DNA of 64,000 bases from Brachybacterium epidermidis (GTDB lineage Bacteria; Actinomycetota; Actinomycetes; Actinomycetales; Dermabacteraceae): the NCBI RefSeq assembly GCF_015209585.1, contig NZ_JADEYR010000002.1:62001-126000 (forward strand), given 5' to 3'. A program made the position numbers and the translations under genes. Below, in pieces: positions 1 to 64,000 of this stretch. The stretch's first letter is position 1. Each line of letters starts with the position of its first letter. The notes under the pieces were generated by a model that had not been told where the DNA came from, searched no databases, and saw nothing but the letters and a program-made list of their open reading frames with translations.

Positions 1-1
1 G

Positions 2-862
2 CACCGCTGCAAGGCCGCGATCGTCGCCTTCGGGGCCGACGCGGATGCGGTGGACGCCGCCGCACTGGAGCTGGCCACCGCGGTGTGGGAGGCCCGGCAC
101 GACTTCGAGTTCGTGGCCCCCACCGGCAGCTTCGCCGACTGCCTGGACCAGGCGATCGCCAGCGAGAAGCGGCCGTTCTGGATCTCGGACTCCGGGGACA
201 ACCCCGGCGCGGGCGGCGCCGACGACACCACCCACTGCCTGGCCCAGCTGCTGGAGCGCGAGGAGATCCGGGCCGGGCAGGTGAGCGCCCTGATGGTGTC
301 CCTGGTGGACCCGGAATCGGCCCAGGCAGCGTGGGAGATGGGCGTGGGTGGGCGCGGGGACTTACTGGTGGGCGGGCGGATCGATGCCCGTGAGCCCGGC
401 CCGGTGCCGCTGCGCGCCGAGGTGGTGGCCCTCGACGACTCCCCCGCGACCGGGCGTGCGGCAGCCCTGCGGGTGCTGGTCCCTGCCGCGCCAGGTGCGA
501 GCGGCAGCAGCGACGACATCGAGGGCAGCACGAGCCGGGCCAGGCAGGGCGCGGGGGCCGAGCAGTTGTCGGGCCTGACGGTGGTGGTCACTGCCCGCCG
601 CTCCCAGTTCGCCACCGCCGACATGTTCGCCCGGCTGGGCCTGTCGATGACGGGGTTCGATGTGGTCACCGTGAAGATGGGCTACCTGGAGCCGGACCAG
701 TACGAGGCCGCCGCCGACTGGCTGCTGGCGCTCACCCCGGGCGGTGTGGACCAGGACCTGGTGCGCCTGGGCCACTCCCGGATCGACCGGCCGATGATCC
801 CCTTCGATGCCGACATCCCTGCCCCGTCGGCCAGAAGAGTCCGACAGGACTACCGGAGCTAA
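2..862 (+). CDS. M81 family metallopeptidase (MlrC-like), 3' part
   Basis: The reading frame is open from the left edge of the window, so the N-terminus lies outside. The visible part matches the C-terminal domain of the MlrC/M81 family (microcystinase C and relatives, zinc peptidases that hydrolyse small peptides): the motif SDSGDNPGAGGADDTTH corresponds to the family's DNPG-G-GDTT block, and the end (VTVKMGYLEP then RPMIPFD) matches its usual C-terminus. Zinc ligands would be in the missing N-terminal domain. The stop codon is intact and lies 6 bp before the ISL3 target duplication, so the insertion did not damage this gene. Before the insertions it faced the FRG-domain gene across a 5-bp gap. 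Family assignment is fairly sure; substrate unknown. Confidence 0.75.
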   Translation, partial: HRCKAAIVAFGADADAVDAAALELATAVWEARHDFEFVAPTGSFADCLDQAIASEKRPFWISDSGDNPGAGGADDTTHCLAQLLEREEIRAGQVSALMVSLVDPESAQAAWEMGVGGRGDLLVGGRIDAREPGPVPLRAEVVALDDSPATGRAAALRVLVPAAPGASGSSDDIEGSTSRARQGAGAEQLSGLTVVVTARRSQFATADMFARLGLSMTGFDVVTVKMGYLEPDQYEAAADWLLALTPGGVDQDLVRLGHSRIDRPMIPFDADIPAPSARRVRQDYRS

Positions 863-920
863 TGACCTTACAAACTGGCTCTTCGTGGTTCGTGGTGAAT
901 GGGTCTGCTGTGGCGGGTAT

Positions 921-1331
921 TCACGCTGCGGGTCTCGCGGCGCTGGCCAGCAGGATACGCATCCGGTAGTTCTCGGCGTTGCGGAAGCCGCGGCCGGTGC
1001 GTTTGATGTTCTTGATGCCCGTGTTCGCTGCCTCGACTCGGGCGGTGGTCGCGCCGGTGACGATGAGGACCTCGATCGCGTCCCACCAGGTCACGATGGT
1101 GTCGTAGAGCTTGGTCGCCTCGGGCATGTTCGCGATCTGGACGAAGTAGCCCATCCGCATCCGTTCGTTCCAGGCCTGGGCCAGGGTGTCGGTGGCCAGC
1201 AGGCGGCGGAGCTGCTCCTTGATGCCCCAGGCGGCGGAGAGCTCGTCGGTGGGGTCATCGGTGCCAAACACGTCCTCGAGCCGCTCCCAGGCGCGCGGGG
1301 TGAGGGTGTCAGCGCCTCGCAGCAGCAGCAT
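921..1331 (-). pseudogene. ISL3 transposase, C-terminal fragment
   Basis: This frame encodes the C-terminal third of an ISL3 transposase (RVEAANTGIKNIKRTGRGFR then NAENYRMRIL, the family's conserved C-terminal block). Its first residues (MLLLRGADTLTPRAWERLE) repeat the last residues of the N-terminal fragment at 3039-3977, because both lie in the 85-bp duplication made by the nested element. Joining the two fragments at the duplication restores one frame of roughly 425 residues, a normal family length. The internal ATG is therefore not a natural start. Confidence 0.9.
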
Positions 1332-1358
1332 CCGGTGCGCCCAGGCCGGATCGTCCTT
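1274..1358. repeat. 85-bp target-site duplication, left copy
   Basis: Identical to 3044-3128 over 85 bp; the bases just outside differ. The two copies bracket the IS1634-type element exactly. Very long and variable duplications are a known trait of IS1634-family transposition. Confidence 0.93.
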
Positions 1359-3043
1359 CCTGAGTTGGACCTCTTTAGTGACCCATGTGTCAAGTCATCT
1401 TGAGGGCCTTGAGGATGGTGCGGGCATCGTCGGTGAGCTCGGCCTTGGCCGTGATGTCCTGGCCGGCCAGGGTGATGGTCACGTCCTGCAACGGCCGTAG
1501 GGTCCGGATGATCTTGCGGATGCTGAACCCCGTCTGGGCCTGCAGGAGACGGGCCATTGCCAGGGCGGTGAACACGATCGTGAGGTGAGCTTCGATCGCG
1601 TCCCGCTGCCGATGAAACATGGGCCTGGCCTGTAGGTCCGTCTTGCTCATCCGGAAGGACTGCTCGACCTGCCACAGGTCGTGATAGCTGGAGAGCACCT
1701 CCGCCGCAGACATCACCGTCGCGGGAATGTTGGTGACGTAGCCCTTCAGCCCCACGAGACTCCGTGCCCGCTTGAGGGAGGCTTCGTCGAGGCTGCGACC
1801 GGCCGCTGTGGTCTTCACGAACCGCGTCGACTTCACGGTCACGTCCCCGTCGATCACAGCGCGGGCTCGGTTCTCCTGCGCGGTCAGCGTGTGCCCGTCC
1901 CGGGTCGCGCGCTTCTTCGAAAACGCCCAGACCGCCCGCCAATGCCCGGGATGCTCCATCGGGTCCCAGACCGGCTCCCGGCGGTGCTGCTTCGTGTCGG
2001 TTTTCGTGTTGCCGTGACGTGGGGTGATGGTGTCGATCAGCTGCCCATCGTCGAACGCATCACCGTGCCAGTGGAAATGATTGGCGAGGTCACCGGGCGC
2101 TTTGACCTGCCGCGACCCGACGATGAACCGCAGTCCCGCTTCGTTAAGGGCGGTCAGGTTCGCGGTGGAGAGCATCCCGGCGTCAGCGACGACGACCATG
2201 TCCGCCAGACCGTGGCGGGCCTGGAACTGCTGGATGATCGGCACGATCGTCGTGGTCTCGGCCTTGTTGCCCTCGAAGCAACCGATCTCGAGCGGGAACC
2301 CGCCCCGATCCACCAGCAGCCCGACCACGATCTGCGGATCCACTCGGCGCTCCTTGGAGTAGCCGACCTTCCGCAGCTCGTCCTCGTGCTCGGCCTCGAA
2401 GTAGAGCGTGGTGACGTCATAGAGCACCAAAGAGATATCGCCGCTGGTCGAGGCATGTTCAAAGCAGTTCTTCGCTATCTGGTCGCGGTACTTGCACTGC
2501 TGGATTCGGGTCAGGCAGCGCTTCATCGTTGAACGATGCACCGGATCGATCCCCACCTCGCTCAGCACGCGAGCGGAGTCGAGCATCGAGGTCGGGAAGA
2601 TCAAACGCGCGGCGACGAGCTGGAAGAACGCCTCGTCCTCGAGCGCATCGAAACCAAGCCCTCTCCAGGTCGCCTGGAGCACGTCCAGCAGCAAGCGCGA
2701 CCGCAAGGACCGCACCACAGCTGCCTGGGGATCCTGCTCCAAGCCGAGGTCGAGAGTCTCCTGACCAGCATTGAGCTTGTCCCGGCCGGCCCTCATCAAA
2801 ACAGCGAGCTCAGCCTCGGTATGCGCGGACCCGAGGTGCTCAAGGATCTTGTTCCGCCGACCCTCCTTAGCGACCACCTGCACGGCAGTCGCGCCAGACG
2901 CCGTGGTCACCTTCCTCAGAAACGGGCTCACAACCCCCGACCCTACCCCCAATTAGTGACCCACCCAGCCACCCTGGAAACCCCACGACCAGCAGAAACG
3001 CTACTGAAATCTCTCAAACCAGGCCCGAGAGGTCCAACTCAGG
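1359..3043 (-). mobile_element. IS1634-family insertion sequence nested in ISL3
   Basis: The element is 1,685 bp with perfect 16-bp terminal inverted repeats (CCTGAGTTGGACCTCT at 1359-1374 and its reverse complement at 3028-3043). It carries one transposase gene on the minus strand and has 85-bp direct repeats outside. Both ends and the transposase are intact, so it looks young and possibly active. Confidence 0.93.
1390..2931 (-). CDS. IS1634-family DDE transposase
   Basis: A full-length transposase that moves the enclosing element by cut or copy of its 16-bp ends. Family hallmarks are visible: the N-terminal GATAVQVV and ILEHLGSAH segments, the first catalytic Asp in LYDVTTLYFE, the second in VVVADAGMLSTANL, and the Glu in QVEQSFRMSKTDLQ. 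The GTG at 2931 is preferred because the protein then begins VSPFLRKVTTASG as family members do; the frame also allows a TTG at 2952. No frameshift or internal stop is seen. It is encoded opposite to the M81 gene and inside the dead ISL3 copy. Confidence 0.9.
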   Translation of the reverse strand: MSPFLRKVTTASGATAVQVVAKEGRRNKILEHLGSAHTEAELAVLMRAGRDKLNAGQETLDLGLEQDPQAAVVRSLRSRLLLDVLQATWRGLGFDALEDEAFFQLVAARLIFPTSMLDSARVLSEVGIDPVHRSTMKRCLTRIQQCKYRDQIAKNCFEHASTSGDISLVLYDVTTLYFEAEHEDELRKVGYSKERRVDPQIVVGLLVDRGGFPLEIGCFEGNKAETTTIVPIIQQFQARHGLADMVVVADAGMLSTANLTALNEAGLRFIVGSRQVKAPGDLANHFHWHGDAFDDGQLIDTITPRHGNTKTDTKQHRREPVWDPMEHPGHWRAVWAFSKKRATRDGHTLTAQENRARAVIDGDVTVKSTRFVKTTAAGRSLDEASLKRARSLVGLKGYVTNIPATVMSAAEVLSSYHDLWQVEQSFRMSKTDLQARPMFHRQRDAIEAHLTIVFTALAMARLLQAQTGFSIRKIIRTLRPLQDVTITLAGQDITAKAELTDDARTILKALKMT

Positions 3044-3977
3044 CCTCGAGCCGCTCCCAGGCGCGCGGGGTGAGGGTGTCAGCGCCTCGCAGCAGCAGCA
3101 TCCGGTGCGCCCAGGCCGGATCGTCCTTGCGACCCCGACGACCGTGGTGGGTGCGGGCGAGGCGCTGCCTGACGGTGGTGACCATGTCGTTTCCCAGCTT
3201 GACGAGGTGGAACTTGTCGACCGAGACCGCAGCGCGGGGCAGGTAGGTCCGCAGTGCTTTGCGGAACGCCGCTGAGGGATCGATGGCGACGACCTCGATC
3301 CGCTCCCGCCAGCACTCGGAGCGTTGGGCGAGCCAGGTACCGACGGCGGTGGAGTCCCGGCCGTCGACGATACCGAGGACCTGCCCAGTGGTCAGGTCGA
3401 CCAGGGTCGTCATCCAGGGCTCGAACCGTCTCCAGGCACCGTCGTCGGTGCGGAACCAGCGCACCGACCGGTAGCGGTGCTCATCGATGCCCAGGCGCGT
3501 CACCGGCACCTCGTCAACGGCAGGCAGGGCCACGGCGGCAGCCGCCAGCGCGGCCTGGACCAGCCACCACGAGACGCCATGGGCCTGAGCGACTTCCGAG
3601 GCCGCCCGGCCAGAGGTGATCACCGCAGAGACGACCTGATCGCGCAGCCGGGTGGTCGAGCGTGCGTATCGGGGGACCTGGTCGGTGGCTTCCCAGAACG
3701 TGCGCCGGGCGCAGGCCGGCTCGAGGCAGAACCAGCGCCGCTTGGCCCACACCACCTGAACCGTCCCGGCCACGGGGACGTCTCGCACCTGCTGAGAGCG
3801 GCGGGAGTGGACCTTCGTCGCGATCACCCCGCACGACGGGCACCCGGGTGGGACGCTCGAGGCGATCACCACTTGACGCCCTCCGTCGGGCAGGTCGATC
3901 GCGTCGATGACGTGGTAGTTGGGCAGGTTGAAGATCGTGCTCGCAGCATCACGCTGCGGACCAGTATTCTCGTGCAC
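3039..3977 (-). pseudogene. ISL3 transposase, N-terminal fragment
   Basis: This holds the N-terminal two thirds of an ISL3 transposase. It includes the zinc-finger region (CPSCGVIA, then CLEPACARRTF), the helix-turn-helix part, and the start of the catalytic domain with Asp in RLGIDEHRYRS and in EVVAIDPSAAF. Translation runs into the nested element and stops two codons later. The remaining catalytic part lies at 921-1331. The product would lack the end of the catalytic domain. Confidence 0.9.
3044..3128. repeat. 85-bp target-site duplication, right copy
   Basis: Exact copy of 1274-1358 on the other side of the IS1634-type element. It falls in the ISL3 transposase coding region. Confidence 0.93.
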
Positions 3978-4170
3978 AGGCTCGTGGTCCTCTGAGGTGT
4001 GGATGTCTTGACAACACCCATCACAGCAGGACCACGGGCCGTTCTACGCCAGCGACGCGACGCTCTCCATCACCACGAACCGTGAAGAGCCTACAAACTG
4101 GTCGGGTTGATAATTATCTTAGCCTCGAGATTTCACGGGGGTGTGGTCTCGCCCGACGGACGGCATAAAG

Positions 4171-4240
4171 AAAGGTGCTCCTGGCCTGGGATGATGCGGG
4201 GTGTTGAGTCTCGTAATCCCTGGCCGGAAGGAGCACCTTT
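4171..4240 (+). promoter_or_regulatory. Inverted repeat covering the transposase ribosome binding site
   Basis: AAAGGTGCTCCT at 4171-4182 is perfectly complementary to AGGAGCACCTTT at 4229-4240. The downstream arm contains the AGGAG that would serve the GTG start at 4244. In a transcript entering from outside the element the arms could pair and hide the ribosome binding site. The same arrangement occurs in copy B. The regulatory role is inferred. Confidence 0.55.
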
Positions 4241-4243
4241 CAG

Positions 4244-5656
4244 GTGTCCCACCCTACCTTGTTCTTCTACCCCCGTCCGCGCGTGGACATCGCTGAGGTC
4301 CCGGCGGCCGCGCATGCGGGCGCGGTGCTGCTGACCGGCACGATCCACGCCACCGGCCTCGCCCCTTCGCTGCGTGAAGCTCTGGATCCGTGGACGAAGC
4401 CACTGGCCGAGCATCACGCCTCGAAGGTCCTGCTGGACCTCGCGATGACTCTCGCGATCGGCGGCGAGCACGCTTCGGATACTGATCTGCTGCGATGCGA
4501 ACCGGGACTGTTCGGAGACGTCGCCTCGGCCCCAACGATCTCCAGGAACCTGACCACGCTGGCCGAGGACGCACCCGCCGTGGTCGAGGCGATCTCCCAG
4601 GCCCGCCGCATCGCGCGGGAACGGGCCTGGGCACTGGCCGGCGACCACTCCCCGGTCCGCAGGGTCAGTGCGCAGAATCCGCTGGTCATCGACCTCGACG
4701 CCACCCTGATCAACGTCCACAGCGAGAAGGAGCAGGCTGCACCGACGTTCAAACGCGGCTTCGGTTACCACCCACTGTGCGCTTTCCTGGACCACGGCAG
4801 CGAAGGAACCGGGGAACCGCTGGCGATCCACCTGCGCCCCGGCAACGCCGGTTCCAACACCGCCGCCGATCACATCACCATCACCAGGCAGGCCCTTGCG
4901 CAGCTCCCGGCTGGTCTGCTCTCCTCCGGCGGAAGGGGGTCGAAGAAGGTCCTGATCCGCACCGACGGAGCCGGTGGCACCAAGGACTTCGTCAAGTGGC
5001 TGACCGGGCAGCGTCTGGCCTACTCAGTCGGGTTCACCCTCCCCGCGAACACTCCCGACCTGCTGGAACGTATCGATGAGGCGAAGACGTGGACTCCTGC
5101 CTACGACACCGACACCGACGGGATCCGCGACGGAGCATGGGTCGCGGAACTGACCGGGCTGCTGGATCTTCAGGGTTGGCCGCCCGGGATGCGGGTGATC
5201 GTGCGGAAGGAACGTCCTCATCCTGGGGCGCAGCTGCGGATCACCGATCACGAGGGGATGCGCATCACCGCGTTCGCGACCAACACCCCGCGCGGCCAAC
5301 TTCCCGTGCTCGAGCTGCGACACCGCCGCCGCGCACGATGCGAAGACCGGATCCGCAACGCCAAGGACATGGGCTTGATGAAGTTCCCGCTGCAGGGCTT
5401 CGCGCAGAACCAGGTCTGGTGCCAGATCATCCAGCTCGCTAGCGAGCTCGTCGCCTGGATGCAGACCATCGCGCTGACCGGCCATGATGCGCGGAAGTGG
5501 GAGCCCAAACGGCTCCGCGCACGGCTGTTCGAGATCCCCGCGACCCTCGTGCGCCGCAGCCGGCACAACCTCCTCCACCTCGCCCAGCACGCTCCCGAAG
5601 CCCGCACCGTCCTAACCGGCGTCAACCGGCTCCGCATTGCCGTCGCGCAGACCTGA
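4244..5656 (+). CDS. IS1380-family transposase, copy A
   Basis: A 470-residue DDE transposase of the IS1380 family, intact. Visible hallmarks are the N-terminal FYPRPRVD segment, the first catalytic Asp in PLVIDLDATLINVHSEKE, LRPGNAGSNTAADH, the second Asp in VLIRTDGAGGTKDF, YSVGFTLPANTP, and the Glu in RRRARCEDRIRNAKDMGL. The start is a GTG preceded by AGGAG. It resembles the copy B transposase clearly but with many substitutions, so the two elements did not arise from each other recently. Confidence 0.92.
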   Translation: MSHPTLFFYPRPRVDIAEVPAAAHAGAVLLTGTIHATGLAPSLREALDPWTKPLAEHHASKVLLDLAMTLAIGGEHASDTDLLRCEPGLFGDVASAPTISRNLTTLAEDAPAVVEAISQARRIARERAWALAGDHSPVRRVSAQNPLVIDLDATLINVHSEKEQAAPTFKRGFGYHPLCAFLDHGSEGTGEPLAIHLRPGNAGSNTAADHITITRQALAQLPAGLLSSGGRGSKKVLIRTDGAGGTKDFVKWLTGQRLAYSVGFTLPANTPDLLERIDEAKTWTPAYDTDTDGIRDGAWVAELTGLLDLQGWPPGMRVIVRKERPHPGAQLRITDHEGMRITAFATNTPRGQLPVLELRHRRRARCEDRIRNAKDMGLMKFPLQGFAQNQVWCQIIQLASELVAWMQTIALTGHDARKWEPKRLRARLFEIPATLVRRSRHNLLHLAQHAPEARTVLTGVNRLRIAVAQT

Positions 5657-5803
5657 TCCGGCAAGGCCGCCCGTCCCTACGACCAGCAGCATCTCTTCTC
5701 GGGAGTGGAACCCGACCGCCCGCAACGGACACTGCGACGATCTGTCATACCCGAATGCCAGAATCAGCAGCTGAACACCGGCAACGACGCCGACCGCGAC
5801 CGC

Positions 5804-6694
5804 TCACCAGCCCGATGAAAGATCGAGGTTAGAGAAGCGTCGCATGCCATCCACATCTGGATAGCAGGTTTGATGAGTGACGGGTGTCGTCGGGGTCAGA
5901 TGCGACCTTCCCCCACCAGCCTTACGCAACTGACGGCGAATCGAAGCCTTATTGACATGAATTCTCGCAGTATATGCTGTAACGCTTTTACTTTCAGCGC
6001 GACGCGCAGACTCCGGGTTAGTAAAGTAGAAAGGAAGGGACATAATGGCCGAGACCTCATCCTTGAGCATCTGCCTATTCTCCTCTACATATTCATCCCA
6101 TACCCATCGATGCACCTGCGTCGAAGGGAGCTTTCCTAGAAGAAAAACTCCAGACTGAGCGGCAAGACGAGGCGAGACTTCCGCCCGGGGTTTGAAAATT
6201 TTTATGCTCCCAGATTTGATATCTCCAATATTTACATCGACGCTTCCATCCAGAACCTCATCATCGCGCGGAAGAAGCACCGCAAACAGCCGACCATCCA
6301 CCTCGTCCATGGCCTCGACCGCAAAAAACGTGGCAATGTAGGGGTCTGGACTAAAGTCGAGTAGCCGCGTCGGCACCCAGTTGTGTTGCAGGTATGCAAG
6401 CCATTCCAAATTACTTCGGAGCTTAGGCCTCTCTGCGACTAGCCAGTCTTTAGACTCCGCAAGTATGCGGTTCTCCACCTTCTGCAAGTCGGCATCAGTG
6501 AGCTCGTCATTCGCCATTAAACGCACGAGGGAGGATGTCACGGCCCATGCAGAGTTCGCCTGACCTCTCCAATACACATCGCAACCAGCTTCGTCTGCTT
6601 TAGCTTCAATCTCTTCAAAATACCTCTGAAGCTCGCTCGATGTCTTAAGGGTAGTCTCGACCAAATCATAGTGATCGTTAGGCTTAATCAGCAC
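5804..6694 (-). CDS. FRG domain-containing protein with IS-derived C-terminus
   Basis: A 296-residue protein of the FRG family, named after its Phe/Tyr-Arg-Gly motif, seen here as VYWRGQANS near residue 40. The second family block, NWVPTRLLDFSPDPYIATFF, follows near residue 107. The function of FRG proteins is not established; many sit in mobile or defence-rich regions. Base composition is clearly AT-richer than the neighbours, which points to horizontal transfer. The start is a GTG with GGAG 7 nt upstream. The last residues (NLDLSSGW) and the stop come from the end of IS1380 copy A. Removing both flanking insertions restores the tail KIIINPTSL and a stop. IS1380 copy B starts 70 bp upstream and probably cut the gene off from its promoter. 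Confidence 0.8.
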   Translation of the reverse strand: MLIKPNDHYDLVETTLKTSSELQRYFEEIEAKADEAGCDVYWRGQANSAWAVTSSLVRLMANDELTDADLQKVENRILAESKDWLVAERPKLRSNLEWLAYLQHNWVPTRLLDFSPDPYIATFFAVEAMDEVDGRLFAVLLPRDDEVLDGSVDVNIGDIKSGSIKIFKPRAEVSPRLAAQSGVFLLGKLPSTQVHRWVWDEYVEENRQMLKDEVSAIMSLPFYFTNPESARRAESKSVTAYTARIHVNKASIRRQLRKAGGGRSHLTPTTPVTHQTCYPDVDGMRRFSNLDLSSGW

Positions 6695-6911
6695 GATAGA
6701 ACTCCATTGGCCTTCAGTTGAGATGGTGAGACCGGAGCGATTGATCTACAGTGCTGCTGACTAGCCTCGATCTTTCACGGTGCTGCTGAGCGGCAGCGTC
6801 GGGCGTCGAGGCCGATGTCCGTAGCTGATTCTGGCAAGAGGGTGTGACGGTCCGCCGCGTGTCGGTCGCGGTGGTCGGGCGTTCCGGTGCCAGGGTCCTT
6901 GGGGAGTGCGG

Positions 6912-8321
6912 TCAGCGACGGGGCCGGGAGCTATCCGGCGGGGGCGGGGAGGCCGGTGAGGCGGGCGTGGCCTGCCAGGACGATCCGGGCCCAGCGTGAC
7001 CGGTCGAGAGATGCAGGACCCGCTGCCGGGCATGCCGAGCGATGGTCGCGGGGACCTGGAACAAGCGGTGGCGCAAACGTTTGGGCTCCCACCGCCGGGC
7101 GGGCTGGTCGGCGTAGCCGAGCAGCCCCATCCAGGCAGTGATCTCGCTGGCCAGTGCGACGATCTGGCACCAGATCCGGTTCTGGGCGAAGGTCTTCAGT
7201 GGCAGGTTCCGTAAGCCGGCGTCTTTCGCGGCCCGGATCCGGTCCTCGCAGCGGGCACGGCGACGGTGACGGATCTCGAGGTCCGCGAGCTGGCCCGTGG
7301 TGGTGTTGGTGGCGAACGCGGTGAGCCGGTAGCCGTCGATGTCATCGAACCGCAGCTGCGCTCCGGGATGGGGACGTTCGCGGCGGACGATGACGCGCAT
7401 CCCCTTTGGCCAGTCCTCGTCGAGGTCGAGCAGCCCGGTCAGTTCGGCGACATCCGCGCCGTCCCGGACGTCGCCGTCGGAGTTGTAGGCAGGCTCCCAG
7501 ACGTGCTTGGGGATCAAGCGGAACAGCTCCGGCGTGTTCGCGGGCAGGGTGAATCCGACCGAGTACGAGACCCGCCGCTTCACCAGCTCCTGCAGCGTCT
7601 TCTTCGTCCCGCCGGCACCATCAATCCGGACCAACACCTTCCGCCCCGGCCGGGACCCCATCCCCACCTGCGCCAGCGCATCAGCGATCACCTGCTTGTG
7701 ATCGGCTGCGGTGTTCGAGCCAGCATTCCCGGGACGCAGGAGGCAGGTCAGCATCTCCCCGGACCCGCCCGCGCCGTGGTCAACGAACGCGAGCAGCGGG
7801 TGGAATCCGAAGCCCTTCTTAAACGTTGGCCTCGCGAACTCTTTCTCGCTATGGGACGTCACCAGCGATGCGTCCAGGTCGATGACCAGTGGGTTCTTCG
7901 CCGTTGCGTTCGCGTTGGGGGCGTGGTTCCCGGCCTGAGCCCAGGCGTTCTTGCGTGCTTTCCGGCGGGCCGTGCTGATCGCGCTCTCGGCCTTGTCGAC
8001 GTCACCGGCCAGGGTCGTGAGCAGGCGGGAGATCGTCGGATCCGAGGCCACAGGCCCATACACATCTGGTTCCGCCCGCAGCGTCGCGACATCAGCCAAG
8101 CAGTCCCCACCGACCGCCAACATGAGCGCAAGATCGGTGAGGATCTTTCCTGGGTCGTGCCGCGCGAACTGCTTCCTCCACGGCGCCAGGGCTCTGGACA
8201 GCTCGGTGGTCAGGCCCGTCGCCCGCAGCGTCTGGGTCAGCAGGATCCCGCCTGCTTGACCGACGGCGGGCACCGGTGCGACATCAACCTGAGGACGTGG
8301 ATACAACCCGGTAGTATTCAC
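6912..8321 (-). CDS. IS1380-family transposase, copy B
   Basis: A 469-residue IS1380 transposase, intact. It shares the blocks of copy A with substitutions: GLYPRPQVDVAPVPA, the Asp in NPLVIDLDASLVTSHSEKE, LRPGNAGSNTAADH, VLVRIDGAGGTKKT, and RRRARCEDRIRAAKDAGL. The C-terminal 40 residues differ from copy A and are rich in Pro and Ser. The start is a GTG. The ribosome binding site lies in the downstream arm of an inverted repeat (8324-8396). Confidence 0.92.
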   Translation of the reverse strand: MNTTGLYPRPQVDVAPVPAVGQAGGILLTQTLRATGLTTELSRALAPWRKQFARHDPGKILTDLALMLAVGGDCLADVATLRAEPDVYGPVASDPTISRLLTTLAGDVDKAESAISTARRKARKNAWAQAGNHAPNANATAKNPLVIDLDASLVTSHSEKEFARPTFKKGFGFHPLLAFVDHGAGGSGEMLTCLLRPGNAGSNTAADHKQVIADALAQVGMGSRPGRKVLVRIDGAGGTKKTLQELVKRRVSYSVGFTLPANTPELFRLIPKHVWEPAYNSDGDVRDGADVAELTGLLDLDEDWPKGMRVIVRRERPHPGAQLRFDDIDGYRLTAFATNTTTGQLADLEIRHRRRARCEDRIRAAKDAGLRNLPLKTFAQNRIWCQIVALASEITAWMGLLGYADQPARRWEPKRLRHRLFQVPATIARHARQRVLHLSTGHAGPGSSWQATPASPASPPPPDSSRPRR

Positions 8322-8323
8322 CC

Positions 8324-8396
8324 TGAAGGTGCTCCTTGGACTGCGATGAACTGGACTCTAGACAAGCCCTATTCTTCCAGCTCAGGAGCACCTTCA
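8324..8396 (-). promoter_or_regulatory. Inverted repeat covering the copy B ribosome binding site
   Basis: TGAAGGTGCTCCT at 8324-8336 pairs perfectly with AGGAGCACCTTCA at 8384-8396. On the minus strand the arm next to the start codon carries AGGAG. The arms and the 47-bp spacing closely match the hairpin of copy A, although the elements are otherwise well diverged, which suggests the structure is kept by selection. Confidence 0.55.
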
Positions 8397-8447
8397 CCCA
8401 TTACGACCCGCCCCTCGGACACCTCAACGATGAAAGCCCGAGGCTAG

Positions 8448-8589
8448 GCGCTCACGATCTGATCGGTGATCACATCTATGATATTCCTCACAAAGGTCCG
8501 AGGCAACTACACACCCGTTGGATCGTTCTCTCGAGGCCGTCTTTCGACTCATGCTCGTTCCCAGCTCACTCTCAAAGCAATGATCCGCC
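8448..8589. other. AT-richer stretch between IS1380 copy B and the TetR gene
   Basis: No gene is seen. Composition is AT-richer than the TetR gene and similar to the FRG gene, so this is probably the former upstream region of the FRG gene, cut off by IS1380 copy B. It holds a promoter-like pair on the minus strand (8478-8506). Confidence 0.5.
8478..8506 (-). promoter_or_regulatory. Promoter-like sequence, probably the original FRG promoter
   Basis: On the minus strand TTGCCT (8501-8506) and TATCAT (8478-8483) are separated by exactly 17 bp and point toward the FRG gene. With IS1380 copy B removed, the -10 element would lie about 100 bp before the FRG start codon. Now 1.68 kb of insertion lies between. 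Assignment rests on sequence match and position only. Confidence 0.45.
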
Positions 8590-9264
8590 TCAGCGGATCC
8601 CGGTGGTGATGTCGTCCACCACGCGCTCAGCCACCTGCCTCACCACCTGGGGTTCTGAGCCGCGGAGGGGCCCGTGCACCATCAGCTCGGCGCAGCCGTG
8701 GACGGCCGACCAGCAGGAGAACTCCGCCCCCGGACGGCGGTAGGCCGGCAGAGCGCCGCTGGTAACGCACTCCTCCAGCGCCGCCAGCAGCTCCGCGAAG
8801 GGTGGCACCTCCTCGAGCCGCACCTGATCGGTGCCTCCTGCCTCACCGAAGAAGGCCAGTTCGAACCAGCCCGGTTCCTCGATCGCGAACTCGATGTACC
8901 CCAGCCCCACCCCGCGCAGGCGGCGCAGCGCGGCCTCGGCCCGGGCCACCAGTTCCACGGGCGTCTCGGCGCCGGTCCCGCTCGCGGCGCCCGGTTCCCC
9001 GATCCGTTCCCGCATCCGCCCCCGTTCCCGCATCCGCGTGGCCATTCGCTCCTGGATCTCCTGGCCCAGTGCACCCATCAGGGCTGCACGATCGCGGAAG
9101 TGTCGGTACGCGGCCGCGGGGGTCACGCCGGCGCGGCGGGTCACCTCACGCAGTGACAGCGCCGAGGGACCCTCACAGCGGGTGATCTCCAGGCCTTCGG
9201 CGATGAGAGCTGCCCGCAGATCACCGTGGTGGTAGCGGCGCGCGTCGACGGACGTGGTCCCCAC
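8590..9264 (-). CDS. TetR/AcrR-family transcriptional regulator
   Basis: A 224-residue one-component repressor. The N-terminal helix-turn-helix is clear (RYHHGDLRAALIAEGLEI, then LSLREVTRRAGVTPAAAYRH, ending HFRDRAALMGALG). The C-terminal ligand domain has the GLGYIEFAIEEPGWFELAF segment typical of the WHG/TetR_C_13 group. The start is a GTG. It is divergent from the DUF899 gene and shares its promoter region, where paired direct repeats could be its operator, so it probably represses the DUF899-SRPBCC pair and itself. The ligand is unknown. Confidence 0.85.
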   Translation of the reverse strand: MGTTSVDARRYHHGDLRAALIAEGLEITRCEGPSALSLREVTRRAGVTPAAAYRHFRDRAALMGALGQEIQERMATRMRERGRMRERIGEPGAASGTGAETPVELVARAEAALRRLRGVGLGYIEFAIEEPGWFELAFFGEAGGTDQVRLEEVPPFAELLAALEECVTSGALPAYRRPGAEFSCWSAVHGCAELMVHGPLRGSEPQVVRQVAERVVDDITTGIR

Positions 9265-9266
9265 TA

Positions 9267-9322
9267 TTGACGCCCCTCCCCCGCAAGTTTACGGTGTTCA
9301 CACAATGTGGATGGTGTTCACA
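9267..9322 (+). promoter_or_regulatory. DUF899 promoter with paired direct repeats (likely TetR operator)
   Basis: TTGACG (9267-9272), a 17-bp spacer and TACGGT (9290-9295) form a good promoter. The 10-mer GGTGTTCACA occurs at 9293-9302 and again at 9313-9322, exactly 20 bp apart, or two helical turns. The first copy overlaps the -10 element and start point, which suits repression by the divergent TetR protein. Confidence 0.55.
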
Positions 9323-9354
9323 TGGACTCTATCCCTTCCTACCTGGGGGTCGTC

Positions 9355-10056
9355 ATGACCACGCAGCACACCGCTCTCCCACCCGTCACAGATGCCGAGA
9401 CCTGGAGGCGCGAGCTCGACGCCCTGCGCATCCGCGAGAAGGCCGCCACCCGCGAACTGGACGCGAGCGCCGCGCAGCGCCGGCGCCTGCCGATGGTGGC
9501 ACTGCCGGACTACACGCTGGAGTCGAAGGACGGTCCGGTGAGCCTGGCCGACGTGTTCGAGGGCCGCTCGCAGCTGATCACCTACAACCACATGTGGAAC
9601 CCCGACCCCGATGCCGAGTGGCAGTGCGGGGGCTGCACCGGCTTCACCAGCCAGTTCACCCGCCTGGACTTCCTGGACCTGTACGACGCCCGCTTCGTGG
9701 TCGTCACCCAGGGCCCGATCGACACGGCCTTCGCCTACCGCGAGAAGGTGGGCAACCAGATGCAGTGGTACTCCACCGCCAACAGCCCTTTCGGCGCCGA
9801 TATGGACGCCCCTGCCGGCGGCGGGTTCGCCGTGAACGTGTTCCTGCGCGACGGCGAGAAGGTCTACCGCACCTGGCACACCACCGGTCGCGGCACCGAG
9901 CAGCTCTCCCACACCTTCCCCCTGGTGGACCTGCTGCCCTGGGGCCGTCAGGAGGCCTGGCAGGACGTCCCGGACGGCTGGCCGCAGTCCCCCACCTATG
10001 AGAAGTGGCTGGACTCCCCCGACGTTGCTCGGCTCTACGGGGCCTCGCAGTCATGA
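9355..10056 (+). CDS. DUF899 family thioredoxin-fold protein
   Basis: A DUF899 protein of 233 residues from the ATG at 9355, chosen because GGGGG precedes it at good distance; the frame is open from 9307. The fold is thioredoxin-like, with a CGGC pair in WQCGGCTGFTSQF and the family features LPDYTLESKDGPVSL, YNHMWNPD and FAYREKVGNQMQW. The biochemical role is unknown. Such proteins often pair with SRPBCC genes, as here: its stop overlaps the probable ATG of the next gene (ATGA). Confidence 0.85.
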   Translation: MTTQHTALPPVTDAETWRRELDALRIREKAATRELDASAAQRRRLPMVALPDYTLESKDGPVSLADVFEGRSQLITYNHMWNPDPDAEWQCGGCTGFTSQFTRLDFLDLYDARFVVVTQGPIDTAFAYREKVGNQMQWYSTANSPFGADMDAPAGGGFAVNVFLRDGEKVYRTWHTTGRGTEQLSHTFPLVDLLPWGRQEAWQDVPDGWPQSPTYEKWLDSPDVARLYGASQS

Positions 10057-10596
10057 ACGACACTGCGCAACAGCGACATAGCACGGAGCGAAATCCCCGC
10101 GCCGGACGTTGCCGAACTCACCCACCTCGTAGCCGAGCGCACTATCCACGCAGCGCCAGAGCGGGTGTTCTCCCTGCTCGCGGATCCCTCCCGTCATCAC
10201 CTGACCGAACCCTCCGACTGGGTGCGGGGCAGCCTGGAGCAGTCGCCTGCCACGATCACGGAGGTGGGTCAGGTGTTCGGAATCGAGATGTTCCACGTCA
10301 ACGCGGGGGGCCGCTACGAGATGCACAACCGCGTCATCGCCCTGGAGCCGGAGCGCACCATCGCGTGGGAACCGGCCCAGTACTCCGCAGACGGCATCCT
10401 GGAGACCGGCGGCTGGACCTGGCGGTACGACCTCGAACCCGCGGGTGCCGACACCCGCGTGCGCCTCACCTACGACTGGAGCGCCACCCCGCCCGAGATC
10501 ATCGAGCAGATCGGCGGGATGCCGGCCGTGGGCATCGACCATCTGGAACGCTCCCTCGAGGCCCTCGCCGGTGCCGTGGAGACCAGCCACGCCTGA
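10053..10596 (+). CDS. SRPBCC-domain (AHSA1-like) protein, apparent frameshift near the start
   Basis: A small lipid/ligand-binding SRPBCC protein (ERTIHAAPERVFSLLADPSR at the front, then VFGIEMFHVNAGGRYEM and ERTIAWEPAQYS). The homologous frame extends back to about 10090 but has no ATG, GTG or TTG before an in-frame stop at 10054; only a GTG at 10165 would remain, which removes the first strand. An ATG at 10053, overlapping the DUF899 stop, reads in another frame. Removing one C from the run at 10095-10098 joins them into 180 residues. A sequencing error is more likely than a true pseudogene. Coupled to DUF899 and probably under TetR control. Confidence 0.7.
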
Positions 10597-10664
10597 GCCC
10601 CGTCTACCCTCCGCCCAGCAGTAAGCGATAACCTGCGCACGACCACGAGACGAGGCGGGTGCAC

Positions 10665-11564
10665 GTGAGCGAGGGGAACGACCCGTCGGCCCAGCGGCCG
10701 ACCACCGAGGGTGCCGCCGCGCCCTCACGCCCCGCCCTGCCCGGGGACATGGACCTGCCGTGGAAGGCCACGGCTGAGCGCCGCGACCTGTGGGGACCGG
10801 CCCCGAAGCCCCTGGAGGGAAAGGTCCACTCCCCCGCAGCCGGCAGCTCGACCGAGCTGGTGCGCTCCGGCCCCCGTCGAAACCCCCTGGTGTCCTTCGG
10901 GGTGCCGGTGTTGACGGGCTCGGCGGCGGCCTTCGCCGTGGTCGCTCTCGGGGTGGCCGGGGTGATCGCCGGGCCGATCGCCGCGATCGCCGCCGGTGTG
11001 GGGGTGCTGGCCGCGGGCGGCCCCGGTGGCCTGCTGTACTCCCTGCGCCCGCAGCCGGCCCGTCTGCTCACCACCGGTGCCGACGTGCCCGATTCCACCC
11101 GCGAGATGCTCGAGCAGATCCTGCACGCCACCGCTGAGACTCGCGGACGCACCCGTGACCTGCGCGCCCGCGCCTCGGACCCGACAGCCCTGCAGGTGCT
11201 GAAGGACGTCGACGCGCTGCTGGTGCGGATCGACGCCCTGGCCGGCTCCGAGGCGATACAGACCCTGCGCCCCTCCTCCGGTGAGGTGACGATGCTGGAG
11301 GGCATGGCCTCCCGGTACGTCCCGGAGCTGGTGGACGCCGCTGAGGACATCATCGGCTTCCTGGTCACCTTCCGCGGCTCCGCCCGCGAGGAGGCGCTGG
11401 AGAACCTGCGGGCCGTGGACCAGCAGCTCGGTGTGCTGGCCGACGGCGTGGAGCGCATCGAGCAGGACATGGTGGCCGGGGTGTCCCGCTCCCTCGAGGT
11501 GCACTCCGAGTTCCTGCGCACCCGTTTCGCCGATCAGCACCTGAACCCCATCATCGACGTATGA
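10665..11564 (+). CDS. XpaC-like 5-bromo-4-chloroindolyl phosphate hydrolysis family protein
   Basis: A 299-residue protein with a Pro-rich N-terminus, two hydrophobic segments (about residues 72-92 and 93-110, VPVLTGSAAAFAVVALGVAG onward) and a helical cytoplasmic C-terminal half. The domain layout and the telA neighbour match the XpaC family, which is linked to TelA in many Gram-positives. The GTG at 10665 is preferred because GAGGCGGG lies 5-6 nt before it; another GTG is at 10659. The molecular function of XpaC is unclear. It is co-transcribed with telA. Confidence 0.7.
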   Translation: MSEGNDPSAQRPTTEGAAAPSRPALPGDMDLPWKATAERRDLWGPAPKPLEGKVHSPAAGSSTELVRSGPRRNPLVSFGVPVLTGSAAAFAVVALGVAGVIAGPIAAIAAGVGVLAAGGPGGLLYSLRPQPARLLTTGADVPDSTREMLEQILHATAETRGRTRDLRARASDPTALQVLKDVDALLVRIDALAGSEAIQTLRPSSGEVTMLEGMASRYVPELVDAAEDIIGFLVTFRGSAREEALENLRAVDQQLGVLADGVERIEQDMVAGVSRSLEVHSEFLRTRFADQHLNPIIDV

Positions 11565-11652
11565 GAGCCGCCGGTCCGCCACCGCCCCGCCGGGGCCGAC
11601 GGACCGGCCCGACCATTCCTGTCCCCGCGACCATCAGCCTGAGGAGGCCCCC

Positions 11653-12862
11653 ATGGACAAGCTTCAGCCCCCACCCCGCCGAGGAGATCGTGCCCGCCGA
11701 GCCCGTCGAGGAGCTCAGTGAGGAGAAGGCCGTCTCCCTGCTCACCGACCTGCCCGCCGAGCAGCAGAAGGAGCTGGAGACCCGCGCCGACCAGTGGCTC
11801 GAGGAGATCTCCACCCTGAACCCCCACTCCCAGGAGTTCACCGCCCAGGTCAACGCGCTGGGCGCGGTGGCGCGTCGTACCTTCGAGCGCACCAGCGGCA
11901 CCTCCTCCCGCTTCATGGAGCAGTCTCTGCGTGATGCGAAGGAGTCCGGCGGCAGCCAGGAAGTGGTCTCCAAGTCCCTCGCGGACCTGCGCAACACGAT
12001 GGAGGACCTGGCCCCCAAGGAGGACACCTTCGCTTCCAAAGCACTGAGCTTCCTGCCCGGCCGCGGCGCCGCCAAGCGCTACTTCCGCAGCTTCGAGTCC
12101 AACCAGAAGCAGCTCGACGGTGTGCTGACGGCCCTGGGCCGCGGCCAGGAGATGCTGCAGCGCGACAACGCGGAGCTGGCCGTGGAGCGCCGCGGACTGT
12201 GGGAGGACCTGGGTGCCCTGCAGAAGGCCTCCCACCTGCTGGGTCTGCTGGATGATCGGGCGGTGGAGAAGGCGCGGCAGGCCCGTGCGGAGGGACGCAC
12301 CGAGGCGGCCGACGCCCTGGAGCGCGACGTGCTGTTCGCCGTGCGTCAGCGCCGCCAGGACGTGGCCACCCAGATCGCCGTCACCGTGCAGGCGTACATG
12401 GCGATGGGCCTGATCGAGGACAACAACACCAAGCTCGCCCAGGGCGTGGAGCGGGCCCGCACCACCACGGTGACGGCACTGCGCACCGCGGTGATCACCG
12501 CGCAGGCGCTGGAGAACCAGAAGCTGGTGCTCGACCAGATCGACGCGGTCAACTCCACCACCGATTCGCTGGTGGCGCGCACCTCGCAGATGCTGGCCGA
12601 CAACTCCGTGAAGATCCAGGAGCAGGCCGCCACCTCGGGCGTCTCCGCCGAGACCCTGCAGAAGGCCTTCGACAACCTGTTCACCACCATGGACGGGATC
12701 GACACCTTCCGCGCCCAGGCCAACCAGAACTTCCTGGAGACCGTCAACGCCCTGGAGCACCAGGTGGAGCGAGCCCAGCCCTACATGCGCCGCATGGAGC
12801 AAGCCCCCGCCCAGCAGGCCCAGATCGACTCGGCCTCGGACCTGCTGCGCATCGAGGACTGA
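11653..12862 (+). CDS. telA: TelA-family toxic anion resistance protein, apparent frameshift near the start
   Basis: A coiled-coil-rich TelA protein (family linked to tellurite and envelope-stress tolerance). Visible blocks include ELETRADQWLEEISTLN, LPGRGAAKRYFRSFESNQ, the AYMAMGLIEDNN region and repeated helical segments to the end. A strong ribosome binding site (AGGAGG, 6 nt spacing) precedes an ATG at 11653, but that frame stops after about 20 codons. The family frame is entered if one C is removed from the runs at 11667-11676, giving 402 residues. The alternative start at 11561, overlapping the previous stop as ATGA, adds 30 residues that do not look like protein. Probably a homopolymer error. 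Confidence 0.75.
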
Positions 12863-12942
12863 TCAGCTCCTCTCATCGCCGCGAGCGGCGATTTCGTTGA
12901 GCATCTCAGGAGTGAAAGGCCACCGATCTCGCTATTGATCGA

Positions 12943-14157
12943 TCAGCATGACCGGTCAATCATCACGGCCGCTTCAAGGTGCGTGACCGCGTAGCCGAGC
13001 TCGATGCGTTCCTGCTCCAGCCGTGTGCCGCCCGTGGCGAGTTCATCGTGCAGGATCTGCTCGCTCCCGGTCAGGCGTGAGAGCGTGACCACCGGACGCA
13101 CGGACGTGGTGACGGCGAGCGCTCGATGGTCTTCGAGGGTGTCGGCATCCATGAGAATGCTGGTGACGTCGTCATGGTGGTGCCGGGCCCGGTCCAGGAT
13201 CCGGAAGCCGTCTGCGTCGATATCCCCCCAGTAGATGACCGGGACGTCTCGTATCCAGGGCACGTCGAGCAGGCTGGGGATCGCGTATCCGGAACCGCTC
13301 ACGGCAACCGCCTCGGGGATGTCCGGGAGCACCTGGACGGTCTCAGCGTTCTCACACACGATGACCACGCGGGGGGTGAGCCCCAGATCAGGCAGCTGCC
13401 TCACGGCGATCCGGCAGCTTCGAGGGAAGCCGGGGTGTCCCTGTCGAAGTCGGGGATCGAGGACCAGGACGTCGTGGAAGACGGGGTCCGAGGCGAGGCC
13501 GAGGTCCTCCGACCCGTCGGCGCGGGCGGCGCCGACGAGCCTGCTCACCAGTGACCGGTGATCCCGCAGCCACTTCGTGTGCATACCCGGGAACGGCACC
13601 TGGCGGATGCGCAGCCCCGAGCGGGGGTGGGACAACAGCCAGGCCGCCACCGCGATCGACAGATCGGCATCTGTCGGAGACATCCGCAGCCACTGCGCGC
13701 GCGACCGGTCCATCCCCGCAGCGACCGAGTGACGCAGAGCCTCGCCCCCCACCCCGGGATGATTGGCCAGGTGGGGAGTCTCCTCATGGTGGGCCAGGTG
13801 GGACACCGCCGCTTCGTAGCGGACACGCAGGAGCTCCGCCTCCGCCTGGGTCGGTCCGCCGGCACACTCGGTGAGCACGTCAGCACCGGTTGCACCCCAT
13901 CGCACGGGGACTCGCTGGGAGCCGAGGTGTGCCCAGCGGCGCTCCTCCCACTGCACGTGGAGGCCCAGCGGTTCGGGGGCGCGACGCCACAGCTGGACCC
14001 ACTCGGAGACCGCGGGCGGGTCGGCAAGTGCCTGCGCAGCCGTGGGAGGGTGCAGGGGCACGCTCACGGTCGCCTTCGAAGGCTCAGCGAGCCATGCGGG
14101 CAGGTTGCGATCCCACTTGGTGCGCAAGGTCGCTCGGACGTCCTCAGGTGTGCGCAT
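12943..14157 (-). CDS. jetD: Wadjet protein JetD (DUF3322/DUF2220, nuclease subunit)
   Basis: JetD is the plasmid-cleaving subunit of the Wadjet defence system. It has an N-terminal DUF3322 domain and a C-terminal DUF2220 TOPRIM-like nuclease domain. The nuclease signature is clear: VVIVCENAETVQVLPDIPEA supplies the conserved Glu and VIYWGDIDADGFRILDRARH the Asp-x-Asp with following Gly. The protein is 404 residues from the ATG at 14157, which overlaps the end of jetC by 14 bp; an upstream extension in frame is unlikely to be used. Last gene of a four-gene operon. All expected domains are present and no disruption is seen. Confidence 0.92.
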   Translation of the reverse strand: MRTPEDVRATLRTKWDRNLPAWLAEPSKATVSVPLHPPTAAQALADPPAVSEWVQLWRRAPEPLGLHVQWEERRWAHLGSQRVPVRWGATGADVLTECAGGPTQAEAELLRVRYEAAVSHLAHHEETPHLANHPGVGGEALRHSVAAGMDRSRAQWLRMSPTDADLSIAVAAWLLSHPRSGLRIRQVPFPGMHTKWLRDHRSLVSRLVGAARADGSEDLGLASDPVFHDVLVLDPRLRQGHPGFPRSCRIAVRQLPDLGLTPRVVIVCENAETVQVLPDIPEAVAVSGSGYAIPSLLDVPWIRDVPVIYWGDIDADGFRILDRARHHHDDVTSILMDADTLEDHRALAVTTSVRPVVTLSRLTGSEQILHDELATGGTRLEQERIELGYAVTHLEAAVMIDRSC

Positions 14158-17100
14158 GTGGACCTGATCCCATGTCGGTGAAGGCGACTGCCGAGAGCCG
14201 CGAGGCCCGACCGGTGGGGTTGGAGACGACCGCCGCTCCACCGACATACTCCTCGATCGTCTGCAGCATCTTCAGGGGTGTGGCCAGCAGCAGTTGGAAG
14301 CCGAAGGAGCGGAAGACCTCCAGTCCGGCCCGAGTGAAGTGGATATCGGTCTTGTCGAAGGCCTCATCGAGCACCACCAGACCGTACGGCGGGAACCCAT
14401 CGGCGCTGGAGGTGAGCTGGTAGCGCAGGGCCGCAGCGAGGCAGAACGTCACGAGGCGCTGCCGCTGGCCACCGGACCGCCCGTCGGACCCCTTGTACAC
14501 GTCGACCACCATGCCCTCGGCGTCGATCTCGCGCGCCTCGAACTCCACATGGCGACGGGTGTCGAGCACCCGCTTGCGCCAGGATTGATCTGCGCTCTCC
14601 GCGGAGCCCAGCCGGCGCAGGACGTGGTCCATCCGCGCGAACCGCTCCTCGGCCGCTGTGACGCTCTCATCGTCCTGGTGGAAAGCACCGTGGGTGATCT
14701 CCATCAGCTCCCCCAGGAACGCTTTCGCCTCGTCGCTCAGACGCTGATGGGCTATCAAGGTCAGCCAGGTGCGCCGTTCGGTGTCGAAAGGGGTGGCACG
14801 CAGTGACTCATCCACCGGTCCCAGTCGCTGCTGGACGTCGCGGATGGCGTGCGCGATGTCCGCGCGGAGCTGACCGATGTTGTTCTGGGACTGGGTGCGC
14901 AGCAGGTCCCGGAAGCGATGCTCGAACTCCGGCAACCGATCGGACTCCAGGCGACCCAGCTGCGCGAGGAAGTCCGGGGTGGCCGCGATGTCGTCGACCA
15001 GGTTCACCGATCTCTCGGCCCACTGACGCAGGTACCGAGCGCGGGCGAGCGCCAGCGCACTCTCCGCACTGCGGATCTGGTCCTTGACCTGATCGAGCTC
15101 ATCGCGGATTTGCCCGGAGACCTCACTGATCACGTCGGGCAGTTGCTCACGCGCCAGCGTGCGCCGCCTGGCCCGGACCCGTCGATCGAGCTGCTCGCGA
15201 TGCACGAGGTCAAGGTGCGCATCGGCGAGTTCCCCCCGAGCTCGTTCCAGATCGGCGGTCGCGGACTCGACCGCAGCGGACAGATCGTGGTGCCGGTTGC
15301 GAGCCTGCTCGGCATCGTCCCGGGCCTGCGCATGGTCCTCCCCAGCAGTGCGGAGCAGGACCTCCAGGCGGGCCATGTCGGCGTCGGACAGCAGGTCCTG
15401 TCGCTGCTGCCGCAACGTCCCGAGGCGCTGATCGACGTCGACGGCGTCGATGTCCTCCCAGTTCAGCTGCAGCAGCTGAGCAAGGTCGAGGTCCCGGTCC
15501 CGGAGGGCCCGCCGCTGCCGCTCCATGTCTGCAAGGCGTTGCTGACTCTGCGCGATCTCCGCGTTGGCCTGCTCGAGCTGCTGCCTGCGCACCTCGAGCA
15601 GAGCCGCGTTGTCGGTACCGATGACCCAGTGGTCCCGGTCCGAGATCCGATGGCGGTCATCCTTGATGTGGCGATCACGGTTCTTCACCTGCCCGGCGCG
15701 ACTGAGTGCCTTCTCATGCCGAGCCAGCTGCTGCGCATCGTCGACCAGGACGTGCGGGAATCCCGAGGAGATGCGGCCCCGCAGCCACGACTGAAAGGGA
15801 GACGGTGCGAGTTCCAGCACGGACAGGACGGTGCGATGCGAGACCGCACCGGCATCGTGCCGGTGTCGATCCGTTTCCCGAACCCGTTCGTAGGAGATGC
15901 GCCGGTTCCAGTGCCGCGCATCGACAGCCCGGGCCACAGCAGGGTAGAGACGCTCAGGAACCAGGATGGTCGTGGAGAGTCCTGCCAGCAGTCGCTCGAC
16001 GGCGCCCTGCCACTGCTCATCGCGGACGTTCATCAGCTCGCCGGCGAACGGAAGTGAGGCCGGGGACTCGCCGGCGGCCTCGGCGAGCTGGTCCCTCACC
16101 TCCACCAACGATGCCGGCAGGTTCGATCGCCGAGCGTTGAGGGATCGGATCTCCGCGATCAGATCGTCCCTGCGCCGTGTGGCCTCGGCGTGCTCCACGT
16201 GAACGGGACCGGAGGTCCGGGTCAGGCCACCTGTCTCGTGATCGATGCGCTGTTGTTCGCGCTGGGCCTGGGCCTGGGCACTGGCGAGCTCCTCCGCGGT
16301 GCCTGGCATCGGGGAGCCGAGGCGGTCGAGCACCGGGGCGATGCGGTCGATGTGGTTCCGAACCCGTTCCTGGCGGTCCTCGGCCTGCTCGATCCGGCTC
16401 TCGAGCACCTGCAGGGCGGCGCCGCCGCGGTCATCGAGGGCCTGTCGGGCACGACGCTCCGCCTCCCGGGCGTCGTCCTCCGCGCGCCGGGTCCTGTCCC
16501 GCTCGTGTGCGGCGGCAGCGAGCTCGATCTCGCTCGCGCTCAGGTCACTCTGAGCGAGTTCAGCCAAGCGGGTGTACCGGTACGTCCCGACGGCTGCCAG
16601 CAGTGCGGAGAGCTGTTCCTGTTCCGCAGTGGCAGCACGGTGGACCTGCCACTGCTCCCTTTGAGGGATCAGCGCCTCGATCTGCTCACGCGCATCGATG
16701 ACGGTGGCGTGCGCGTCCTGCAGAGCCCGGAACTGTTCGACAGCCTGGTCCGCGAGGGCGAATGTCGATGGCGTCTCGAGCATGAAGCCGCGCAGCAGGT
16801 CGTCCAGCGAGGTCAGGGACTTTGCTGCCTGGGTGCGGTGCAGTAGCCGCTGGGCGTCCTCGCTGCCGATCCCGGTGAGCCGTCGCAGGTGCACGCCGAA
16901 CCTGGTGTAGCTGTCCTCGGCTGCCTGCGGGGAGAGCTGCTGCTTCAGGCGCCGTCGATCGATGCCCGTGTCGCACAGTCGGAGGACGTCGGCCAGTTCT
17001 GTCGGCCGATCGAACAGGACGAAGGCGGAACGGAGATCGACGGCTGCAGCGGAACGACCCGCCACGTGCATCACTCGCATCGCCGTGACGGCGCGCCCCA

Positions 17101-17497
17101 GACCGTCCTCGAAGGTGAGCGCGATGCCGGAGACAGTCGTCGACTGCCGCAGGTAGCCGGGGCGCACCTCGCCGGTGGCCTCGTCGGTATGCCGACGGTA
17201 GGCGCCGCGCACGTAGCTCATGGGTGAGCGGTCACGGTCACCGGCCGGTCCGTCCTGGGCAGCGGCGTTGAAGCGCGTCTCACCGGGTTTCATGAGCACT
17301 GCACTGATGGCATCCAGGATCGATGACTTCCCGGAGCCGGACTCCCCGGTGAGCAGCAGACCTGCACGGGGCACGGTGAGGTCGTGGCGCTTGTCGAAGG
17401 TGCCCCAGTTGTGCAGCTGGATGCGGGCAAGTCGCATCTGCCCGGGATGGGAGACTCCCGCTGCGGTGGGGTCGAGGTCGAGGCTGGTCTGGCTCAC
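14144..17497 (-). CDS. jetC: Wadjet protein JetC (SMC-like ATPase)
   Basis: A 1,117-residue SMC/MukB-like ATPase that, with JetA and JetB, forms the DNA loop-extruding complex recognising circular plasmids. The Walker A motif GESGSGKSS is near residue 50. Two long coiled-coil arms rich in Arg, Glu, Ala and Gln flank a hinge in the middle (around residue 540). The ABC signature region SGGQRQRLVTFCLAAALRY and Walker B YGLVVLDEAFDKTD are near the C-terminus. The start is a GTG overlapping the jetB stop (GTGA), so translation is coupled. Length and motif order are normal for JetC. Confidence 0.93.
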   Translation of the reverse strand: MSQTSLDLDPTAAGVSHPGQMRLARIQLHNWGTFDKRHDLTVPRAGLLLTGESGSGKSSILDAISAVLMKPGETRFNAAAQDGPAGDRDRSPMSYVRGAYRRHTDEATGEVRPGYLRQSTTVSGIALTFEDGLGRAVTAMRVMHVAGRSAAAVDLRSAFVLFDRPTELADVLRLCDTGIDRRRLKQQLSPQAAEDSYTRFGVHLRRLTGIGSEDAQRLLHRTQAAKSLTSLDDLLRGFMLETPSTFALADQAVEQFRALQDAHATVIDAREQIEALIPQREQWQVHRAATAEQEQLSALLAAVGTYRYTRLAELAQSDLSASEIELAAAAHERDRTRRAEDDAREAERRARQALDDRGGAALQVLESRIEQAEDRQERVRNHIDRIAPVLDRLGSPMPGTAEELASAQAQAQREQQRIDHETGGLTRTSGPVHVEHAEATRRRDDLIAEIRSLNARRSNLPASLVEVRDQLAEAAGESPASLPFAGELMNVRDEQWQGAVERLLAGLSTTILVPERLYPAVARAVDARHWNRRISYERVRETDRHRHDAGAVSHRTVLSVLELAPSPFQSWLRGRISSGFPHVLVDDAQQLARHEKALSRAGQVKNRDRHIKDDRHRISDRDHWVIGTDNAALLEVRRQQLEQANAEIAQSQQRLADMERQRRALRDRDLDLAQLLQLNWEDIDAVDVDQRLGTLRQQRQDLLSDADMARLEVLLRTAGEDHAQARDDAEQARNRHHDLSAAVESATADLERARGELADAHLDLVHREQLDRRVRARRRTLAREQLPDVISEVSGQIRDELDQVKDQIRSAESALALARARYLRQWAERSVNLVDDIAATPDFLAQLGRLESDRLPEFEHRFRDLLRTQSQNNIGQLRADIAHAIRDVQQRLGPVDESLRATPFDTERRTWLTLIAHQRLSDEAKAFLGELMEITHGAFHQDDESVTAAEERFARMDHVLRRLGSAESADQSWRKRVLDTRRHVEFEAREIDAEGMVVDVYKGSDGRSGGQRQRLVTFCLAAALRYQLTSSADGFPPYGLVVLDEAFDKTDIHFTRAGLEVFRSFGFQLLLATPLKMLQTIEEYVGGAAVVSNPTGRASRLSAVAFTDMGSGPHAHT

Positions 17498-18237
17498 GTC
17501 GCGCTCTCCGTCTCGTCGAGACCTGTCTCATCGGTGTCCGGCTCGTCAGGGTCCGGCCCGTCGGAATCTGCGTCGTCGGACTCTGCGTCTTCTTCTGTCA
17601 TCCCGTCGGCACTGGGCAGGTCACCGGTCCCTCCGCGCCGCAGGCGTTCGTACTCCACCTCGATCCCCTCGATCACCTCGGGGGTCAGGATCAGCGCGAG
17701 GATCGAGGACACCTCCCACCGATCGTCGGTGTCCGTGGGGAGCAGGATCGACCACTCCCGCATCCGCTTGATGCTCGCGGTGAGCCTCTTGCCGAACTGC
17801 GCCTGGTCATGACCGGAGGAGGTGGCGTAGGCCTGCATGTGCGCCTCGATCTCATCGCGCCCCACCACCATCCGCTCCTGTTGGGCAGCGCCTTGGAGCA
17901 GCAGATGCCGGAGGTGGAGGAGCAGCGCGGAGTCGATGAAGCTCAGCGGTGCCTTCCGCAGCACGCTCGGGACGGCCTGGTCGAAGTCGGGGCCGGGCTC
18001 GAGGTTGCGGGAGAAGGCGACCTCGGCATCGGCGTCGATCACCAGATCCAGCAGCAGGTCGCCGAGGTGGCGCCGTACCACCGCCTCGTGTGCCAGCAGC
18101 GCCGACCACACCAGAGGATCACGGCGGAAGGAGATGTACGGTCCGCGCAGCAGCGCGACCAGTGCTCGGCGCACGTCCAGCGGCAGGGTCCCCGGGTCAC
18201 CGGGCCACAGCACCACACGATCGTCACTCTCCGACAT
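17494..18237 (-). CDS. jetB: Wadjet protein JetB (DUF4194, MukE-like)
   Basis: A 247-residue DUF4194 protein, the MukE-like partner of the Wadjet SMC complex. Family features are ALVALLRGPYISFRRDPLVW near the start and the helical winged-helix part SSGHDQAQFGKRLTASIKRM followed by WSILLPT. The last 45 residues are an acidic Asp/Glu/Pro tail not needed for the fold. The ATG at 18237 is chosen because AAGGA lies 6 nt upstream and it overlaps the jetA end by 14 bp. The frame is open to 18573, but that extension is antisense-like over jetA. Confidence 0.9.
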   Translation of the reverse strand: MSESDDRVVLWPGDPGTLPLDVRRALVALLRGPYISFRRDPLVWSALLAHEAVVRRHLGDLLLDLVIDADAEVAFSRNLEPGPDFDQAVPSVLRKAPLSFIDSALLLHLRHLLLQGAAQQERMVVGRDEIEAHMQAYATSSGHDQAQFGKRLTASIKRMREWSILLPTDTDDRWEVSSILALILTPEVIEGIEVEYERLRRGGTGDLPSADGMTEEDAESDDADSDGPDPDEPDTDETGLDETESAT

Positions 18238-19765
18238 GACTGTCCTTTCCGAGGGGGCGGGTGAACCGGCTGCGACTGATCCGAGCGCTGCGCCAGCCAT
18301 TGCCGCCGTTGTGTTCGGCTCGTCCGACACCGGCTTCGCGCTCGGCACCTGCTCTTCTCCCGACCAGGCGCCATCGCACCGTCTCCACGGTGTCGGACGG
18401 CCCCTCGACCCGTTCACCGTGCCGATGGGCGAGGACCAGCAGGCCGACGATCGAGGCGAGTCCCTGAGTCGCAGGATGCTCCTCGAGCACCTCACCGACA
18501 GTCGCCGTGGAGCGGCGAGAGAGGACATCGTCGACTGCATCGACCAGTTCAGCCATATCGATCTCCGATTCACGGATCGCTGCGCGCATCGCCTCGAGAT
18601 CGAGCACCTCGGTCGACGCGAGCTCGAGATCGTCCTGCGCTGTGACGTCCGAGGGTACGAGCAGATGCAGCTGGCCGACCGAGCGCGGGGTGAAGGTCGA
18701 CAGCGTCAGCTCCACACCGATCCTAGTGTGAGGCCTCACCTGGGGCGCGATCTCCAGACCGATGCGCTGGGGCCTGCGGAGCCGATCGGCAAGGGCCCGG
18801 AACTCCTCGAACTGCCGGGAGCGGACGAATTCGCGCAAGGACCGTGACAGGTCGATCATGGCGTGCCGCACCTGGTGGGATTCCCGTTGCAGACGGGCGA
18901 GGTACGACTGCAGGTACACGATCCGTTCGCGACCGAACCGGTGCGCGAAGGGACGGGGGGCAAGCGCATCCACGGCATCGTGGAACCTCGCTTCCTGGAC
19001 GGGGTCGATCACCATGTCATGGAACGCGGCGAAGGAGCGTCCGGCCTCCGAGTCCTCGATCGCGTCGACGCCCAGGAACAGTTGGTCGAGGATCTCCCCC
19101 TGCGAGCCCTCGTGCTCCACCAGGTCCAGGCGCAGTCTCCGGTGCAGCCTCTCCAGTTCACCGCGCACCCGGGTGAAGTCGGACGGTACGTCCAAGGCCA
19201 GGGAGTACAGCTCGTCGATCGTCTCCAGTGCCTGAGCCTCCGGAAGCGGTTCTGCACCCAGTTCCATGACCTGTGCGATGGCCTCGTCGAGGCGGTCGCG
19301 CTCGGTATGCAGTGCCTCCAGCCGCCCAGCCGAGTCAGCATCGGTGTCGCGGGCAAGGGTGCGCAGCCGTTCGGTCAGCAGGGTGAGCCGGGAGCGTGTC
19401 ACGGCATCGCGGGGGGTGTGCAGCTGTTCGATGAGACGCAGGGCGCTCTGAGAGTTCTCGGTGAGGGCGAATTCCTCCGTCCGTTCGGTCCGTGCAGCGC
19501 GGCGTGTGAGGTAACCCTGCTCTACCCATGTCGCACAGTACTGCTGGGCCGTGCGGGGCAGGTCGATGCCGTGGAAGCGCAGTTCCGCGAGGTCTGCAGA
19601 CAGGAGGTCGTACAGGTCAGCGGCGGTACGGGTTCGCACATCCCCCGCGAGATGCGTTCCCAGGAGGCCGAGAGTGACAGGGGCGTTGTCGGTTCGCAGC
19701 AGCGCGAGGACGCCTTCCCCGCCGAACAGGTCCCGGTTCTCCAGTGCACGGGCGATCGCGGACAT
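18224..19765 (-). CDS. jetA: Wadjet protein JetA (DUF3375, MukF/kleisin-like)
   Basis: A 513-residue DUF3375 protein, the kleisin-like subunit linking the JetC heads. The N-terminal winged-helix region (FGGEGVLALLRTDNAPVTL, then FHGIDLPRTAQQYCATW) and the following helical and coiled-coil segments are typical. First gene of the jetABCD operon. It starts at an ATG preceded by AGGAAGGAGA on the minus strand. Its end overlaps jetB by 14 bp. The four genes are contiguous and intact, so the system is likely functional against incoming plasmids. Confidence 0.92.
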   Translation of the reverse strand: MSAIARALENRDLFGGEGVLALLRTDNAPVTLGLLGTHLAGDVRTRTAADLYDLLSADLAELRFHGIDLPRTAQQYCATWVEQGYLTRRAARTERTEEFALTENSQSALRLIEQLHTPRDAVTRSRLTLLTERLRTLARDTDADSAGRLEALHTERDRLDEAIAQVMELGAEPLPEAQALETIDELYSLALDVPSDFTRVRGELERLHRRLRLDLVEHEGSQGEILDQLFLGVDAIEDSEAGRSFAAFHDMVIDPVQEARFHDAVDALAPRPFAHRFGRERIVYLQSYLARLQRESHQVRHAMIDLSRSLREFVRSRQFEEFRALADRLRRPQRIGLEIAPQVRPHTRIGVELTLSTFTPRSVGQLHLLVPSDVTAQDDLELASTEVLDLEAMRAAIRESEIDMAELVDAVDDVLSRRSTATVGEVLEEHPATQGLASIVGLLVLAHRHGERVEGPSDTVETVRWRLVGRRAGAEREAGVGRAEHNGGNGWRSARISRSRFTRPLGKDSHVGE

Positions 19766-20093
19766 CAGCGGTCTCCTTCCTGTTCTTTGAGCGGCACAGC
19801 AACATCACAGCAGAGGCGCACCATGCGCATTCAGGACTCGCGTCGGAGCTGGATCACTCCACCAGGAACAGAGTAGGGACCCGCACCGACAGACGTGGGC
19901 CACCCCGGAAATCACCGGCCCCGCAGCACCTCGAACACGATGGAGTCGTCGCGGCGGTCGAAGGTGCCGTCGACCATGCGCTGCCCGCGGTCGCCGAATA
20001 TGAACGAGGCGGCGGCGCCCGACCACGGGGGCTATGGGCCCCGGTCGCGATCTACTGCTGCGAGCACTGCTCGAAGCACTGAATCCCGGAGAG
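19766..20093. other. Upstream region of the Wadjet operon with a gene remnant
   Basis: This 328-bp stretch holds the jetA ribosome binding site and, presumably, its promoter, but I could not identify a convincing -35/-10 pair. The only protein-like piece is a short remnant on the minus strand (19912-20031). Confidence 0.4.
19912..20031 (-). pseudogene. Unidentified 3' gene remnant
   Basis: About 38 codons ending in a proper stop read like the C-terminus of a real protein (WSGAAASFIFGDRGQRMVDG, then TFDRRDDSIVFEVLRGR), with a stop codon directly upstream in frame and no start. I do not recognise the family. It may be the leftover of a gene replaced when the Wadjet operon arrived. Confidence 0.35.
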
Positions 20094-20130
20094 GCCCGGG
20101 TACCGCATCGAACCTATGCGGTACCCGGGC
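20094..20130 (-). terminator. Strong hairpin terminator after the aldehyde dehydrogenase operon
   Basis: A perfect 15-bp stem (GCCCGGGTACCGCAT at 20094-20108 with its complement at 20116-20130) closes a 7-nt loop. It lies about 55 bp after the aldehyde dehydrogenase stop. There is no clear U run, as is common for GC-rich actinobacterial terminators. Confidence 0.7.
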
Positions 20131-20186
20131 TCTTCCCTGCTGTGCGGCCCCCGGAACTCGGTTCGGATCGCTCAGCGGCCCGCGGA

Positions 20187-21739
20187 TCAGTACCCGAACG
20201 CCAGCGGCGCCTGGTCGTCGGTCTCCACCCACACGGCCTTCGGCTCGGAGTACTCCAGCAGGCCGTCCCATCCGCTGGAGCGGCCGTGGCCGGAGTGGCC
20301 GAAGCCGCCGAAGGGGGCCATCACGTTGATGGTCTTGTAGCTGTTGACCCAGATGGTGCCGGCCCGCAACTGCCGCGCCACCCGGTGGGCGCGGTCCACG
20401 GCTCCCGTCCACACGGCGCCGGCCAGGCCGAAGTCGGTGGCGTTGGCCAGCTCGATCGCCTCGGCCTCGGTGTCGAAGGGGATCGCGGCGACCACCGGCC
20501 CGAACACCTCCTGCTGGGCGATCGGATCGGTGTTGGACACCCCTGCCAGCAGCGTGGGCGGGAAGAAGAACCCCTCACGGTCCAGGCGGGCACCACCGGC
20601 GACCACCTGCGCTGTCCCGGCCGCGGCGTCCACCAGTTCGGTGATGCGCTCCAGCTGGGCGCGGTTCTGCACCGGCCCCACCTGGGTGTCGGCCGCCAAC
20701 GGGTCACCCTGCTGGATGCTGCGGGCCAGCTCCCCGAGCCGCTCCACCACCTGGTCATGCACCGAGCGCTGCACCAGCAGCCGGGACCCGGCCACACAGC
20801 TCTGCCCGGCACCGGAGAAGATCGCGGCGGTCGCCCCGCCCACGGCGCGGTCCAGGTCCGCATCCTCGAACACGATGTTGGCGCTCTTGCCCCCCAGCTC
20901 CAGCACACAGGGGATCAGCGCCTCACCGGCCGCAGCCGCGATGCGCCTGCCCGTGGCGGGTGACCCCACGAACACCACCTTGCCGATCCCGGGATGGGTG
21001 ACCAGGCGCTGCCCGGCCGTCGGCCCCAGCCCGGCGATCACCGCCACCAGGCCCCGCGGGGCACCGGCCTGCTCCACCAGGGAAGCCAGCACGATCGAGG
21101 TCAGGGGAGTGAGCTCGGAGGGCTTCAGCACCACACCGTTGCCGGCGGCGAGCGCCGGAGCGAGCTGCCAGCCGGCGGTGAACACCGGCGCGTTCCACGG
21201 CGTCATCTGGGCGACCACCCCGTAGGGCTCGCGCAGGGTGTAGGTGAGGTGGCTGGTGGGCACGGGGATCGTCTGGCCGTGCTGCTTGTCCGCCCAGCCC
21301 GCGTAGTACTCGAACATCTCGGCGACCTTGGTGGTCTCCGCGCGGGCGTCGCCCAGGATCTTGCCGCCGGTGCGCGCCTCCAGCCGTGCGATCGGCTCGA
21401 GCTGCTCGCGCACCAGCTGGCCGATGCGCCACAGCACCTGGCCGCGGTCCGACGCGGTCATCCCCCACCAGCGCTGCTGCGCGATGCGGGCCGATCGCAC
21501 CGCGGCATCCACGGCCTCCTCGCCGCCGTCGCGGTAGGTGAACAGCTCCTGCTCGGTCGCGGGGTCGATCAGCGGCACCTCGTCGCCGTCGCCGCTGTGC
21601 ACGACGCCGTCGATCCAGCTGCCCACGGCGTCGGAGCCCAGCAACTGGGCCCACAGTGCGGGGGCGGGGGCGGCGGGCGGCTGGGGTCGGCCTGCTCAGA
21701 GGTGTCGTGCTGTCCGGGGGCGTGGTCAGGGGCGGTCAT
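20187..21739 (-). CDS. NAD(P)-dependent aldehyde dehydrogenase, apparent frameshift near the start
   Basis: An aldehyde dehydrogenase family enzyme, oxidising an aldehyde to an acid with NAD(P). The catalytic Cys is in SGAGQSCVAGSR and the Glu in VLELGGKSANI; the cofactor site shows MTPWNAP, LKPSELTPLT and FVGSPATG. The clear frame begins at a TTG at 21644 with no ribosome binding site. An ATG at 21739 overlaps the stop of the preceding gene (ATGA) but reads in another frame. Adding one C to the run at 21683-21686 joins them into 517 residues with a Pro/Ala-rich leader. Last gene of the operon. Substrate unknown; the partners suggest a semialdehyde or sugar-derived aldehyde. Confidence 0.88.
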
Positions 21740-22569
21740 CGGGTGGTCACCATCCTGTTGAAGTCGTCGGCAGGGCCCACCTGCTCGCGCAGGCCGGCCC
21801 ACATTCGTTCGGCTGCCTCCACCAGTGGGGAGGAGGCGCCCTGTTCGGCCACCATCTCGGCGGCGAGGGCCACGTCCCGGGCCATCAGGCCCACCGGGAA
21901 ACCGGAGTCGAAGTCACCGGTGAGAACCCAGCGGGGCAGATTCACCTCGGTGACGGCGCTGCGACCGGAGGCGGTGTTGATCGCCGCCAGCAGGCGCTCC
22001 AGCTCCACGCCGGAGTTCTCCGCGACGCCGTGCAGGGCCTGGGCGGCGGCAAGGTGGATGCCGCACAGCAGGTTGTTCATCAGCTTCGCGGTGTTGCCGG
22101 CGCCCACCTCCCCTACGTGATTCACGTTGGTGGCCAGCGGTTCGAGGGCCTCCAGCACGGCGGGCAGGTGCTGCTCGGGGCAGCCCAGGAACACGGTCAG
22201 CTGTCCTGTGGCGGCGCCGGAGGGCCCGCCGGAGACGGGGGCGTCCACCAGCACGTGGCCGTTCTCGGCGAGGTGCTCGGCGCGGCGTCGGGTGTCGTCC
22301 GGCGGGCAGGTGCTGGCATCGATCACCAGCAGCTGGTGGGGTGCCTGGTCGAGGGCGGGCAGGATCTGGTCGACCTGCTCGGTGCCCGGCAGGGACAGCA
22401 CGACGGTGCGGGCCCCGGCGAGCGCCTCGGCCAGCTCCATGCGCTCCACCCCGTCGGGCGTGGGGCCGGGGCCGGGGTCGACGCCGAGCACGCGGTGGCC
22501 GGCGCGCACCAGGGTGGCGGCCATGCCGCCGCCCATGTGGCCCAGGCCCACTACGGCGAATGCGCTCAT
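21736..22569 (-). CDS. NAD(P)-dependent beta-hydroxyacid dehydrogenase (HIBADH family)
   Basis: A 277-residue oxidoreductase of the 3-hydroxyisobutyrate/tartronate semialdehyde reductase family, acting on a beta-hydroxy acid. The Rossmann motif is VGLGHMGGGMA at the start, the substrate loop DAPVSGGPSGA near residue 115, and the catalytic Lys in GAGNTAKLMNNLL. The ATG overlaps the stop of the preceding membrane gene (ATGA). The following aldehyde dehydrogenase could take a semialdehyde produced here. Confidence 0.88.
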   Translation of the reverse strand: MSAFAVVGLGHMGGGMAATLVRAGHRVLGVDPGPGPTPDGVERMELAEALAGARTVVLSLPGTEQVDQILPALDQAPHQLLVIDASTCPPDDTRRRAEHLAENGHVLVDAPVSGGPSGAATGQLTVFLGCPEQHLPAVLEALEPLATNVNHVGEVGAGNTAKLMNNLLCGIHLAAAQALHGVAENSGVELERLLAAINTASGRSAVTEVNLPRWVLTGDFDSGFPVGLMARDVALAAEMVAEQGASSPLVEAAERMWAGLREQVGPADDFNRMVTTR

Positions 22570-23102
22570 CAGCTGGTGACCCGCAGCGTGATCTCGGCGA
22601 TCAGGGCGGAGCCCACGTAGGTGCCGGTGAACACCAGCAGCGCGATGATCAGGATCTTCCAGCCGGAGCGGCACATCACGTCCAGCTCCATGCGGCTGAT
22701 CGCGAAGCCGGCGTACGCCAGCGGCGGCACCGCGAGGGCCAGGAAGTCGATCCCGCTGACCAGCGGCAGGATCGTCCCGCTCCACGGCAGCATCGGCAGG
22801 GTGAACAGGATCGCCACCAGCGAGATCCATGCGACCGACGGCAGGCGCAGCGGCACGTACTTGGTCAGCAGCAGCCCGCCGATGCACATCACGTACAGCA
22901 CCGCGAGGCCGATCACGATGTCGATCACCGAGAGGTCGGTGGCGAGCATCTGGATCGGCACCGCGATCAGCGACACGATGGCCACGTCGCGCAGGGTGGG
23001 CAGCAGCTGGATCTGCTTCTCGTCGCCGGCGGCGAAGTCGAGGTCGGACAGGTCGTCCTTGGGCAGCTCGGGCCCGGTGGGGGTGGCGTCGGCGGTGGTC
23101 AT
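22569..23102 (-). CDS. Small multi-pass membrane protein, partner of DUF3100 protein
   Basis: A 177-residue protein with a charged N-terminus (about 40 residues) and about five membrane segments, among them VAIVSLIAVPIQMLA, VIGLAVLYVMCIGGLLL, AWISLVAILFTLPML and ILIIALLVFTGTYVGSALIA. I do not recognise a named family. It lies directly after the DUF3100 gene, overlapping ATGA if that gene's frame is corrected, so the two probably form a two-part transporter for the substrate of this operon. The frame continues upstream to 23201, but the ATG at 23102 fits the overlap best. Confidence 0.7.
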   Translation of the reverse strand: MTTADATPTGPELPKDDLSDLDFAAGDEKQIQLLPTLRDVAIVSLIAVPIQMLATDLSVIDIVIGLAVLYVMCIGGLLLTKYVPLRLPSVAWISLVAILFTLPMLPWSGTILPLVSGIDFLALAVPPLAYAGFAISRMELDVMCRSGWKILIIALLVFTGTYVGSALIAEITLRVTS

Positions 23103-24021
23103 CGCAGCTCGTCCTTCCCGCTGGTGGGGGGGTGGGATCGGCCGACGGGCCGGTGGCGGTGGCGGCGGGGTGGGCGGCCGCGGCGGCAGCCCGGCGCTCA
23201 CGACGGGTGGGCGGGTTGCCGGGGTCGTCGGGCCTGGCCCAGCGGTACATCCACTCCACCAGCGGCAGGGCCACGAACAGGCTCACGTACATGCCGGTGG
23301 CGTAGGTGAGCAGGTTGGAGGAGCCGGCCAGCGCCGTGATGGTCTCGGTGGCGGCGGGGTCAGCGGCCGACAGGGCCCCGGCGCACGCGGCCATCATGGA
23401 GCCGGAGCCGATGCCGCACGCCATGGCCAGGGCCTCCACGCTGAACAGGCCGGAGGTGGAGAACAGTGAGGCCAGCACCGCGAAGATGAACGTGCCGAAC
23501 AGGGTGCCCATCACGTACACGCCCAGCACGCCGGTGCCCTCGGCGCTGCGCAGCCCGTAGCGGTCGGCAATGATCGCGATGTTCGGCTCGCGGGCGATGG
23601 AGTGCACGGCACCGACGGACTCGCGGCCCATCCGCAGGATCCACACGGCGATCGGGAACGCCAGGATGATGGTGCCCAGGTTGCCGATCTCCTGCAGCAG
23701 CAGGGCGGGCCCGGACTTGATCACCAGCTCGATGCCGGGGCCGATGTCCGCACCGAAGCGGGCGATGAACGGCATCAGCGCCACCACGATCAGCGGCCCG
23801 GCAGCAGCGGCCCGCTCCCGGGAGACCACCTTCTTCATGTACCCCGCGACGTTGGGGTTCAGCAGCAGGGCGATCACGAAGGCGTACAGCATCGGCAGCA
23901 GCAGCACGGTGCCGATACCGATGGGGATGCGGCGCACCCCGATCAACTGGGCCAGGATGCCGACGACCAGCACCAGCAGGTGCAGCGGCCAGAGCCTGGC
24001 GAAACCGCGGGCGGTCTCCAT
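23099..24021 (-). CDS. DUF3100 membrane protein, apparent frameshift at the C-terminus
   Basis: An integral membrane protein of about 307 residues with roughly eight membrane segments, matching DUF3100 (METARGFARLWPLHLL, then LPMLYAFVIALLLNPNV, and the glycine-rich MACGIGSGSMMAACAGAL). Probably a transporter component. The ATG at 24021 has GAGGAG 7 nt upstream. As written the frame has no stop and runs on in frame through the following genes to 21736. With one more G in the seven-G run at 23126-23132 it would end at 23099 and overlap the next ATG as ATGA, as the other operon genes do. Confidence 0.75.
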
Positions 24022-24233
24022 GGGGGTGCTCCTCGGGGACGGGCCCCAGGCGGTCAGGTCATCCTCGACGCGACCAGGCCGTTCCTGCGGCAGGGTTACC
24101 CCGGAGCGTAGGCGGGCACGAGGGGATGCGCCAGGGACGTCCGTCTCCCGGACTCGGATCGGCATGGTGGCCTCGTGCCTGGGACCGCAGGCGCTGCCTG
24201 CCGAGGATGCTGCTGCCTATGACGAGCAGCGGT

Positions 24234-24281
24234 TCAGTCCTTCTCGAGGGTGACCGGTCAGTCCTTCTCGAGGGTGACCGG
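24234..24281. repeat. 24-bp perfect tandem duplication at a gene end
   Basis: A 24-bp unit at 24234-24257 is repeated exactly at 24258-24281. The unit encodes the last seven residues (PVTLEKD) plus stop of the Gfo/Idh gene, so the second stop lies 24 bp beyond the first and the protein is unchanged. A recent slippage or unequal exchange is likely. Confidence 0.85.
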
Positions 24282-25373
24282 CTGCCCGGTGCGCACCGAC
24301 TCCTGCGCGGCGGCGACGATGCGCACGGTGCGCAGGCCCGTCTCCCCCGTCGGCTCCACGGCCTCGCCGGTGCGGACGGCATCGAGGAAAGCGTCGATCA
24401 GCAGGGCGTCGTAGTTCGGCCCGTAGGGATGCCATTGACCCTGGCCGCCGACGTGCTGGGCGAAGGCGTCGATGTGCATCTGCCCGCCGGTGCCCAGGGC
24501 CTGCAGGGTGAGCCCGCCCCAGGTGGGGGCGTCCTTGGGCTGGGACCAGGAGCAGTCGATGGTGGCGACCATGCCGGAGTCGTAGGTGAGGGTGACCAGG
24601 CCGCCGGTCTCCGCTCCCTCGCCGGCGGTGTCCGCCCACAGGATGCGGTTGGCCACGGCGTGGACGGTGCGGGGCAGGCCGAACATCGAGTCGAGGATCT
24701 CGGCCAGGTGCACCGTGTGGTCCACCAGCGCGCCACCGCCGGAGAGCTCGGTGTCGCTGAACCAGGCTCGACCACCGGGCAGCTTGCCGTTGTTGGTGCC
24801 GGTCAGGCCGACGATCTGGCCCAGCGCACCCTCGGCGACCGCGGTGCGCAGCTGCTCGACAGCGGGAGCGAAGTGCACGGGGAACGCGGTCATCAGCACC
24901 ACCCCGGCCTCGCGGCACGCGTCCACCATGGCCTCGGCGTCGGCGACGGTGGTGGCCAGCGGCTTCTCGCACAGCACGTGCACGCCCCGGCGGGCGGCCT
25001 CCAGCACCTGATCGCGGTGGTGGGCGTTGGCGCTGGTGACGATGACGGCGTCGGGGCCGCCCGGCCAGGCGTTCCAGGCCTCCTCGTCGGAGGAGACCAG
25101 GCGGCCTCCGGGCCGGGTGCGGTACTCGCCGTATCCCTCCGGGTCCGAGACCACCAGGTCCACGTCCCCGCGAGCCTCCAGGGCGGCGGCGTACGCGTGG
25201 GCGTGGGTGTGGGCGATGCTAAGGATCGCGACCTTAAAGCGTCCGGCCTGGGGGCTCGTGGGGCCGGGCGAGGCGGCGTCGGCCGAGGTGGCGGCGTCGG
25301 GTGTGACGGCGCCGACGGGGGTTGTGGGGCCGGGCGAGGCGGCGTCGGTGTCATGGGCGTGGTCGTTCAGCAT
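24258..25373 (-). CDS. Gfo/Idh/MocA-family oxidoreductase
   Basis: A 371-residue NAD(P)-dependent sugar or polyol oxidoreductase. The family's CEKPL motif (VHVLCEKPLATT) and the histidine block GALVDHTVHLAEILD are present. The N-terminal nucleotide motif is unusual: VAILSIAHTHAHAYAAAL replaces the usual GxGxxG, a variant seen in a subgroup of the family. A 40-residue Ala/Pro/Thr-rich leader precedes it. The ATG at 25373 overlaps the stop of the upstream Gfo/Idh gene by 7 bp. The 3' end is duplicated (see repeat). Substrate unknown. Confidence 0.88.
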   Translation of the reverse strand: MLNDHAHDTDAASPGPTTPVGAVTPDAATSADAASPGPTSPQAGRFKVAILSIAHTHAHAYAAALEARGDVDLVVSDPEGYGEYRTRPGGRLVSSDEEAWNAWPGGPDAVIVTSANAHHRDQVLEAARRGVHVLCEKPLATTVADAEAMVDACREAGVVLMTAFPVHFAPAVEQLRTAVAEGALGQIVGLTGTNNGKLPGGRAWFSDTELSGGGALVDHTVHLAEILDSMFGLPRTVHAVANRILWADTAGEGAETGGLVTLTYDSGMVATIDCSWSQPKDAPTWGGLTLQALGTGGQMHIDAFAQHVGGQGQWHPYGPNYDALLIDAFLDAVRTGEAVEPTGETGLRTVRIVAAAQESVRTGQPVTLEKD

Positions 25374-26377
25374 GGGATGCTCCGTCCGGTGCGCAGGGAC
25401 TCGAGGGCGGCGCGGGAGACCTCCACGACGTAGGCGCCGTCGGCCGCGGAGACTCGCGTGGGGGCACCGCTGGTGATCGCGGCGGTGAACTCGAGGATCT
25501 CCTCGGTGTAGGGGCTGCGCATGGAGCTGACGTCGGGCAGGTACCCGCCGTCGCCCTGGCTGCGGGCCGAGGCCACCGCGTCCAGCTGCACGGCCGGGTC
25601 GCCGTCGGAGTCGTACTGGAGGCGGCCGGCGTCCCCGGCGATGTCGAAGGTGTAGCGGAAGGCGGTGCCGGGCGGCCCCCACAGGCCGCGGCAGTGGCTG
25701 ATGGCGCCGCCGGTGTGGGTGAGCACCACGTGGCCGGTGCGCACCAGGTCGGGGCCCGTCCCCGCAAACTGCTGGGCATACACGCTGCTGACGGGCCCGG
25801 CGATCCAGATCGCCTGGTCCAGGTCGTGGATCATCTGGTCCATGATGATGCCGCCGGAGGCCTCGTCATCGGCGTACCAGTCCTGTCCCGGCGCCGCCCC
25901 GGTGCGCTCGTAGCGCAGCACTGCGGGGGTGCCGACGGCACCGTTCTCCACGGCCTTCTTCGCGGCGGCGTACTGGGGGAAGTAGCGCACCACGTGGGCG
26001 GGATACAGGTGGCGGCCTGCCCGCTCGGCGTGCTCGACGACGGCACGGGAGTCCTCCGCGGTCAGCGTCAGCGGCTTCTCGCACACGACGTCCACGCCCG
26101 CGTCCAGGGCGGCGTGGACGATCTCGGCGTGAGCCGGGGTGGGGGTGCACACGTCCGCCACGTCCACCGCGGCAAGCAGCTCGTCCAGGGTGCCGTGCAC
26201 GGTGGCGCCGTACTGCTCGGCGAAGCGATCGGCCCCGGAGTGGCTGTAGCAGTGCAGGTCCACGCCGAGCTCGAGCCAGCCGGGTGCGTGCTGGTGGGAG
26301 ATCCCACCGGTGCCGATGATGCCGACGCGCAGGGCGGCGGCTGGGCCTCTGCTCGGAGTCGGGTCCTGGTGGGGCAT
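25367..26377 (-). CDS. Gfo/Idh/MocA-family oxidoreductase
   Basis: A 336-residue NAD(P)-dependent oxidoreductase acting on a sugar, inositol or sugar acid. The Rossmann motif GIIGTGGISHQHAPGW and the catalytic VVCEKPLTLT are clear, with GGIIMDQMIHDLDQAIW as the conserved His-containing block. First gene of the apparent operon that continues to the aldehyde dehydrogenase. The ATG at 26377 is chosen over the long upstream frame. The second Gfo/Idh enzyme differs clearly, so they probably catalyse successive steps rather than being a recent duplication. Confidence 0.88.
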   Translation of the reverse strand: MPHQDPTPSRGPAAALRVGIIGTGGISHQHAPGWLELGVDLHCYSHSGADRFAEQYGATVHGTLDELLAAVDVADVCTPTPAHAEIVHAALDAGVDVVCEKPLTLTAEDSRAVVEHAERAGRHLYPAHVVRYFPQYAAAKKAVENGAVGTPAVLRYERTGAAPGQDWYADDEASGGIIMDQMIHDLDQAIWIAGPVSSVYAQQFAGTGPDLVRTGHVVLTHTGGAISHCRGLWGPPGTAFRYTFDIAGDAGRLQYDSDGDPAVQLDAVASARSQGDGGYLPDVSSMRSPYTEEILEFTAAITSGAPTRVSAADGAYVVEVSRAALESLRTGRSIPC

Positions 26378-26661
26378 GTCATCTCTCCGTCGCGGGAGGG
26401 GTCGATGGGCTCGCCGGGGCCAGTCGGTGGCTGCAGGTCCGGTTCGGCGCCTGCTGCACGTCCGGTTCGGCGTCGCCATCGATCCTAGCCCGATCCGTGC
26501 ACGTTCACGTTGACGTCGTCGCAGTTCATGTGCGGCAACCAGACCGGGGGCCGAGCTGGCCAGGTCAGCCTGCACGCAGCAGCCGGATCAATCCTTGCGC
26601 AGCAACCGAGTCAGCCCGCGAGCAGCAGCCTGGTCGGTTCGTGTCGTGCGCAGCGGCCGGG

Positions 26662-27159
26662 TCAGTTCTTGCGCAGAAGCGGGGCCAACTCCTGCGCCCA
26701 GTCGCGCACGGCGTCCAGATCGCGGAAATCTCCGGTGGGGGTGCGCATGGACTTCAGCAGCAGCAGCTCGTGCACGGGGATCTTGTCCATGATCACCCAG
26801 CCGGGGAAGTTCTTGACCGCCACCGGGGAGAAGCCCAGCATCTCCAGGAAGGCGTCGGCGGCCTTCTGGCGGCCGCCCTTGGCGGGATCGGCTGCGGAGC
26901 CGGAGCAGGTGAAGAAGGCCATGGGACGGGAGGACAGCTGCTCGCGGTGGGTCTTGGCCCAGTTCGTGGCGGGCTTCTCGGCGGCGTCGATGCGCACGCC
27001 GGTGCCGAGCACCACGGCGTCGTAGCGGGAGGGGTCGGGTCCCTCGTTCACGTCCACCACCTCGGTGGCGACGCCTGCGGCGGTCAGGGTCTCGGCGATG
27101 GTCTCGGCAAGCGTGAGGGTGGCGCCGGAGTGGGTGGCGTACGTGACGAGAACGGTCAT
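26662..27159 (-). CDS. Flavodoxin-domain protein
   Basis: A 165-residue FMN-binding flavodoxin-like protein. The phosphate loop TYATHSGATLTLAETI and the segment VVLGTGVRIDAAEK fit the HemG-like flavodoxin group, as does MAFFTCSGSAAD. It carries electrons in a redox reaction that the sequence does not specify. The start is an ATG. It is divergent from a MerR regulator with 84 bp between them, so that regulator may control it. Confidence 0.82.
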   Translation of the reverse strand: MTVLVTYATHSGATLTLAETIAETLTAAGVATEVVDVNEGPDPSRYDAVVLGTGVRIDAAEKPATNWAKTHREQLSSRPMAFFTCSGSAADPAKGGRQKAADAFLEMLGFSPVAVKNFPGWVIMDKIPVHELLLLKSMRTPTGDFRDLDAVRDWAQELAPLLRKN

Positions 27160-27243
27160 GCGATCACTATCGCACCGGGGAGGGGCCGGGTCGAGGGACT
27201 CCGGGACGATCTGCGGCGCGCGGGCGTGCGGCACACTGGGCAC

Positions 27244-27663
27244 ATGAGCGGAGTGCGCGACGGCCAGGACCTGATGCACATCGGTGCTGTTGCCGAACGC
27301 ACCGAGCTGAGCCTGCGCACGCTGCGTCACTACGACGAGATCGGCCTGGTGACCCCGTCGGCCCGCAGCGAGGGCGGGTTCCGCCTGTACACCGAGGCCG
27401 ATGTGGAGCGGATCCTGCTGATCCGGCGGATGAAACCGCTCGGGTTCACCCTCCAGCAGATGCAGGAGCTGCTGGACATCACCGACGCCGTGACCGCGCC
27501 CGATACGACGAATGCGTCCGATTCCGCTGACGCACCTGCCGATGCAGTGGACCGCCTGCGCGCCTTCGAGGAGTCGGCGATCGAGCGACGCCGAGCCCTG
27601 GAGAAGCAGGTGGTCATGGCCGACGAGTTCCTGGCCCGACTGCGCGATCTGACCGGCCGCTGA
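27244..27663 (+). CDS. MerR-family transcriptional regulator
   Basis: A 139-residue MerR protein. The N-terminal helix-turn-helix (HIGAVAERTELSLRTLRHYD, then EIGLVTPSARSEGGFRLY) is followed by the family's ERILLIRRMKPLGFTLQQMQ helix and a C-terminal dimerisation coiled coil. There is no Cys-rich metal site, so a metal sensor of the MerR/CueR type is unlikely. Divergent from the flavodoxin gene. Confidence 0.85.
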   Translation: MSGVRDGQDLMHIGAVAERTELSLRTLRHYDEIGLVTPSARSEGGFRLYTEADVERILLIRRMKPLGFTLQQMQELLDITDAVTAPDTTNASDSADAPADAVDRLRAFEESAIERRRALEKQVVMADEFLARLRDLTGR

Positions 27664-27792
27664 GGCACCCCGCACGCCGAAGCACCCTGAGACGGACCCA
27701 CATGCCGAAGCAGCCCCTGTGAGGCACGACGCACGCACAGTTCCCCAACCATGACGTAGCGTGAGGGTCGGCGTCGTGGCCCGTGGTCCGTC

Positions 27793-29541
27793 ATGGCGCC
27801 GCGAGGCACAGCGCCGCCGATCTCCCGTCTGCCGATCTCCCGTCTGCAGATCTCCCGTCTGCAGGCCTCCGGCCGGACCGACAGGCCGGCCCGTCGGCCC
27901 GCACCCGTTGCCGCATCGCTGACGCAGCCCGACATCCCGAGCCCCCGCGCACGTCTCCCCGAGGACCCTAGGCCCGCCTCCCCCCCCACGCTCGATCCTG
28001 CCGCGCCCGACTCCGGAGCACCGCATCCGCAGCACTCCCAGCAGCAGCCCACCCGCGTTCGCGAGGTGCTGCGCGATCCTCGCCGACTGAAGACCGAGGT
28101 CCTCGCCGGGCTGGTGGTGGCCCTGGCCCTGATCCCCGAGGCGATCTCCTTCTCGATCCTGGCGGGCGTGGACCCGCGGCTGGGCCTGTTCGCCTCCTTC
28201 ACCATGGCCGTGACCATCGCCTTCGTGGGAGGGCGCCCCGCGATGATCTCCGCGGCCACCGGTGCCGTGGCGCTGGTGATCGCTCCCGTCGCGGCCGAGC
28301 ACGGGGTGGACCACCTGATCGCCACCGTGATCCTGGCCGGCCTGCTGCAGATCCTGCTGGCGGTGCTGGGGGTGGCGAAGCTGATGCGGTTCATCCCCCG
28401 CTCCGTGATGACCGGCTTCGTCAACGCCCTGGCGATCCTGATCTTCATCGCCCAGCTGCCGCACCTGATCGGCCCGGACCTGCCGTGGCTGGTGTACCCG
28501 CTGACGGCCGCGGGCCTGCTGATGCTGGTGGCCCTGCCCCGGCTCACCAAGGCCGTTCCCGCCCCGCTGATCGCGATCGTGGTGCTCACCGTGCTGGTGG
28601 TGGCGGCGGGATGGCGGGTGCCCGATGTGGGCAGCCAGGGCGAGCTGCCCGACTCCCTGCCCCAGCTGCTGATCCCGGATGTGCCCTTCACGCTGGAGAC
28701 CCTGCGGATCATCGCCCCGTACGCCCTGGCCATGGCCATGGTGGGGCTGATGGAGTCGCTGCTGACCGCGAAGCTGGTGGACGACATCACCGACACCCAC
28801 TCCGACAAGACCCGCGAGAGCTGGGGCCAGGGCGTGGCCAACGTGGTCACCGGCTTCTTCGGCGGCATGGGCGGCTGCGCCATGATCGGCCAGACCATGA
28901 TCAACGTGAAGGAGTCCGGCGCCCGCACGCGGCTGTCCACCTTCCTGGCCGGCGTGTTCCTGCTGATCCTGGTGGTGGCCCTCGGCGACATCGTGGGCCT
29001 GATCCCGATGGCCGCACTGGTGGCCGTGATGATCATGGTCTCGGTGGGCACCTTCGACTGGCACAGCATCCGCCCCTCCACGCTGCGACGCATGCCGCTG
29101 TCGGAGACGGCCGTCATGGCCACCACCGTGATCGCGACCGTGGTCACCGACAACCTCGCGATCGGCGTGGTGCTGGGCGTGGTGTGCGCGATGGTCATGT
29201 TCGCCCGGCGGGTGGCGCACCTGACCCGCATCGAGAAGGTGTGGGAGACCGATGTGGACGGCGACGGCAGCGTGGACATCCGCCGCTACCGGGTGATCGG
29301 CCAGCTGTTCTTCGCCTCGAGCAACGACCTGGTGTACCAGTTCGACTACGCCGGCGACCCGGAGACGGTCATCATCGACCTCACCGACGCCGACGTGTGG
29401 GACGCCTCCACGGTGGCCTCCCTGGACGCGGTGCAGTCGAAGTACGCCGCCCGCGGCAAGGAGGCCCGCATCATCGGCCTCGAGGGTGCCGGTGCCGAGC
29501 GCCTGGAGCGCCTCTCGGGGAACCTCGGGCAGGGGCACTGA
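27793..29541 (+). CDS. SulP-family inorganic anion transporter with STAS domain
   Basis: A 582-residue permease (SLC26/SulP family; sulfate, bicarbonate or related anions). After a long Pro/Arg-rich N-terminus of about 95 residues, the transporter core begins at LKTEVLAGLVVALALIPEAI, with the SulP signatures GRPAMISAATGAVALVIAPV and GGMGGCAMIGQTMINVKESG and ten or more membrane segments. A cytoplasmic STAS domain follows (VIIDLTDADVWDASTVASLD). The N-terminus contains a 15-bp triplication, and a later start is possible. Anion not determinable. Confidence 0.88.
   Translation: MAPRGTAPPISRLPISRLQISRLQASGRTDRPARRPAPVAASLTQPDIPSPRARLPEDPRPASPPTLDPAAPDSGAPHPQHSQQQPTRVREVLRDPRRLKTEVLAGLVVALALIPEAISFSILAGVDPRLGLFASFTMAVTIAFVGGRPAMISAATGAVALVIAPVAAEHGVDHLIATVILAGLLQILLAVLGVAKLMRFIPRSVMTGFVNALAILIFIAQLPHLIGPDLPWLVYPLTAAGLLMLVALPRLTKAVPAPLIAIVVLTVLVVAAGWRVPDVGSQGELPDSLPQLLIPDVPFTLETLRIIAPYALAMAMVGLMESLLTAKLVDDITDTHSDKTRESWGQGVANVVTGFFGGMGGCAMIGQTMINVKESGARTRLSTFLAGVFLLILVVALGDIVGLIPMAALVAVMIMVSVGTFDWHSIRPSTLRRMPLSETAVMATTVIATVVTDNLAIGVVLGVVCAMVMFARRVAHLTRIEKVWETDVDGDGSVDIRRYRVIGQLFFASSNDLVYQFDYAGDPETVIIDLTDADVWDASTVASLDAVQSKYAARGKEARIIGLEGAGAERLERLSGNLGQGH
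27816..27860. repeat. 15-bp triplet tandem repeat in the SulP N-terminus
   Basis: Three consecutive 15-bp units (GCCGATCTCCCGTCT twice, then GCAGATCTCCCGTCT) encode repeated I-S-R-L motifs. This lies in the variable leader before the transporter core, so it should not affect the membrane domain, if it is translated at all. Confidence 0.8.
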
Positions 29542-29563
29542 CAGTAGGGGCGGACGCAGACGC

Positions 29564-29747
29564 TCAGAGCAAGGAGGCGTACAGCTCGCGGATCTCGTCA
29601 CGGGTGGCGGGCCGCGGGTTGCCCGGGGTGCACACGTCGGCGAAGGCGTCGCTTCGTGTAGCCGCGGCGGCGCAGCTCGGGCACCGGTTCCTGCACGGCG
29701 CCTCGACCGAGGTAGCCAGTCTGGTTGAAGATCACGCGATAGGCCAT
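29564..29747 (-). pseudogene. Iron-containing alcohol dehydrogenase (fucO-like) relic with large internal deletion
   Basis: The N-terminal 32 codons (MAYRVIFNQTGYLGRGAVQE, then PVPELRRRGYTK) match the start of lactaldehyde reductase/FucO-type group III alcohol dehydrogenases. The last 28 codons (DAFADVCTPGNPRPATRDEI, then RELYASLL and stop) match their C-terminus. Roughly 320 codons between, including the metal ligands, are gone and the two ends are out of frame. A clean internal deletion, not gradual decay, explains this. No function remains. Confidence 0.85.
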
Positions 29748-30164
29748 GGGAGATGGGTTCTCTCGTGATCCGCTCGCGGGCAGCGGCCTGGGGTGGGGCG
29801 CGCCGACGGAGCGGTCTTGGCCAGAGCGGTCTCCGCCGCGTGTCAATCGAATTACAGACAGTCTCCCCCGGAGCGGCGCCATGCAGCGGGGGCTTACGTC
29901 CTGTTCGCGCCGGATTCATCCGATGCCTTCCCGCCAGGGTGGCGCTGGGTGCACGCCGCGTCAGGGCGTACGCGCGGTCATCGACCCCACTCCCGGGAAC
30001 GGGATCGCTCTGTCGGGCGCCGCAGATCGTTTTCCAACCATGGGATGCCCGGGGGCGTTGAGTGCGCATAGGCGCAGGTCATAGGAAAGAGTGAGGGAGC
30101 AGCGACGGTTCTGCCGGCCCGCCGACGGCACCGCCGGAGCGATCTCCGTGCTCCTGAGACCCGC
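29748..30164. other. Non-coding stretch
   Basis: Between the fucO relic and the hairpin after the HemD-like gene I see no gene, RNA or clear promoter. Short frames here have no recognisable protein features. Confidence 0.5.
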
Positions 30165-30200
30165 GCGCGTCTGAGAACCAATCCTGGTTCTCAGACGCGC
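30165..30200 (-). terminator. Hairpin terminator after the HemD-like gene
   Basis: A perfect 16-bp stem (GCGCGTCTGAGAACCA at 30165-30180 with its complement at 30185-30200) and a 4-nt loop ATCC. It lies 128 bp beyond the HemD-like stop on the minus strand. It could also stop transcripts from the other side. Confidence 0.7.
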
Positions 30201-30327
30201 TCCGCTCTCAGGTCCTCCGCACGAGCCCCGGGCTCGCTGGCGCCTGGACATCGATCTTTGACCCGCGGTCCACGACCTACGACCCACGATCCTCGACCCC
30301 CGATCCTCGGCACTCGACCTCGGAGGG

Positions 30328-31179
30328 TCAGCTGCGGGGCTGCTGCCCGTAGTGCTGCACGATGGCCTTGACCATCGACCCCAGGCGCATCCGCTCCGGC
30401 TGCAGCACGGGGATGTCCTGGTCCTCGTACGGTCCCGCGTTGACCGGGCCCACCACCGCCAGCACCAGGTCGCCGGCCTGCGCTCGCTCACGGATACCGT
30501 CCAGCACGCCCTCCTCGCGGGCCACCTCCAACCAGCGGGCAGCACCCGGCGCGGCGGTGGAGACCACGGCGTCGATCCGGCCGGTCGCGGCGTCGTGCAC
30601 GGAGCGGCGCACGGCCTCGGGGTCGCGAGGAGGGCCCCACCGGTACACCGTCAGGCTCGCCACCTCAGCACCCATCTCGTCCAACAGCTCGTCGAGCCCG
30701 TCGGCCCCCGAACCGTGATGCTGCACCGCCACCCGCCGCCCGGCGACATCCATGGTGCGCAGGTGGTCGGCGACTTCCGCGGCGGTCTCCGACTCGGCCA
30801 CCCAGTGGGCGGTCAGGCCCGCCTGCTGGATCGCGCCGCGCCCCTTGGGGCCGCGCGCCAGGATCGTGGCACCGGACAGTGCTTCGCGCAGCTGCTCGGC
30901 GATCCCGGAGGCAGTGGCCGCCTCGAACCAGCCGCGCATCCCGATGCCGGTGGTGATCACCAGCAGCTCGGGTGGATCGGCGATCAGCTCCCGGGTGCGG
31001 GACAGCAGGGCCTCGTCGTCCACGTGCGGGATGTTGGTCAGGGCTGCGGCCACCGACACCTCGGCGCCGTGCCGTTCGAGAGCGGCCGCCAGTTCCTCCG
31101 TGCGGCGGTCCACCGCCAGCACGATACGGCGGCCGTCGAGGGCGTCGGAGAGACGGTGCGCGTCCGGAGAGGTGGTCAT
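30328..31179 (-). CDS. Uroporphyrinogen-III synthase-like protein
   Basis: A 283-residue protein of the HemD fold: two alternating alpha/beta domains, with RRIVLAVDRRTEELAAALE at the start, VITTGIGMRGWFEAA in domain 1, and GADGLDELLDEMGAEVASL and YRWGPP in the second half. HemD closes the linear tetrapyrrole to uroporphyrinogen III in haem synthesis. No other haem gene is nearby, so it may be a stand-alone synthase or a regulator domain of that fold. The ATG at 31179 is chosen, but the frame stays open to 31449 through in-frame 21-bp repeats and the start is uncertain. Confidence 0.7.
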   Translation of the reverse strand: MTTSPDAHRLSDALDGRRIVLAVDRRTEELAAALERHGAEVSVAAALTNIPHVDDEALLSRTRELIADPPELLVITTGIGMRGWFEAATASGIAEQLREALSGATILARGPKGRGAIQQAGLTAHWVAESETAAEVADHLRTMDVAGRRVAVQHHGSGADGLDELLDEMGAEVASLTVYRWGPPRDPEAVRRSVHDAATGRIDAVVSTAAPGAARWLEVAREEGVLDGIRERAQAGDLVLAVVGPVNAGPYEDQDIPVLQPERMRLGSMVKAIVQHYGQQPRS

Positions 31180-31200
31180 GACCTCAGGGTACGGAGGAAA

Positions 31201-31317
31201 CGGGCCGGCGTCCGCAGGGAACTGGCCGGGGGCGGCAGGGAACGGGCCGGCGTCCGCAGGGAACGGGCCGGTGGCGGCAGGAGACTGGGCGCTGACCGCA
31301 GGGAACGGGCCGGCGGC
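31201..31317. repeat. 21-bp minisatellite, about 5.5 units
   Basis: Five full units of 21 bp and part of a sixth, consensus near CGGGCCGGCGTCCGCAGGGA plus one base, with a few substitutions each. On the minus strand, in frame with the HemD-like gene, the units read as heptapeptides of the type GPFPADA, so this is either an N-terminal extension of that protein or a non-coding minisatellite before it. Confidence 0.85.
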
Positions 31318-31470
31318 ATTGAAACGATCGGTCCGCGCGGTTCCGTCCGTCGGCCCGGACCGATAGCCTCCTGTGAGGCGGGTCACCGGGTACCCGGTGA
31401 TGATCGGCCATGGCCGGCGCACCGGTCGGCCGAACGGCCCGCCCTCCATGTCCCCGATTGAGGAGGAAGC

Positions 31471-31725
31471 ATGACCGACACGACGAAGGATCCCCTGGAG
31501 AACGAGAACGAGGGCCCGGCCGACGGCGGAGCCGCCGGCGTTCCCGGTGTGCAGGACGGCGGTGCCGACGGCGGCGCGGAGGGCCCTGCGGACGGTGGCG
31601 CCTCGGGCGTTCCCGGCGTGCAGGACGGTGGCGCTGACGGCGGTGCTGAGGGTCCGGCCGACGGCGGTGCCTCCGGCGTCCCCGGCCAGCAGGACGGCGG
31701 CGCCGACGGTGGAGCTGATCGGTGA
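31471..31725 (+). CDS. 84-residue Gly/Asp/Ala repeat peptide of unknown function
   Basis: A small acidic protein with a short leader (MTDTTKDPLENENEGPADGG) and three 23-residue repeats built from GPADGGASGVPGVQDGG and ADGGAE. It has no hydrophobic segment, signal peptide or Cys. A strong AGGAGG lies 5 nt before the ATG, so it is probably translated well. Its stop overlaps the GTG of the oxygenase gene (GTGA), coupling the two. I do not recognise a family. It could be a substrate for the oxygenase, a disordered linker protein or a translational leader. Confidence 0.6.
   Translation: MTDTTKDPLENENEGPADGGAAGVPGVQDGGADGGAEGPADGGASGVPGVQDGGADGGAEGPADGGASGVPGQQDGGADGGADR
31510..31716. repeat. Three 69-bp tandem repeats inside the small peptide gene
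   Basis: Units start at 31510, 31579 and 31648, each exactly 69 bp (23 codons). Differences are mostly at third codon positions, which suggests the peptide sequence, not just the DNA, has been kept. Confidence 0.85.
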
Positions 31726-33011
31726 CCACCTGTCCTTCGACCGATGACCAGCACCCCGGTTCCCGTGACGGGGCCGGGGTGCTGGCCTCGCGCCTGATCG
31801 ACGTCGGCCGCGAGGAGTTCGCCGCCGAGGTGTGGGGGCGCAAGGCTCTGCTGACGCGGGGAGCGAGCGATTTCTCCGACCTGTTCTCCTCCGCCGCGGT
31901 CGACGAGCTGATCTCCCGCCGCGGTCTGCGCTCGCCGTTCCTGCGCGTCGCGAAGGACGGGGCGACGCTGCCGGTGTCCTCCTTCACGTCTGGCGCCGGT
32001 GTGGGTGCCACGATCGGCGACCAGCTGGATGACACCGCTCTGTGGCGGCACTTCCGTGATGGCGCCACCCTGGTGCTGCAGGCCCTGCAGCGCACCTGGG
32101 AGCCACTCGCTGCCTTCACTGCCGATCTCGCCGACGAGCTGGGCAATCCTGTGCAGGCCAATGCCTACATCACGCCCCCGCAGAATCAGGGCTTCGACGA
32201 CCACTACGACGTGCACGACGTGTTCGTGCTGCAGATCGAGGGCACCAAGCGATGGGTGCTGCGCCCTCCCGTGCTGGAGGCACCCCTGCGGGACCAGCCC
32301 TGGACCGACCGCCGGGACGCGGTCGCCGAGGCCGCCGCCAAGGAGCCGTACATCGACGCGGTGCTCGAACCCGGGGACGCCCTCTACCTGCCGCGGGGCT
32401 GGCTGCATTCGGCCACAGCGCAGGGCGAGGTCTCCATCCACGTGACCCTCGGCATCCATAACTGGACCCGGTACGCCGTGGCCGAGGAGGTCACCCAGTC
32501 CGTACTGGCGCTTCTGCGGGAGGATCCGCAGATGCGGCAGAGCCTCCCGCTGGGGTCCGACGGGCCCGACAGGGAGGTGCTGGACCTGGTGCGGGAGAAG
32601 ATCGCGGCCGTTCTCGACGATGCTGACCCCTCCGCCGGCCTGGCCCGCACCCGTCGGGGGCAGGCACGCCCGGCACCATTGGGACCGCTCGCACAGCTCG
32701 CCGCCCTGCGGGGCCTGCAAGCCCACACAGACGATGCAGACGATGCAGGATCGTCCCGGTTCGTGCTGCGCGGCCACCTGGATGCGCGGCTGGACGGATC
32801 TCGCTTGTGGACGCGGGTGGGCTGGCTGGACTTCACCGAGGAGGAGCTCGCGCACGTGAAGGCGGCGCTGGCCGGTGACTCGATCACCGCGGGCCAGGCC
32901 GGTCGTGAGCTGGTGGAGCGCCTGGTGCGTTCCGGCGTGCTGGTGCCGGCCGATGCTGTCCCCGCGGAAGTGCGCCCCGGGGTCGGTACACCTTCCGGCA
33001 CTGAGACGTGA
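31722..33011 (+). CDS. JmjC/cupin ribosomal oxygenase-like (ROX) protein
   Basis: A 429-residue Fe(II)/2-oxoglutarate-dependent oxygenase of the Cupin_4/ROX group (YcfD-type enzymes hydroxylate ribosomal proteins). The iron ligands are likely the His and Asp in GFDDHYDVHDVFVLQIEG and the His in LYLPRGWLHSATA; KRW follows as in ROX proteins. The C-terminal part (LDFTEEELAHVKAALAGDSI) resembles the ROX winged-helix domain. The GTG start overlaps the stop of the repeat-peptide gene and its own stop overlaps the next GTG, making a coupled three-gene unit. Substrate unknown: a ribosomal protein or the adjacent peptide are candidates. Confidence 0.82.
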   Translation: MTTCPSTDDQHPGSRDGAGVLASRLIDVGREEFAAEVWGRKALLTRGASDFSDLFSSAAVDELISRRGLRSPFLRVAKDGATLPVSSFTSGAGVGATIGDQLDDTALWRHFRDGATLVLQALQRTWEPLAAFTADLADELGNPVQANAYITPPQNQGFDDHYDVHDVFVLQIEGTKRWVLRPPVLEAPLRDQPWTDRRDAVAEAAAKEPYIDAVLEPGDALYLPRGWLHSATAQGEVSIHVTLGIHNWTRYAVAEEVTQSVLALLREDPQMRQSLPLGSDGPDREVLDLVREKIAAVLDDADPSAGLARTRRGQARPAPLGPLAQLAALRGLQAHTDDADDAGSSRFVLRGHLDARLDGSRLWTRVGWLDFTEEELAHVKAALAGDSITAGQAGRELVERLVRSGVLVPADAVPAEVRPGVGTPSGTET

Positions 33012-34024
33012 CCCCTCTGCCACCACAGCACGCATTCCGCTGCGCCGATGCCGCCCGGGAGCGCGGTGACGGAATCGCCGGCACCGCGCCCCGCGGCACG
33101 TACTGGGTGCTGGTCGAGCATCGCGGGGGCTGGCCACCCAACGGCTTCGACGGCCTGGATCTCGATGCTGAGGTGTACGCACAGGTGTTCGCGGCAGCGC
33201 AGGCGCTGCGGGCCCGTATCCTGCTGATCCGTCGGCACGGGCGGCGCTCCCGGGCCGCCTCGGGCCGCTGGGGCGTGATGCACCTGGCCGGGCCTGGGGA
33301 CCTGCGGCAGATCTGGGGCCGCTGGCGGCACGATGAGGACCTGCGGGTTATCCCGGAAGCCCTGACGGAGCTGGCTGATCCGGCGAACGCGGGCCGGCTC
33401 AGCGGGGATCCGGTGCTGCTGGTGTGCGCTCATGGTCAGCACGACGTGTGCTGTGCGGTGCGCGGGCGGCCCGTCGCGGCGGCCCTGGCCGCGCGGTGGC
33501 CGGAGTCGGTCTGGGAGTGCTCGCACGTGGGTGGCGACAGGTTCGCGGCGAACGTTCTGGTGGTGCCCGACGGCGTGTACTACGGCAACCTCGAGGCCGA
33601 CAGCACTGTCGCTGTGATCAAGGACCACATGTGGGGGCTCATCGGGGCCGAGCACCTGCGGGGGTACACGGACCTGGCACCGGTGGAGCAAGTGGCAGTC
33701 AGTGCCGCCCTCGAGCACTGGGGCCCGGCCGGCCGCTTCGACCACCGCATCGACTCCGCCGCGTTCGAGGACGGCCGGTGGCGGGTGCGAGTACGTCGCC
33801 TGCGCTCAGGGGCGGGAACTAAGGTCCGGGCTGCGGGCGCAGAAGATCGGCAGGAGCTCGCTGCCCAGCAGCTGCTCGAGGTGGAGCTCAGCGCCTCGCG
33901 CACCGAGCCTCGCCAGCTCACCTGCCGCGGGCTGCAGAAAGCGGTCGCGGCCGCGTTCACCGTGGAGCACGTCCGGGAGCTGCTCGGACCCTCGCCAGGG
34001 ACCACCCCACGTTCTACGATGTAG
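33008..34024 (+). CDS. Sucrase/ferredoxin-like (Suc_Fer) protein
   Basis: A 338-residue thioredoxin-fold protein with the conserved VCAHGQHDVCCAVRGRPVA and ECSHVGGDRFAANVLVVP blocks, whose Cys and His residues are proposed to bind an Fe-S cluster. The N-terminal half is a second, degenerate domain. The GTG start overlaps the oxygenase stop (GTGA). It may supply electrons or keep the oxygenase iron reduced; this is inferred from coupling only. Confidence 0.8.
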   Translation: MTPLPPQHAFRCADAARERGDGIAGTAPRGTYWVLVEHRGGWPPNGFDGLDLDAEVYAQVFAAAQALRARILLIRRHGRRSRAASGRWGVMHLAGPGDLRQIWGRWRHDEDLRVIPEALTELADPANAGRLSGDPVLLVCAHGQHDVCCAVRGRPVAAALAARWPESVWECSHVGGDRFAANVLVVPDGVYYGNLEADSTVAVIKDHMWGLIGAEHLRGYTDLAPVEQVAVSAALEHWGPAGRFDHRIDSAAFEDGRWRVRVRRLRSGAGTKVRAAGAEDRQELAAQQLLEVELSASRTEPRQLTCRGLQKAVAAAFTVEHVRELLGPSPGTTPRSTM

Positions 34025-34027
34025 CTC

Positions 34028-34273
34028 ATGGCCGAGATCGCGATCCGTGCGCTCAAGCAGAAAGCCTCCGCCGTCGCGGCAGAGGCACGGGCGGGCACCG
34101 GGCTGCTGGATCCAGTGGCGCTGCGGTCCCTCGACGCGTCCCATCTCGCCACCGCTCTCGAACTGGGGGACGACGTCGATGGCCTGGCCACCGACGACGA
34201 CCGGATGGCAGAAGCCGCGCAGGACCTTGGCATCACCGTCCTCGCGCCCGGTTCGGCCTCGCAGCAGGTCTAG
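34028..34273 (+). pseudogene. Fused remnant of a VapBC-type toxin-antitoxin pair
   Basis: An 81-codon frame joins two unrelated pieces. Residues 1-23 (MAEIAIRALKQKASAVAAEA) match the start of Phd/VapB antitoxins. Residues 25-77 (LLDPVALRSLDASHLATALE, then DVDGLATDDDRMAEAAQDLG) match the C-terminal half of a PIN-domain VapC toxin, including its late Asp residues. The rest of the antitoxin and the first catalytic half of the toxin are deleted in frame. The product cannot be a working RNase because the N-terminal catalytic Asp is missing. It may still be expressed from the upstream operon (3 bp gap). Confidence 0.72.
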
Positions 34274-34282
34274 CGTGCACCC

Positions 34283-35173
34283 ATGCAGATCCTTCAGGAC
34301 GACGACACCAGGACCGCTCAGGACGGCGAGTTCATCGCGCTCTCCCGCGGATTCGACACACGACTGACAGCCTGGGCGGCCGGGCAGCTGGATCTCGCGG
34401 ACTCGATCCGCGCCCACACCCGGCACGGGCGCACCCCGCGCCGGCCCGCCCTGAGCATCGGGGAAGCCTCCGCGCATCTGCTCCTGTTCACCTTCAGAGC
34501 CGACAGCGATCCGTCACCGATCCATCTGCTGGTGGCGCGCGACGGGATGCTGATCGTCGCCGACGGTGATGACCTCGACCGCATCAGGGACCGCCTCCAC
34601 GCGCCGAGCACCTCACCGAGCCCCGACCTGTGGGCGATCGTGATCGACCTCGTGCACCAGTTGGCTCTCCACACCCAGGACGTCCTGGACGACATGGTCG
34701 AGCGGAGCCGGCGGCTCGAGGTGCGAGCAGCCGGCTTCACCTCCGCGCCGGAGCGCAAGGCCATCGCCGAGCTGCGCAACCACCTGTTCTCCATCCAGGA
34801 GATCTCCGATACCCAGCACCGCCTGATGGCACCGGACGGGGACCTGGCGCAGTGCCTCTCGTCCGGCCAACGTCGTCAGCTCCGTCGCAGTGCGAACGCC
34901 GTGGACGCCGTGCGCTCTCGAGCCACCCAGCAGTACGCCCGCCTGGGCGACGTGCTCCAGCAGCAGGGGACGATCATCAGCGAGCGCCTCACCTTCGTGG
35001 CCACGATCTTCCTGCCCCTGAACCTGGCCGCGGGATTCTTCGGCACGAACTTCGGCTGGCTGGTGGACAGGATCGGCTCCCTCAGCGCTTTCCTCGCTCT
35101 CGGCGTGGCCCTGCCGCTGCTGCTGGTCCTGGTGACCATCGTGCTCACCCACCGGGTGGCGCGCTCGTCCTGA
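34283..35173 (+). CDS. CorA-family magnesium/divalent cation transporter-like protein
   Basis: A 296-residue CorA-type channel protein with a cytoplasmic N-terminal domain, a long helix (HTQDVLDDMVERSRRLEVRA onward) and two C-terminal membrane segments (TFVATIFLPLNLAAGFF and FLALGVALPLLLVLVTIVL). The signature GMN after the first membrane helix is GTN here (FFGTNFGWLVD), a change seen in ZntB-like or divergent members, so magnesium selectivity is uncertain. ATG start. Followed by a strong terminator. Confidence 0.8.
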   Translation: MQILQDDDTRTAQDGEFIALSRGFDTRLTAWAAGQLDLADSIRAHTRHGRTPRRPALSIGEASAHLLLFTFRADSDPSPIHLLVARDGMLIVADGDDLDRIRDRLHAPSTSPSPDLWAIVIDLVHQLALHTQDVLDDMVERSRRLEVRAAGFTSAPERKAIAELRNHLFSIQEISDTQHRLMAPDGDLAQCLSSGQRRQLRRSANAVDAVRSRATQQYARLGDVLQQQGTIISERLTFVATIFLPLNLAAGFFGTNFGWLVDRIGSLSAFLALGVALPLLLVLVTIVLTHRVARSS

Positions 35174-35240
35174 GAACGGGACGGCGACCCGTCATCGCAG
35201 CTGTGGGCAGGGCTCGCACTCCGGCGAACGGCTGATCACA

Positions 35241-35280
35241 CGTCAGAGGCCCCCTCCCTGACGGGAGAGGGCCTCTGACG
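35241..35280 (+). terminator. Hairpin terminator between the CorA-like gene and tRNA-Ala
   Basis: An 18-bp stem with one mismatch (35241-35258 with 35263-35280, arms starting CGTCAGAGGCCC) and a TGAC loop. It separates convergent transcription units: the CorA-like gene (plus) and tRNA-Ala (minus). Confidence 0.75.
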
Positions 35281-35290
35281 TGCTGCTTTG

Positions 35291-35363
35291 TGGAGACTAG
35301 GGGGGTCGAACCCCTGACCTGAAGCTTGCAAAGCTACCGCTCTACCAACTGAGCTAAGTCCCC
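35291..35363 (-). tRNA. tRNA-Ala (anticodon UGC)
   Basis: The 73-nt cloverleaf on the minus strand starts GGGGACTTAGCTCAGTTGG and has the anticodon loop TTTGCAA, the T arm AGGGGTTCGACCCCCT and the acceptor end AGTCTCC-A. The 3' CCA is not encoded. One T-T mismatch is in the anticodon stem. Confidence 0.93.
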
Positions 35364-35397
35364 GGGTGCGCCGGTGGCGCGGGATCGATTGTAGACC

Positions 35398-35586
35398 TCA
35401 CACCCGCTGCGCGGGAACAGGCTGGGCCTTGGGGGCGGCCTGTGCCTGGTCCTGCTCGGCGGAGATGGCCTCGGCCTCGTTCCACAGGTCGTTGCGGAGC
35501 CGATCCGATTCCACCTTGCGCCAGACGAGAACGCCGGCGACGGTGCTGCTGATCAGGACTGCTGCGATCTGCGCGAACTTCTTCAC
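35398..35586 (-). CDS. DLW-39 family small protein
   Basis: A 62-residue protein with an N-terminal membrane or signal segment (KKFAQIAAVLISSTVAGVLV) and the family motif RNDLWNEAE. DLW-39 proteins are short, actinobacteria-specific and of unknown function. This one has an extra 20-residue Gln/Ala/Pro tail. GTG start. It lies between tRNA-Ile and tRNA-Ala, a usual place for the family. Confidence 0.82.
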   Translation of the reverse strand: MKKFAQIAAVLISSTVAGVLVWRKVESDRLRNDLWNEAEAISAEQDQAQAAPKAQPVPAQRV

Positions 35587-35606
35587 GAGTCCTCCGATCC
35601 TCGAAG

Positions 35607-35680
35607 TGGGCCTAACTGGACTTGAACCAGTGACCTCTGTCTTATCAGGACAGCGCTCTAACCGACTGAGCTATAGGCCC
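35607..35680 (-). tRNA. tRNA-Ile (anticodon GAU)
   Basis: The 74-nt cloverleaf on the minus strand starts GGGCCTATAGCTCAGTCGG, with anticodon loop CTGATAA, T arm CTGGTTCAAGTCCAG and acceptor TAGGCCC-A. CCA is not encoded. Confidence 0.94.
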
Positions 35681-35884
35681 ATGATGGCGATCCCTGCACG
35701 GTACTTCAAGGCGGGCCCGGAGAACCGTGCGGCGGCGTGCCACCGACGCACTACGCTACAGCCCCTCCCGCCTCCACGTCCAACCGGCCCGGATGGTTGT
35801 ACGGGAGGTCACAGCGGGCCCCGTCCCCCGGTCTCGGTTCGATCGCCGGCCCCTCGTGACCAGATCCGCCCCTATGGTGAGGCC

Positions 35885-36358
35885 ATGAGCGAGCATCGTG
35901 CCATCACCGCCCTGGAGTCCCTGGGACTGGACCACACCGTCACTCGCCACGACCGAGTCTCCTCCCTGGCCGAGGCCGCTGCTGCCCGCGGCCTCCAGCC
36001 CCGCGACCTGATCAAGACCCTGGTGGTGCGCCGCGCCGAGGGCGACTTCCTCTTCGTGCTGGTGCCCGGTGACCGGGAGATCTCCTGGCCGAAGCTGCGC
36101 TCCCTGCTGGGCGTGAACCGCCTGTCGATGCCGGACAAGGACGTGGCCATGCAGGCCACCGGCTACGAGCGCGGCACCATCACGCCCTTCGGCTCCACCA
36201 CCGCCTGGCCTGTCATCGCCGATGCCTCCCTGGTCGGGGACCCGGATCGCGAGATCTCCCTGGGCGCCGGAGCGCACGGCGTGGCCGTCACGGTGAACGC
36301 CGAGGCCACCCTCGAAGCGCTGACCGCGCAGGTCGCGGACGTCACCGAACTGCACTGA
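35885..36358 (+). CDS. YbaK/EbsC-family aminoacyl-tRNA deacylase
   Basis: A 157-residue editing-domain protein that hydrolyses mischarged tRNA (Cys-tRNA-Pro or similar). Family features are the catalytic Lys region DLIKTLVVRR, FVLVPGDREISWPKLRSLLG, the glycine-rich GYERGTITPFG and ISLGAGAHGVAVTVNAE near the end. ATG start. It is convergent with the DUF3566-gyrA unit, 18 bp apart. The exact tRNA cannot be told from sequence. Confidence 0.87.
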   Translation: MSEHRAITALESLGLDHTVTRHDRVSSLAEAAAARGLQPRDLIKTLVVRRAEGDFLFVLVPGDREISWPKLRSLLGVNRLSMPDKDVAMQATGYERGTITPFGSTTAWPVIADASLVGDPDREISLGAGAHGVAVTVNAEATLEALTAQVADVTELH

Positions 36359-36376
36359 GGGCCACAGACCCCGGTC

Positions 36377-36853
36377 TCACTCGTCGGTGAAGGTGAGCTT
36401 CAGCCCGCCCAGCAGTGCCGCCACCAGGTTGTACAGGAACGCCAGCAGGGTGCCCAGCGCCGTGATCAGCACAACGTTCACCACGGCCACCACGGTGCCG
36501 TAGCTGACCATCTTCGAGAAGCTGAAGAAATCCATGAAGGGCAGCGGGTCGCCACCGTTGAGGTCACGTCCCAGCTGGTCGATCTGATTCCACAGGCCGA
36601 TGGCATCCACCAGGTTCCACAGCAGTGCCACGGCTACGACGGTGGAGATGCCGATCGCGATCGCGATCAGGAACGACAGCTTCATCACCGAGAACGGGTC
36701 CAGCCGCGCCAGGGTGAGGCGCACGCGCCGCGGCCCGCGCCGCTCGCGCTCGTTGGCGCTGCCGACCGAGGCCGACTTCACGGGGCTGCGGCTGGCGCCC
36801 TTGGAGGAGCCGCCGGACGACGCCGAATCGCGCTGTGCGTTGCTCGTGGTCAC
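36377..36853 (-). CDS. DUF3566 membrane protein
   Basis: A 158-residue protein with a Ser/Lys/Arg-rich N-terminus and two membrane segments (MKLSFLIAIAIGISTVVAVA and YGTVVAVVNVVLITALGTLL). DUF3566 genes lie directly after gyrA in many actinobacteria, and here the gap is 3 bp, so they are co-transcribed. Function unknown. Confidence 0.9.
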   Translation of the reverse strand: MTTSNAQRDSASSGGSSKGASRSPVKSASVGSANERERRGPRRVRLTLARLDPFSVMKLSFLIAIAIGISTVVAVALLWNLVDAIGLWNQIDQLGRDLNGGDPLPFMDFFSFSKMVSYGTVVAVVNVVLITALGTLLAFLYNLVAALLGGLKLTFTDE

Positions 36854-36856
36854 GGG

Positions 36857-39814
36857 TCACTCCTCGGTCTGGGTGTCGTCGTCGGACGACGGGTCGGACG
36901 GCTCCGAGCCTAGATCATCGCCGCCGTCGACCGTCCCCTGCGACGCGTCCGCGGGCGAAGCCTCCACAGGATCTGCGGAACCGGCCTCGCCATCGGGATC
37001 GGCCGGAAGGTCCTCCCGGGCGGCCTCTGTGGCGGTCTCGGTCCCCTCCATCGCCTCGGCGATCGCGGCCTCACCAGCGGCGGCCTGTGACTCAGCGCCC
37101 TCAGCGGCCTCCATCTCCTCGTCCACCTCGGCCTCGGAGGTGGTGGTCACCAGGATGATGTGGTCGCCCTTGTCGGGCTTGGCGAACACCACGCCCATGG
37201 TGGTGCGGCCCTTGGCGGGCACGCCGTCCACGCGCGAGCGCACCACCTTGCCCCGCTCCATCACCACCAGCAGCTCGTCGCTCTCCTGCACAACGGCCGC
37301 ACCGACCAGGTGGCCGCGGTCGTCCGGCAGCTTCGCCACCCGGATGCCCAGGCCGCCGCGACCCTGCAGGCGGTACTCGTCGATGCTGGTGCGCTTGGCG
37401 AAGCCGCCGTCGGTCACGGTGACCACGAAGGTGCCCGGCCGCACCACGTCCATGGCCAGCAGCTCGTCCTGGTTGCGGAACTTCATGCCGGTCACACCGG
37501 AGGTGGCGCGGCCCATGGGGCGCAGCACGTCGTCGGCGGCGGGGAAGCGCACAGACTGGCCGTTGCGGGAGACCATCAGCAGGTGGTCGTCGCTGTTGAC
37601 GGCACGGGCCGCGATCACGCGGTCCTGACGGGGCCCGTCGGGGCCATCCACCTCGCGCAGGTTGATGGCGATGATGCCGCCGGTGCGGTTGGAGTCGAAG
37701 GCCGACAGCGGGGTCTTCTTCACCAGGCCCGAGCGGGTGGCCAGCACCAGGAACTCGGCGTCCTCGTAGGTGTCCAGGGACAGCACCGAGGCGATCCGCT
37801 CCTCCGGCTGGAAGGCCATCAGGTTCGCCACGTGCTGGCCCTTCGCATCGCGCGGCGCCTCAGGGATCTCGTAGCCCTTGGAGCGGTACACGCGGCCCTG
37901 GTTGGTGAAGAACAGCAGCCAGCGGTGGGTGGTGGTGGTGAAGAAGTGCTCCACCACGTCGTCGGCCCGCAGCGCCGCCCCGCGCACGCCCTTGCCGCCG
38001 CGCTTCTGCGCCCGGTACTGGTCGGTGCGGGTGCGCTTGACGTAGCCGCCCTTGGTGATGGTGACGACCACGTCCTCCTCCGGGATCAGGTCCTCCATCG
38101 ACATGTCCGAGTCGAAGGGCAGGATCTGGGTGCGGCGGTCGTCGCCGTACTTCTCCACGATCTCGGCGAGCTCCTCGGAGACGATGCTGCGCTGCCGGGC
38201 CGGATCGGCCAGGATCGCCTTGTACTCCTCGATCATCGCCTGCAGGCGGTCGTGCTCGTCGATGATCTTCTGGCGCTCCAGGGCGGCCAGGCGGCGAAGC
38301 TGCATCGCCAGGATGGCGTTGGCCTGGATCTCGTCGATCTCCAGCAGCTCCATCAGTCCCTCGCGGGCCTGGTCGGCATCCGGGGAACGCCGGATCAGGG
38401 CGATCACCTCGTCCAGCGCGTCCAGCGCCTTGAGGTAGCCGCGGTAGATGTGGATCTGCTCCTCGGCCTTGCGCAGGCGGTACTGGGTGCGCCGCACGAT
38501 CACGTCGATCTGGTGGCGGGTCCACTCGCGCACGAACGAGTCGATCGACAGGGTGCGCGGCACCCCACCGGCCAGGGCCAGCATGTTGGCGGAAAAGTTC
38601 TCCTGCAGCTGGGTGTGCTTGTAGAGGTTGTTGAGCACCACCTTGGCCACGGCGTCCCGCTTGAGGGTGAGCACCAGGCGCTGGCCGGTGCGGCCGGAGG
38701 TCTCGTCGGTGATGTCGGCGACGCCCTGCACCTTGCCCAGCTTGACCAGCTCGGCGATCTTGCGGGCCAGGGTGTCGGGGTTGACCTGGTAAGGCAGCTC
38801 GGTGACCACCAGGGCCATCCGCCCGCCCACCTCCTCGGTGTTGACCACGGCGCGCTGAGTGATGGAGCCGCGGCCGGTGCGGTAGGCCTCCTCGATGCCC
38901 TTGGTGCCCACGATGGTGGCGCCGGTGGGGAAGTCGGGGCCCTTGATGAACCGCAGGCAGGCCTCCAGCAGCTCGGGCTTGGTGGCCTCGGGGTTCTGCA
39001 GCAGCCACTGCACGGCCCCTGCGACCTCGCGCAGGTTGTGCGGGGGGATGTTGGTGGCCATGCCCACGGCGATCCCCGAGGAGCCGTTGACCAGCAGGTT
39101 CGGGAAGCGGGCCGGCAGGATCGACGGCTCCTGGATGGTGTTGTCGTAGTTGCCGACGGTGTCGACGGTCTCCTGCTCGATGTCCCGCACCAGCTCCAGG
39201 GCCAGCGGTGCCATCTTGCACTCGGTGTACCTCGGGGCGGCCGCGCCGTCGTCACCGGCGGAGCCGAAGTTGCCCTGCCCCAGGATCAGTGGGTACCGCA
39301 TGGACCACGGCTGGACCAGGCGCACCATCGCGTCGTAGATCGCCGAGTCGCCGTGGGGGTGGTAGTTGCCCATCACCTCGCCGACGACCTTCGCGCACTT
39401 GGAGAAGGAGCGGTCGGGGCGGTAGCCGCCGTCGTACATCGCGTAGACGATGCGGCGGTGGACGGGCTTGAGTCCGTCACGCACGTCCGGCAGGGCGCGG
39501 CCGACGATCACGCTCATCGCGTAGTCGAGGTAGGAGCGCTGCATCTCCTGGTTGAGGTCGACCTGGCTGATCTTGTCGACCTCGCTCTCGTCCAGCGGGT
39601 CCACCAGCGTCACGGTGCGATCGACGGCCTCGGAGGCGGTGACCTGGGTGGTGCCCTCGGGGGCGACCTGGCCGGCCGGTGCGCCCTCCAGCAGGACGTC
39701 ATCGGCGCCGGACGGGGTGCCCGTCGGCTCGGGGCCGGTCCCACCGGCGCCCTGGTCGGCGGGCAGGCCGCTGTTCTCCTCGGGGGTGGTGGGGTCGTTC
39801 GGGATGTCGCTCAT
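36857..39814 (-). CDS. gyrA: DNA gyrase subunit A
   Basis: The 985-residue breakage-reunion subunit of DNA gyrase. The core begins at [20 protein letters not shown] near residue 88, with the catalytic Tyr in [11 protein letters not shown], and the C-terminal beta-pinwheel contains the GyrA box KRGGKGVRG. In the quinolone-determining region [15 protein letters not shown] the residues matching E. coli S83 and D87 are Ser and Asp, the susceptible type. Longer than usual: an acidic leader of about 85 residues and an acidic tail of about 100, both low-complexity. Lies 97 bp after gyrB. Confidence 0.97.
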
Positions 39815-39911
39815 GCGGGAAGGACCTTTCGCGTCGGATCCAGAGGGATCCACGGGCAGCGGGTGGGGCGGGCCGATGGGCGCGCACCGGGGGTGCGCGG
39901 CGCCCGGGCCG

Positions 39912-42008
39912 TCAGATGTCGAGGAAGCGGACGTCCTTGGCGTTCTCCTGGATGAAGCGGCGGCGCGCGTCGACGTCATCGCCCATCAGCACCGAGAAGA
40001 TGGTGTCCGCATCGGCGGCCTCGTCCACGGTGACCTGCTTCAGGGTGCGCACGTCGCGGTCCATGGTGGTGGTCTGGAGCTCCTTCCAGTCCATCTCGCC
40101 CAGGCCCTTGTAGCGCTGGATCCCGTTCTCCTTGGGGATCCGCTTGCCGGCCGCGCGGCCGGCCTCCAGGCGCTGATCGCGCTCCTCGTCGCTGAACACG
40201 TACTCGTGCGGTGAGTTGGACCACTTCAGGCGGTACAGCGGCGGCATCGCGATGAACACGTGGCCCAGTTCGATCAGCGGCCGCATGTAGCGGAACAGCA
40301 GGGTCAGCAGCAGGGTGCAGATGTGCTGGCCGTCGACGTCGGCGTCGGCCATCAGGATGATCTTGTGGTACCGCAGCTTGGTGGCGTCGAAGTCCTCACC
40401 GATGCCGGTGCCGAAGGCGGTGATCAGCGAGCGCACCTCCTGGTTGTCCAGGGCGCGGTCCAGCCGGGCCTTCTCCACGTTCAGGATCTTGCCGCGGATG
40501 GGCAGGATGGCCTGGGTGCGCGGATCGCGACCGGAGACGGCCGAGCCGCCGGCGGAGTCGCCCTCCACGATGAAGATCTCGGACTCGGCGGGGTTGCGGG
40601 AGGAGCAGTCGCGCAGCTTGCCGGGCATGCCGCCCGTCTCCAGCGGGGACTTGCGGCGCGTGGCGTCGCGGGCCTTGCGGGCGGCCTCGCGGGCCATCGC
40701 GGCGGCCTGCGCCTTGGTGACGATGGAGCGGGCCTCCTGAGGGTGGGACTCCATCCAGGCCACCAGCTGGTCGTTCATCACCTTGACCATGAAGGTGCGA
40801 GCGATGGCGTTGCCCAGCTTGGTCTTGGTCTGGCCCTCGAACTGCGGCTCGCCCAGCTTCACGGACACCACAGCGGTCAGGCCCTCGCGGATGTCCTCAC
40901 CGGTGAGGTTGGCGTCCTTCTCCTTGAGGATGCCCTGGGCGCGGGCGTAGCGGTTCACGATCGCCGTCAGCGCCGTGCGGAAGCCCTCTTCGTGGGTGCC
41001 GCCCTCGTGGGTGTTGATGGTGTTGGCGTAGGTGTGCACCGACTCGGAGTAGGCACCCGTCCACTGCATGGCGACCTCGACGGAGATCTTCACCTCGGTG
41101 TCCTCGGCCTCGAAGGCGATGATCTCGGGGTGGATCACCTCGGCCCGCTTGGCCTTGTTGATGAACTCCACGAAGTCCTGCAGGCCGCGGTCGTAGCGGT
41201 AGGTCCAGGTGGGGGGGCCGGTGGGCTTGTCCTCGCCCTCGCCCTCCAGCTCGACGTCGACGAGGTCTTCCTCGCTCTCCTCCACGACGGCGGGACGCAG
41301 ATCGGTGAGGGTGATCGCCAGGCCCTTGTTCAGGAACGCCATCTGCTGGAAGCGCTTGCGCAGCACCTCGACGTCGAACACGGTGGCGTCGAAGATCTCC
41401 GCATCCGGCCAGAAGCTGATGGTGGTGCCGGTCTCCTCGGTCTGCTCGCCCTTGTCCAGCGGGGCCTCGGGGATGCCGCGCTGGTACGCCTGGCGCCACA
41501 CGTGGCCCTGACGGCGGATCTCCACCTCCATCCGACGGGACAGGGCGTTGACCACCGAGGATCCCACGCCGTGCAGACCTCCGGAGACGGCGTACCCGCC
41601 GCCGCCGAACTTGCCGCCGGCGTGCAGCACGGTGAGCACCAGCTCCACGGCGGGCTTGCCCTCGGTGGGGTGCATGTCCACCGGGATGCCGCGGGCGTGG
41701 TCGACCACCCTGACGCCGCCGTCCTCCAGCAGCGTGACCTCGATCGAGTCGCCGTGGCCGGCCAGGGCCTCGTCCACGGAGTTGTCGACGATCTCCCACA
41801 CCAGGTGGTGCAGCCCGCGCTCACCGGTGGAGCCGATGTACATGCCGGGGCGCTTGCGGACGGCCTCGAGGCCCTCGAGAACGGTGATGTCCGAGGCCTC
41901 GTAGTGCTCAGGTGCGTGAGCGGCGCTCTCCGCGGCGCTGGGCGCGGGGGGCTCGGCCTGGGCCTGGGTCACTGCCTGATCGGGCGTGGGGTGGTCGCTG
42001 TCGCTCAC
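39912..42008 (-). CDS. gyrB: DNA gyrase subunit B
   Basis: The 698-residue ATPase subunit of gyrase. The GHKL ATP site shows [15 protein letters not shown] and [14 protein letters not shown], with the TOPRIM acidic residues in EGDSAGGSA and [11 protein letters not shown]. The C-terminus ends in the usual [17 protein letters not shown]. It has a 40-residue Ala/Pro-rich leader. ATG start. A 378-bp gap separates it from dciA, so it probably has its own promoter. Confidence 0.97.
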
Positions 42009-42386
42009 GTGGTGCAGCTCCTCGCAGTCCGGGGGCCCTCGGCTCCGGTGGAGCGCCGAGGGAGTTCGACCTGGTGGCGGCGCGGAACGTATCCTGGCCT
42101 GGCACGCGAACGGCCCGACGCGCCTCGCGCACGCGCGCGAGGGCCCACAGGCCGCTGACCTCGGGGCCGGGAACAGGAAGCAGTGCGCCGGGTTGCCGGT
42201 CGAACCTGGTCGATTCTATCGGAATCAGGCCCGTGAACCTATTCGACGCCCCGATCATGTGGACAACACGACGCGGAAGTGCCCCCAGGAGGCCCGAGAA
42301 CCCCCCGTGGAACGACTCGGACGCCGTCCCGTGGGGTCCGGTACGCGCCGAGGGGTGATCTCCCGCCACGGGGCCGCGCAGGGATC
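42009..42386 (-). promoter_or_regulatory. gyrB upstream region
   Basis: This 378-bp gap between dciA and gyrB contains no gene. A TAGAAT -10-like element on the minus strand (42213-42218) lies about 205 bp before the gyrB start, but no good -35 goes with it, so the promoter call is weak. Supercoiling-sensitive control would be expected for gyrB but is not visible. Confidence 0.35.
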
Positions 42387-43244
42387 TCACCCGTAGGTGT
42401 CGCGCGGGCCCCGCCAGGTGACGGTGCGGCGGCCCTTCTTCCAGCTGCGCTGCGCGGCGGCGGGCCCGGTGACTCGCAGCTCGGAGACGACGTGCGAACC
42501 CACGTGCTCCTCGATGGTGGTGATCAGCTGGGGAGTGAGCATGCGCAGCTGGGAGGCCCAGGCGGAGGAGGAGGCGCTGACCACCAGCACCCCGTCCTCG
42601 AAGGAGACCGGGCGACAATGGACAGCCAGCCGGTCGCCGACGATCTCCTCCCACTCCTCGAGCACGCGTCCCGCGCTCATGCCGGCACTCCATCCCAGGT
42701 CGCCCAGCACGCGGCGCAGCACCAGCTGCACGCCCTGCGGGTCCCGGGGATCGGGCCGCGCGCCGGAGTAGCCCGGCGCGCTAGTGGATCGGTCGCGCAC
42801 GTCGCGGGCCTGGGTCTTGGCGGAGATCGGGAACAGGCCCCGGTCTCGCGCCGCGGCCCGGGAGCGGTTGACGGTGCGGCGGGCGAGCTCGAAGGGATCA
42901 GCGGGGGTGGGCAGGTCCACCGGGTCGTAGGCAGGCGGTTCCGGCTCGGGATCGCGGTCGTCGACCCACTGCTGGTCATCGGCCCCCTGGTCGGGACCGG
43001 GACCCGGCTCCGGCCAGCTCGCCTGGCGCTGGGCGCGGGTCTGCTCGGTCGGCGGCTCCTGCGGCAGATGCGCGGCACCGAGGCGCTGCGCCGATGTGTC
43101 GTCCCGGCGCCACGTGGACAGGTCGTAGGGGTTCGCCAGCGACGGTCGCGGCAGGGTCGGGGGCGGGGTGCGACGCCTACCGTCAGCTGCGCTGCCACCG
43201 CCGGGCGCAGACCCGCCGCGGCGCGGAGTCATGCGGCCGCTCAC
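42387..43244 (-). CDS. dciA: DciA-type (DUF721) replicative helicase loader-like protein
   Basis: A 285-residue protein whose C-terminal DUF721 domain (VLGDLGWSAGMSAGRVLEEW, then EIVGDRLAVHCRPVSFEDG) matches DciA, which loads or assists the DnaB helicase in bacteria lacking DnaC. The first 150 residues are Pro/Arg/Asp-rich and disordered. The GTG start overlaps the recF stop (GTGA). It follows recF as in other actinobacteria. Confidence 0.88.
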   Translation of the reverse strand: MSGRMTPRRGGSAPGGGSAADGRRRTPPPTLPRPSLANPYDLSTWRRDDTSAQRLGAAHLPQEPPTEQTRAQRQASWPEPGPGPDQGADDQQWVDDRDPEPEPPAYDPVDLPTPADPFELARRTVNRSRAAARDRGLFPISAKTQARDVRDRSTSAPGYSGARPDPRDPQGVQLVLRRVLGDLGWSAGMSAGRVLEEWEEIVGDRLAVHCRPVSFEDGVLVVSASSSAWASQLRMLTPQLITTIEEHVGSHVVSELRVTGPAAAQRSWKKGRRTVTWRGPRDTYG

Positions 43245-44506
43245 CAGCTGCTCCCGGCGCTGCTGCTGCGCGGCACCGCCTCGCCGAGCGTCACGTCCAC
43301 CAGGTGCATGTCCCCGTGCAGGGAGGTGGGGATGTCGGTGTCGTTGGCGGTGGTGATCAGCACCTGGGTGGCGCCGGTGACGATGCGTCCCAGGCGCTCA
43401 CGGCGGTGCACGTCCAGCTCGCTGAACACGTCGTCGAGTATCAGGATGGGCTCGCCGTCGCCGAGATCCCCCTCCTCCAGTCGCAGCAGGTCGTAGGAGC
43501 CCAGGCGCAGCGACAGGGCCAGCGACCAGCTCTCGCCATGGCTCGCATACCCCTTGGCGGGGAAGTCGTGCAGACGGATCTCCATGTCGTCGCGGTGGGG
43601 GCCCACCAGGGTGACGCCGCGGTCGATCTCCTCGTCGTGCCTCTCGCCCAGCATCCGCAGCATCACATCGTGGATCTCGACGGTGGTGGGGAGCGTGCCG
43701 GGCAGGGCACCGAGCTCGTCGAGCACCGCGGAGCGGTAGGCGACATCGGCCGGGGAGTTCACCTCGGGCCGCTGGTCCGGGGGCAGGGAGAGGGACTCCT
43801 CGGCACCCTCGTCGGAGGAGACCCGCAGGTAGGAGTAGCCCACATGGGGGCGCAGGCGATTGACCAGGTGCAGTCGCGCACGCAGCAGGTCCGCACCCAG
43901 TCGGGCCAGCTGCTGGTCCCACACCACCAGGGTGGACTCGGCGGACTCGGCGGGGTCCAGCCCGCCCACAGACCGGCCGCTGCTGCCGCGTCTCATGGAC
44001 CGCATCTGCTTGAGCAGGTTGGAGCGCTGCTTGAGCACCCGGTCGTAGTCGGCCTTGACCGAGGCGTAGCGCGGGGCGATGACGAACAGCAGCTCGTCCA
44101 GGAACCGCCGCCGGCCCTCGGGATCGGCCTTGACCAGGCCCAGGTCCTCCGGGGCGAACAGCACCGCTCGCACCTCTCCCAGCAGGTCCCGCAGCCGACT
44201 GAGGCCGCTGCCCTGCACGCGGGCACGATTGGAGCGGCCCGGGGTGATCTCGAGGTCCACCTGCAGGGGGCGGCCGGCGCGCAGGAAGCTCGCGCGGATG
44301 ATGGCGGTGCTCTCGCCGCGGTGCACCAGCGCGGCATCGTGGGAGACACGGTGGCTGGAGAGGGTGGCGAGGTACCAGACGGCCTCGACGATGTTCGTCT
44401 TTCCCTGGCCGTTCCGTCCCACCAGCACGGTGATCCCGGGCTTCACGGCCAGGGACAGCCGGGGGTAGGAGCGGTAGTCGGTGAGCTCGAGGGAGGTCAG
44501 CAGCAC
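43241..44506 (-). CDS. recF: DNA replication and repair protein RecF
   Basis: A 421-residue SMC-like ATPase for gap repair and RecA loading. The front shows LELTDYRSYPRLSL and Walker A VGRNGQGKTNIVEA, the signature is in SLALSLRLGSYDLL and Walker B is PILILDDVFSELD. GTG start, 20 bp after dnaN. It has an extra Ser/Gly-rich stretch around residue 160 compared with short RecF forms. Confidence 0.95.
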   Translation of the reverse strand: MLLTSLELTDYRSYPRLSLAVKPGITVLVGRNGQGKTNIVEAVWYLATLSSHRVSHDAALVHRGESTAIIRASFLRAGRPLQVDLEITPGRSNRARVQGSGLSRLRDLLGEVRAVLFAPEDLGLVKADPEGRRRFLDELLFVIAPRYASVKADYDRVLKQRSNLLKQMRSMRRGSSGRSVGGLDPAESAESTLVVWDQQLARLGADLLRARLHLVNRLRPHVGYSYLRVSSDEGAEESLSLPPDQRPEVNSPADVAYRSAVLDELGALPGTLPTTVEIHDVMLRMLGERHDEEIDRGVTLVGPHRDDMEIRLHDFPAKGYASHGESWSLALSLRLGSYDLLRLEEGDLGDGEPILILDDVFSELDVHRRERLGRIVTGATQVLITTANDTDIPTSLHGDMHLVDVTLGEAVPRSSSAGSSW

Positions 44507-44526
44507 GGAGGGGTCACCCCCGCCGC

Positions 44527-45651
44527 TCAGATCCGCATCGGCATGATCAGGTACTTGTACGAGCTGCTGGGGCTGCCCTCGAGAGACTCCTGGCCGGCCA
44601 TGACGGAGGGCTTGATGGAGTCGGTGAAGGTGAGCCGCGCGAACTCGGTGCCCAGGGCGCTCAGACCGTCCAGCAGGAAGCCGGAGTTGTATCCGACCAC
44701 CAGGTCCTCGCCGTCCAGCTGCGCCTCGAGCACCTCACTGGCCTGGGCGTCGTCACCGGCGCCGGCCTCCAGAGCCACCTGACCCTCGGTGAAGGAGAGC
44801 CGCACGGGAGTGTTGCGCTCGGCCACCAGGGACACGCGCTTGACCGCGTCGATGAGCGGCCCGGTGGCGACCACGGCGGTGATCGGGGTGGAGTCGGGGA
44901 ACAGGCGGCGCACGGGCGGGTAGTCGCCGTCGACCAGGGTGGAGGTGGTGCGGCGGCCGCCGGCCTCGAAGCCGATCAGGTTCGCCGAACCCTCCTGGGA
45001 CAGGGCGATGTCGACCCTGCCCCCGGTTGCCAGGGAACGGGCCACCTCGTGCAGGGTGCGGGCGCGCACCAGGGCGGTCAGCTCGGTGCCGGGACTGGCC
45101 GGGTTCCAGGTGAGCTCGCGCATCGCCAGCCGGTAGCGGTCGGTGGACATCAGCGTCATGGTCTCGCCGGAGATCTCGATCTTCACGCCGGTGAGCAGGG
45201 GGAGGGTGTCGTCCTTGGAGGCGGCCACGGTCACCTGGGAGATCGCCTCGGCGAACACGTCGGCCGGGACGGATCCGGCCACGGGCGGCATGGCCGGCAG
45301 CTGTGGGTACTCCTCGACCGGCAGGGTGGCCAGGGCGAAGCGAGCGCTGCCGCAGCGGACCTGGAGCTTGGTCCCCTCGAGGGCGACGGTGACGTCCTTG
45401 TTGGGCAGGGCCCTCACGATGTCCGAGAGCATCCGGCCCTGCACCAGCACCTCGCCGGGCTGGTCCACCTCGGCGTCGATGGTGATCTGCGCGCTGACCT
45501 CGTAGTCGAAGGTGGACAGCTGCAGCTCACCGCCGGCGTCGGCCACGATCCGCACACCCTGCAGGATGGGCATCGCCGGTCGCACGGGGAGGGTGCGGGT
45601 GGCCCAGGAGACGGCGTCGCCCAGAACGCCGCGGTCGAGGTGGAACTTCAC
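44527..45651 (-). CDS. dnaN: DNA polymerase III sliding clamp (beta subunit)
   Basis: The 374-residue processivity clamp with three repeated clamp domains (starting MKFHLDRGVLGDAVSWATRT) and the usual C-terminus YLIMPMRI. The GTG at 45651 is chosen because AAGGAG lies 9 nt upstream; the longer frame runs into the dnaA-dnaN spacer. It follows dnaA with a 406-bp spacer containing DnaA boxes and precedes recF closely. Confidence 0.96.
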   Translation of the reverse strand: MKFHLDRGVLGDAVSWATRTLPVRPAMPILQGVRIVADAGGELQLSTFDYEVSAQITIDAEVDQPGEVLVQGRMLSDIVRALPNKDVTVALEGTKLQVRCGSARFALATLPVEEYPQLPAMPPVAGSVPADVFAEAISQVTVAASKDDTLPLLTGVKIEISGETMTLMSTDRYRLAMRELTWNPASPGTELTALVRARTLHEVARSLATGGRVDIALSQEGSANLIGFEAGGRRTTSTLVDGDYPPVRRLFPDSTPITAVVATGPLIDAVKRVSLVAERNTPVRLSFTEGQVALEAGAGDDAQASEVLEAQLDGEDLVVGYNSGFLLDGLSALGTEFARLTFTDSIKPSVMAGQESLEGSPSSSYKYLIMPMRI

Positions 45652-46057
45652 CGTTGCCACTCCTTCGGAAGGGTCGTCATTCACGATCGGGACCCAGCGT
45701 ATCCGCTCCGTGACCCTTCCGCCGACACACCGGCTGAGATCCTTGACTTCCCTGGTGCCCGCCCCCGGCGCCCCATCCACATCCCCGTCGAGCACATAAC
45801 TGCAGTCCTCTTCATCACGGCTGTGGATTCCGTGGACAACCACCGTCCTCGCAGGTCATCACCGATGAGCGACAGATGGACGGAGTGTGAATCACACGCG
45901 TTCCGGCGTGGTCGGACTGTGCAGGACGAAGCCCTCACAGCCGATTCCTGTGATTCCGCCATGCACACCATCTCCTGCATGGATGCCAATCCGTCCACAC
46001 CATCCACAGAGTTGTCCACATTGGGGAGGAGCAGGGCCCTCTCCCGCGTGTGATCCC
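45652..46057. promoter_or_regulatory. dnaA-dnaN spacer with DnaA boxes (origin candidate)
   Basis: A perfect box TTGTCCACA lies at 46012-46020, preceded by near matches at 46000-46008 (CCATCCACA) and 45991-45999 (CCGTCCACA) in the same direction. Two more lie in the other direction at 45831-45839 (TTGTCCACG) and 45822-45830. The spacer also serves as the dnaN promoter region. Few boxes for a complete oriC, but the position is the classical one. No protein gene is seen. Confidence 0.6.
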
Positions 46058-47752
46058 TCAGTGCCGGGAGCTGGAATTGGAGCTCTTGATCCGTGCCGTC
46101 AGCTCCGTGACCTGGTTGAAGATCGCGCGGCGCTCCTTCATCAGCTCGCTGATCTTCTTGTTGGCGTGCATCACGGTAGTGTGGTCGCGGCCGCCGAACT
46201 CCTCGCCGATGCGGATCAGCGGCATGTCGGTCAGCTCACGGCACAGGTACATCGCGATCTGCCGGGCCGAGACCAGGCGCCGCGAGCGCCCAGTGCCGAT
46301 GATCTCCTCGACCGAAAGACCGAAGTAAGTGGCCGTCTGCGCGATGATCGTGGAGGCGGTGATCTGGGTGCCGTCGTCGTGGCTGAGCAGGTCCTTCAGC
46401 ACGCTCTGGGCGAGTGTGACGTCCATCGGCTGCCGGGACAGGGAGTGCAGCGCCTGGACCCGGATCAGTGCGCCCTCGAGCTCGCGGATGTTGGTGGCGA
46501 TGTGGCTGGCGATGTACTCCAGCACGTCGTGGGGCACCTCGCCGGTGTTCTCCTGGGCCACCTTCTTGCGCAGGATCGCGATGCGGGTCTCCAGATCCGG
46601 AGGCTGGACGTCGGTCATCAGGCCCATCTCGAAGCGCGAGCGCATGCGGTCCTCGAAGCCTCCCAGCTCCTTGGGGGGAAGGTCCGAGGTGATCACGATC
46701 TGCTTGTCCGAGTTGTACAGCGTGTTGAAGGTGTGGAAGAACGCCTCCATCGTCTCCGGTGCGCGCTGAAGGAACTGGATGTCGTCGATCAGCAGGATGT
46801 CTATGTCGCGGTAGCGGCGCTGGAACTCCTGGGCCTTGCCGAACTGGCCGGACTGCACGGAGTTGATGAAGTCGTTGGTGAACTCCTCGGAGTTCACGTA
46901 CCGCACCACGATCTCCGGGTACAGGCTCTGGGCGTAGTGGCCCACGGCGTGCAGGAGGTGGGTCTTGCCCAGGCCGGAGCCGCCGTAGATGAACAGCGGG
47001 TTGTATGCCTTGGCGGGGGTCTCGGCCACGGCCGAGCAGGCTGCCTGCGCGAAACGGTTCGAGGAGCCGATCACGAAGGTGTCGAAGGTGTACTTGCCGT
47101 TCAGGCGCGAATCGCCCACCAGCGTGGTCTCGGCGAGCGGGGCCCGCGGTGCCGGCGCCGGGGAATCCGCGGTGGGAGGGGACCACAGGGATCGGCTACC
47201 GGCAGGGGAGGTGCTGCTAATGGGCCGGGCCGAGTTCGGGCCCCACTGGGCCGGCGGGGTCGAGGAGTGCGCGGCGGTGGCCGACGGGGCGATGCTGCCT
47301 GTGCCACCTGCGGTCCCTGACCGGTCACCGCTGCCTGCACGGGTGAATCCACCGTCGGAGGGGCCGATGTGGACATCCTCCGCAGAACCATCCACAGAGT
47401 TGTCCACAGAGTGTGCACCGGCGCTGGTGGGACGGGAGATCACCGCACCGGCGGGGGCGGGATCCTCGTCGTCCCCCTCCAGCAGCAGGGACTCGTCCAC
47501 GGTCACCGCGAAGCGCATCTCGCGCTGGGCGGCCTCGCTGAGCGCACTCTTGAGGGAGTCCACGATCCGGTGCTCGAACAGCTCCTTCGCAGAGGTGGAG
47601 GGGGCTGCCAGCAGGGCGGTGTCCGCCACCACGGCCATCAGTCGGGACAGGGTGAGCAGGGCCATCACCCGGGGGGACACGGTCTCGTCACGGCGCAGGA
47701 TCTGAAGGGTGCGGTCCCAGATCACCTCGACGTCGATCCGCGTGTCATTCAT
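46058..47752 (-). CDS. dnaA: Chromosomal replication initiator DnaA
   Basis: A 564-residue AAA+ initiator. Domain I spans about residues 1-95, domain II is a long Ser/Gly/Pro-rich linker (about 100-240), domain III has Walker [15 protein letters not shown] and Walker [12 protein letters not shown], and domain IV ends with the DnaA signature [15 protein letters not shown]. The ATG at 47752 is preferred over 47758 because GGAG then sits 6 nt upstream. The domain II coding region contains a DnaA double box. Confidence 0.97.
47388..47408 (+). promoter_or_regulatory. DnaA double box inside dnaA
   Basis: CCATCCACA (47388-47396) and TTGTCCACA (47400-47408) are separated by 3 bp. The same 21-bp arrangement, with identical spacer, occurs in the dnaA-dnaN spacer at 46000-46020. 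It may allow DnaA to act on its own gene. Confidence 0.5.
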
Positions 47753-48184
47753 GATCATCTCCGGTGGAAGGCAGCAGTCCAGGTAGTTTTCCACATGATC
47801 CACAATCGTGTGGATCGCTGGTGTGGATGTGTGGGGCGTCGGGTGGCCGCACCTGGTCGGGGCGGGCGGTTCCCGGGATGTGCGTCCCCTCACCGCCGTC
47901 CGCTACCGCCGTGGAGACGCCCGTGGGCATACGGCGCGCAGTGAGAAACCGGCCACACCGGCGCTCACCTGCGCCTCAGCCGTTGACCCCTCGACGCCCC
48001 GCCCCTAGGATCGTGCAGTCAGCGCTGCGAGCCGACCTGTAGACGTCACCGGGACGTCGTCCTGGTCGGTCCGGTCACCCGGCAGCCGCTCCGTCATCCG
48101 CGCGAGCGCCCGATCAGCCCGTCCGCGCAGCAGACCACATGCCACCGCGAGGGGCACGTCCGTGCCCATGATCGAGGAGAACCG
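47753..48184. promoter_or_regulatory. dnaA-rpmH spacer with a cluster of DnaA-box-like sites
   Basis: Four DnaA-box-like 9-mers lie within 44 bp: TTTTCCACA (47787-47795), TGATCCACA (47796-47804), and on the other strand CGATCCACA (47809-47817) and ACATCCACA (47822-47830). They lie just upstream of dnaA and could autoregulate it or contribute to origin function. The rpmH promoter is on the right side. No protein gene is seen. Confidence 0.55.
47983..48011 (+). promoter_or_regulatory. rpmH: rpmH operon promoter
   Basis: TTGACC (47983-47988), a 17-bp spacer and TAGGAT (48006-48011) form a good housekeeping promoter. The 5' untranslated region before rpmH would be about 165 nt. Confidence 0.65.
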
Positions 48185-48322
48185 ATGAGCAAGCGCACCT
48201 TCCAGCCGAACAACCGTCGTCGCGCCAAGAAGCACGGCTTCCGCGCCCGCATGCGCACTCGCGCAGGCCGCGCCATCGTCAACGCGCGTCGCGCCCGGGG
48301 CCGCAGCGAACTGTCGGCCTGA
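48185..48322 (+). CDS. rpmH: 50S ribosomal protein L34
   Basis: A 45-residue basic ribosomal protein, too short for usual gene cut-offs. The sequence [20 protein letters not shown] and the ending [13 protein letters not shown] are typical of actinobacterial L34. ATG start with GAGGAG upstream (about 48175). First gene of the rpmH-rnpA-yidD-yidC-jag-rsmG-parA-parB series, divergent from dnaA. Confidence 0.97.
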
Positions 48323-48348
48323 GGCCGCAGGCCGGCAGCGTCGGGACC

Positions 48349-48726
48349 GTGACCCCCTGGTCCCGTCACCGGCTCCGCACCGGCGACGACTTCCGCGCCG
48401 TCACCCGCCGTGGCGTGCGCAGCGCCCGATCCCACGTGGTCGTGCATCTGGCCCTCCTGCCGGAGGGGCCGGAGGCACCCCGCGTGGGATTCGTCGTGTC
48501 CAAGAAGATCGGCAACGCCGTGGTGCGCAACCGCGTGACCCGTCGGATGCGGGAGATCATCCGGCCGCTGCTGGCGCAGCTGCCCCCGACCGCCGCCGTG
48601 GTGGTGCGCGCCCTGCCGGGCATCGATGCGCTGGCCTTCGACCAGCTCGAGGCGGATCTGGCCGGTGCGCTCGATTCAGCCACCCGCAAGCTCTCCCGGC
48701 GCTCCGCTGGAGAGGCGGCGCTCTGA
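48349..48726 (+). CDS. rnpA: Ribonuclease P protein component
   Basis: The 125-residue protein subunit of RNase P, which helps the RNA subunit process tRNA 5' ends. The conserved core [20 protein letters not shown] with its following [11 protein letters not shown] is clear. GTG start at 48349, 26 bp after rpmH. Its stop overlaps the yidD start (TGATG). Confidence 0.93.
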
Positions 48727-49016
48727 TGGGCACTTCAATGCGCACCGTGAGGCACCTGCCGCGCCGCCTGCTGGCACTGCCGGTGCGGGCCTACCAGGTG
48801 GGAATCTCGCCGTACACGCCGCCGGCCTGCCGCTTCTACCCCGTCTGCTCCCAGTACGGCATGGACGCCCTGCGCGTCCATGGCGCCGTGAAGGGGACCC
48901 TGCTCACCGCGTGGCGCATCCTGCGCTGCAACCCGCTCACCCGCGGCGGCCCCGATCCGGTTCCCGCCCCGGGGATGTGGACCAATCCACGTCGACTGCG
49001 GAGACCGGCCCGCTAG
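48726..49016 (+). CDS. yidD: Membrane protein insertion efficiency factor YidD
   Basis: A 96-residue membrane-associated protein that helps YidC insertion. Conserved features are [20 protein letters not shown], then [12 protein letters not shown] and [19 protein letters not shown] start overlapping the rnpA stop. Confidence 0.93.
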
Positions 49017-49102
49017 GGCCTACCCTTGTCCAGAACCCCGACCCACAGCCGTCACATCGCATGGACGTCATGCGCATCCGGGCGGCAGGAAGAACCAGGC
49101 CG

Positions 49103-50209
49103 ATGAACCCTCTGTATCCCATCGAATGGGCCGTGGCATGGATCATGGTGCAGTTCCACAGGCTGCTGTCCGTGTTCATGGACCCCGACTCCGGCTGGAC
49201 CTGGGCGCTGTCGATCGTGGGCCTCACCGTGGTGATCAGGACCCTGATCATCCCGCTGTTCGTACGTCAGATCCGGGCCTCCCGGGCGATGCAGATGGTC
49301 AGCCCCGAGCTGCAGGCCGTGCAGAAGAAGTACAAGGGCAAGACGGACCCGGAGTCCCGCCAGGCGATGGCGCAGGAGACCATGGCCATCTACAAGGAGG
49401 CCGGCGCCAGCCCGTTCTCCTCGTGCCTGCCGATCCTGCTGCAGATGCCGATCTTCTTCGCGCTGTTCCGGGTGCTGTTCACCAAGCTGCCCCAGGCCGC
49501 CGGGGGTGAGGGCTTCGGCCCGCTCACCCCGGAACTGGCCCACAGCGCCTACACCGGTACCTTCCTCGGCAACGTCACCATCGCCGACAGCTTCCTGCAG
49601 TCCGGCGCCGGCGGTCTGACCACCAAGCTCGTCTCCGGCATCATCATCGCTCTCATGTGCGCGGTCACCTTCATCACCCAGAAGGAGCTGACCATGCGCA
49701 ACATGCCCAAGGCAGCCCTCGAGGGGCCGATGGCCAGCACGCAGAAGATGATGCTGTACATGCTCCCGTTCATCTACGTGATCACGGGACCGGGCATGCC
49801 GATCGGTGTGCTCATCTACTGGCTCACCACCAACGTGTGGACCTTCGTCCAGCAGTACATCGTCATCCGCGCGACCCCCACCCCGGGCTCCGATGCGGAG
49901 AAGCAGCGCCAGGCCCGCATCAACGCCAAGCGCGAGAAGAAGGGCCTGGAGCCCCTGGACTTCACGCCGAAGAAGAAGGTCGTGGAGGAGCCCGAGGAGG
50001 CTGCCCCCATCCGCGTGCAGCCCAAGAAGAACAAGAGCCTCAGTGATCAGGAGAAGCTGGCGCAGGCCCGCGCCGCCCGCGCCAAGGCGCAGGAGCAGCG
50101 CCGGGCTGCCCAGCAGGCCCGCGCCGCCCAGGAGAAGCCCGCGCCGTCCACCTCGCCCCTGAACAAGGGATCCAAGGGCTCCAAGAAGGGCTCCAAGCGC
50201 CACAAGTGA
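49103..50209 (+). CDS. yidC: Membrane protein insertase YidC
   Basis: A 368-residue Oxa1/YidC insertase. The five-segment core is visible: WALSIVGLTVVIRTLIIPLF with its conserved Arg in the groove, SPFSSCLPILLQMPIFFALF, IIIALMCAVTFITQKELTM, and MLPFIYVITGPGMPIGVLIY. The C-terminal 100 residues are Lys/Arg/Ala/Gln-rich and cytoplasmic, suited to ribosome contact. The ATG at 49103 gives the normal N-terminus; ATG at 49069 in frame is an alternative. Confidence 0.95.
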   Translation: MNPLYPIEWAVAWIMVQFHRLLSVFMDPDSGWTWALSIVGLTVVIRTLIIPLFVRQIRASRAMQMVSPELQAVQKKYKGKTDPESRQAMAQETMAIYKEAGASPFSSCLPILLQMPIFFALFRVLFTKLPQAAGGEGFGPLTPELAHSAYTGTFLGNVTIADSFLQSGAGGLTTKLVSGIIIALMCAVTFITQKELTMRNMPKAALEGPMASTQKMMLYMLPFIYVITGPGMPIGVLIYWLTTNVWTFVQQYIVIRATPTPGSDAEKQRQARINAKREKKGLEPLDFTPKKKVVEEPEEAAPIRVQPKKNKSLSDQEKLAQARAARAKAQEQRRAAQQARAAQEKPAPSTSPLNKGSKGSKKGSKRHK

Positions 50210-50278
50210 CCGTGTCCGAGGGGAGCACTGCTGCTCCCGGGACATCCTTTTTCCCGCAGCATTCCAGGAGGACCACCG

Positions 50279-51010
50279 ATGAACGACACCACCCCGCAGC
50301 CCCCCTCGGGCGAGGGCGGCCACGCAGGCGCCGCCGCTGACCGCACCACCCCGGATCCCACCGCGATGGATGCCGAGATCATCACCCTCGAGGAGCAGGG
50401 CGAGGCCGCCCAGGCCGCCGGCACCCCAGAGCCCGCCCGCTCCGCTGAGGCTGTCGCATCCACCGGTGATGCATCTTTCGCCGCCGACCAGGAGGCCCTG
50501 GCAGGTGCTCCGGCTGCCGAGGACTCCGGTGAGTCCCGCCAGGAGCGTCTGAAGCGCCTGGAGGAGGAGGGCGACATCGCCGCCGACTACCTCGAGGAGC
50601 TGCTGGACATCGCCGATCTCGACGGCGACATCGACATCGACGTGGACGGCGACCGTGCCTCCGTGGAGATCCGCGGGGCCGAGAAGCTGAAGCGCATGAA
50701 CGAGCCGCGCGGCGAGCTGCTGGACGCCCTGCAGGAGCTCACTCGACTGGCCGTGCAGACCCGCACCGGCGACCGCTCCCGCCTGATGCTGGACATCTGC
50801 GGCTTCCGGGCCCAGCACAAGGAGTCCCTGGAGGATCTCGCCGCCGATGCCGTCGCGCAGGCGAAGTCCGGGGGCTCCCCGGTGCCGCTGCGCCCCATGA
50901 ACCCCTTCGAGCGCAAGGTCGTCCACGACGTCGCCAAGCGCGAGGGACTGCGCTCGGAGTCCGACGGTGATGGCAAGGACCGTCACGTCGTGATCTACCC
51001 GGCGTCCTGA
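50279..51010 (+). CDS. jag: Jag/KhpB-type RNA-binding protein
   Basis: A 243-residue protein with a KH domain and a C-terminal R3H domain (LRPMNPFERKVVHDVAKREG). The first 85 residues are an acidic Ala/Glu-rich disordered leader in place of the usual Jag-N domain. It binds RNA and is linked to cell division and envelope control in Gram-positives. ATG start with AGGAGG 7 nt upstream. Usual place between yidC and rsmG. Confidence 0.9.
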   Translation: MNDTTPQPPSGEGGHAGAAADRTTPDPTAMDAEIITLEEQGEAAQAAGTPEPARSAEAVASTGDASFAADQEALAGAPAAEDSGESRQERLKRLEEEGDIAADYLEELLDIADLDGDIDIDVDGDRASVEIRGAEKLKRMNEPRGELLDALQELTRLAVQTRTGDRSRLMLDICGFRAQHKESLEDLAADAVAQAKSGGSPVPLRPMNPFERKVVHDVAKREGLRSESDGDGKDRHVVIYPAS

Positions 51011-51018
51011 GGTCCCGG

Positions 51019-51711
51019 ATGGCCCCCTCCTCCACCGTTCCCGAGCAGCTGCGCGGCCCGGCCGAGCGGCTCTTCGGCGACCGTCTCGACCTGGCCGAGC
51101 GCTTCACCGGGATGCTCGCCGAGCAGGGCCCCGAGCGGGGTCTCATCGGTCCGCGCGAGGTGGATCGGCTGTGGGAGCGGCACGTCCTGAACTGCGCCCT
51201 GCTGGCCGACGCGATCGACGAGGTGGGCGCGACTGACCGGCCCGTCGGCACCCTGGCCGACGTCGGCTCCGGTGCAGGACTGCCGGGCATCGTGATCGCG
51301 ATCGCGCGGCCCGGGCTGCGCGTCACCCTGATCGAGACCATGCAGCGTCGCACCACCTGGCTCGACGAGGTGAACGCGGAACTGGGCCTGGGCATCGAGG
51401 TGGTGCGCGCCCGTGCCGAGGAGCTGCACGGCGAGCGTGACTTCGATCTGGTCACCGCGCGCGCCGTGGCCGCGCTGGACAAACTGGCCAAGTGGACCCT
51501 GCCCCTGGTGACCGCGGGCGGCACGCTGCTGGCCATGAAGGGCGGCTCCGCGGCGGAGGAGATCGACAAGGCCGCCCCGGTGCTGCGCCGTCTGGGCGGG
51601 ACCGATGCCCGCATCGAGCGGTACGGGGACGGCGAGGTGGAGGTTCCCACTACAGTGGTCCACGTGCTCCGCACCCCCCAGGCGACCAGGAAGGGAGGCC
51701 GACGTGGCTGA
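51019..51711 (+). CDS. rsmG: 16S rRNA (guanine-N7) methyltransferase RsmG
   Basis: A 230-residue SAM-dependent methyltransferase modifying 16S rRNA G527. Conserved blocks are GLIGPREVDRLWERHVLNC, the SAM motif ADVGSGAGLPGIVIAI and VTARAVAALDKLAKW. Start at an ATG 8 bp after jag. The end overlaps the parA start by 8 bp. Loss-of-function changes in this gene give low-level streptomycin resistance in other bacteria; none is seen here. Confidence 0.94.
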   Translation: MAPSSTVPEQLRGPAERLFGDRLDLAERFTGMLAEQGPERGLIGPREVDRLWERHVLNCALLADAIDEVGATDRPVGTLADVGSGAGLPGIVIAIARPGLRVTLIETMQRRTTWLDEVNAELGLGIEVVRARAEELHGERDFDLVTARAVAALDKLAKWTLPLVTAGGTLLAMKGGSAAEEIDKAAPVLRRLGGTDARIERYGDGEVEVPTTVVHVLRTPQATRKGGRRG

Positions 51712-52627
51712 TCAGCGCGAGGACTCCGCGCCCGCAGGCGGCGGTCTGGACGACACTCCGCTGATGCGCGAACTGGCCCGTGACCATGCTCGACGCCGCG
51801 AGCTGGAAGGGCTCGAGTTCGCTGCTCCGGAGGCCACCCGTGTGATCACGGTGGCCAACCAGAAGGGCGGGGTGGGCAAGACCTCCACCACCGTGAACGT
51901 GGCGGCCGCCCTGGCCATGGGTGGGCTGGACGTGCTGGTGGTGGACGTGGACCCGCAGGGCAATGCCTCCACGGCCCTGGGCATCGACCACCACGCGGAC
52001 GTGCCCAGCATGTACGAGGTGCTGGTGGAGTCCACCCCCATGCAAGAGGTGATCCAGCCGGTCCCCGAGATGGAGGGGCTGCTGTGCGCGCCCGCGACCA
52101 TCAACCTCTCCGGTGCCGAGATCGAGCTGGTCTCGATGGTGGCCCGGGAGAACCGGCTGCGCGGCGCCATCCGCGATCTGCTGGCCGAGCGCGAATCGGC
52201 CGGCCTCCCGCGCCTGGACTACGTGCTGGTGGACTGCCCGCCCTCCCTGGGCCTGCTGACCGTGAACGCCCTGGTCGCGGCCCGAGAGGTGCTGATCCCG
52301 ATCCAGGCCGAGTACTACGCGCTCGAGGGCCTCACCCTGCTGCTGAACAACATCGAGCTGCTGCGCCAGCACCTGAACCCGGAGCTGGTGGTCTCCTCGA
52401 TCCTGCTGACGATGTACGACGCCCGTACCAGACTGGCCGCCCAGGTGGCCCAGGACGTGCGCGACCACTTCCCGGAGCAGACCTTCTCCACCACCATCCC
52501 GCGCTCGGTCCGGATCTCCGAGGCCCCCAGCTACGGGCAGACGGTCCTGACCTACGACCCGGGGTCGAGCGGCGCCCTCGCGTACCGCGCCGCAGCCCAC
52601 GAACTCACCATTCGCCCAGCCCCCTGA
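51704..52627 (+). CDS. parA: Chromosome partitioning ATPase ParA
   Basis: A 307-residue deviant Walker ATPase that moves ParB-parS complexes. Motifs are the deviant Walker A NQKGGVGKTSTT, VVDVDPQGNASTALG and YVLVDCPPSLGLLT. The GTG at 51704, with AAGGGAGG 5 nt upstream, is chosen over the longer upstream frame. It overlaps rsmG by 8 bp and is followed by parB after 86 bp. Confidence 0.95.
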   Translation: MADQREDSAPAGGGLDDTPLMRELARDHARRRELEGLEFAAPEATRVITVANQKGGVGKTSTTVNVAAALAMGGLDVLVVDVDPQGNASTALGIDHHADVPSMYEVLVESTPMQEVIQPVPEMEGLLCAPATINLSGAEIELVSMVARENRLRGAIRDLLAERESAGLPRLDYVLVDCPPSLGLLTVNALVAAREVLIPIQAEYYALEGLTLLLNNIELLRQHLNPELVVSSILLTMYDARTRLAAQVAQDVRDHFPEQTFSTTIPRSVRISEAPSYGQTVLTYDPGSSGALAYRAAAHELTIRPAP

Positions 52628-52713
52628 CCCCCCGATCCGCCGATGGCGACGACGCCCCCAGCGGAACGGTTCCCCTGCTCTCGGTGGACGACCCACCCGG
52701 AAGGACGACGCAC

Positions 52714-54495
52714 ATGACGCAGAAGCGCGGACTCGGTCGAGGCCTCGGCGCACTGATCCCGGGCGCCGGCACCGCACCTGCACCCGGCCAGGATCTGCGC
52801 ACCCGTTCGCACCCGCGCACCTCGCCGGAGGCCGGGGAGAAGGGCTCCTCGACCAGGCCGGTGGACATGTTCTTCTCCGGTGAACCGGTGCACTCGGACT
52901 CCGACCGGCCCCAGCGCGAACGCGCAGCCAAGCAGGATCTCGCCGGAGACATGGCGCGCGCCGCCGCGGAGCGCCGCGGGCGCGGCGCCGGAGGTACGGC
53001 GACCAGCAGGAGCACCTCGTCACCCGCGCGAAGGACCCGCACCGCGAAATCCTCCCCCGCGGGCGCATCCGCTGGGTCAGGTGCCACCGAGTCCGAGTCC
53101 TCCAAGGACGGATCCTCGAGGCAGGGAACCGCCACGAAGAGTGCGTCGAAGGCGGGGACGTCGAAAGGGGGGGCATCGAAGGCGGGGACCTCCAAGGCCG
53201 GTGCATCGAAGTCCCGCCGTGACACCACGTCCACTGCTGGACAGAAGGGCACCTCCTCGTCCCGGGCCACGACGTCCACCACGACGAAGCCCGGTCGTTC
53301 CACCTCCCCCAAGCCCGCCGATCCCGCAGGCACGCAGCAGGCGCCCGCTGCAGAAGCGCCCTCGGAGGAGACTCCTGCAGTGGCGAGCCCCTCCGCTGCG
53401 ACCGAACCTGCGCAGTCCGGCTCCGCCGATGCCGCACCGGTCGAGGCTTCTGCACCGGTCGCTCCCTCCCCGATCGCTGCCGCGCCGGTGGAGGAGGATT
53501 CCACCGTGTCCGAGACTCCTGGCGAGAGCCCCGCGGTCGACGTCGAGGAGGTCCAGAGCACCCCGGTGTCCGTGCCGCGGGACACGAGCTCGGTGACCGA
53601 GACCGCGGAGCCCGATACCGCATCCAAGGACGATGAGGACGCGGACCTGGTGCCCGTGCCGGGCGCGGAGTTCGCCGAGGTCCCGATCCATGAGATCCGC
53701 GAGAACCCGCGCAACCCCCGCACCATGTTCGACGAGGATGAGCTCGACGAGCTCGCCGAGTCGCTCCAGCAGGTCGGTGTGCTGCAGCCCGTGGTGGTGC
53801 GGCCGATCTCCGTCACGGAGGATGGTGAGTCCTTCGAGCTGGTCATGGGCGAGCGCCGTTGGCGTGCAGCTCGGCGTGCCGGCCTTGATCGGATCCCGGC
53901 GATCATCCGTGAGACCAGGGACGACGACCTCCTGCGCGATGCGCTGCTGGAGAATCTGCACCGATCCCAGCTGAACCCGCTGGAGGAAGCGGCTGCATAT
54001 CAGCAGCTGCTGGAGGACTTCGGCTGCACCCAGGAGGAGCTGGCTGAGCGGATCGGCCGGTCGCGCCCTCAGATCACCAACACTCTTCGCCTGATGCGCT
54101 TGCCCGCTCTTGTGCAGCGACGACTCGCCAGCGGAGCGATCAGCGCTGGCCACGCACGAGCTCTCCTCTCCCTGGATGACCCGTCCCTGATGGAGGAGCT
54201 CGCCCAGCGCATCGTGCAGGAGGGCCTCTCGGTGCGTGCGGTGGAACGCCTGGTGACCCGCGGTGCACAGCCCACGGTCACTCGGACCCCGCGACGCAGC
54301 ACCTACGATCCCCACGTCGTGGACATCACCAGCCGGCTCTCCAATCGTCTGGAGGCTCCCGTTCGCATCGACGTGGGCAAGCGCAAGGGAAAGATCACGC
54401 TGGAGTTCTCCAACATCGAGGATCTCGAGCGTCTGGTGGAACGCATCGGGCTGGAGCTGCCGGCCCAGTTCCACGGGAACGACCAGCGGGTCTGA
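52714..54495 (+). CDS. parB: Chromosome partitioning CTPase ParB with very long disordered linker
   Basis: A 593-residue ParB, far longer than the usual 300-350. The ParA-stimulating N-terminus RGLGRGLGALIPG is followed by about 290 residues of Ser/Thr/Ala/Lys/Pro-rich low-complexity sequence with short SKAGTSK-type repeats. The normal core starts near residue 310: AEVPIHEIRENPRNPR, QVGVLQPVVVRP, the CTP-binding box GERRWRAARRAG, the helix-turn-helix (ELAERIGRSRPQITNTLRLM) and the C-terminal dimer domain. It presumably binds the parS-like sites just downstream. Confidence 0.95.
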   Translation: MTQKRGLGRGLGALIPGAGTAPAPGQDLRTRSHPRTSPEAGEKGSSTRPVDMFFSGEPVHSDSDRPQRERAAKQDLAGDMARAAAERRGRGAGGTATSRSTSSPARRTRTAKSSPAGASAGSGATESESSKDGSSRQGTATKSASKAGTSKGGASKAGTSKAGASKSRRDTTSTAGQKGTSSSRATTSTTTKPGRSTSPKPADPAGTQQAPAAEAPSEETPAVASPSAATEPAQSGSADAAPVEASAPVAPSPIAAAPVEEDSTVSETPGESPAVDVEEVQSTPVSVPRDTSSVTETAEPDTASKDDEDADLVPVPGAEFAEVPIHEIRENPRNPRTMFDEDELDELAESLQQVGVLQPVVVRPISVTEDGESFELVMGERRWRAARRAGLDRIPAIIRETRDDDLLRDALLENLHRSQLNPLEEAAAYQQLLEDFGCTQEELAERIGRSRPQITNTLRLMRLPALVQRRLASGAISAGHARALLSLDDPSLMEELAQRIVQEGLSVRAVERLVTRGAQPTVTRTPRRSTYDPHVVDITSRLSNRLEAPVRIDVGKRKGKITLEFSNIEDLERLVERIGLELPAQFHGNDQRV

Positions 54496-54900
54496 ACGGC
54501 ACCCTGTGTACGGCGCGGGGCAACTCGGCGCCTGGACATCGCACAGAGCCGGGCTCCGGCATAGGGGTGGGTTCCGCGACCCGGTGCAAGAGTATGCAGT
54601 CCACTGCATAAGCGTGCAGCCTCGGCGGTGTCGCTCCTCCTCAGCGGCGGACGGGTCACGCATTTCTGGTGTGGTTGTGACACGCACGTGCCCGTTGAGC
54701 CCAAGAGCACTGCGAGACCGCATCCACGTGCATACGCCGACGCATCGTGCCCCTGCTGAATCCACCATTGTGCACAGACGTGTGGATGAGACGCGTTTCC
54801 GCTGGTGATCGCTCGGTTGTCCTGCTCCGGTGACGGCCCTGAATCACGTGCTAGCGGTACCTTTTGGGGTCGGTGAGATGATGCGGACGTTCGCTGCGTT

Positions 54901-56416
54901 GTTCCACGTGAATCAGGGTTAGCGTGAGGCTGGGCGCTACTGCGGGAACGGTTTCACGTGGATCATCGCTCGTCATCTCCTCGCGCGGGCTCGCCAAGTC
55001 GTCACGCGGCTTGCTTGCGGGCGGCTACGCGGACGACGCAGAGGTTCCACGGGAAACGTCAGATTTCGTGTAACGGCGAAGTAAGTGCGTGCGACTCGTA
55101 CAGCGCCGTATAGATTTGCCGTGTAGAAAGCGGTGCGCCCCGTGGACGAGGGACATCCGGAGAATTACAACCGCGGGGCCTCTCCTCGCCCCGCAAGGGG
55201 CCGACACCATGTTTCACGTGTAACCCGTGTTGCCGGGCATTCGAGTTGATTCCCCGTGACTGGGGCTGCACCGCATGACGCGTTGCATGTGGAACGCGGA
55301 CGGGCTGCCAGGTCAAGCGGGATTGATCCGGCCAGCACTCGTCAGGCGCACAGCCGAGGCCGCTGGGCTCACTTGCGGGGTGGGATCGTGCGGGCTCTCC
55401 CGAGGTCGAGGGCCGGAGCCATCCCGCGCACGGGGTGGCCCGGGGCGGCCGCCACGAACCTGGCTACGAGCCGCGCATGAGATTCACGTGAAACGCAACG
55501 ATGAAACACAACTTGCCATCTCCCCGTCGGCGGCGTTGTCAGCTGTAACGGCACGATGCTCTAGTTTCCCGTGAAACAGCCGCACAGTCCGGGCCGTGGT
55601 GGATGGAGCGTGCGGAGCAAGGTGTCTTTGATGTGCGGCCGCGGATGGACGCCTCTCATTACGGTAGCCCCGAGCGTCGCGCGTCCTCCTAGCGGCACAC
55701 CCCGCCTGCCGGAGCCAGTGCTATGCGCAGCGGGGCCAGGTAGGCCGAAGCTCACCGCGGTCCACGCAACGTGCCGGGCAGTTTCACGTGAAGCTACCAA
55801 AAAGGGTGCTATCGGCGATGCTTGGATCCCGTTCCCATCTGGACGCACGGCGTCACCACCCAGCACGTGAGCTGGTTGCACGTGAAACTCTCACCCGCGG
55901 TTCATGCGGGCAGCGATACGGTCGCGTCAAGAGAAGCGGCAATAATCGGACGGATCCAGTGTGGCGCCGAGCTCTTGGGGCGTTCCATGTGAAACGGAGT
56001 TCTCGCAGTACCGAGACTGCGGCGCCGAGTGGGCTTCGGTTGTGCGGAGAACTCGCCTAGCGTCGCGCCTGGTAGCCGATCCACAATGACAGCGTCGTCT
56101 AGGGAGCACAGAGGTCACTCGATCGATCACGACGATGGGCGCCGTATGTTCCATGTGAAACGACGGCCTTGCCGAGCGAAGCATCCCGTTTCACATGGAA
56201 CACAACCTCTGACCGCCAGGTGATGGCTGCTGGGCGGTGCAGGCCACACCGTCACGACTCAATTCACGGGGGGCTGTTCAATTAGGAACCCTCCAGTGGG
56301 TCTACCCGTTCGCCGTGAAACCGGCAGAATCGTTCGGACAGAGCACCCCACCGCGGGCTTCGCCGACAGAGGACCCTCTACTATCCGGCCGCAGACGGCG
56401 GCGTTTCACGCGGAAC
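54901..56416. other. Cluster of 13 parS-like sites
   Basis: Thirteen 14-mers match the palindrome GTTTCACGTGAAAC (known ParB target) with one to three differences. Starts: 54901, 54951, 55044, 55211, 55282, 55481, 55564, 55781, 55875, 55982, 56148, 56188, 56403. Five have a single difference (55211, 55481, 55564, 55781, 55875). Sites 55982 and 56148 are identical (GTTCCATGTGAAAC) and 56188 is the same in inverse. More degenerate copies occur near 56308 and 56551. Spacing is irregular, 40-217 bp. Next to parB, this should be the chromosome's centromere-like loading zone. Confidence 0.85.
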
Positions 56417-56624
56417 ATAGAGCTGCCCACAGCTGCATGAGGCCGCCGTTGATGAATGACCGGGCGGGCTGCAGCGACGCGAGCGCCCGCCAGCGCACCG
56501 GCGAAGTCGACAGCAATCATCACTGGGAACAGCCAGCGGAGCGGTACAGCCATGTTCCTCGTGGAGCCGGGCCATGAGGGAGGAGGGCCACTCAATCCGC
56601 GACTTTGCACACTGTGAGTAGGTG

Positions 56625-56835
56625 TGTGGACAATCCCCCTCGGTCGATCTTTGTTCCGGACCAGGCTGTGCACGCCAGGCCCAGGCCCCTTACCCTGGGT
56701 GGCCTGCGGGAATGAGCAAAACTGCAGGTCAGACGCTACTTTGTACACGTGAGTAGAGATGATTCACGACCTCGACCTTGTCCACATTTTCCTGTGGATG
56801 ACCTTGTGGACTGATGTGCCGCTGTGTGTGGACAA
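56625..56835. promoter_or_regulatory. DnaA-box group beside the parS-like cluster
   Basis: Three perfect TTGTCCACA boxes lie at 56625-56633 (minus), 56778-56786 (plus) and 56827-56835 (minus), with near matches TCATCCACA at 56793-56801 and CAGTCCACA at 56805-56813 (minus). This is a denser set of perfect boxes than in the dnaA-dnaN spacer. It could be part of the origin, a DnaA-titration site or a trxA-region regulator. Confidence 0.6.
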
Positions 56836-56906
56836 CTGTGTGCACACCATGGTGCACGGCGAGTTCGTGCATGTCAGCGGTAGGAGTACGGGATGACTTG
56901 ACAGGA

Positions 56907-57509
56907 TCAGTCGAGACCCGCATCCACGCTGCCGAACCGCACGTCGACCTCGTGCTTGGGGAGGGCACCGTCGTGACGCTTGGTGATGGACCACTCCCCG
57001 CGAAGTCGCACCGGCGTGCCATCCGGAAAGGCACCGCGCAGGTCGGCGATGAGCGGGTGAGGTGGGTCTGCGTCCGCAGGTACGCCGGACCCGGCGGGCA
57101 CGCTGTGCTCCTTGCCGACGCGCAGTGGAGTCCTTGGCGACACGGGGGTAGAGCCGGGCCCCGGTGCGGCAACGGTTCCCGGCGCCAGTCGCAGCCAGAC
57201 CGGAAGCACGTCGATCACCAGCTGATCGAGCACCTCATCGGACGGGTCCTCGATCATGACCGCATGCACAGACGGCCCCCACCGTCGGCCCAGCTCACGA
57301 AGCACCGTGGGTGCCGGTCGGCACGGACCGCACCACGATGCGGTCACCAGCACCACGGCAGGACGGTCCCCGCTCAGGTCAGTCGGCTGCTCCGGATCAG
57401 CGAGCAGCTCCAGGTCAGTCGGCTGGTCTGGGTGCACCGGGTGCTCCACGTCAGCCGACCGGTCCTTCCGCGAAGGCCTCCCCGCCCCTGGCATGGAGGG
57501 GCTGCTCAT
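56907..57509 (-). CDS. Thioredoxin-like protein
   Basis: A 200-residue protein whose first half is a thioredoxin domain with the redox pair in VTASWCGPCRPAPTVLRELG. The second half (about 90 residues) is an extension with no recognised fold. It follows trxB after 40 bp, as trxA does in relatives, so it is the likely partner of that reductase. The ATG at 57509 has AAGGAG upstream; ATG 57494 is an alternative. Confidence 0.82.
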   Translation of the reverse strand: MSSPSMPGAGRPSRKDRSADVEHPVHPDQPTDLELLADPEQPTDLSGDRPAVVLVTASWCGPCRPAPTVLRELGRRWGPSVHAVMIEDPSDEVLDQLVIDVLPVWLRLAPGTVAAPGPGSTPVSPRTPLRVGKEHSVPAGSGVPADADPPHPLIADLRGAFPDGTPVRLRGEWSITKRHDGALPKHEVDVRFGSVDAGLD

Positions 57510-57549
57510 GAGAAGGAGCCCAGGTCGGTTCGGATCGGTGCCGCGCCGA

Positions 57550-58722
57550 TCACTCCGCTGCGGGCAGTGTCGTCGACGCGTCGGACTCCGTCCCCGGCGT
57601 GACGGGGGTGAGCTGGGCCTCCGGTGCGGAGGGCTCCGTCGGCACCTCGTCGGCGGCGGCCTCGCGGGGGCTTGCCTCCCCGGCGAAAGCCAGCGCTGCC
57701 TGGTCGGTGAGCCAGCGCTCCGCGTCCAGCGCGGCCTGGCAGCCGGATCCCGCGGCAGTGATGGCCTGCCGGTAGGTGTGGTCGACCACGTCGCCGGCAG
57801 CGAAGACTCCTGGAACGGACGTGTAGGTGGAGCGGTCCTTGCACACGATGTATCCCTGCGCATCCAGTTCGAGCTTCCCGCGCAGCAGCTCGGTGCGCGG
57901 CACGTGCCCGATGGCCTCGAACACGGCGCCGGTGGGAAGGGTGCGCTCCTCCCCGGTCTCCACGTCCCGCAGGGTCACCGATTCCACCTTGTCCTCACCG
58001 TTGATGCTCACCACCTGGCTGTTCCAGGCGAAGCGCAGCTTGGGATCGGCCTCGGCGCGCCGGGCCATGATCTTGGAGGCCCGCAGCTCGTCCCGGCGGT
58101 GCACCAGGGTCACGTTGGTGGCGTAGCGGGTGAGGAACGTGGCCTCCTCCACGGCGCTGTCGCCACCGCCGACCACCACGATGTCCTGGTCCTTGAAGAA
58201 GAAGCCGTCGCAGGTGGCGCACCAGCTGACGCCCTTGCCCGAGAGCCGCTCCTCGCCCTCCACACCGAGCTCGCGGTAGGCGGAACCGGTGGCGATGATG
58301 AGGGCCTTCGCGCGGTGCACGGTGCCGTCATCGAGAGTGACTGTCTTGATCTCACCCTCCAGCTGGAGGTCCACCGCGTCCTCGAACAGGATCTCAGCGC
58401 CGAACCGCTCGGCCTGCTCCTGCATCTGCGCCATCAGCTCGGGCCCTTGCACGCCCCCGGGGAAGCCGGGGAAGTTCTCCACGTCAGTGGTGGTCATCAG
58501 CGCGCCGCCGGCGTCGAGAGCGCCCGCGATCACCACGGGCTTCATCTCGGCGCGGGCCGCGTACACGGCGGCCGTGTAGCCGGCAGGGCCGGAGCCGACG
58601 ATGACCACATCGTGCACGGGGGCGTCGCTGTGATCGGGGGCCGCCTGCTGCGTCTCGGGCTCGGCGGTGGCGCCCAGAGGGGTCGTGCCGAGGATGTTCA
58701 GGGCCTGGATGGGCTGGTTCAC
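57550..58722 (-). CDS. trxB: Thioredoxin-disulfide reductase
   Basis: A 390-residue FAD/NADPH enzyme that keeps thioredoxin reduced. FAD motif [20 protein letters not shown], redox-active [17 protein letters not shown] motif [13 protein letters not shown], and [16 protein letters not shown] near the end. It has an extra 35-residue leader and a 45-residue Pro/Glu/Thr tail, so the true start may be downstream of the GTG at 58722. In the murJ-pseudokinase-trxB-trxA series on the minus strand. Confidence 0.95.
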
Positions 58723-58779
58723 GGGTGGGTTCCTTCCATGGGGTACGGGGAGTTCGGGGTGCGGGTCACCGGAGCGACC

Positions 58780-59307
58780 TCAGACGCTGCCGACCATGAC
58801 CTGGCCGGTCCACAGCAGGTTCGCGGCGGGATCGGCGTCCTGGACCGATCCGCACTGGGGCAGCACCACGGTCGCCGAGACGATGCCGCCGGTGGAGCGC
58901 AGCGTCTCGCGGTCCCCGGGACCGTGCACCAGCAGCCAGCCGGGTGTCTCCTCGGCGCCCCATGCCACCTCCTCCATGATCAGCACGGAATCGGGAATGT
59001 TCTGCTCACGCAGGCACTGCGCGGCGTCGAAGCTCGCCATGGGCAGGATGGCTCCGCTGTCGATCAGGCGCTGCACCTCGGTCCCGAGGGTCATCTCCGT
59101 GATAACGGGGAGACCCGACTCGTTCTTCCCGGGGACAGCCGCTCCCTCCACCGAGGAGGACCCGGTGCGGACCCGGCTGGTGGTGCCGCTGTCGAGCGCC
59201 GCAGAGAGCTGCAGCCCCAGCAGCAGGGCGATCAGGGCCAGGGACAGCGGGATCCCGGTCACGGAGCGGGACCGCGCGGGCAGCCTGCTGCGCCGCGAGT
59301 GCGCCAT
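58780..59307 (-). CDS. Single-pass membrane protein of unknown function
   Basis: A 175-residue protein with an Arg-rich N-terminus, one membrane segment (IPLSLALIALLLGLQLSAAL, about residues 19-38) and an external domain with two Cys (DAAQCLREQ and VLPQCGSV) that could form a disulfide. I do not recognise a family. Its ATG overlaps the stop of the pseudokinase gene (TGATG), so it is made with that protein. In Mycobacterium the corresponding place holds the sigM anti-sigma gene, but no similarity is evident. Confidence 0.6.
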   Translation of the reverse strand: MAHSRRSRLPARSRSVTGIPLSLALIALLLGLQLSAALDSGTTSRVRTGSSSVEGAAVPGKNESGLPVITEMTLGTEVQRLIDSGAILPMASFDAAQCLREQNIPDSVLIMEEVAWGAEETPGWLLVHGPGDRETLRSTGGIVSATVVLPQCGSVQDADPAANLLWTGQVMVGSV

Positions 59308-61861
59308 CACTCGACCCGCAGTTCGGCGATGCGGCCGCGGAAGCCGTCACGATTGCTGTCCGGTGGCAGTTCGGGGAACCACAGCGCCACCTGCTGGGTC
59401 TCGATCGGCTCCGGAGGTGCCAGCCGCACCTCGCCGTCACCGGTGAACTGGCCGGTGGCGAGCACGTCCCCCAGGGAGCCGTCCTCACCCACGGCGCGCA
59501 GCTCGATCACCCCACCGCTGTTGCGCGCGGTGGTGGCCACGACCGCTGTGAGCGTGGAGGGCTCCCCGAGATCCAGGCGCAGCCCCGCGCCGTCCTTGAG
59601 GTTGCCGTACTGCGAGTTCGTGTAGATCTGCGTGGACCAGAAGGTGCCGGGATCACCGTCGGTGATGCGCTCGGTCTGGTCGGCGTTGTCCGGTGCACGG
59701 TCCGAGCCCAGCGTGAACACCTCGACGCCGCGCAGAGCGGCCGGCGGGGCCGGCGGCTCCTCCTCGGTGGGCTCCTCCTCCGCGGGCTCCTCGCCCCCGC
59801 CGTCGCTGACCGGGGCCCCCGCCGACGCCTCGGGGGGATCGGTGTTGAGAGGATTCGTGACCCGGTCGCGAAGCCCGGAGGTGATGGTGGACAGGGCCAG
59901 CACCATCGCCACGATCACCAGCAGCACGCCGCCCAGCAGGATCCACTGCGAGATCCGGGAACGCTGCTCGGCCGGCAGCGGCCCCATGGTGTACGCGTCG
60001 GGGTCGTCCGAGTCCACAGCCACGTTGACCACGTCGCGCAGCAGAGCCGCCCGTCCGATCGGCACCGTGGTGTCCAGGTCGGTGCCCTCGAGCGAGGAGC
60101 GGTCACGCCCGCGCACCACGATCGGCCCGGTCGGCTCGGACGGCGCGACCGGTGCCATGGCAGCCGTCTGCTCCGGGGACGACGGGGTGGCAGCGCCCTC
60201 GGCGGGCTGTCCGACGACGCCCGGGGTAAGCGCAGCCTGCGAGGGCGTGCGGGACCCGTCCGCCCAGTCCTCGGCCGGCGGCTGGGAAGGATCGCCCGAC
60301 GGCTGGGCAGGATCGTCCTCGCGGCGCGGGGCCAGCGGCCACAGGGTGCCGGAGCGACGCGCCGGCAGCGGCGAGGAGCCCGCGCTGCTGCTGCTCGCCC
60401 CAGCAGCAGCACCGGCGGCAGCGGCACCAGCAGCAGCGACACCGGCAGCGCCGCGACCGGCGCCCCGATCCGGAGCGTCGACGTCGGCAGCGGCAGGGCC
60501 GGGAGTCCGGTCCTCCGAGCGCCCGGACTCTGAGTCGCGCATGGCGCCCGAGTCGCGCATGGCGTCTGAGTCGCGCGCAGCGTCGGAGCCCAGCGCGTCC
60601 TGCGACGCCTCAGCGGTCTGCGGTCGACGCGGCAGGGTGATGTCGAGGTGCCCGGGGAAAGCGGCGTCATCGCGCTTCTGGTCCAGGCGAAGGTCCCTGA
60701 TGAGCGACTGAGCCTGCTGGGAGTGGGAGGGGTCCTGCGGCGCCGGCGTGGCCGGGTCCTCCGACGCGGCGGGATCGCCGTCGTCGCCCGCCCCGGTGGA
60801 GGCGACCGAGGGACGGGGTCCTCGGCCGCGCTGTGCTCGCCCAGGCGCGCAGTCGCACCCGCCCCTGCCACTGCACCGGCCGCGCCGGCAGTCACACCGG
60901 CCCCGGCCGAGCCTGCGAGAGCTGCAGCTTCGGCGGCGGTGGCCCCTTGATCGGAGACGGCATCCCCCTGCTCAGGAGCAGCGGGATCGGGCGCCTCCTT
61001 GCCGGGAGCAGGGGCCGCCTGCCCATCCCTGCCAGGGGCGCTCTCCTCGTTCCGCTCGTACGCCTCGAGCGTGACCGGGATCGACTGCCACGGCTCCAAC
61101 TCGGCGATCAGATCCCGGCTGGTCTCGGGGATGACCTCAGCGGCTTCGTTCAGCACCAGATCGCACAGCAGGTCGAGATCGGCGGGCACAGGGGGCTGTG
61201 CGATCTGCGAGGGGCGGGGGACGGGGCCCGCCCCGCTGCGGTGCGGGCTGCGACCCGCCAGTGCCCGGTACAGCAGGGCCACCAGAGCCCGGGTGTCCTG
61301 GAAGGAGGCAATGGCCCCCGAACGGTCCAGCCCCGCATGTGACGCGGCCTCCACCCCCACGCCCAGGATCGTGACCTGGCCGGATGCGGTGTCCACGAAG
61401 ACGCGGTTGGAGTCCAGGAACTGGTGGCGCACCCCGCGGCGGCGAGCCGTCTCCACCCCCCGGGCGGCCTCCCCGATGATCGCGCGTGCCGTCTCGGGGT
61501 GCAGGCTGCGGCCGCGCAGCAGGGCCGCCAGCGGCGGGGCCGCCGGCAAGGGGTACTCGACCACGGTCAGCGGCTGCGGATCAGCGCCCGAGGCGTCGGC
61601 CCCGTCCTCCCGCGGATCGTCCAGGACCATGACGTCCCGCACCGGGATCAATCGGGCATCCTCCACCAGGTAGGCGCGGCGCGCGGCGTCGGCCGTCTCC
61701 AGCGCTGCTGCCCCGTGGACCACGAACAGGGCCACCCTCTCCCCGGTGGCCACCGAACGAGCACGCTGCCAGGAGGCGTTCTCGGCCACCCCGGTCAGGG
61801 GGATCGTCCCCTCCAGGGTCCACCGGGAGCGCAGCGCGTCCTGATGCGGGATGGTGTTCAC
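59307..61861 (-). CDS. MurJ-associated pseudokinase membrane protein, apparent frameshift
   Basis: Two overlapping frames form one protein of about 851 residues if one C is added at the four-G run 60815-60818 (plus strand). The first part (61861 to about 60820) is a degenerate Ser/Thr kinase fold with TGERVALFVVHG and the ARGVETARRRGVRHQFLDSN region but no catalytic HRD/DFG. Then a long acidic linker, a single membrane segment (QWILLGGVLLVIVAMVLALS) and an external discoidin-like domain (ITDGDPGTFWSTQIYTNSQY). In Mycobacterium this module is fused to MurJ; here it is the next gene, 54 bp after murJ. It would regulate lipid II flipping. Confidence 0.75.
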
Positions 61862-61915
61862 CGACCGTCCTTCTCTCGTCCGACGGGCCCGTGCCTGCCC
61901 GAAGCGTTCCCCATG

Positions 61916-63643
61916 CTACGAGGTGGACCTGGCACGCCGAAGAACGCGCCGCTGCACGATCCCGATCAGCCACCGCACCTCATCCACGCGCAGCAGCCAG
62001 GTGAGGCCCAGGAACACAGCGCTCATCACTGCACCGATCAGACTGCCCAGCACGATCGCCCACACGCGGTGCGACCAGATCAGGCCCTCCGTCAGCTGCA
62101 CCAGGCCGGTACCCAGCAGCCAGGCCACCACCCCCGCCGCCAGCAGCTTCGCTAGCACGACGGCGCCCTTGCGGATCCCGGGCGGCTCCACACCCAGCCG
62201 GGCGGCCTGCCTGCGCAGCATCAGCAGGCCCACGGCCCAGGCCACCAGGTTGCCGAGACTGGTGGCACCCGCCGCGGCCATCGCCGCCCAGCGCGGATCC
62301 ACCACCGTGAGGATCACCGGAACCGACAGCAGGGTGATGGCGGCGATCGGGATCTGCATCAGGAACGGGGTGCGCGCGTCCTCGTAGGCGTAGAACAGCC
62401 GCTTGATCAGGTACAGCGAGGCGAAGGGCACCAGGCCCAGCATGTATGCCACCAGCACGGTGCCGTTGGCGCGGGCCCCGATCTCCCCGGTGCCGCCGCC
62501 GATCACCCACATGATCGGCCCGGACAGCGCCACGAACACCGCGGTGCACAGCACCATCGGCACGGCGAGGAGGCGGTTGGTCTCCGCGTAGCGCGTCAGC
62601 GCGCCGCCGTGGTCGCCATCGGCCGCGTGTCGGGAGATGGCGGGGAACGTCGCTGTGACCAGGGTGACCGCGATGATCCCCTGCGGGATCATGAACGCCA
62701 TGTACGCCCACTCCATGGTGAGCAGCGCCGGGTACCGTGCCGCCGCCTCCGGCTGGCCCCTCAGCAGCTCGGAGGCGCGCACCGCCCCGTTGGTGGCCCA
62801 GCGGGACGCCCAGATGCCCAGCTGTCCCAGCCCCAGCATCCCCAGGGTCCACAGGCCGATCCGACTCAGCTTGCCCAGGCCCAGGCCGCGGAAGCCCCAG
62901 CGGGGACGCAGGTGCAGGTCCAGCTTCTTGACGTACCAGAACAGGAACAGCACCTGTGCGGCCGAGCCGCCCACGTTGATCGCCGCCATCGCGGCCACCA
63001 TCGGCATGGTCCACAGCTCCGCCTCGGCGACGGTGCCCCAGATGCCCAGGAAGATGCCGGCTCCCGCGATGCCCACCAGGTTGTTCAGCACCGGCGCCCA
63101 CTGGTACGGGCCGAAGGAGTCGTGGGCGTTCAGCAGCTGTCCGCACATCACGTACAGGGCGGAGAAGAAGATCTGCGGCATCATCCACAGGCCCAGCTGG
63201 ATGGCCAGGGCGTAGGTCACGGGGGGCAGCACACCGCTGGTGAGAACCAGCAGCAGCGGCACCGCCACCATGCACACCGCGGTGATGGCCAGGGCGAACG
63301 TGGCCACCAGGGTCATCAGGCGCGAGATGTAGTCGCTGCCCCGATCGGGCCGTTTGACGGCGCGCACGATCGCGGGCACCAGGATGGCGTTCAGGGTGCC
63401 GCCGCCCACCAGGATCCAGATCGTGTTGGGCAGGGTGTTGGCGGCGCTGAACGCATTGGCGGCGGCCGTCATGGAACCGCCCAGGATCATGCCGAACAGG
63501 AAGTTCCGCACGAAGCCCAGCACGCGAGAGACGATCGAGCCGGAGGCCATCAGCACACTGGCGCGCATCAGGGCGGACCGGCTGGAGGGGACGCCCGGTC
63601 GGCGGTGTCGGGGCACGTGCACCGCCCTCAGCTCGCGGGTCAT
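61916..63643 (-). CDS. murJ: Lipid II flippase MurJ
   Basis: A 575-residue MOP-family membrane protein with about 14 membrane segments. Typical features are ASGSIVSRVLGFVRNFLFGM at the start, FSAANTLPNTIWILVGGGTL, GLWMMPQIFFSALYVMCGQL, and YLIKRLFYAYEDARTPFLMQ in the second half. It flips the peptidoglycan precursor to the outer face. The ATG overlaps the stop of the upstream gene (ATGA). Confidence 0.94.
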   Translation of the reverse strand: MTRELRAVHVPRHRRPGVPSSRSALMRASVLMASGSIVSRVLGFVRNFLFGMILGGSMTAAANAFSAANTLPNTIWILVGGGTLNAILVPAIVRAVKRPDRGSDYISRLMTLVATFALAITAVCMVAVPLLLVLTSGVLPPVTYALAIQLGLWMMPQIFFSALYVMCGQLLNAHDSFGPYQWAPVLNNLVGIAGAGIFLGIWGTVAEAELWTMPMVAAMAAINVGGSAAQVLFLFWYVKKLDLHLRPRWGFRGLGLGKLSRIGLWTLGMLGLGQLGIWASRWATNGAVRASELLRGQPEAAARYPALLTMEWAYMAFMIPQGIIAVTLVTATFPAISRHAADGDHGGALTRYAETNRLLAVPMVLCTAVFVALSGPIMWVIGGGTGEIGARANGTVLVAYMLGLVPFASLYLIKRLFYAYEDARTPFLMQIPIAAITLLSVPVILTVVDPRWAAMAAAGATSLGNLVAWAVGLLMLRRQAARLGVEPPGIRKGAVVLAKLLAAGVVAWLLGTGLVQLTEGLIWSHRVWAIVLGSLIGAVMSAVFLGLTWLLRVDEVRWLIGIVQRRVLRRARSTS

Positions 63644-64000
63644 GCTCGGTCCTCCTGGGTATCGGTACGGTCGTCGGGCTCCGGGCTCGGCTCGGCTGGG
63701 CCCCCGCTCGGCGCCGGGCTCGGCTCAGCTGGACCCCCGCTCGGCGCCGGGCTCGCGGGCTCCGAGAGGCGTGCGGGCCGGGACAGCCCGCTGCGGGAGA
63801 GCTCCACCGGGTCCTCCGGCACGTGCACGCCGGGCGCTCGAGTGGTGGCGCCCGTGCGGCGGGCACGGGTCACACCCACCACCACCAGGATGCCCATGGC
63901 GATCACCAGCAGCAGGGTGGTCCAGTTCTCCCAGGCGGGGTTGACGGTGAGGGGCACCTCCACCGGCTCGGTGAGCGGTCGGCCGTCCACGGTGGTGACG
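63640..64000 (-). CDS. DUF6049-like secreted/membrane protein, 3' part
   Basis: The frame is open to the right window edge, so the N-terminus lies outside. The visible part ends with a membrane segment (WTTLLLVIAMGILVVVGVTR) and a Pro/Ser/Ala/Glu-rich cytoplasmic tail with an 11-residue PAEPSPAPSGG-type tandem repeat. This C-terminal arrangement and the place directly upstream of murJ match the DUF6049 proteins of actinobacteria. Stop overlaps the murJ start. Confidence 0.6.
   Translation of the reverse strand, partial: VTTVDGRPLTEPVEVPLTVNPAWENWTTLLLVIAMGILVVVGVTRARRTGATTRAPGVHVPEDPVELSRSGLSRPARLSEPASPAPSGGPAEPSPAPSGGPAEPSPEPDDRTDTQEDRA

Follow-up and report, generated by a model that had tools for sequence, protein, structure and literature searches.

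ParB is reported to close as a CTP clamp at parS and then to slide away (PMC8494293), and the arrangement of parS sites differs among the best comparable systems. In the proteobacterium Myxococcus xanthus, 22 putative parS sites occupy 3 kb near parAB, and ParB binds the fragment (PMC3899335). This cluster resembles the Brachybacterium array described here in its about equal density and in a consensus, TGTTCCACGTGGAACG, that departs from GTTTCACGTGAAAC; as far as its published description goes, it differs in following a single variant consensus, 4 kb upstream of parA, whereas mixed variants directly follow parB in our case (PMC3899335). Caulobacter crescentus provides a precedent for graded sites, clustered near the origin and unequal in affinity, in which one half, GTGAAA, is conserved while the other varies; 5–7 sites are reported, the five strongest within 5 kb (PMC5815017), whereas 14 lie within 1.5 kb here and either half may vary. 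Corynebacterium glutamicum, likewise an actinobacterium, has ten clustered sites in its origin region and a ParB/SMC hub, but these sites are identical and spread over 35 kb, and degenerate copies are described as not recruiting ParB (PMC7083940); those analyzed here are imperfect and denser. No paper on parS in Brachybacterium was found among the literature matches listed, in a search that took in few subscription papers.

The window, by which we mean the whole 64-kb stretch of DNA that was analyzed, carries dnaN, dnaA, a YidC-like gene, an R3H gene, gidB, parA and parB around a block that contains the array. The first parS-like site lies 406 bp 3' of parB, with dnaA and dnaN at a distance of 7–11 kb. 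The genes and sites are as follows.

44527..45843, minus strand: dnaN (longest open reading frame, real start probably internal); Pfam DNA_pol3_beta domains
46058..47893, minus strand: dnaA (longest open reading frame, real start probably internal); Pfam Bac_DnaA, 5.1e-67
51605..52627, plus strand: parA (longest open reading frame, real start maybe internal); Pfam AAA_31, 1.2e-52
52714..54495, plus strand: parB, 593 aa from MTQKRGLGRGLGALIPG; Pfam ParB_N 1.5e-32, HTH_ParB 1.6e-36, ParB_C 2.2e-09; PDB relatives 6sdk and 6t1f
52774..53655, plus strand: low-complexity ParB linker of about 294 aa, rich in Ala, Ser, Thr and Pro, read from the sequence
53848..53883, plus strand: GERRWRAARRAG in parB, read from the sequence, which we take to be part of the ParB CTP pocket (GERR motif)
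54901..54914, plus strand: parS-like GTTCCACGTGAATC, 2 mismatches
54951..54964, plus strand: parS-like GTTTCACGTGGATC, 2 mismatches
55044..55057, plus strand: parS-like GTTCCACGGGAAAC, 2 mismatches
55211..55224, plus strand: parS-like GTTTCACGTGTAAC, 1 mismatch
55282..55295, plus strand: parS-like GTTGCATGTGGAAC, 3 mismatches
55481..55494, plus strand: parS-like GATTCACGTGAAAC, 1 mismatch
55564..55577, plus strand: parS-like GTTTCCCGTGAAAC, 1 mismatch
55781..55794, plus strand: parS-like GTTTCACGTGAAGC, 1 mismatch
55875..55888, plus strand: parS-like GTTGCACGTGAAAC, 1 mismatch
55982..55995, plus strand: parS-like GTTCCATGTGAAAC, 2 mismatches
56148..56161, plus strand: parS-like GTTCCATGTGAAAC, 2 mismatches
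56188..56201, minus strand: parS-like GTTCCATGTGAAAC, 2 mismatches
56308..56321, plus strand: parS-like GTTCGCCGTGAAAC, 3 mismatches
56403..56416, plus strand: parS-like GTTTCACGCGGAAC, 2 mismatches
56907..57512, minus strand: thioredoxin-like gene, convergent with parB; Pfam Thioredoxin, E 0.0056, under the curated cut-off

A search of the window for GTTTCACGTGAAAC with at most three mismatches returned these 14 sites, all inside 54901–56416 with a mean spacing of 116 bp, against a mean of 0.90 and a maximum of 4 in shuffles of the window. Five have one mismatch, seven have two and two have three. Across the whole genome (3.07 Mb in 30 contigs, 99.88% complete), all 12 sites with at most two mismatches fall inside the block, as do 14 of the 27 with at most three; the remaining 13 all have three mismatches and look like background, because the GTTTCACGTGAAAC pattern read backwards gives 18 matches on the same genome. 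The perfect 14-mer has no copy in the 3.07 Mb. Avoidance of a sub-word, such as a restriction site, was rejected as the reason for its absence, CACGTG and 13 of the 14 bases being present in window sites. Of the open reading frames listed in or overlapping the stretch from parB to the thioredoxin-like gene, eight longer ones (85–262 aa) have no Pfam match at E 0.01, and the block has no Rfam match at E 1. The original prediction had described a gene-free block with 13 parS-like palindromes, none of them perfect and one variant occurring three times. The block, its lack of genes and the variants (GTTCCATGTGAAAC at 55982, 56148 and 56188) were borne out and the number became 14; the genome-wide count revealed no similar density of such sites elsewhere in the chromosome.

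The block beside parB is very probably a chromosomal ParABS centromere, a row of 14 predicted ParB sites. The sites cluster beyond chance, parA and parB as well as dnaA and dnaN are close by, and ParB has CTP, helix-turn-helix and dimerization domains. The compact centromere that had been proposed gains further support from its location beside a gene with ParB_N and HTH domains and from signs of upkeep by selection: all 33 arrays of the genus that could be read whole have 10–17 sites, despite spacers at noise level in 10 of 11 aligned pairs.

Is there anything unusual about the protein? Its core aligns with the solved structures 6sdk and 6t1f and is 83–89% identical to that of ten named Brachybacterium loci. 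The recognition helix is common to the genus members and sister genera that were read (the row of genome G031 being left out), except at three positions (S/T, L/M and R/K), and altered ParB specificity was rejected as the reason for imperfect sites, given only these conservative changes. The linker between the N-terminal box and the core is long in all 34 genus members (236–463 aa). The suggestion that linker and array evolved together did not hold up: in 33 arrays, linker length showed no correlation with the number of sites (rho 0.12), the span (rho −0.05) or the gap (rho −0.08); against mean mismatch it gave rho 0.32 (p 0.066), or 0.26 (p 0.15) without G031. In locus L126 (genome G023) the parB match is in three pieces, owing to a frameshift or a sequencing error, and the array nonetheless has 17 sites.

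ParB was found in 35 of 38 Brachybacterium genomes. One of these, G025, has a distant match only and 9 sites with at most two mismatches, and its array is not among the 34 taken; the three genomes with neither a parB match nor a site of at most two mismatches (G001, G005, G006) are all incomplete assemblies (74–88%). The 33 arrays read whole lie downstream of parB and have a mean of 13.8 sites (variance 3.1). The 34th, from the nearest relative (G032), has 14. That array (L127:344–6144) is split by two inverted copies of an IS21-type element, which lie ahead of site 1 and between sites 6 and 7. Sites within 3300 bp of parB number 458, a limit that leaves out a distant site in L104 and another in L125; G032 contributes only 3 of its 14 through the incomplete L094 (the whole array being in L127), and per-array statistics use the other 33. 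The genomes are related, so these counts are not independent.

Of the 458 sites, 5 are perfect (4 in G031 and 1 in G011), 221 have one mismatch, 197 have two and 35 have three. Changes concentrate at half-site positions 2, 4 and 6 (110, 260 and 267; together 637 of 720), and position 1 is changed 13 times in 916 half-sites. The commonest single change is A>C at position 6, in 84 of the 221 one-mismatch sites; T>C at position 4 occurs 210 times, alone only 16 times. A rule by which one half always stays perfect found no support, since two-mismatch sites have both changes in the same half in 90 cases and across halves in 107, near random placement; the weaker half is the left one about as often as the right one (185 vs 161). 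The more sites a genome has, the weaker they tend to be (rho 0.43, p 0.013, 33 arrays).

Gaps within the genus arrays have a median of 134 bp and a 5–95% range of 54–281 bp. In 29 of 33 arrays the sites are spaced more regularly than random placement would give (p below 0.05), as they are in four of seven comparison arrays outside the genus; for L134 only the dense part was taken, by choice. Helical phasing of the gaps was looked for in the 33 genus arrays and not found. End sites are weaker than interior ones (1.95 vs 1.51 mismatches, per-genome Wilcoxon p 9e-6), and the next ring inward is also weaker, by 0.26 mismatches (p 0.006). To this extent the sites are graded in strength, as had been proposed. 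The strengths of individual sites are not fixed, however, because the close pair L098/L105 has the same sequence at only 3 of its 12 matched sites.

How are the arrays maintained? Spacer identity is at noise (0.42–0.46) in 10 of 11 aligned pairs and 0.76 in the closest, despite parB fourfold sites that are 0.56–0.83 identical in the eight pairs measured. Matched sites are 0.79–0.98 identical, but permuted pairs reach about 0.77–0.85, which only closer pairs exceed, and such identity is weak evidence of conservation because sites are selected for resembling one motif. Selection shows more firmly in the number of sites, which stays at 10–17 in every array. Because matched sites change variant, selection appears to keep sites, with no particular variant kept for long. 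Variant similarity beat permutation (p ≤0.005) in 7 of 291 pairs, six of the seven with ParB cores at least 94% identical; the 291 are those of 528 possible pairs with at least six matched sites, and about 1.5 pairs are expected by chance (400 shuffles, p floor 0.0025). A lasting strength of each site was rejected on this ground, any similarity fading quickly. In L121 and L123, about 890–1160 bp after parB, sites recur in a step of 86–87 bp together with off-diagonal BLAST matches, which suggests growth of these two arrays by tandem duplication.

Seven comparison arrays outside the genus (G094, G178, G210, G256, G301, G171 and G294), all from Actinomycetales, have 10–18 sites around parB. Four of them (G178, G210, G256 and G171) are about as dense as those of Brachybacterium, with mean gaps of 91–157 bp against 282–626 bp in the other three, and the recognition helix is alike where read. 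The density had been thought far above the usual few scattered sites; this holds against the general average and fails against the order Actinomycetales and M. xanthus. Density is thus not the novelty, dense parS rows being known elsewhere. What stands out in Brachybacterium is that nearly all sites are imperfect; a conserved cluster of DnaA boxes also adjoins the array. The share of perfect sites sets the genus apart: 55 of 96 sites are perfect in the seven comparison loci, from 2 of 17 (G256) to 10 of 10 (G294). A perfect site is present in 235 of 276 genomes of the order sample outside the genus, compared with 2 of 21 within it; with 41 of the 276 having none, its absence is not unique to Brachybacterium. 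Summed by hand, the 21 Brachybacterium genomes hold 5 perfect and 146 one-mismatch sites, and five other family members 35 and 35. No other of the 297 sampled genomes has as many as G212, with its 27 perfect sites and 36 of at most one mismatch. The root of the genus, and with it whether perfect sites were lost once, was not fixed by a tree of 37 ParB cores (33 from the genus and 4 from sister genera).

Why are perfect sites so scarce? If positions were independent, 64–158 of the 458 sites would be perfect, but this model also over-predicts three-mismatch sites (55–86 vs 35) and is a poor yardstick. Perfect sites also become rare under a threshold landscape that leaves the first mismatch without cost, because one-mismatch sequences are many. 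After correction for spacer composition, the weight of one-mismatch relative to perfect sites is 1.5 (0.65–4.7) in the genus and 7.4 (1.3–292) without G031, against 0.02 in the sister genera g23 and g24 and in G301. The contrast with the sister genera is not clean, because G256 is intermediate, with 3 perfect and 15 one-mismatch sites and a weight of about 0.18 by hand estimate; this least favorable case was excluded from the sister-genus weight, two of its contigs (L129 and L130) carrying the same stretch. It is clear that the genus has lost the penalty for a first mismatch. A flat plateau leaves the excess of A>C at position 6 unexplained (84 of the 214 single changes that fall on position 2, 4 or 6, against about 29 expected by hand calculation from the composition of the spacers), and active avoidance of perfect sites is possible.

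We consider it likely that the block is a chromosomal parS centromere acting as a distributed loading platform of individually sub-optimal sites. Each of the 14 sites, about 116 bp apart, would load CTP-ParB clamps that slide into neighboring DNA, and the array as a whole would give the loading that few perfect sites give elsewhere. We propose that, with the work divided among many sites, a single mismatch in each carries hardly any cost. Once the first mismatch was almost free of cost, mutation would have replaced nearly every perfect palindrome, and selection would act against a second mismatch and more strongly against a third, with the least force at the array ends. In this proposal ParB binding, clamp loading and summation over sites are inferred from published ParB biochemistry.

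Alternatively, stabilizing selection may hold the sites at intermediate affinity and remove perfect ones, since 14 strong sites in 1.5–2 kb would over-load ParB or SMC, or turn stably bound dimers into roadblocks for sliding clamps. The deficit of perfect sites against the independence model, poor yardstick as that is, would fit such selection, as would the rarity of T>C at position 4 as a sole change. Limits on loading exist elsewhere: B. subtilis is reported to avoid Smc collisions by tuned loading (PMC8357415), and in Caulobacter the fitness cost of plasmid-borne parS is described as rising with affinity (PMC5815017). Much depends on G031, without which the flat plateau predicts 7.4 perfect sites where 1 is seen (p 0.005); with all genomes the plateau fits the data (p 0.23), and G031 itself retains its 4 perfect sites in a similar array. 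Moreover, perfect sites follow one another at about 100 bp in G178 (7 sites) and G171 (10 sites), and strong, dense arrays are therefore tolerated in relatives. Gap length is also unrelated to the strength of the two neighboring sites (rho −0.06, p 0.24). On balance we regard selection for intermediate affinity as unlikely.

It is conceivable, too, that the array is decaying, with a few sites still loading ParB and the others relics. Mismatches are indeed the rule among the genus sites, and degenerate sites of C. glutamicum, with at least three mismatches, are reported not to have recruited ParB (PMC7083940). A decaying array is nevertheless hard to reconcile with a site number that has stayed stable while the spacers lost similarity, or with one or two mismatches in 418 of 458 sites and three in only 35, and we judge it very improbable. 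That another regulator or a Noc-like ParB binds the sites in place of the ParB encoded by parAB is scarcely credible: a Noc-binding site is described as having A at position 1 and C at position 6, and Noc as having Q173 and R201 (PMC7383237), and while A>C at position 6 is the commonest single change, position 1 stays G (in 14 of 14 window sites, and nearly throughout the genus), ParB has R173, T179, R184 and G201 by alignment to 6t1f, the reported parS-type set (PMC7383237), the other ParB-like matches in the genus are distant (31–39% identical), and the array directly follows parB.

A distributed platform of sub-optimal sites remains our preferred reading of the array itself. Beyond its last site, DnaA boxes with 12-bp direct repeats lie within 56417–56906, before the thioredoxin-like gene, and include the following cluster.

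56625..56847, no strand assigned: DnaA-box cluster after the array, with perfect TTGTCCACA at 56625 (−), 56778 (+) and 56827 (−) plus degenerate copies, conserved in the genus

All 33 arrays are followed within 700 bp by 2–8 boxes with at most one mismatch, compared with 0–2 inside the array and 0–3 between parB and the array. The hexamer TGTGGA/TCCACA reaches a density of 9.9 per kb over the 600 bp that follow the array, compared with 4.0 ahead of the array, 0.55 inside it and 0.15 along the coding part of parB, and successive TGTGGA stand 12 bp apart 61 times across the genus arrays. Unlike the spacers, the stretch after the array could be aligned in the 12 arrays tried. The sister genera G178, G210, G256 and G094 have boxes after the array too, and loci from elsewhere mostly have 0–3 in 8–14 kb, with 13 scattered over 15.8 kb in L138. 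Boxes are also present in the dnaN–dnaA gap and upstream of dnaA (21 stretches examined); in the window their density per kb is 12.3 and 7.3 there, vs 10.2 after the array. GC3 skew rests on few genes and is a weak signal, at −0.03, −0.22 and −0.04 in the three called genes between dnaA and parB, −0.18 (+) and −0.09 (−) in the right flank, and −0.10 (+) and −0.14 (−) in the left. Since parB and the thioredoxin-like gene converge on the block, the boxes are not the promoter of either. Clustered and regularly spaced as the DnaA boxes of an oriC are, the cluster is possibly a part of oriC. We further speculate that origin and centromere form one 2-kb unit between the parB and thioredoxin-like genes, in which parS sites would be deliberately sub-strength and spaced so that clamps load often and slide freely, the abutting DnaA boxes would be part of the origin or titrate DnaA, and replication start and loading would be coupled in cis; we hold this to be quite unlikely. 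No report of such an origin beside a parS array was found in a limited literature search.

Taken on its sequence, the locus is a predicted ParABS centromere of the known dense kind, nearly without perfect sites, with a neighboring DnaA-box cluster. What is the wider relevance of such a centromere? The Brachybacterium arrays provide a natural experiment on the amount of sequence that a bacterial centromere requires: the genus is nearly without perfect parS, whereas its sister genera, in which the recognition helix is almost the same, retain perfect sites. The arrays open the question of whether a centromere is as strong as its best site or as its many weak sites added together, and with it whether the sites of a dense array have to be weak and what determines the usual gap of 50–280 bp. 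The adjoining DnaA-box cluster, for its part, raises a testable question about the replication start site in the family Dermabacteraceae.
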